DNA from: a virus
Direction: 5' to 3' (one strand)
Virus record (IMG/VR): IMGVR_UViG_3300009593_004961
Coordinates: 1-25,542 of that record
DNA length: 25,542 bases
Part shown: positions 1-25,542 of the stretch, piece after piece
Layout of the letters: each line of letters opens with the position of its first letter
Numbering within the stretch: the first letter of the stretch is position 1
Notes under the pieces: model-generated
The model's database searches: none
The model's input: the letters and a program-made list of their open reading frames with translations, nothing else
Told to the model about the DNA's origin: nothing
Made by a program: the position numbers and the translations under genes

Positions 1-342
1 ATGAAAACCGTCTGGGACCTTCTGCAGGGCCAGGCACGCATCGGCTGGACCTGCGACGTCGAGCTCGCTCATCACGGCGACGTCGACCTGAATCGCATCC
101 TCGAGGCCAAGGGCTGCGACTTCACCCTGGCCAACCGCAAGCCGCGCTGCCCCGCGCCGAACTGCCCTGGCCGCGTGACCTTCACGGACCGCTCCGGAAG
201 CTGGCCCAAGCCCCTCGACACCATCGGCGATCGTGACCCCGCCTGGTGGCACTACACCGAACGCCGCCGCGCCGAGCTGACGGCTCTCGGCTGGCGCATG
301 GTCATGGGAAAGTGGGTGGCGCCGGTCGAGGGGCCGCAGTAG
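1..342 (+). CDS. Small Cys-containing hypothetical protein
   Basis: This reading frame of 113 residues begins with ATG at the first base of the window, so an upstream extension and the ribosome binding site cannot be judged. I do not recognise a named family. It is soluble, with no signal peptide or membrane segment. It has four cysteines at about residues 18, 39, 50 and 55, the last two as C-PAPN-C in a basic stretch, which could form a small metal site (inference). A Trp/Tyr-rich stretch (AWWHYTERRR) lies at 81-90. The gene ends 9 bases before the SRAP gene in the same orientation, so the two are probably co-transcribed. Base composition matches the phage genes and not the AT-richer cassette further right. 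It could be host or phage DNA. Confidence 0.65.
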   Translation: MKTVWDLLQGQARIGWTCDVELAHHGDVDLNRILEAKGCDFTLANRKPRCPAPNCPGRVTFTDRSGSWPKPLDTIGDRDPAWWHYTERRRAELTALGWRMVMGKWVAPVEGPQ

Positions 343-351
343 CGTCGCCCC

Positions 352-990
352 ATGTGCAACCTCTACAGCCTCCGGAAAGGCCCGGCCGCAATCCTCGACC
401 TCGCGCGGGCGATGGAGAACCAGGCCGGCAACCTCGAGGGCGGATCCGTCTATCCCGACTATCCCGCCCCGATCGTGCGCCAGGACGCCACGAACGGCGT
501 TCGTGTTCTGGCGACGGCGCGCTGGGGCCTGCCCTCCCCCGCCTTCGCCCTCGAGGGCAAGAAGACGGACAAGGGCGTCACCAATGTCCGGAACACGTCC
601 AGCCCGCACTGGCGGCGCTGGCTGAAGCCCGAGAACCGCTGCCTCGTCCCCTTCACCGCCTTCAGCGAGCCCGGCCGGAACGCCGAGGGCAAATACGAGC
701 CTGTCTGGTTCCGGCTGGCGGGCGACGATCCCGAGCCCCTAGCCTTCTTCGCCGGCATCTGGGTCCCGCAATGGACCAGCACCCGCAAGCTGAAGGAGGG
801 CGAGGTTACGGCTGACCTCTATGCCTTCCTGACCACGACCCCGAACGCCGAGGTCGGCGCCGTCCACCCCAAGGCCATGCCCGTCATCCTGACCGAGGCC
901 GAGGAGCTCGAGACCTGGCTCACCGCGCCGTGGGACATCGCCAAGGAACTGCAGCGGCCGCTGGCGGATGGGGTGCTGCAGCAGCCGTGA
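352..990 (+). CDS. SOS response-associated peptidase (SRAP/HMCES/YedK family)
   Basis: This 212-residue protein belongs to the SRAP family, whose members cross-link to abasic sites in single-stranded DNA through the N-terminal cysteine and so shield them during replication. Visible hallmarks are Cys2 right after the initiator Met (MCNLYS), which becomes the catalytic N-terminus; Asn78 in NVRN; Glu106 in RCLVPFTAFSEP; TTTPN at 161-165; and His172 in HPKAMPVIL. These match the Cys2, Asn, Glu and His active-site set of YedK and HMCES, and the length is normal for the family. No alphaproteobacterial LexA box (GTTC-N7-GTTC) is visible upstream. Residues 47-51 read TNGVR and are encoded by one of the five palindromic repeats. 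Whether this is a host gene or phage cargo cannot be told here. Confidence 0.93.
   Translation: MCNLYSLRKGPAAILDLARAMENQAGNLEGGSVYPDYPAPIVRQDATNGVRVLATARWGLPSPAFALEGKKTDKGVTNVRNTSSPHWRRWLKPENRCLVPFTAFSEPGRNAEGKYEPVWFRLAGDDPEPLAFFAGIWVPQWTSTRKLKEGEVTADLYAFLTTTPNAEVGAVHPKAMPVILTEAEELETWLTAPWDIAKELQRPLADGVLQQP
490..504. repeat. Palindromic repeat copy 1 (ACGAACGGCGTTCGT)
   Basis: This is a perfect palindrome with 7-bp arms around one central base. It lies inside the SRAP gene, where the codons ACG AAC GGC GTT CGT give TNGVR. It shares the 13-bp core CGAACGSCGTTCG with four other sites at 8277, 12197, 16866 and 21579. Confidence 0.9.
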
Positions 991-1009
991 AGCTCCTGAC
1001 GGGTTTTGG

Positions 1010-1038
1010 TTGATATTCTGAAGCTGAATCGCGTTATT
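1010..1038 (+). promoter_or_regulatory. Candidate promoter for the GHKL/STAS cassette
   Basis: TTGATA (1010-1015) lies 17 bases before GTTATT (1033-1038), in the 56-base gap after the SRAP gene. The -35 match is good and the -10 match is weak. Transcription from it would begin near 1045, which would leave ATG 1047 almost leaderless and favours the ATG at 1092 for the downstream gene. Confidence 0.3.
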
Positions 1039-1046
1039 CGGGCCTT

Positions 1047-2168
1047 ATGCGGCGCGTGTCCCCCGAAAAGAAAATTCGCGAGGTAAGGCTCATGCGCGAG
1101 CGCACCATGCGCCGAGCTCGCCGCAGAGAGGACGCCGGGGCGCGCCGAAGACGTCTTCTAGCTCTCATCGAGAAAAATCGACACGCCATACCTGCGTCAG
1201 CGCCGAAACGTCTCCGGATTCCCCTGAGCGTACCGAAGAATCTCTCTCTCAGGGAAAACTACCATGAAACGATGAAATTCATCGGAGCCATCCGTCGATA
1301 TGCGCTCGAGGACTACCAGCCTATTGATCTATTTTTCCATGACGTTGAGGCAATCGAGGCTGGCGCACTCGTCGTCTTAACTGCTGAGATCCATCGGTGC
1401 CGAAATCTCCGAAAAGTCCACGGGCGGCCGGCAGTCAGCGGGTATTACCCCAGCAGCCCCGATATTTATCGTCAGCTCCAAGAAGCTGGATTTTTCCGCC
1501 TGCTCGAGATCCGAGACCAGCTGCCGCCGGCGGGCGCGCCAGATCCTTCGAAGACAAAGGTCGTTCTTCCATTTTTGACCGACGCGATGGTGACCGCTGA
1601 CCGTTCGGCCGACTTCGTAGACCGGCTGGCGGGCATTATTCATGACACCGTCCCCATGGACGAAACGAGCAAGCGGTACCTCCAAGGTGCAATCGTTGAG
1701 GCGATGAAGAATGCCAGGGAGCATGCCTACAAACTCAAGCCCCAGCACCAGTCGTTGGGGCATCGCTGGTGGCTGTCGGCGGCATTTGACGTTTCAACGC
1801 AGGAAGTTTCTATCCTGCTCTTCGACCAAGGTGTCGGGATACCTGCCACTCTTGAGCCTGCGTTGTTGGTTAAGGCTGAGTCTCTCGCCAAGGCTGAGGG
1901 CCTCCACCCGCGCGACAGCCTTCTCATCGAAGTCGCGACCCGTTCAGGGGAATCCTCGACACGCCAGAAGGGACGCGGAAAGGGTTTCGCAACGATGCGG
2001 AAGTTCGTTGATTTCTGTGATGATGGAGAGCTAATTGTTTACAGCAGCCAAGGTAACTACCTATATGCACGCGGTCGAACCCAACGGGCCGACCGCGCGT
2101 TGCCCCTCGGTGGAACATTGATACAATGGCGCTTCAGACATTCGAAACCGGTGACGGTCGACTCGTGA
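1047..2168 (+). CDS. GHKL-type ATPase with N-terminal STAS-like region
   Basis: The C-terminal half carries the Bergerat ATP-binding fold seen in histidine kinases and anti-sigma kinases such as SpoIIAB/RsbW: an N-box at about 218-226 (EAMKNAREH), a G1 box at 260-264 (DQGVG), a glycine-rich lid at 308-317 (KGRGKGFATM) and a closing GGTLIQWRF strand at 355-363. There is no phosphoacceptor His box, so it is not an ordinary sensor kinase. Residues about 92-150 resemble a STAS-like strand-helix unit, and residues 1-45 are very Arg-rich. The reported start is ATG 1047, but ATG 1092 is preceded by GCGAGG at good spacing and is probably the real start (358 residues). The gene overlaps the next one by 43 bases. 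It is clearly AT-richer than the phage genes, which suggests separate acquisition. I infer a switch in which the ATPase binds or phosphorylates the STAS-like partner; the output is unknown. Confidence 0.85.
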   Translation: MRRVSPEKKIREVRLMRERTMRRARRREDAGARRRRLLALIEKNRHAIPASAPKRLRIPLSVPKNLSLRENYHETMKFIGAIRRYALEDYQPIDLFFHDVEAIEAGALVVLTAEIHRCRNLRKVHGRPAVSGYYPSSPDIYRQLQEAGFFRLLEIRDQLPPAGAPDPSKTKVVLPFLTDAMVTADRSADFVDRLAGIIHDTVPMDETSKRYLQGAIVEAMKNAREHAYKLKPQHQSLGHRWWLSAAFDVSTQEVSILLFDQGVGIPATLEPALLVKAESLAKAEGLHPRDSLLIEVATRSGESSTRQKGRGKGFATMRKFVDFCDDGELIVYSSQGNYLYARGRTQRADRALPLGGTLIQWRFRHSKPVTVDS

Positions 2169-2485
2169 AACACAGAATTTCCGTGGCTCGCGACTTCTCC
2201 AAGACCCCGGGTCCCCGCTTCATTAAGCAAGGGAGCTGGAGTGGAGAGAAATTCCGCCAACTGCTTGAGAAGCAACTGAAGACGCACCACTCGCTAATTG
2301 TCGACCTGGACGGAACTCGCGGCTATGGATCGTCCTTCTTGGACGAGGCCTTTGGCGGGTTGATCCGAGAGTGCGTGTTGACCAAGCGCGAATTCGACGA
2401 GCGGATCAAGATCCTCTCAGACGAGGACCCCACTTATCTGGCTGAAGCGATGGAGTCGGTGCGGCTGGCCCAGCCGAAGCAGTAG
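2126..2485 (+). CDS. STAS-like domain protein (DUF4325 family)
   Basis: This 119-residue protein fits the STAS-like DUF4325 pattern: a basic N-terminal strand, TPGPR at 27-31, GSWSGEKFR at 36-44, then a core strand LIVDLDG at 57-63 running into GYGSSFLDEAFGGLI at 66-80. Ser69 and Ser70 sit where SpoIIAA-type anti-anti-sigma factors carry their phosphorylated Ser, which makes them candidate targets of the ATPase encoded just upstream (inference). It has no signal peptide or membrane segment, so it is probably cytoplasmic. The start codon lies inside the 3' end of the ATPase gene in another frame, which suggests translational coupling and a fixed ratio of the two proteins. The family assignment is firm; the cellular role is not known. 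Confidence 0.88.
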   Translation: MALQTFETGDGRLVKHRISVARDFSKTPGPRFIKQGSWSGEKFRQLLEKQLKTHHSLIVDLDGTRGYGSSFLDEAFGGLIRECVLTKREFDERIKILSDEDPTYLAEAMESVRLAQPKQ

Positions 2486-2495
2486 CCGACATTAG

Positions 2496-3077
2496 ATGGA
2501 GACGGGGGCCCATCAAGCTTCGCGCTTAACTCCGGACAGCATCAGCCGTGCGCCGCGGGATGAGACGGGGGCACGGGAGGGTAAGTCACTTAAGGTGCAG
2601 GTCCAGGGCGCTGGTGAGGGGGTCGTCCTAGTTTGTCCTTCAGCTCCTCAAGGAGCGAGCGCCTATTGGGTGGCGTTGCCGGGTATTGTTACGGCCCTAC
2701 TCGGCTTCTTCATCATTCATGTGCTGTCCGTCCGGCGTCAGCGACGAGACGAGCAGTTCAAGATGGTACAGGCTACTCAAGCCTTGATCATCGCCGCTGC
2801 GACCGAAGCCGAAGAGGCGTGGCAAGTTCGACGGGGGAGGGAGGCAATTGGCCCCCTCTTGATCCAGAGAGTCGCTCGGATCGGTCGAGCGATCCAACAG
2901 CTTCGAAAACGCGACCCGAAGCTAGATGTCGATGCTTGCATGACGGCCTTCCGCCAAGCTGTCACGCTCGATTACGAGAGTGGCAGCCCCTCTCCTAGCA
3001 GACGCGCTGAGATCGCTATCACTGCCGCCGCTCTTGAGGAACGTGTCATGTCCTGTTTTCTCAAGCGCTTCGGCTGA
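2496..3077 (+). CDS. Single-pass membrane protein of unknown function
   Basis: This 193-residue protein has one clear membrane helix at about 57-78 (WVALPGIVTALLGFFIIHVL), followed at once by a basic stop-transfer segment (SVRRQRR). That predicts an outside N-terminus and a cytoplasmic helical C-terminal domain of about 110 residues rich in Ala, Arg and Glu. No enzyme motif is visible. It begins 10 bases after the STAS-like gene, so it probably belongs to the same transcript and could be the membrane-bound output or sensor of that pair (inference). The first 50 residues are low in hydrophobic content and the ribosome binding site at ATG 2496 is poor, so the true start could lie further in. 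Base composition is AT-richer than the phage genes. Confidence 0.65.
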   Translation: METGAHQASRLTPDSISRAPRDETGAREGKSLKVQVQGAGEGVVLVCPSAPQGASAYWVALPGIVTALLGFFIIHVLSVRRQRRDEQFKMVQATQALIIAAATEAEEAWQVRRGREAIGPLLIQRVARIGRAIQQLRKRDPKLDVDACMTAFRQAVTLDYESGSPSPSRRAEIAITAAALEERVMSCFLKRFG

Positions 3078-3213
3078 GCCTGAAGTCTTCCGCCGACCAC
3101 AATCAGCTTTGACGGACCGGTGCCAAGCGCCCTCGCACCCTTTCCCAAGCGCACGCCGTCCATTGCGCCCCAGATCGGCCGATGTAATCTGATCCTCTCG
3201 ACGGGAGGGCTCC

Positions 3214-3519
3214 ATGAATTTTGACCCAATCACCGCGTTGAACATCCTGATCGCGGGTGCCTTGGGCGGCGCGGTTTCGTGGGCCATCACCGCCTATTAC
3301 GCCTACAAGAGTACAAAGGAGCTCGAGAGCCTGCGGCTGGCGGTGATCGACGGGAAAGCCACGATCACAGACGAAAGCGGCAAGGAAGTCCCGCTCAAGA
3401 ACTTGAGCGCGGTTTCAGGGGCGGCCATGGCCCTGTTGCTCTCCAGCGTCTTTCTCTCGACCATAGGTCGCGATGATCCCCCGGCCGACCCGGACACGGA
3501 TACGCCGCCTACCGCCTGA
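3214..3519 (+). CDS. Small two-helix membrane protein
   Basis: This 101-residue protein is preceded by a strong ribosome binding site (GGGAGGG, 4 bases before ATG). It has a hydrophobic helix at about 7-31, a charged middle (30-63) and a second hydrophobic helix at about 64-84, ending in an acidic Pro-rich tail (DDPPADPDTDTPP). I do not recognise a family. It converges on the spanin gene on the other strand, and the two 3' ends overlap by 11 bases, which leaves no room for a terminator between them. Its size and topology would allow a holin or antiholin-like role near the lysis cassette, but the opposite orientation argues against simple membership. The 136 bases upstream (3078-3213) show no gene or clear promoter. 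Confidence 0.6.
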   Translation: MNFDPITALNILIAGALGGAVSWAITAYYAYKSTKELESLRLAVIDGKATITDESGKEVPLKNLSAVSGAAMALLLSSVFLSTIGRDDPPADPDTDTPPTA

Positions 3520-3823
3520 CCTTCGCCGCCTCCGCCGCCCACCGGGCATTGGCCAGCTGCTGCTCGAGCACTGTGTCGACGGCCAGCCGGCGGCGACTGT
3601 CGCACTCAGCGATCTGCAGGCCGCGGATCTCGTACCCCGCCTCGAAATCAGCCTGGGTTGGATTCTCGGGCAGCCGGTACACCGGACAGAGCTGCGTCGC
3701 CGCCTGGGGCAGCGGCACCGTCGGCGGGGTCGGCGGCGCAGGCGGGGGCGTAAAGGTCACACAGCCGCTCGTGGCCAGCGCGCAGACGCTCAGCCTGATC
3801 AGGGTCAAGAGGGGTATCCGCAT
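3509..3823 (-). CDS. Rz1-like outer-membrane spanin lipoprotein
   Basis: The 104-residue product starts with a short signal peptide and a lipobox-like ATSGC ending at Cys21, followed by a Pro-rich stretch (TPPPAPPTPPTVP at 25-37). This is the usual design of o-spanins such as lambda Rz1. Two further Cys at 46 and 74 could form a disulfide. It starts 176 bases before the end of the inner-membrane spanin gene, in another frame, which is the classic overlapping Rz/Rz1 layout. Together the pair would fuse inner and outer membranes in the last step of lysis. At about 84 residues, the mature form is longer than lambda Rz1. The call rests on architecture and gene position, because spanins diverge too far for sequence recognition. 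Confidence 0.75.
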   Translation of the reverse strand: MRIPLLTLIRLSVCALATSGCVTFTPPPAPPTPPTVPLPQAATQLCPVYRLPENPTQADFEAGYEIRGLQIAECDSRRRLAVDTVLEQQLANARWAAEAAKVRR

Positions 3824-4148
3824 CGGGAGGGCTCCGGGCTTCCTCGACCGCCGTCGCGGCCGCTTCGCGCAGGGTGATGACCTCGCGCGTATGGGTTTCG
3901 ATCCGCTCGACCTGGCGCACGGCGGCCTCGGCCGTCAGCTGGTCGGCGATGGCATTCATCTCGGCGTCGATCCGGGCGGCCTCTGACCGCGCCAGCCTGC
4001 TTTCATCCGACCAGGGCCACCACGCCGTCAGCTGGTCCAGCCTGTCCATGACCAGCCAGCCGGCCAGCAGCACCGCCAGCGCAGCAACGGCCACCTTGGC
4101 CCAGCCGGGGATCCACGCGCGGCCGGGGAAGATCTGCAGGCCACTCAC
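3648..4148 (-). CDS. Rz-like inner-membrane spanin (i-spanin)
   Basis: I place the start at GTG 4148, which overlaps the TGA of the endolysin gene (GTGA), giving 166 residues. Longer upstream reading in the same frame is only the shadow of the endolysin gene. The product has an N-terminal membrane helix at about 16-34 (WAKVAVAALAVLLAGWLVM in part) and then a long charged helical region at 52-105 rich in Ala, Glu and Arg, as expected of the periplasmic coiled coil of i-spanins. The C-terminal 60 residues overlap the start of the lipoprotein gene and are Pro/Ala-rich. The order endolysin, i-spanin, o-spanin matches phage lysis cassettes. The GTGA overlap suggests that its translation depends on termination of the endolysin. 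Confidence 0.75.
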   Translation of the reverse strand: MSGLQIFPGRAWIPGWAKVAVAALAVLLAGWLVMDRLDQLTAWWPWSDESRLARSEAARIDAEMNAIADQLTAEAAVRQVERIETHTREVITLREAAATAVEEARSPPDADTPLDPDQAERLRAGHERLCDLYAPACAADPADGAAAPGGDAALSGVPAARESNPG

Positions 4149-4597
4149 CCGGCAATCCCCGGCGTGTACCGCGTGCGGCCGCCCACGCGGCGCGCCGTCA
4201 GGGCCTGCCGCCGATCGCCGGGGCCAAAGCCGATATGGACCCACTCACCGAACTCTTCGATCACCTGGTCATAGGCCGACAGATGCTTGGCCAGATGGGC
4301 GGCGACCTTGGCCGAAGGACCGAACCCGGGGCAGATAAAGTCGACGGCGTGGCCGGTCATATGGGCCGACGTGCGCGATCCCTTCACTGCCTTGTTGACC
4401 TCCGGGCTGCGATAGCCGGAAAGCACGATGATCGGCTTGTTGCCCAGCAGGGCTCGGACCGTCTCCATCCGCGCGGCCGTGGCCGTCAGGGTGGCCAGAG
4501 CGGCCCCTGTGGGCACGTTCGACAGGCCCAGCCGAGCGCCCGTGGCGCTGACGGTCAATTCTTCCAGGGTGAAGTGCGGCGACAGCTTCGTCGTCAT
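4145..4597 (-). CDS. M15-family peptidase endolysin
   Basis: I choose ATG 4597 because AAGGAGA lies 5 bases upstream, giving 150 residues; the frame stays open to 4798 but that part has no other support. The protein carries the M15 (D-Ala-D-Ala carboxypeptidase/VanY-like) zinc site: SAHMTGHAVD with His79 and Asp86, and EWVHIGF with His121. The SGYRSPEVN stretch at 60-68 is the usual family segment before the site. M15 enzymes of this size are common as phage endolysins that cut peptidoglycan stem peptides. There is no signal peptide, so release to the periplasm should need a holin, and two membrane-protein genes lie upstream in the same operon. It is followed directly by the spanin pair. Confidence 0.9.
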   Translation of the reverse strand: MTTKLSPHFTLEELTVSATGARLGLSNVPTGAALATLTATAARMETVRALLGNKPIIVLSGYRSPEVNKAVKGSRTSAHMTGHAVDFICPGFGPSAKVAAHLAKHLSAYDQVIEEFGEWVHIGFGPGDRRQALTARRVGGRTRYTPGIAG

Positions 4598-4702
4598 CGG
4601 GTTCTCCTTCGTTTCTAGAGTTTGGTGAATGGACGTCGAGCTCGGGTTCGACGCCCTCAGCCCCCTGCACCGAGTGTGGTCGGCTCTGCTGTCGGTCCCG
4701 CC

Positions 4703-4723
4703 GTTGAGGCTCTCGACCGCAAC
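4703..4723. repeat. Imperfect inverted repeat between divergent genes
   Basis: GTTGAGG and CCGCAAC form 7-base arms with one mismatch around a 7-base spacer. The repeat lies in the 203-base gap (4598-4800) between the endolysin gene and the divergent Gly-rich membrane protein gene, so it could be an operator, but nothing else supports this. Confidence 0.25.
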
Positions 4724-4753
4724 TTCCCTGAATGTCGCGACCCGAAGAGCCGA

Positions 4754-4783
4754 TTCGATCCGGCCAAGGCAATGCGGTATAGT
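4754..4783 (+). promoter_or_regulatory. Weak candidate promoter for the Gly-rich membrane protein
   Basis: TATAGT at 4778-4783 is a good -10 match, with TTCGAT at 4754-4759 as a poor -35 at 18-base spacing. It lies just upstream of the strong ribosome binding site of the gene that starts at 4801, so the leader would be very short. Confidence 0.25.
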
Positions 4784-4800
4784 GGAGGTGGAGGTCACCG

Positions 4801-5163
4801 ATGACTTGGCGGGACTGGCGCGAAAACCTGACGTTCGTGATCTTCGTGGTCGTGGCCGGCGTCACCCTTGAGCCCGCGGTCAAGGCACTGCTTCATGGCC
4901 GCAATGCGCCGCCGGTGTTCGGCGCTCACCTTTGGGGTGGTTCAACGACCAACGATGGCGGGTACACAATCAACGACAGCGCCGTGGTCACCAAATCTAG
5001 TGGCGGAACCGACGTTAGCGGCGGAGGGGCGGATACCGGCCACGGGGGCACTGATCTGAGCGGGCAAGCAGATGTCTCCGAAGGCACCGGATGGGGCGGC
5101 GCTTACGAAGGAACCGGATGGGGCGGCAACGACGAGGGAACCGGACGGGGCGGTTCTGAGTGA
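4801..5163 (+). CDS. Membrane-anchored Gly-rich repeat protein, antisense to the late operon
   Basis: This 120-residue protein has a purine-rich ribosome binding site (GGAGGTGGAGG) before ATG 4801. It has one hydrophobic helix at about 10-30 (LTFVIFVVVAGVTL) and then a low-complexity tail rich in Gly, Thr, Ser and Asp. The last part holds three copies of EGTGWGG-like units, encoded by a 27-base repeat at 5080-5153. A short N-terminus before the helix and a Gly-rich distal part suggest a surface- or periplasm-facing tail (inference). I do not recognise a family. It is the only plus-strand gene inside the minus-strand tail and lysis block and looks like an independently transcribed extra gene (moron). 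The opposite strand here holds only a shadow frame. Confidence 0.6.
   Translation: MTWRDWRENLTFVIFVVVAGVTLEPAVKALLHGRNAPPVFGAHLWGGSTTNDGGYTINDSAVVTKSSGGTDVSGGGADTGHGGTDLSGQADVSEGTGWGGAYEGTGWGGNDEGTGRGGSE
5080..5153 (+). repeat. 27-base tandem repeat, three copies
   Basis: Units begin at 5080, 5107 and 5134, each with a 20-base core of the form GARGGMACCGGAYGGGGCGG. They encode EGTGWGG, EGTGWGG and EGTGRGG at the C-terminus of the Gly-rich membrane protein. Copy number may vary between strains through slippage or recombination. Confidence 0.85.
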
Positions 5164-5204
5164 GCCTGACGGTTGGCAGTCAATCCTGGCTGCCCGCCTG
5201 ATCC

Positions 5205-5549
5205 TCAGCGGGCCGACTTCCGCGCCCGCGCCTTGGCCTCGGCCATCGGGATCACAACAGGCCCCAGCCGCCCGTCCTCTTGCCCGTCCAGCCGGTCGAT
5301 GGCCCGCACCAGCGATGCCCCGTGCGTGGCCCACAGATTGATCAGGATCCCGGCGAGGAACACCAGATCGCCCAGCCCCGGCTCATGGCCCAGGAACCGC
5401 GCAGGGCCGCTCCACGCAAGCCCCGCGGCCATGGCACACAGGCCGACCCGCTGGCCCAGCGACAACCGGGCACCCCAGCCCAGCATCAACAGCACCACCC
5501 CCATGACGATCAGGCCCCCGATCAGGGCCGCGACGATAGACACCATCAT
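5205..5549 (-). CDS. Small polytopic membrane protein, holin candidate
   Basis: This 114-residue protein has hydrophobic segments at about 3-24, 33-48 and 58-78, followed by a charged, basic C-terminal tail (EAKARARKSAR). Three helices plus a short charged tail is the layout of class I holins, and it lies in the operon just before the endolysin, so a holin or antiholin role is plausible. It starts at ATG 5549, which overlaps the stop of the upstream membrane protein gene (ATGA); a second ATG follows directly, so a dual start of the kind used by lambda S is possible. The protein has no recognised family motif. A small phage-conserved membrane protein of other function cannot be excluded. Confidence 0.6.
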   Translation of the reverse strand: MMVSIVAALIGGLIVMGVVLLMLGWGARLSLGQRVGLCAMAAGLAWSGPARFLGHEPGLGDLVFLAGILINLWATHGASLVRAIDRLDGQEDGRLGPVVIPMAEAKARARKSAR

Positions 5550-5944
5550 TTGCCTTCTCCTTCAGGGCCGGCACCGCCGGTGATGATCACGCCGCCGACC
5601 TGGACCCGCACCAGCTTCAGCGGGTCGGCGCTGTACTTCTTGGCCGCCTGCGCCAGGCCCGACAGCACGATCATGCCGAAGGCCCCACAGGCGAAGCCGA
5701 TGATCGTCACCGCCGACCGGGGCAGCTCACCCCCCGGCCAGAACAATCCCGCGACGTCGCACAGGAACGGCGCGATCCACAGCGCGGCCGCCAGCCCGGC
5801 GCCGGCCGAGACCAGCTTGCCCCGGATCGTCAGCCGCTCGCCGAACGCCATCGACAGCACCGCCCCGCCGAACACGGGGGCATAGGGCGCAAAGTGACGG
5901 ATCAGATCGGCGAGGCCTCCGCCGGGCGTGGGTGTCTCGGCCAT
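5546..5944 (-). CDS. Small three-helix membrane protein, holin-like
   Basis: This 132-residue protein has hydrophobic segments at about 19-35, 45-68 and 76-97, and a C-terminal part with AAKKYSADPLKLV at 100-112. Size, three helices and location between the tail fibre region and the endolysin suggest a holin or a holin partner. The stop overlaps the start of the next membrane protein (ATGA), so the two are probably made together, as a holin and antiholin pair would be. Both proteins could instead be parts of one pore. No sequence motif decides which is which. Confidence 0.6.
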   Translation of the reverse strand: MAETPTPGGGLADLIRHFAPYAPVFGGAVLSMAFGERLTIRGKLVSAGAGLAAALWIAPFLCDVAGLFWPGGELPRSAVTIIGFACGAFGMIVLSGLAQAAKKYSADPLKLVRVQVGGVIITGGAGPEGEGK

Positions 5945-5967
5945 AGGGCCCTCCGCTTGTCAGATAT

Positions 5968-6228
5968 TCAGTCAAGGCCCAGGACCGCGCGGCCGGTGGC
6001 CTCGTCCGGGAACTTCAGCGCGACGGTGTCAGCCGCACGCCGGGAAAAGACGTGGTGGCGCGACGACGGCATTACGACATAGGGCTCGAGGTCCGGTCGT
6101 TCCGCTAACCCTTCGGCGTAGATGTCGACATGCCAGCCCTCGTGGATAAGGGGCGGACCGATGATATTGCCGTCTTCATCCCGGGGGCCGACCTCGGCGA
6201 TGGTGCCAATGATGTGGTGCTCGATCAT
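5968..6228 (-). CDS. Small soluble phage protein downstream of the tail fibre
   Basis: I start this gene at ATG 6228 (86 residues), 4 bases after the tail fibre stop and preceded by GGCGAGGC; the frame continues upstream only as a shadow of the fibre gene. The product begins MIEHHIIGTI, contains EDGNIIGPPLIHEGWHVD and ends in a short hydrophobic strand. No signal peptide or membrane segment is present. I do not recognise a family. Its position suggests a fibre-associated protein such as an assembly factor, but nothing in the sequence proves that. Confidence 0.6.
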   Translation of the reverse strand: MIEHHIIGTIAEVGPRDEDGNIIGPPLIHEGWHVDIYAEGLAERPDLEPYVVMPSSRHHVFSRRAADTVALKFPDEATGRAVLGLD

Positions 6229-6232
6229 GCGC

Positions 6233-8197
6233 CTACGCCGCCTCGCCCAGAAGGCCGGCATCATTCAGCCCGGCCGGAATGATCGCCAGCTCACGGATTA
6301 CGCCGTGCAGATGGGTCGTGTTGTTCAGGGCCGCGCCGAGGGTCACCCGCGTCATGCCGGCGGGCGTGTCTCCGTCGACGTCGGCTGCGCTCAGTGCCCC
6401 GGCATAGCCCGCCATGCGGAAATCATCGTCCTTGATGCGGGCGGCGGCCCTTACCGTCGCACCGATCCCGGCCGAGCCAGCCACAAAGACGTCGGCCTGT
6501 GTCGCCGAGTCCTTGAGGACGCTGGTGCGCAGCCTCGGTGTTGCCGTGTCGAGATACAGATAACTCCGGTTGGCGTTGGCTGTCCCGATGTCGAGGATGA
6601 AGCGGTTGCCCAGCGACACATCCGTCGCCTGGCCCGCGACCACAAAATCGGCCAGCAGGGTCATAGCCCCGCCCAGATCCACGCCATCGATCCGCAACTG
6701 ATCGGCGGCACGCGTCGCCGTCGATCCTGCCGTGATGATCGGGCTGGTCGCAAAGCCGCCCAGCTCATGCTGAATGTTGCCGACGTCGACCGCATCGCCC
6801 GACGTGGCCAGACGCAGCATGATCACCGGGTTATCCATCGTCGCGGATGGAATTCTCAGATGCTGCCAAGCCGAGGTCAGGACCAGCTCAGTCTCGGCAA
6901 TTTCATAAGCCTCCACATTGTCGATGCTTATCGATCCAGACGCGCCCTGACCTCGAATGGCGAGGCCAAGGTTGCTCACATCGGCCATGCCATAGGCGAC
7001 GTAGGTGCCGAGGGTCGCCGCGACCCCAAGGCTCGGCGAGTTGCCGACGTAGGGCGAAACACTGGCTCCGCCGCTCACGGCCACCACGTCGAACTTGATC
7101 ATGTAGAGCTTCCCAGTCGGCAGGGAGCCCACGAGTTGACTGAGATACCCGGCTTCGCCATTGGCGGGCGTGAACGTCGCAACCCCTCCCGAGATGGCCC
7201 AGCCGGTCGTTCCCTTGGTCCACACCGTGTCGCTGGCGAACCCGCCGTTAGCGATGAGGTTCGTCCCGGTCGCGCGCGCGCCCATGGAAAGGGCAACCTT
7301 GCCGGTCCCGGTGCGGCGTTTGATGATGATAGACGTCGTTCGCAGCGCAGAGGAGGAGACCAGGTCCTGCCGGAAGGTGGCATTGGTGCCCGTCGCCGTC
7401 AGTATGCTGGCTCCGTTCGCCGCACCGTCGAACCCGGCCGCCGTCTTGCTGGCCGTGCCGCGCAGCTTCGACCATGCGGCATTCGCCATATCGTTGCTGT
7501 AGGTCAGCAGATTGGTCGCAGCGGCCTCGACCATCAGCCCCCAGGTCAGCCGCGGGACGTTGACGCCGAACCACGTCCAGGATCCGTCTGCGTTCGGCCC
7601 ATAGCCGCCGGTGGAACGCACGCAGGTGAAACCCGCGAGATCTGCGATGGAGCTCTCAACCTCAAGGCCATTGCGGAAATAGCCTTCGGCAAACTTGAGA
7701 TGGATGCCCCGCCGCGTATGCGCGGCGGCCTGCGCGATCGTCAGGGGCAGGTCACCGAACCCCTCCATGATTTGCAGGGCCACAGTGGCCGTATCGGTCC
7801 CCGTCGGGCCCTGCGGTCCCGTCGCACCTTGCGGGCCCGTTTCCCCCTGCGGCCCCTGCGGCCCGGTCGGCCCCGTCGGGCCCTGATCGATGAAGGCCAC
7901 GCCCGTCGGCCAGCCCGTGACGGCATCCTTCGGCCCGTACCAGATGCGGTTGGTCAGATCGATCGCGGTCGAACCGGGCACCCCCAGAAAGTCCGACGGC
8001 GGTGCCGAGACCACGAACATACCGCGCACCCGGCCCAGCGTCGCCTTGACCGCCTCGAGCACGCCCGAGTTCAGGCTCAGCGCCTCAAAGATCTGCGCAA
8101 GGTCGCCGGTCGCGGCCTCGGGCTCGATCGTGCCGGCGATCAGCCCTTCCAGCAGGGTGATCTGCTCGGCCGCCAGGGTGTCGAACGGTTCGGCCAT
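6233..8197 (-). CDS. Tail fibre with collagen-like segment (receptor-binding candidate)
   Basis: This 654-residue protein has a short helical N-terminus (1-60), a linker, and a collagen-like run of nine Gly-X-Y triplets at 106-133 made of GPT, GPQ, GET and GAT units. A long beta-rich region follows. Two stretches look like carbohydrate-binding or jelly-roll modules of the kind found in phage fibres, and the C-terminal 150 residues resemble a concanavalin/LamG-type sandwich. Collagen-like triplets in phage fibres promote trimers. It lies after the J-like tail tip gene, where host-recognition proteins normally sit, so I infer a receptor-binding role. The gene starts 4 bases after the coiled-coil protein gene, with AAGG upstream. 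The domain calls beyond the collagen run are tentative. Confidence 0.8.
   Translation of the reverse strand: MAEPFDTLAAEQITLLEGLIAGTIEPEAATGDLAQIFEALSLNSGVLEAVKATLGRVRGMFVVSAPPSDFLGVPGSTAIDLTNRIWYGPKDAVTGWPTGVAFIDQGPTGPTGPQGPQGETGPQGATGPQGPTGTDTATVALQIMEGFGDLPLTIAQAAAHTRRGIHLKFAEGYFRNGLEVESSIADLAGFTCVRSTGGYGPNADGSWTWFGVNVPRLTWGLMVEAAATNLLTYSNDMANAAWSKLRGTASKTAAGFDGAANGASILTATGTNATFRQDLVSSSALRTTSIIIKRRTGTGKVALSMGARATGTNLIANGGFASDTVWTKGTTGWAISGGVATFTPANGEAGYLSQLVGSLPTGKLYMIKFDVVAVSGGASVSPYVGNSPSLGVAATLGTYVAYGMADVSNLGLAIRGQGASGSISIDNVEAYEIAETELVLTSAWQHLRIPSATMDNPVIMLRLATSGDAVDVGNIQHELGGFATSPIITAGSTATRAADQLRIDGVDLGGAMTLLADFVVAGQATDVSLGNRFILDIGTANANRSYLYLDTATPRLRTSVLKDSATQADVFVAGSAGIGATVRAAARIKDDDFRMAGYAGALSAADVDGDTPAGMTRVTLGAALNNTTHLHGVIRELAIIPAGLNDAGLLGEAA
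7795..7880 (-). repeat. Collagen-like Gly-X-Y coding repeat
   Basis: Repeated 9-base units of the type GGN CCN ACG/CAG encode nine Gly-X-Y triplets in the tail fibre. X is mostly Pro and Y is Thr or Gln. Such repeats often change length between related phages. Confidence 0.8.
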
Positions 8198-8201
8198 GGG
8201 C

Positions 8202-8510
8202 TCAGCCCTTCACCTTCAGCGCGGCATCCGCGTCGGCCTTCAGCGCGGCCAGCACCACGCCGACATTGCGGGCGGCACGAACGGCGTTCGTGACGTGCGG
8301 GCCCAGGGCCTGGCCGCGATCGGTCGCCTTGACGATCAGGCGCTGCGTCTCGACCTCCAGCCGGGCCGCCGCGTCGCCGAGGGCCGTGGCCTGTTCGATC
8401 AGGGCGCCGAGCGTGGCGGCATCGGCCTCGGCGGCCTCGGCGCGCAGCTCGGCCTGACGGGCCTTCAGCGTCTCGATGCGCGCGTCTCCGGTCTCAGTGG
8501 CATCGGCCAT
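8202..8510 (-). CDS. Coiled-coil protein between tail tip and fibre genes
   Basis: This 102-residue protein is almost entirely helical and rich in Ala, Glu, Asp and Arg, with heptad-like spacing from about 10 to 60. It has an AAGGAGA ribosome binding site before ATG 8510. It has no membrane helix and no known family. Its place between the J-like protein and the fibre suggests a fibre-joining or assembly role (inference). Residues 73-77 (TNAVR) are encoded by one of the five palindromic repeats. Confidence 0.7.
   Translation of the reverse strand: MADATETGDARIETLKARQAELRAEAAEADAATLGALIEQATALGDAAARLEVETQRLIVKATDRGQALGPHVTNAVRAARNVGVVLAALKADADAALKVKG
8277..8291. repeat. Palindromic repeat copy 2 (ACGAACGGCGTTCGT)
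   Basis: This copy is identical to copy 1 on the plus strand. The gene here runs on the minus strand, so codons read ACG AAC GCC GTT CGT and give TNAVR inside the coiled-coil protein. Confidence 0.9.
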
Positions 8511-8546
8511 GAGCGGTCTCCTTTCTTGCTGTCAGATGAAGCCCGG

Positions 8547-11500
8547 TCAGACCAGGGCGACGGTTTTCAGATGTCGGACAGTGGCCGTCCGGTCCGTAAA
8601 GTCCCGGTGCGTGAATCCGGTATTGGTCGAGGCCCAGGCCAGCATCCGATAGGTGTGCGTGCCGGCAGCCGGCTGGTCCAGGAAGGTCGGCGACCAGAAG
8701 CCGTGCAGCTGGTCGCCATTGATCGCGGTGATCACCAGGTCGTTGCGCACCGGCCCGAACCCGACCCGGTCGAACCGGATATGAAGGGTGAAGTCGCCGG
8801 CGGACGGGTGCCAGAACTTGGCCATGAAGGCCATCTCGATCTGCAGCTGCTCGCCGTCGGTGTCCACGTCGAACGTCATCACCGTGACGGCCGTTGCGTC
8901 AGACGTCGCCCCCGCCGTCGTCACCGTTCCGGTGAACTCGAACGGGTCCAGCCCCTCGATGCTGTTCGGATTGATGTCAGCGGTGCCGATCGCATCCTTC
9001 AGCGACAGCAGGCCCAGATCGTCCCCGTTCGGCAGGCCGTCCAGCTTCAGGAAGGCCGTCATGTCCAGCGCCGCCAGATCCGCCGGGTTGACCTCGGCCC
9101 CTTCCTCAATCGTCGCCAGTTTCAGCTCCGCCACGCCGAAGTCGGTTTCCAGCGTGGCCAGACCGATCTCGACGGCATCGATGTCCGCGCCCAGCGCCGT
9201 CTCGGCCGCCGCCAGATCCCCGGCCAGGCCGGTAAGGTCAGCGTCCAGGGCCCCGATCTGGGTCGTGTGCCCCCCGACCGTCGTCGTCAGCCCGGCGATC
9301 GCCGACGTATTCCCGCCGACCGTGGATTCGAGCGCATCGATCTCGCCCCCCAGGGCCAGCTCGGCCGCCGCCAGATCGGACGTCAGGGTCGCCAGCTCCG
9401 TCGTATGCCCCCCGACGGTCAGCTCGACCGCATCGATCTCGCCCTGCAGCGTCGTTTCGGCCAGCGCCAGATCCGACGTCAGGCTGACCACATCGGCCGC
9501 GACCAGACCGATCTGGCCTTCCAGACCATCGACCGCGTCCGACAGCTCCAGCTGCACCACCAGCCCGCTGTCGGTGATGATGTCCGGCCGCAGGGGGCGG
9601 TTCACATCGCCGAAGTCGTCGAGGCCCAGCTCGGTCCGGGACGTCACATCGAACAGGTTGAGCGTGGATCCTTCCAGATCCAGCTCGGCCGCGCGCAGCA
9701 GGGCCCGGCGCGAGACCGGATTGACCTCGGCCAGCACGCCCACGAGCGCCCGGGTCAGAACCTCGTTCGCCTCGGCCTCGCCCTCGGCTTCCAGATCCGC
9801 ATCGAACCGCGCGCGGGCTTCATCCAGCTGGTCCCACAGAACCCGCCGGCGGCCCGGCCCGGTCGGGGTCAGATCATCCGACACCCCCTGACCGACGCGC
9901 AACAGCACCCAGTTCGAGGGCACGACCTGCCGGTTCGTCCGCGTCACCGGCACCAGCCGCGCTTCCAGCCACGATCCCGACAGCACCCCCTGCGTCACCG
10001 GCAGGATGCCGGCATTGACCGCCTCGGTCGTCGTCGGGGCCACATCGGTCGCACCGCGCAGCCGCACCTCGGCCCGGATGGCGACGATCGCCGCATCAAC
10101 CGGCACCGCCCAGCCGAAGCGCAGACCGGGCTGCACCGCCCCCGTCTCGCTGGCCGACAGTTGCATCGGCTGGACCGCGACCTCCGTCAGATAGACCGGG
10201 TCCGGCTGGGGCGTGGGCGTCAGCGGATCGGCGTCGTCGTCCAGCTCGTCGCCGTCGTCGAACACGTCGGCCGAGATCTCGCGCAGCACCAGATACTGCC
10301 GCCAGTTCGGTCCCAGCTCGGCTTCCTCGACCTGATAGGTGACGGTCGCCCCGCCGTGCCGGCGATCGCTCTGCCAATCGATCCAGTCGCCCTCTTCCAG
10401 CGCGGCGAAGCGCGGCGGCAGCACGATCGAGGCCCTCCGCTCCTTGCGTTCACGCCGGCGCCTGATCTCGGCGCACCGGTCCGCCTGGGCGCCCCAGGTG
10501 ACCAGCGGCAGGGGCAGGGTCAGCTCGCGCGGACCGTCGTCCTCGCGGATGTCGTCCAGATCCCGGCGCACCGGCCCGGAATGGTCCTGCCAGCCCTGCT
10601 CCGGCTCCACATACCGGGGGATGACGGTGTTGTAGCGGCCGTTCGATCCATCGGGGCTGAAGGCGTTGAACACGACCTTTTCGCCGACCACCAGATCGCC
10701 GTCCGTGATCGTCATCACCGGGGCCTTGGCATGGCCCGGCTCGACCTCGATCCCGCCCTCGCGCTGCACCACCTGACCGGCCATGGCATCGGCCAGCCAC
10801 TGGGCCACCACATCATGCCCGTCGGCGGTCGTGATCACCCCGGCCGCGCGATAACGGGGCGCGCCGCCGACCAGCTCATCGCACAGGGCGATCCACGGCA
10901 GCACCGCCTCGGGCGGCGCTTCCTCGGTCGTCAGGCCCCGCCCGAACAGCAGGTGCTCGGCCTGGCCGTGCCGGCCGGTGACATAGATCCCCCGGCGATA
11001 GTTGTACTCAATGACCGCGGCATTCTCGGTGAACTCATGCGTCGACGGATCGTCCCAGACGTGCGGGCTCGGCCCCGCATAGCCCAGGGCCGGATCCTTG
11101 GCCGGATTGTAGAACTTGGCGCCCTTGACCAGCCACCGGAACGCCGGATGCCCGGTCCAGGCCTCCTCATCGATCGTATAGGCCACCCAGACATGGGCCA
11201 CGCCGATCAGCTTGTCGGCCGCTGTCCAGCCGCCCTCGCTGGCGAACCGGGCGGGCGGCACGCCGCCGGCCGCCGAGGCGTTGACGAACTCGATATCCAG
11301 CTTGCCGTTGAAGCCCAGCTGCACGCCCGAGAATCCGAACCCCTGATAGGCGTCGTCGACAAAGAAGCCTTCCAGCTGGGTGATCTCGTGATCGGCCAGG
11401 GCAATGACGCGAACGACCGTATCCGTGCCGTACTGGCCACCAAAGTTGAAGGGATCGACCAGAGATCCACCGGTGACCGCCCGCCCGACAACCAGCTCGC

Positions 11501-11780
11501 GCGGCACCTCGCCGACCGACAGGGTCGTCACCGTCGCCTGGCGGTCCTGGACCCCGTCACGGCCGCGCGACAGAGCCCGGCTGATGCGCGACATGCCCCA
11601 GCTGGCAAAGGAATAGATGGCGCTCCGCACGGCAAAGGCGGCGACCGCGCCGGCGACCGTGCCCGAAAGTCCCAGATAGGTGACCACAGCGGCACTGATC
11701 GGGTCCGCATGGGCCGGCGCGACCAAGGTCGCCCACAGCCAGACGGTCAGCGCGCCGATCAGCGCCAGACGCCCGATCAT
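8547..11780 (-). CDS. J-like tail tip / host specificity protein
   Basis: At 1077 residues this is the largest gene and occupies the lambda J position after the NlpC/P60-like gene. Residues 1-26 look like a signal peptide or hydrophobic anchor ending in AHADP, and residues 30-60 are also hydrophobic, as in many J-like proteins of alphaproteobacterial phages. The central part (about 90-600) has mixed alpha/beta tail-hub character with fibronectin-like strands near 515-620. Residues about 745-890 form a repeated coiled coil with recurring GGHTT, TSDLAAAE and GGEIDA units. A compact beta domain ends the protein. J-like proteins form the tail tip and often contact the receptor. The start overlaps the upstream stop (ATGA). 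Confidence 0.85.
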   Translation of the reverse strand: MIGRLALIGALTVWLWATLVAPAHADPISAAVVTYLGLSGTVAGAVAAFAVRSAIYSFASWGMSRISRALSRGRDGVQDRQATVTTLSVGEVPRELVVGRAVTGGSLVDPFNFGGQYGTDTVVRVIALADHEITQLEGFFVDDAYQGFGFSGVQLGFNGKLDIEFVNASAAGGVPPARFASEGGWTAADKLIGVAHVWVAYTIDEEAWTGHPAFRWLVKGAKFYNPAKDPALGYAGPSPHVWDDPSTHEFTENAAVIEYNYRRGIYVTGRHGQAEHLLFGRGLTTEEAPPEAVLPWIALCDELVGGAPRYRAAGVITTADGHDVVAQWLADAMAGQVVQREGGIEVEPGHAKAPVMTITDGDLVVGEKVVFNAFSPDGSNGRYNTVIPRYVEPEQGWQDHSGPVRRDLDDIREDDGPRELTLPLPLVTWGAQADRCAEIRRRRERKERRASIVLPPRFAALEEGDWIDWQSDRRHGGATVTYQVEEAELGPNWRQYLVLREISADVFDDGDELDDDADPLTPTPQPDPVYLTEVAVQPMQLSASETGAVQPGLRFGWAVPVDAAIVAIRAEVRLRGATDVAPTTTEAVNAGILPVTQGVLSGSWLEARLVPVTRTNRQVVPSNWVLLRVGQGVSDDLTPTGPGRRRVLWDQLDEARARFDADLEAEGEAEANEVLTRALVGVLAEVNPVSRRALLRAAELDLEGSTLNLFDVTSRTELGLDDFGDVNRPLRPDIITDSGLVVQLELSDAVDGLEGQIGLVAADVVSLTSDLALAETTLQGEIDAVELTVGGHTTELATLTSDLAAAELALGGEIDALESTVGGNTSAIAGLTTTVGGHTTQIGALDADLTGLAGDLAAAETALGADIDAVEIGLATLETDFGVAELKLATIEEGAEVNPADLAALDMTAFLKLDGLPNGDDLGLLSLKDAIGTADINPNSIEGLDPFEFTGTVTTAGATSDATAVTVMTFDVDTDGEQLQIEMAFMAKFWHPSAGDFTLHIRFDRVGFGPVRNDLVITAINGDQLHGFWSPTFLDQPAAGTHTYRMLAWASTNTGFTHRDFTDRTATVRHLKTVALV
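9105..9550 (-). repeat. Degenerate internal repeats encoding a coiled coil
   Basis: Within the J-like gene, units of roughly 30 codons recur with the motifs VGGHTT, LTSDLAAAE and GGEIDA(V/L)E. They are imperfect at the DNA level. The encoded region probably forms a trimeric stalk and is a likely place for recombination between related phages. Confidence 0.7.
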
Positions 11781-12214
11781 CGGCGCACCGTCCAGGCGCG
11801 GATCATGGCACTGCGCGGCAACCGCGCCAGCCCGACTCCCTCGGCCGGTCCGACCAGCGTCTGCCCTTCGACCAGGGCCAGGGCCTCCGCTCCCTTGGCG
11901 TCAATGAACAGGGCCACATCGGCCCGACGGGCCAGGGTCACCGAAACCGGATCCATGACGGTCGACACCGCCGCCGCCAGCCCCCCGGCGCGACGGATCA
12001 CCCGCGCGGCCCCCCGCGCCGTCGACCACTGGCCGGCGAATGACGCCAGCGGCGCCACCCCGTGAAAGGCCAGCACCCCGCCGTCGGCGAATCGCGCGCA
12101 GTCCTGAACCCGACCCTCAGCCCCAAACCCGAACGCCCAGGACTCGCGCTGGGCCAGATAGGCGATGAAGGCGGCGGCCCCCACGGCCGGGGGCACGCGA
12201 ACGGCGTTCGTCAT
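11777..12214 (-). CDS. Degenerate NlpC/P60-like tail protein (DUF6950-like)
   Basis: This 145-residue protein sits in the lambda K / GTA gp14 slot, where an NlpC/P60 peptidase is usual. The fold signature is visible: WAFGFGAEGRVQDCARFA with Cys39, then HG at 51-52 and a helix with ARGAARVIRRAGG. The second half has the strand pattern of the family (RRADVALFIDA), but no histidine follows, so the catalytic His of NlpC/P60 is missing. It matches the DUF6950-type phage proteins, which seem to be structural. Residues 2-6 are TNAVR, encoded by a palindromic repeat that touches the start codon. Its start overlaps the upstream stop and its stop overlaps the downstream start, both as ATGA. Confidence 0.75.
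   Translation of the reverse strand: MTNAVRVPPAVGAAAFIAYLAQRESWAFGFGAEGRVQDCARFADGGVLAFHGVAPLASFAGQWSTARGAARVIRRAGGLAAAVSTVMDPVSVTLARRADVALFIDAKGAEALALVEGQTLVGPAEGVGLARLPRSAMIRAWTVRR
12197..12211. repeat. Palindromic repeat copy 3, at a gene junction
   Basis: The 13-bp core CGAACGGCGTTCG lies at 12198-12210. It covers codons 2-6 (TNAVR) of the NlpC/P60-like gene, directly after the ATGA overlap with the upstream gene. Confidence 0.9.
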
Positions 12215-12864
12215 CGTCCGCCTCCGAAGTCACCGGGGTCCAGCTGCGGATTGCCGCCGCGCAGCCGGTTGCTGTTGGTCTGGAACAGCCGGCCGGCCCG
12301 GGCCGGAACCTTGCCACCCCAATAGATGGTCTTTTCGCCGGCAAAGGCCGTGCGGCGCATCCCGCCGTCCGTCGGATCGATCAGCCGCTGATCGGCATCG
12401 CTGCGCATCCGCTCCGACCGGCGGCCCAGGCCGCGGGCCGCGCCCTCGACCGAGATCACCAGGGTCGAGGCCCCGCCGACTGTCTCATCCAGCGTGGCCA
12501 GGTCGATCCGGCCGCGCTGCCAGACGTTCTCGGCTAGCAGGATCGACCCGGAGGAATCAAAGATCAGCCGCCGGATCACCACGCCCTTGCCGCGCAGCGC
12601 TCTCAGGTCCAGCGCCGCCGCCACATCGGGATCGACCCCCGACAGCTTCAGCTCCGTCTTGTACTCAGCGGTCCCGATCGACCCGCGCGTCGAACTGACC
12701 ATGCCGCGATCGCCGACCCCGACATAGGTTTCGCCCGCGATCACCAACGGACCGAACCCGCCCCAGAACAGGGCGGGCGGATCCAGTGCGATACGGACGG
12801 CGGCCGACACGACGGCGTCGCCGCGTTCCAGCGCGGCCAGGGCGTCAGGCGACAGGATCTTCAT
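12211..12864 (-). CDS. Baseplate hub-like minor tail protein
   Basis: This 217-residue protein lies between the distal-tail-like protein and the NlpC/P60-like protein, the slot of the DUF2163 hub protein (gp13) in gene transfer agents and similar siphoviruses. Family-like traits are an N-terminal helix followed by strands ending in AGETYVGVG, a central VVIRRLIFD strand, and a C-terminal segment with RRSERMRSDADQR at 147-159. I infer that it helps to build the tail tip on which the J-like protein sits. Family membership is probable but not certain. The gene begins one base after the stop of the previous one and ends in an ATGA overlap, so the four baseplate genes are tightly coupled. Confidence 0.65.
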   Translation of the reverse strand: MKILSPDALAALERGDAVVSAAVRIALDPPALFWGGFGPLVIAGETYVGVGDRGMVSSTRGSIGTAEYKTELKLSGVDPDVAAALDLRALRGKGVVIRRLIFDSSGSILLAENVWQRGRIDLATLDETVGGASTLVISVEGAARGLGRRSERMRSDADQRLIDPTDGGMRRTAFAGEKTIYWGGKVPARAGRLFQTNSNRLRGGNPQLDPGDFGGGR

Positions 12865-12865
12865 C

Positions 12866-13528
12866 TCAGGGCCTCAGGTCCTGAATGGCCTGAAACTCGC
12901 CGTCGACCTTCAGCGTCCGGTCCTTCGACCCCAGACGCCCTTCGGCGGTCACCCGCTTCATGACGCAGCACGGCTCGGCAAAATCCATCACCGCGCCAGA
13001 CGGAACGAACGCCGGCAGGGGCGGCTCGATGCGCAGGGCGACGACCCCCGACCCATTGGCTGTGGCGGCATCGATCACGCGGGCCAACGCCCGGCGCGGC
13101 TCGCCCGACGTCGTCCAGCGCCACATCGCATAGTCGCCGACCGACAGCGCCAGCGCAGCGGGCAGGCCCGTCGGCGTCGCCGTATCGCGGGTGACATTGA
13201 CCGACCAGCTGGTGGCCGTGCCGTCAAAGGCACCGCCCCCGGCCCGGGTCATCCCGCCAAAGCCGTTCGGATACTTGAGCGGCCAGGGCCGGGCCAGATC
13301 CCGCGCAAAGAACGGCAGCTGCGCGCCCCGGATGCGCGACACGAACGCCCGCCACTGTTCCGAGGCCTCCAGCGACATCTTCCGGCTCAGCGACCAGCGC
13401 CCGCGCCACAGCGGCGGACCGACCGCCACCCCGCCGACCCGGCCGTCGGCCGTGGGGCTCTGAAAGTCGACCCATTCCGGCTCGAAATACTCCGACGCCG
13501 CATAGGCCGGCATGACAGGATAAGTCAT
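12866..13528 (-). CDS. Distal-tail-like minor tail protein
   Basis: This 220-residue protein follows the tape measure gene with an ATGA overlap, the place of Dit or lambda M-like proteins. Strand-rich sequence such as WRGRWSLSRKMSLEASEQWR at about 41-60 and a C-terminal VMKRVTAEGR fit a baseplate ring protein. Many phage proteins of this type begin with an aromatic and acidic segment, as here (EYFEPEWVDF). There are no catalytic motifs. I assign the role from gene order and general character; I do not see a family signature strong enough to name. Confidence 0.65.
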   Translation of the reverse strand: MTYPVMPAYAASEYFEPEWVDFQSPTADGRVGGVAVGPPLWRGRWSLSRKMSLEASEQWRAFVSRIRGAQLPFFARDLARPWPLKYPNGFGGMTRAGGGAFDGTATSWSVNVTRDTATPTGLPAALALSVGDYAMWRWTTSGEPRRALARVIDAATANGSGVVALRIEPPLPAFVPSGAVMDFAEPCCVMKRVTAEGRLGSKDRTLKVDGEFQAIQDLRP

Positions 13529-16251
13529 CGCACCTGCCCCCGGCTCAGCGCCTCATTGACCAGCCCCGGGATCACGGCGGGCAGCTCGGCCTGCATCTGG
13601 TCCAGGCGCCGCGACAGGGCATCGACCTCGCGCGGACCGGCGCCCGGGGCGTTCAGCGTCGTGTTCAGCTGGACAACGATCGGGGGCGCGCTCTTGCCGC
13701 CCGAGATGGCGGCCGTCCGCTGGGCCACATCCTTGGCCGACAGCACCGGAAGCGCTGCGGGGCCGTTGAACGCCCCGGCCCCGCCGCCGGCGCCGCTGCC
13801 CAGATTGTCCAGAAAGCCCTGGCTGACACCGGGGCTGAAACCGCCGACAAAGCCCAGCACCGTGCCCAGCCAGCCGCCGCCCCCGCCGCCGGACCGGCCC
13901 AGAAGGCGCGCCCAGTCGAACTCCATCAGCCCGTCAAACAGCTTCTCGAGGAAGCGGTCAGCGGCCCGTTCGAACTGGGCCGACAGCGCTTCACGCAGGC
14001 CCGAGCGGCGGATGTCACGGATGAAGTCCGCCATCCCGGCCTTGAAGGCCCCCTCGGTCTCGGCCGCCAGCTCCTCTGTGACCTCGCGGCGCGCGCGGCG
14101 CAGGGCTTCGGCGTCAGTGAGCTTCCCGGTCTTGTCCCGATCCATCATGTCCTCGGCCCGCTCCCGGATCCTCTGGTCCCTATCCAGACGGTCAAAGGTC
14201 GCCCGATCCCCGCGCAGGTCGGCCAGATAGATGGCCCGCTCGCGCGCGGCGGCCTCTGCGGCCCGCTCGGCCGCGACCGCTCGGGCGGCGATCAGCTCAT
14301 TCTGGTCGGCAATGGCCAGCGACTTGGCCTTGTCCAAGTCGCGCTCGCGCTCCGCATACTCCATCGTCCGGCGGCGCAGCCATTCCTGCTCCTCGAGCAG
14401 GTGAACCAGCTCGCGATTGCCCTCGACCCTGGCCACCTCGATCGCGTGGCTGCGCTGGATGGTGTCGAACGCCCGGTCCTGCTCGACCGCCCGCGCGACA
14501 TCGATCCGGGCCTGTTCGGCCAGGGCCGTCATATAGGCCTTGTTCTCCTCCACACCGTCGTCGATCAGCTCGCGCGAACGACGGGTGATGTCCTGCTGGC
14601 GTTCCAGGGCCTGGATGCGCTGCTGATCGGCGGCCGCCTGGGCCTCGATCATCTGCAGTTCCAGCTCGCGGTCCTCGGCGCGACGCCGGCGCTGTTCCGT
14701 CTCGCGCGCCTCGCGCTCTGCCTCGCGCTCGGCCGAACGGCTGGATCCACCCGAACGGCCACGATTGCGATCCTGACGGTCCTTCTCGAACTGTGCCTCC
14801 CGGTTGGCGGCCGCTTCTTCAGCCTCCTCCGGCGAAACACCGCGCGCCTCGATCTCAGCCGCCAGAGCATCCCGCTCAGCCTGAACACGGGCGGTGTCCG
14901 CCGCACCCGCACCGCGCGGACCGAGGCGTGCCCGACGGGCCAGATCCGCATCGTACTTCGCCAGCTTCTCGGTATCGGTGACGTACAGCCATTCTCCGAA
15001 CTTGGTGATGGCATCACTGATGGTGCGACCCAGCCACTGCCAGGCGTCCGTCATCTCATTGACGTTATCGGCGTGGCCCTTAAGCGCGCCATCCATGCCT
15101 TCCAGCAGGATCTTCTGCGCGGCCAGCAGGTCGCCGGCCTTCACCAGACTGTCGATCGTGTCGAGGGTCTCCTGATCGAACAGCCCCATGGTCCGGGTCA
15201 GGTCGCGGGCGACCTTGTCGGGCTCGGCCATCGCCTTGGCCAGGTCCCGGGTCGCCTGTTCGGCATCGATCCCCATGACCGAGGCATAGTCCCGGCCCAG
15301 TGCGATCAGCTCGGGAATGATCTCGCCCGCGATCCGGCCCGTCGACACATAGGCCGCCGCCTGCTGCCGGGCCGACTTGATCGACACCTCGCCCTGTTCG
15401 GCACCTGCGCGCGCCAGATCGTCCAGTTGCTGGGCCGTCAGGCCCGAGGTCCGGCCGAGGCCCGTCACCGCCCTCTCGAGCGCCAGATTCTGTTGCTCGG
15501 CATCCCAGACCGCATAGGCCGACACCGCCGCGGCCGCCGCCATCGTGCCGAACGCGCCGCCCAGCAGGAACAGGGCCGCGCGCGCCTTGATGCCCGAGGT
15601 CGCCAGCGCATCCAGGATCTGCGGCCCCTGCTGAATGGCGATCATGGCCGGGTTCATGCCCATGGCCGCCGTGACCAGCACGTCCGCGCCCTGACGGGTC
15701 AGGTTCAACCGGCTGGCCATCTGGTTGCGCGTCAGGCCCGCCGTGTTCCGCTGAATGGCGATCGTGTTGGCGTCATAGTTGGCCTTCAGCCGGGCTTGCG
15801 CCGTCGACAGCTCCGTCGTGCTGATCAGGCCCTTCTGATGCCAGGCCGTCAGCTCGGCGACCTCCATCGTATAGCGATCCGTCGCGGCCCGCAGCGGGTC
15901 CAGCTCGGCCCGCAAGCGGGCCACGGCCTGCGCCTCCCGCTCGGTGCGCTCGATCGACTCCTGGAAGACGGCTGCGGAATCCCGGGCCGAGTTGCCGGTC
16001 GGATTGATGCCGAGGGCGCGGGCGAAGGTCTCCTGGCTGACCTGCGCCTGCTGGGCCGCGCGCTGCGCCTCCGCAGTCCGGCGCCACTGGGCCATCTGAC
16101 GTTCGCCGGCGACCGTGGCCTTATCGCTGGCCTGGGCCACCGCATTGCCGGCTTGCACCCCGGCGGTCTCCACGGCCTTGAAGGCGCTGGCGACCTCGAC
16201 CCCGCCATCGGGCTGCAGGCGATAGGCAATGGTCTTCACGACATCCGCCAC
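13525..16251 (-). CDS. Tail tape measure protein
   Basis: This 908-residue protein is the second largest and sits after the tail tube and chaperone genes. The N-terminal third resembles lambda-H-type tape measure proteins, with long Ala/Gln/Arg/Glu-rich helices and the stretch GMNPAMIAIQQGPQILDAL near 197-215. One hydrophobic segment lies at about 225-247, a likely membrane-penetrating part. Residues about 470-720 are highly charged coiled coil, and a Gly-rich linker (GRSGGGGGGW) comes near 800. At about 1.5 angstroms per residue this would give a tail near 135 nm (inference). No lysozyme or peptidase domain is visible within it. Its stop overlaps the next start (ATGA). Confidence 0.92.
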   Translation of the reverse strand: MADVVKTIAYRLQPDGGVEVASAFKAVETAGVQAGNAVAQASDKATVAGERQMAQWRRTAEAQRAAQQAQVSQETFARALGINPTGNSARDSAAVFQESIERTEREAQAVARLRAELDPLRAATDRYTMEVAELTAWHQKGLISTTELSTAQARLKANYDANTIAIQRNTAGLTRNQMASRLNLTRQGADVLVTAAMGMNPAMIAIQQGPQILDALATSGIKARAALFLLGGAFGTMAAAAAVSAYAVWDAEQQNLALERAVTGLGRTSGLTAQQLDDLARAGAEQGEVSIKSARQQAAAYVSTGRIAGEIIPELIALGRDYASVMGIDAEQATRDLAKAMAEPDKVARDLTRTMGLFDQETLDTIDSLVKAGDLLAAQKILLEGMDGALKGHADNVNEMTDAWQWLGRTISDAITKFGEWLYVTDTEKLAKYDADLARRARLGPRGAGAADTARVQAERDALAAEIEARGVSPEEAEEAAANREAQFEKDRQDRNRGRSGGSSRSAEREAEREARETEQRRRRAEDRELELQMIEAQAAADQQRIQALERQQDITRRSRELIDDGVEENKAYMTALAEQARIDVARAVEQDRAFDTIQRSHAIEVARVEGNRELVHLLEEQEWLRRRTMEYAERERDLDKAKSLAIADQNELIAARAVAAERAAEAAARERAIYLADLRGDRATFDRLDRDQRIRERAEDMMDRDKTGKLTDAEALRRARREVTEELAAETEGAFKAGMADFIRDIRRSGLREALSAQFERAADRFLEKLFDGLMEFDWARLLGRSGGGGGGWLGTVLGFVGGFSPGVSQGFLDNLGSGAGGGAGAFNGPAALPVLSAKDVAQRTAAISGGKSAPPIVVQLNTTLNAPGAGPREVDALSRRLDQMQAELPAVIPGLVNEALSRGQVR

Positions 16252-16262
16252 GCTCGCCTCCC

Positions 16263-16952
16263 TCAGCCCATATGAATCAGTTGAAGCCCGCGCGCGGCGG
16301 CGCGGGCGGCAAAGACGTCCAGATCCAGCCGCTTCCGCATCTGGACCGCACGAACCAGTACGAAAGCCACGTAAGTGGTGCCGGAGGGGCCAACCAAGCG
16401 AGAGTATCGGCCCTTGCCCGTGTATCGCTTGATCGTCGGATATTTTCTGGACGCGCTGAGCGTCGCATTGCGAGCAACGAGAACCGCCCGGCCAGTCCGA
16501 CCCTTGATAAACTGGAGCTTTATGCCCGTCCGACGCTCAAAGCCTGCGGGGGTTATCCTCTCTCGCGCGCCTCTCGTGCGGATCGAAGTGGAGGAGTCCA
16601 AGCCGGCCTTCAGCCCAAACTGACCAGCGATAGGAGTCGGAATCGCCAGCCACTTCCGGCCGCGTGCCCGGATCAAGGTGCCCTCGGCGGCCGACTGGAT
16701 GATGTTCGCGGCCGTGCTCTTGACCGCGATCCAGCCCGAGGCGTCGACGCTGTCACCGTACCGGGGAAACACCTGCGACCGCCAGGCCTTCGGCAGGCGG
16801 TTCGACAGGCTGAAGGCCACCGCCGTCGCCTCGCGGATGTCGCCCTTGAGGGCCTCGGTCGCGCCGCGAACGCCGTTCGTGACGGCCCGTGCCAGATCCG
16901 CCTCGAGGCCCGCCGCCTGCCCTTCCAGATCGGTCGATCGAACCTTGTACAC
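16263..16952 (-). CDS. DUF6441-like phage tail protein
   Basis: This 229-residue protein starts with GTG 16952, with GAGGGGG upstream and 3 bases after the frameshift product's stop. It has a helical N-terminus and the segment GTLIRARGRKWLAIPTP at about 91-107, which I associate with the DUF6441 family of phage tail proteins. The middle is very basic and the C-terminus is helical (VFAARAAARG). It lies between the tail chaperone and the tape measure, unlike lambda, where the tape measure follows directly. Residues 25-29 (TNGVR) come from a palindromic repeat. Function within the tail is unknown. Confidence 0.7.
   Translation of the reverse strand: MYKVRSTDLEGQAAGLEADLARAVTNGVRGATEALKGDIREATAVAFSLSNRLPKAWRSQVFPRYGDSVDASGWIAVKSTAANIIQSAAEGTLIRARGRKWLAIPTPIAGQFGLKAGLDSSTSIRTRGARERITPAGFERRTGIKLQFIKGRTGRAVLVARNATLSASRKYPTIKRYTGKGRYSRLVGPSGTTYVAFVLVRAVQMRKRLDLDVFAARAAARGLQLIHMG
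16866..16880. repeat. Palindromic repeat copy 4
   Basis: The 13-bp core CGAACGCCGTTCG lies at 16867-16879 on the plus strand. It is the complement-centre version of the other copies. On the minus strand the codons read ACG AAC GGC GTT CGC, giving TNGVR inside the DUF6441-like protein. Confidence 0.9.
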
Positions 16953-16955
16953 GGC

Positions 16956-17294
16956 TCAATCCCCCTCTTTCGTCAGGCTGTTGACCAGCAGGACTTCGGC
17001 ATAAGGCAGAATCTCGGCCAGAAAGCCGGGGCCCTGGGTCAGCTGCCCCAGACCCAGCCCCTGTGCCACGGCCATCACCGCGCCGTGGTCCAGCGCATAG
17101 ACCCCGTTGAAGCTGGTCCGCACCTGCCAGCGACAGGTGCGCAGGGCCTCCCAGCTCAGCCAGCCGACGTCGGATCGGGGCTGGTTCGCCTCAAGCGGAC
17201 AGCCTTCGCAGGCCTTGCCGTTTTCTTCCCGGCACTCCCGGCAGTAGCTCTCGCCCTCGTCTTGCCAGCACCATTTGACGAGAGCGATGAGACG
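16956..17294 (-). CDS. Frameshift extension of the tail chaperone (DUF1799-like, GT-type product)
   Basis: This -1 frame has no usable start codon: it opens after a stop near 17352 and holds no ATG or GTG before its conserved part. It is reached from the tail chaperone gene by a -1 slip at 17294-17300, giving a 243-residue fusion (131 + 112). The 112 residues are clearly protein-like: C-x2-C-x7-C-x2-C at fusion residues 149-163, then GWLSWEALRTCRWQVRTSF and LDHGAVMAVAQGLG, which resemble DUF1799-type phage tail assembly proteins. In lambda the analogous gpGT binds the tube protein while gpG binds the tape measure. The product ends 3 bases before the GTG of the next gene. Without this frame, 200 bases of the operon would be empty. 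Confidence 0.88.
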   Translation of the reverse strand, partial: RLIALVKWCWQDEGESYCRECREENGKACEGCPLEANQPRSDVGWLSWEALRTCRWQVRTSFNGVYALDHGAVMAVAQGLGLGQLTQGPGFLAEILPYAEVLLVNSLTKEGD

Positions 17295-17686
17295 TTTTTT
17301 TCCGCTTCCCTCTCCAGGACCGGTTTGACGTACTTCTGGTGAAAGGCCTCATACGGCCCATGCTGTTTCAGCAGCTGGGCGATGCGATCGGGCGTCGGAT
17401 CCAGAGGCTGGGCCTCCGCATCCCCGACACCCTCCCAGGCCTTGATCGAACGCTGGGCGAGGGCGATGGCAAAGGCCACCTGCCCTTCGGCCCAGGCATC
17501 GTCCGGCACATCGGCGGTGTCCGCACCCTCATCGACATCGGACCCGGCGGCCGCCCGCATCGCGCGCCAGGCGGCATCGCGGGCGATCATCCAGGCCACC
17601 GATCCCGGCGCCTCAACCAGCACCCTCAGGCCCGGCAACAGATCCAGCCAGTAGGGCTCCAGCCCCAGTCGAACGACGGTCTGCAT
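17156..17686 (-). CDS. Tail assembly chaperone (gpG-like)
   Basis: The frame-0 product has 176 residues and follows the tail tube gene with a TGATG overlap, the normal place for lambda G-like chaperones that coat the tape measure during tail assembly. Residues 1-128 look like the conserved folded part, with an aromatic/Leu-rich N-terminus (PYWLDLLPGL) and helical middle. After residue 131 the frame-0 sequence changes to a low-complexity basic tail (residues 132-176), as expected of the non-shifted end of a frameshifted gene. The codons GAA AAA AAC (129-131) carry the slippery heptamer. Most ribosomes should finish here and a minority make the longer fusion. Confidence 0.85.
   Translation of the reverse strand: MQTVVRLGLEPYWLDLLPGLRVLVEAPGSVAWMIARDAAWRAMRAAAGSDVDEGADTADVPDDAWAEGQVAFAIALAQRSIKAWEGVGDAEAQPLDPTPDRIAQLLKQHGPYEAFHQKYVKPVLEREAEKNVSSLSSNGAGKTRARATAGSAGKKTARPAKAVRLRRTSPDPTSAG
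17254..17300 (-). promoter_or_regulatory. Programmed -1 ribosomal frameshift signal
   Basis: The slippery heptamer A AAA AAC lies at 17300-17294 in exact X-XXY-YYZ phase with the gpG-like gene. After a 9-base spacer comes a hairpin: CTCTCGTC (17284-17277) pairs with GACGAGGG (17261-17254) over 8 pairs with one G-U, around a 15-base loop. An alternative stem pairs GCTCTCG with CGAGAGC (17253-17247). Heptamer, phase, spacer and hairpin all match known bacterial and phage -1 sites, and the -1 frame encodes the expected protein. Confidence 0.88.
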
Positions 17687-18981
17687 CAGTAGGCCGAAAC
17701 GTCGTTGATCAGGCGGGCGCGCATGGCGTGGCCCAGCGTCGGATCCTTCGAGGCCCGGGTGTCAAAGCTGGCCCGCAGCCCGCCGGGGCCTTCGACCGGC
17801 ACCTTGACCAGCGGCAGGTGGATGCGCGGGAACAGGAAGTCGAGCGACTTGTTGGCGCCCAGATTCCAGCCGAACCGCACCGCCACCGTCTCGCGCGCGA
17901 TCGCCTTGTCGAACAGGGCCCGGCTGTCGAAGCGAACCGTGGTGTTCAGCCCGATCACCCGCTTGGTGGGGTCGCCCCCGCCGATGCGCCCGTCGCTGCG
18001 GATACTGTCGTCGATGTCGTGGGCGTTGTTGTAGGTCAGGGCCGCCTGGGTCACCCGGCCCAGCGGCACACCGTCCGCCTCGATCGTGCCCGAGAACTGG
18101 CTGAAGCGCTCCAGCACCCAGTCGGCCAGCAGCGTGCCGACCACGGTCGCGCCGGCGCGGGTCTCGCCCTGGGCGACCACGCCGAACCGGGCATTCAGCT
18201 GGCCCGAGCGCTGCGCCTGGATGTTCAGCGTGTCGTACATCACCCCCCGGTTCATGCCGAACGACGGCACATCGGGATTGCCGACCTCGATCGCCGCATC
18301 CGGCAGGATCATGGCCCCCGAGGTAAACAGGTGCTGGAACGCGCCCGAGGCCGCGCCACCCGTCAGGGTCGCGCCCGACAGCGTGCAGTTCGGGTTCGGC
18401 GACGTGCCCTTGGCCAGGGTGTAGGCATTGCCGCCCGTCCCCTGGGTATCATGCACGATCGACAGGGTCAGGCCGTCCGGCTCGGCCCGATAGCTGGCAG
18501 GCGTCAGATTGGCGTCGGCGCTGCGGTTCAGGAAGACCGCCAGATTGGCGATCGTCTCGGCCAGGGTCGCGCCGATCTTGACCTGGTTGCCCGTCGGCGT
18601 GCCGGTGACCAAGGTCACCGCCGTCCCGTTCAGTGTGATGACCGAGCTGTTGGCCGGCTGCGCCGAAAACACGATGCTGCCGCTGGCCGGAATGCCCGCC
18701 GTGGTCACCGGCGCCCCCAGCAGGCCCTTCAGGTGAAAGCCGATGTGCCGCAGATCCACCGGCACCACCAGGTCGCCCCGGTTGTTCACGACGTCCTGAC
18801 CCGGGGCCAGCGGATCACCGCCCTGGCCGATCAGATCGTCGTCCAGCAGCCCCTGTTCATCGCCAAGGCTGGCCGAGACGAACGGCAGCCGCCGATAGCC
18901 GTTGGCCGCCGGCACCGTGCCATAGCCAGCCGAGGAAAAGGCCGCCGCCAGAATGGCATTGGCACCGAGCGCGCGTCCCAT
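17686..18981 (-). CDS. Tail tube protein with inserted beta domain
   Basis: This 431-residue protein lies before the chaperone gene and fits the siphovirus tail tube family of alphaproteobacterial phages. The N-terminal 95 residues and the part after 212 (AFQHLFTSG) would join smoothly, with GLLGAPVTTAG on one side. Between them, residues about 97-210 form an extra module with the pattern VITLNGTAVTL, IGATLAETIANLAVFLN and GTGGNAYTLA, which recurs in other phage tail proteins and probably projects from the tube surface. The C-terminal part contains VRFGWNLGANKSLDFLFPRI. Tube proteins of this type usually have about 300 residues, so the length difference equals the insertion. The start codon is ATG 18981. 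Confidence 0.85.
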   Translation of the reverse strand: MGRALGANAILAAAFSSAGYGTVPAANGYRRLPFVSASLGDEQGLLDDDLIGQGGDPLAPGQDVVNNRGDLVVPVDLRHIGFHLKGLLGAPVTTAGIPASGSIVFSAQPANSSVITLNGTAVTLVTGTPTGNQVKIGATLAETIANLAVFLNRSADANLTPASYRAEPDGLTLSIVHDTQGTGGNAYTLAKGTSPNPNCTLSGATLTGGAASGAFQHLFTSGAMILPDAAIEVGNPDVPSFGMNRGVMYDTLNIQAQRSGQLNARFGVVAQGETRAGATVVGTLLADWVLERFSQFSGTIEADGVPLGRVTQAALTYNNAHDIDDSIRSDGRIGGGDPTKRVIGLNTTVRFDSRALFDKAIARETVAVRFGWNLGANKSLDFLFPRIHLPLVKVPVEGPGGLRASFDTRASKDPTLGHAMRARLINDVSAY

Positions 18982-19006
18982 GGGATGCTCCTGTCAGATG
19001 AAGCCG

Positions 19007-19420
19007 CTACAGCGGCGAGGGGGTGGAATATTCGACGATCAGCGCGGCCCCGGCCTCGATCCCGGCTTCTGCGGTCGCGCTCTCGAGGTCAGAGGTCAGG
19101 GGCGCCTCGGTCTCCAGCCAGCTGCACAGCCCGCCGAGGAAGCGGTCGGCCTCGACCATCGCCCGCACGGCCGCAAACTGCGCCTCGAGCGCCGCACGAT
19201 CCGGCGCGGCAAAGATCAGCGGCACCCGGTGCTGATAGGTGTAGGACACGGGCGACAGGTCGACTTCCGCCTCGCCCGGTTCCCCGTCCATCATGATCAG
19301 ATGACCGCCTGCCTCGATGCGGGTCGGAAACTCCCGATTGCGGCCGATGTCGGCCGTCGGCAGGGCAGCCCTCAGACCGGCCTCGATGGCATCCAGAACC
19401 TCATCGCGGCGGCTAGACAT
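19007..19420 (-). CDS. Tail terminator-like protein
   Basis: This 137-residue protein lies between the head-tail joining protein and the tail tube, the place of lambda U-type tail terminators. It shows the usual order: an N-terminal helix (RRDEVLDAIEAGLRAAL), a strand pair around GHLIMMDG, the strand YTYQHRVPLIF, a helix (RAALEAQFAAVRAMVEADRFLGGL) and a final strand (ALIVEYST). Terminators of this fold form a ring that stops tube growth and joins the tail to the head. The identification is by order and predicted secondary structure. It overlaps the previous gene by 8 bases. Confidence 0.65.
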   Translation of the reverse strand: MSSRRDEVLDAIEAGLRAALPTADIGRNREFPTRIEAGGHLIMMDGEPGEAEVDLSPVSYTYQHRVPLIFAAPDRAALEAQFAAVRAMVEADRFLGGLCSWLETEAPLTSDLESATAEAGIEAGAALIVEYSTPSPL

Positions 19421-19724
19421 GGGGCACCACCTTGCAAAGCCAGACCCCCTTGCGGTCCAGCGTCGGCGTCTCGATCACGCGCAGCGACTCTCCCGAGGTC
19501 GTGCGGGTCAGGGTCTGCCCCGGAGACGGATCGGACACTTCGGACTGCCGGACCCGCACATAGCGGGCACGGACGACGGCCTGGCTTTCGCGCCAGGACG
19601 CCTCCTCGTCCTTTTCGGCGACCCGGATCCGGACAGGATCGTCGATCCCCGACCAGGTCGCGTCTTCGCCGAGGCGGCGGAAAACGGCATCTTGTTGCCG
19701 CGCCACGGCCTCGGCGAAGCTCAT
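19413..19724 (-). CDS. Head-tail joining protein (FII-like)
   Basis: This 103-residue protein begins MSFAEAVARQQDAVFRRLGE, the helix typical of the lambda FII / Gifsy-2-like head completion proteins, and then has a beta barrel-like part with VRIRVAEKDEE, ARYVRVRQSEV and GESLRVIETPTLD. Such proteins join the connector to the tail. It comes directly after the decoration gene and overlaps the terminator-like gene by 8 bases. The call depends on fold pattern and place in the operon. Confidence 0.7.
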   Translation of the reverse strand: MSFAEAVARQQDAVFRRLGEDATWSGIDDPVRIRVAEKDEEASWRESQAVVRARYVRVRQSEVSDPSPGQTLTRTTSGESLRVIETPTLDRKGVWLCKVVPHV

Positions 19725-19734
19725 GACAGCGGGC

Positions 19735-20067
19735 CTAGATGACCGCGATCAGCTTGACGCTGCCGACGGCGGCTGCCGACAGCTTGGCCTCGATCGCCAC
19801 ACCGGCCTTGGTGTTGCTGGTCGAGGTCGTGGTGAAGACCTTGTTCGTATCGTCCCAGTACACCACGGCGCCGACAGCCCAGGCCTGACCGGTCGCGGCG
19901 GCATGCTCGAAACAGCCTTCGGTGTCGCCGTTGAAGGTCTCGCCCTCGGCCGCATCGGTCGAGGGAATGGCGATGATGGCGCCGATCTTGACGCCGGTAC
20001 CGGCGGTCACGCCGCCCGCGGGGGCGACCAGGTCGAGGCCAATGCCCCGCTTGATGAAGTTACGCAT
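19735..20067 (-). CDS. Capsid decoration protein (DUF2190 family)
   Basis: This 110-residue protein shows the DUF2190 pattern: MRNFIKRG at the start, a Gly-rich strand pair (GGVTAGTGVKIGAIIAIP), the segment GDTEGCFEHAAATGQAWAVG at about 47-66, then VVYWDDTNKVFTTT at 68-81 and a final AAVGSVKLIAVI. Members bind the outside of HK97-fold capsids as cement proteins. It follows the capsid gene after 179 bases that hold two hairpins, so its level may be set separately from the capsid protein. Confidence 0.85.
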   Translation of the reverse strand: MRNFIKRGIGLDLVAPAGGVTAGTGVKIGAIIAIPSTDAAEGETFNGDTEGCFEHAAATGQAWAVGAVVYWDDTNKVFTTTSTSNTKAGVAIEAKLSAAAVGSVKLIAVI

Positions 20068-20119
20068 TGTTCGCTTTCCTTGCGCTGGGTGAAGCCGGAG
20101 GATTGGCCGCCGGTGAAGA

Positions 20120-20157
20120 CAGGCGACCCGGCGCGCACGGGCACGTCGGGTCGCCTG
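20120..20157 (-). repeat. Inverted repeat upstream of the decoration gene
   Basis: CAGGCGACCCG (20120-20130) and CGGGTCGCCTG (20147-20157) are perfect 11-base arms around a 16-base loop. It is transcribed between the capsid terminator hairpin and the decoration gene start, about 50 bases before the ATG. It could be an mRNA-stabilising or processing hairpin. No T-run follows, so it is not an obvious terminator. Confidence 0.7.
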
Positions 20158-20173
20158 ACATCATCGACAGGGG

Positions 20174-20206
20174 AAAAGGACCCGGGGCCGCTTGCGCGGC
20201 CCCGGG
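20174..20206 (-). terminator. Likely intrinsic terminator after the capsid gene
   Basis: On the minus strand an 11-bp perfect stem of CCCGGGGCCGC and GCGGCCCCGGG closes a GCAA tetraloop and is followed by TCCTTTTCCC. It begins 41 bases after the capsid stop. The U-run is only four long, so it may stop only some polymerases, which would leave enough read-through for the downstream tail genes. Confidence 0.65.
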
Positions 20207-20246
20207 GAGGCGTGACGGGATCAACCGCCAGGAGGCATCGGACGGG

Positions 20247-25542: not shown

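Follow-up and report, generated by a model that had tools for sequence, protein, structure and literature searches.

The window analyzed here is the complete virus record IMGVR_UViG_3300009593_004961 (25,542 bases), which is that of a temperate phage with its structural genes mostly on the minus strand. On the plus strand it carries a cassette of three tightly packed ORFs (A, B, and C), and the question that this locus raises is whether the three genes form a functional unit and what such a unit could do for the phage. A first-pass annotation, made from the letters alone, had placed an ATPase, an overlapping STAS-like protein, and a membrane protein at 1047-3077 and had suggested an undescribed signaling or defense module. 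All three ORFs were found there, encoding 373 aa (A), 119 or 106 aa depending on the start codon (B, from ATG 2126 or GTG 2165), and 193 aa (C). The features assigned to the cassette are listed below, with residues of B numbered from ATG 2126.

1047..2168, plus strand: gene A, STAS-GHKL serine-kinase-like protein, VapK-like, 373 aa (phrog_3364, AF2, VIA, hhalign)
1047..1217, plus strand: basic helical N-terminal extension of A, residues 1-57, net charge +16 (model helix 6-43, charge)
1218..1553, plus strand: N-terminal STAS-like domain of A, residues 58-169 (beta/alpha order of the model; alignment with the VapK STAS domain)
1554..2147, plus strand: Bergerat (GHKL) kinase domain of A, residues 170-367 (conserved residues, fold matches)
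1767..1772, plus strand: near-invariant Trp241-Trp242 of A past the N box, candidate signal-binding site (conservation in relatives)
2165..2485 (longest ORF from 2126), plus strand: gene B, DUF4325 STAS-like protein, VapS-like (PF14213, E 1.3e-15)
2333..2335, plus strand: Ser70 codon of B (Ser57 from GTG 2165), candidate phosphoacceptor (invariance)
2496..3077, plus strand: gene C, single-pass membrane protein, candidate effector (family found downstream of the A-B pair in most loci)
2670..2726, plus strand: transmembrane segment of C, residues 59-77 (hydropathy)
2727..3074, plus strand: predicted cytoplasmic four-helix bundle of C with a conserved R...T motif (AF2 model)

All three ORFs are real genes. 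The sole close relatives of the cassette are L002/L010, from another IMG/VR phage, with amino acid identities of 68% (A), 70% (B), and 49% (C). Compared with these relatives, silent sites are saturated (pS 0.79-0.89 over the three genes) and replacement sites are constrained (pN 0.22 for A, 0.22 for B, and 0.36 for C), while the likeness at the DNA level is confined to the cassette, with dissimilar flanks. Because the flanks differ and replacement changes are strongly depleted relative to silent ones, we regard the cassette as functional and as moving as a unit. The composition shift that had been reported for it is borne out, the cassette having a GC content of 58.1% and the window one of 67.7%; at third codon positions, GC is 63-72% in the cassette genes versus 91% in the adjoining upstream gene for SRAP (SOS response-associated peptidase; 352-990). 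We detected no LexA/SOS box upstream of the cassette, matches over the whole window being at chance level, and promoter and terminator scans gave no signal exceeding chance.

The 43-base overlap between A and B described in the first-pass annotation exists only if B starts at ATG 2126. A start at GTG 2165 instead produces a 4-base overlap (GTGA) with the stop codon of A; this GTG is kept at the same place in L002, B proteins of relatives begin near there, and a 4-base overlap is the commonest A/B arrangement across 155 loci. GTG 2165 is most likely the start of B.

Gene A gave a weak match to Pfam HATPase_c and a strong match to the phage family phrog_3364 (E 6e-43). Its AF2 model (pLDDT 89.7) consists of a basic N-terminal helix, a domain with the beta/alpha order of a STAS domain, and a Bergerat domain, for which the best VIA matches were SpoIIAB (Z 14.3) and RsbW (Z 12.2), above the scores near 10 of most GHKL proteins. 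The catalytic residues are intact, E218, N222, D260, G262, G311, and G313 being kept in 66 of 66 relatives. These results agree with the earlier description of a Bergerat-fold ATPase lacking a His acceptor; the identification of A as a histidine kinase was rejected, given that no phosphoacceptor domain is present and that the closest folds are serine kinases. The N-terminal extension, which across the kinase family has a median net charge of +14 over 48 residues, may bind nucleic acid. Trp241 and Trp242, preceded by basic residues, are found in 65 and 63 of the 66 relatives, respectively. They sit 19-20 residues past the N-box Asn, and in CapK, K237 and K239 lie 19-21 residues past N218 (PMC13373217), a correspondence that would fit a ligand site common to the two kinases.

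The identity of the second gene as a DUF4325 protein was confirmed (E 1.3e-15). Two candidate phospho-Ser residues had been proposed for it, at positions 69 and 70, of which only the latter is invariant. Among 21 relatives recovered by a search with the kinase only, in which no serine motif was used, Ser70 is Ser in all 21 and position 69 varies among S, A, R, and P; in the wider set of relatives, which is partly motif-selected, Ser70 is Ser in 66 of 66.

The third gene encodes a single-pass membrane protein, as had been claimed, with a transmembrane (TM) segment at residues 59-77 by hydropathy. In the AF2 model (pLDDT 82), a long helix that includes this segment is followed by a helical bundle. 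Basic residues lie C-terminal to the TM segment in 57 of 64 relatives, and this positive charge indicates that the C-terminal bundle is cytoplasmic, where it could be within reach of the DUF4325 protein. In bacterial copies, C has one or two TM segments, with the cytoplasmic domain common to both forms. No Pfam family matches C; a few small unannotated PHROGs cover it, and there is a weak match to the holin family phrog_4237 (E 0.0012). Searches for a known fold gave a best Foldseek E of 0.13 and a best VIA Z of 13.4, the latter in the range of unrelated helical bundles, and the closest structural neighbors of the model are generic helical bundles, including sensor and chemoreceptor domains.

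We then considered whether the three genes belong together. Scanning viral contigs with a DUF4325 motif yielded 223 relatives, 80 of which were kept. The three-gene order, which the first-pass annotation had proposed to seek in other prophages, is present in about 78 of these 80 loci: an A-type ORF lies directly upstream of B in 78, the remaining two being at contig ends, and a C-type ORF lies directly downstream of B in 78. The A proteins of the viral loci all belong to one family, and an iterative profile search united 82 of 86 C proteins in one family. Since the DUF4325 scans had used a serine motif, we rechecked the association with a kinase profile alone. This search identified carriers in 10 of 398 Pseudomonadota species and 14 of 298 Pseudomonadaceae genomes. 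Among the 22 new loci that it provided, DUF4325 is adjacent to the kinase in 21 and fused to it in the 22nd, and a membrane-protein gene comes next in 20. Conversely, a C profile run against the 298 Pseudomonadaceae genomes gave 11 matches at E below 1e-4, every one beside those kinases, and four weaker matches that fall in long unrelated frames. Pairwise distances co-vary among the three proteins (Mantel r of 0.68 for A-B, 0.78 for A-C, and 0.61 for B-C, values reached by 0 of 999 permutations), though some of this correlation may come from common descent of the phages that carry the genes. Taken together, the conserved order, the co-variation, and the converse search with the membrane profile exclude a chance grouping and identify A-B-C as a fixed module of three genes. 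Neither of the two observations that the first-pass annotation had named as refuting its reading was made: the membrane protein accompanies the pair, and the patchy distribution (10 of 398 species and 14 of 298 genomes) indicates that the module is not core, which excludes a core housekeeping locus.

The spread of the module is broad. A scan of GTDB genomes gave 357 relatives in many phyla, including Pseudomonadota, Bacteroidota, Bacillota, Planctomycetota, and Patescibacteria. Plasmids of Vibrio, Acinetobacter, and Leptospira carry the module, Novosphingobium plasmids carry A and B only, and one of the plasmid carriers is ICE-like. The trio is also found in Marinobacter phage AS1, and the module in a Helicobacter prophage. 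In Francisella phage KIRK, the trio passes without remark under the annotations 'HP / HP, DUF4325 / HP, TM' (PMC7924643). Several variant loci were observed as well. The fusion locus (L187:366-1565) encodes a natural single STAS-GHKL-DUF4325 protein, with no membrane gene beside it. On a Brevundimonas contig (L156:8926-11450), tandem kinase paralogues flank a single DUF4325 gene. Three Pseudomonadales MAGs (L117, L126, and L168) contain, near 9950-10480, DUF4325-like genes that have neither a kinase nor a membrane gene next to them; the ORF ahead of the L117 gene is phosphoribosyltransferase-like.

Of 50 viral records with the module, 37 contain a tyrosine integrase and 28 an S24-type CI repressor. 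In 19 of these 28, no more than 3.5 kb separates the CI gene from B (random placement: mean 5.7, maximum 14 over 2000 trials), and in 18 of the 19, it is directly upstream on the same strand. In phage lambda the gene order is cI-rexA-rexB, which the CI-then-module order of these 18 of 28 relatives parallels. The cassette in the window itself has the SRAP gene upstream, and no CI gene is beside it within the 25.5-kb fragment. SRAP also adjoins the module in L029, L076, L119, and L163, alphaproteobacterial loci that show differing orientations. Downstream of the cassette, the lysis genes of the window, among them a peptidase M15 endolysin (4145-4798), lie on the opposite strand; the product of a small ORF beside them (4801-5163) has a hydrophobic segment at its N terminus and a repetitive, Gly-rich tail (GTGWGG repeats). 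Around the bacterial copies, genes of mobile elements, phages, and restriction systems are intermixed, no one defense family dominates, and there was no clear enrichment of known defense genes around them. The PADLOC 2023 models gave zero matches for A, B, and C and two isolated weak matches among 66 kinases. As the annotation had stated, no sigma factor lies nearby: none appeared among the Pfam families listed for flanking genes, and a target encoded farther away may exist.

The partner-switch layout that had been proposed for the cassette is supported by the closest folds, SpoIIAB and RsbW, and by homology to VapKSC, an anti-phage switch with experimental support (Chambers et al., EMBO J 2026), in which the VapC toxin is inhibited by VapS and a phospho-mimic abolishes the inhibition (PMC13373217). 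That operon protects against phage Bas42, and the STAS serine is required (PMC13373217). For comparison, we used a VapKSC operon in a Gammaproteobacteria-class genome (L201:883-2661) that encodes VapK, VapS, and a PIN-domain VapC. An hhalign comparison of its VapK with the cassette kinase family covered 234 columns, spanning the STAS domain through the C terminus, with a probability of 96.9 and an E of 1.4e-10. The VapS of this operon matches Pfam DUF4325 (E 3.4e-13), and a PIN protein is encoded by the third gene there. The top PDB sequence match of B is Escherichia VapS, at an E of 0.068 that alone is not significant. By these profile comparisons, the kinase and the STAS protein of the cassette are homologous to VapK and VapS, and this homology leads us to expect that the cassette is a switch of that kind, its effector being a membrane protein.

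The reading that we propose as the likeliest, with an even chance, is that the cassette is a mobile, phage-borne, and lysogen-expressed VapKS-type partner switch that governs a membrane effector and acts against rival phage. At rest, the DUF4325 protein would keep the membrane protein silent by binding its cytoplasmic bundle. The kinase (STAS-GHKL, basic at the N terminus) would sense infection or DNA damage, perhaps through single-stranded DNA as CapK does, and would phosphorylate Ser70, upon which the DUF4325 protein would release the membrane protein. Once freed, the latter would damage or arrest the cell ahead of completion of the rival phage, with a presumed benefit to the lysogen. A role in defense or exclusion is favored by the VapKSC homology together with the CI-adjacent position in other phages. 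The broader proposition falls a little short of an even chance: it would make these modules a widespread, lysogen-expressed exclusion class that takes over the job of RexAB, the kinase and DUF4325 antitoxin firing an exchangeable effector (1-TM, 2-TM, or PIN).

The membrane protein could instead be a sensor of envelope stress or phage DNA entry, with the kinase-STAS output hitting another target. One-pass anchors and helical bundles are common in receptors, sensor and chemoreceptor domains are the best structural neighbors of C, and the anchor of C switches between one and two TM segments with the cytoplasmic domain retained. However, the charge rule puts the bundle of C in the cytoplasm and the matched sensors are periplasmic, the resemblance is no closer than that among generic bundles, neither a sigma factor nor a DNA-binding domain is conserved as an output gene, and the third gene of VapKSC is a toxin; we consider a sensor unlikely, if the strongest of the competing explanations. 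Slightly less probable still is a switch that works in the maintenance of mobile elements, as an addiction or stability module, and not in phage defense. Its patchy spread over plasmids, including the ICE-like one, and prophages would suit such a role, of which antitoxin instability is the hallmark, but the phage copies prefer the place behind CI, where exclusion genes sit, and the homologous VapKSC protects against phage.

A transcription switch, CapKS-like or anti-sigma-like, governing lysogeny or host genes would draw on domain types that the cassette has in common with CapK and CapS, and CapKS is found upstream of immune operons (PMC13373217). With a DUF4325 protein of ~106-119 aa that has no winged helix and no conserved sigma factor nearby, we think this improbable. 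Least probable by far is that C is a holin and the cassette part of the lysis region. The weak phrog_4237 match and the nearby M15 endolysin would agree with this, but relatives occupy sites behind CI as well as plasmid and chromosomal ones, and in the window the lysis genes are encoded on the opposite strand and the composition of the cassette is different.

The proposed VapKS-type switch can be set beside several known systems. The closest solved folds for the kinase domain are those of SpoIIAB/SpoIIAA and RsbW/RsbV, which likewise have a STAS partner with an invariant Ser; the cassette kinase shares with RsbW and SpoIIAB the Bergerat fold, the N box (E218/N222 in 66/66), and the absence of a His phosphoacceptor. 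Unlike those systems, the cassette has no sigma factor nearby and has an additional STAS domain in the kinase and a membrane protein as third partner. The exclusion pairs RexAB, Butters, Sbash, and CarolAnn are, like the cassette, prophage genes that include a membrane component, and a model for Rex has been put forward (PMC7542560, PMC11436027). By description they stand apart, since RexA is not a kinase and RexB-type partners have four TM segments, in contrast to C. CapK, which is related to VapK, is activated by single-stranded DNA, and CapKS is located upstream of immune operons that include the DUF4747/CarolAnn prophage system (PMC13373217). CapK and CapS resemble the cassette in pairing a STAS-GHKL kinase with a neighboring STAS protein, but CapK has an HTH and CapS a winged-helix DNA-binding domain, and the cassette proteins show neither, there being no Pfam match for an HTH in either protein and the STAS protein having only ~106-119 aa. 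If the switch operates as proposed, kinase-STAS pairs would be a general trigger for attached, unrelated killing parts, and many temperate phages would bear such a trigger next to their repressor.

VapKSC itself comes closest, being a three-gene operon of a STAS-GHKL kinase, a DUF4325/STAS protein, and a third partner. A search for VapS on plasmids gave zero matches. The conserved Ser of VapS aligns with position 69 of B, one residue ahead of the invariant Ser70, and the cassette kinases add the basic N-terminal extension and the near-invariant Trp-Trp. The VapK aromatic closest to the presumed single-stranded DNA site (W42 in L201) stands opposite Ile103 of the cassette kinase, in a column that is aromatic in 5 of 66 sequences, and therefore the signal may differ. 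The main difference is in the third gene, which in VapKSC encodes a PIN-domain toxin and in the cassette a 1- or 2-TM membrane protein without a Pfam match. In the accessible portion of the literature and family libraries searched, which lay outside preprints and many subscription journals, the kinase-DUF4325-membrane version was undescribed, and the papers mentioning DUF4325 left its function untreated. The word 'undescribed' in the first-pass annotation accordingly applies to the version with the membrane protein and not to the kinase-STAS half, which now has a described relative (PMC13373217). Pfam still lists DUF4325 as being of unknown function; the VapS of L201 ties it to a described antitoxin family and so gives it a likely function. 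The membrane-protein version is the new part, and it extends the anti-phage switch described in 2026 to a form carried by phages, in which the partner is a membrane protein of a new class.
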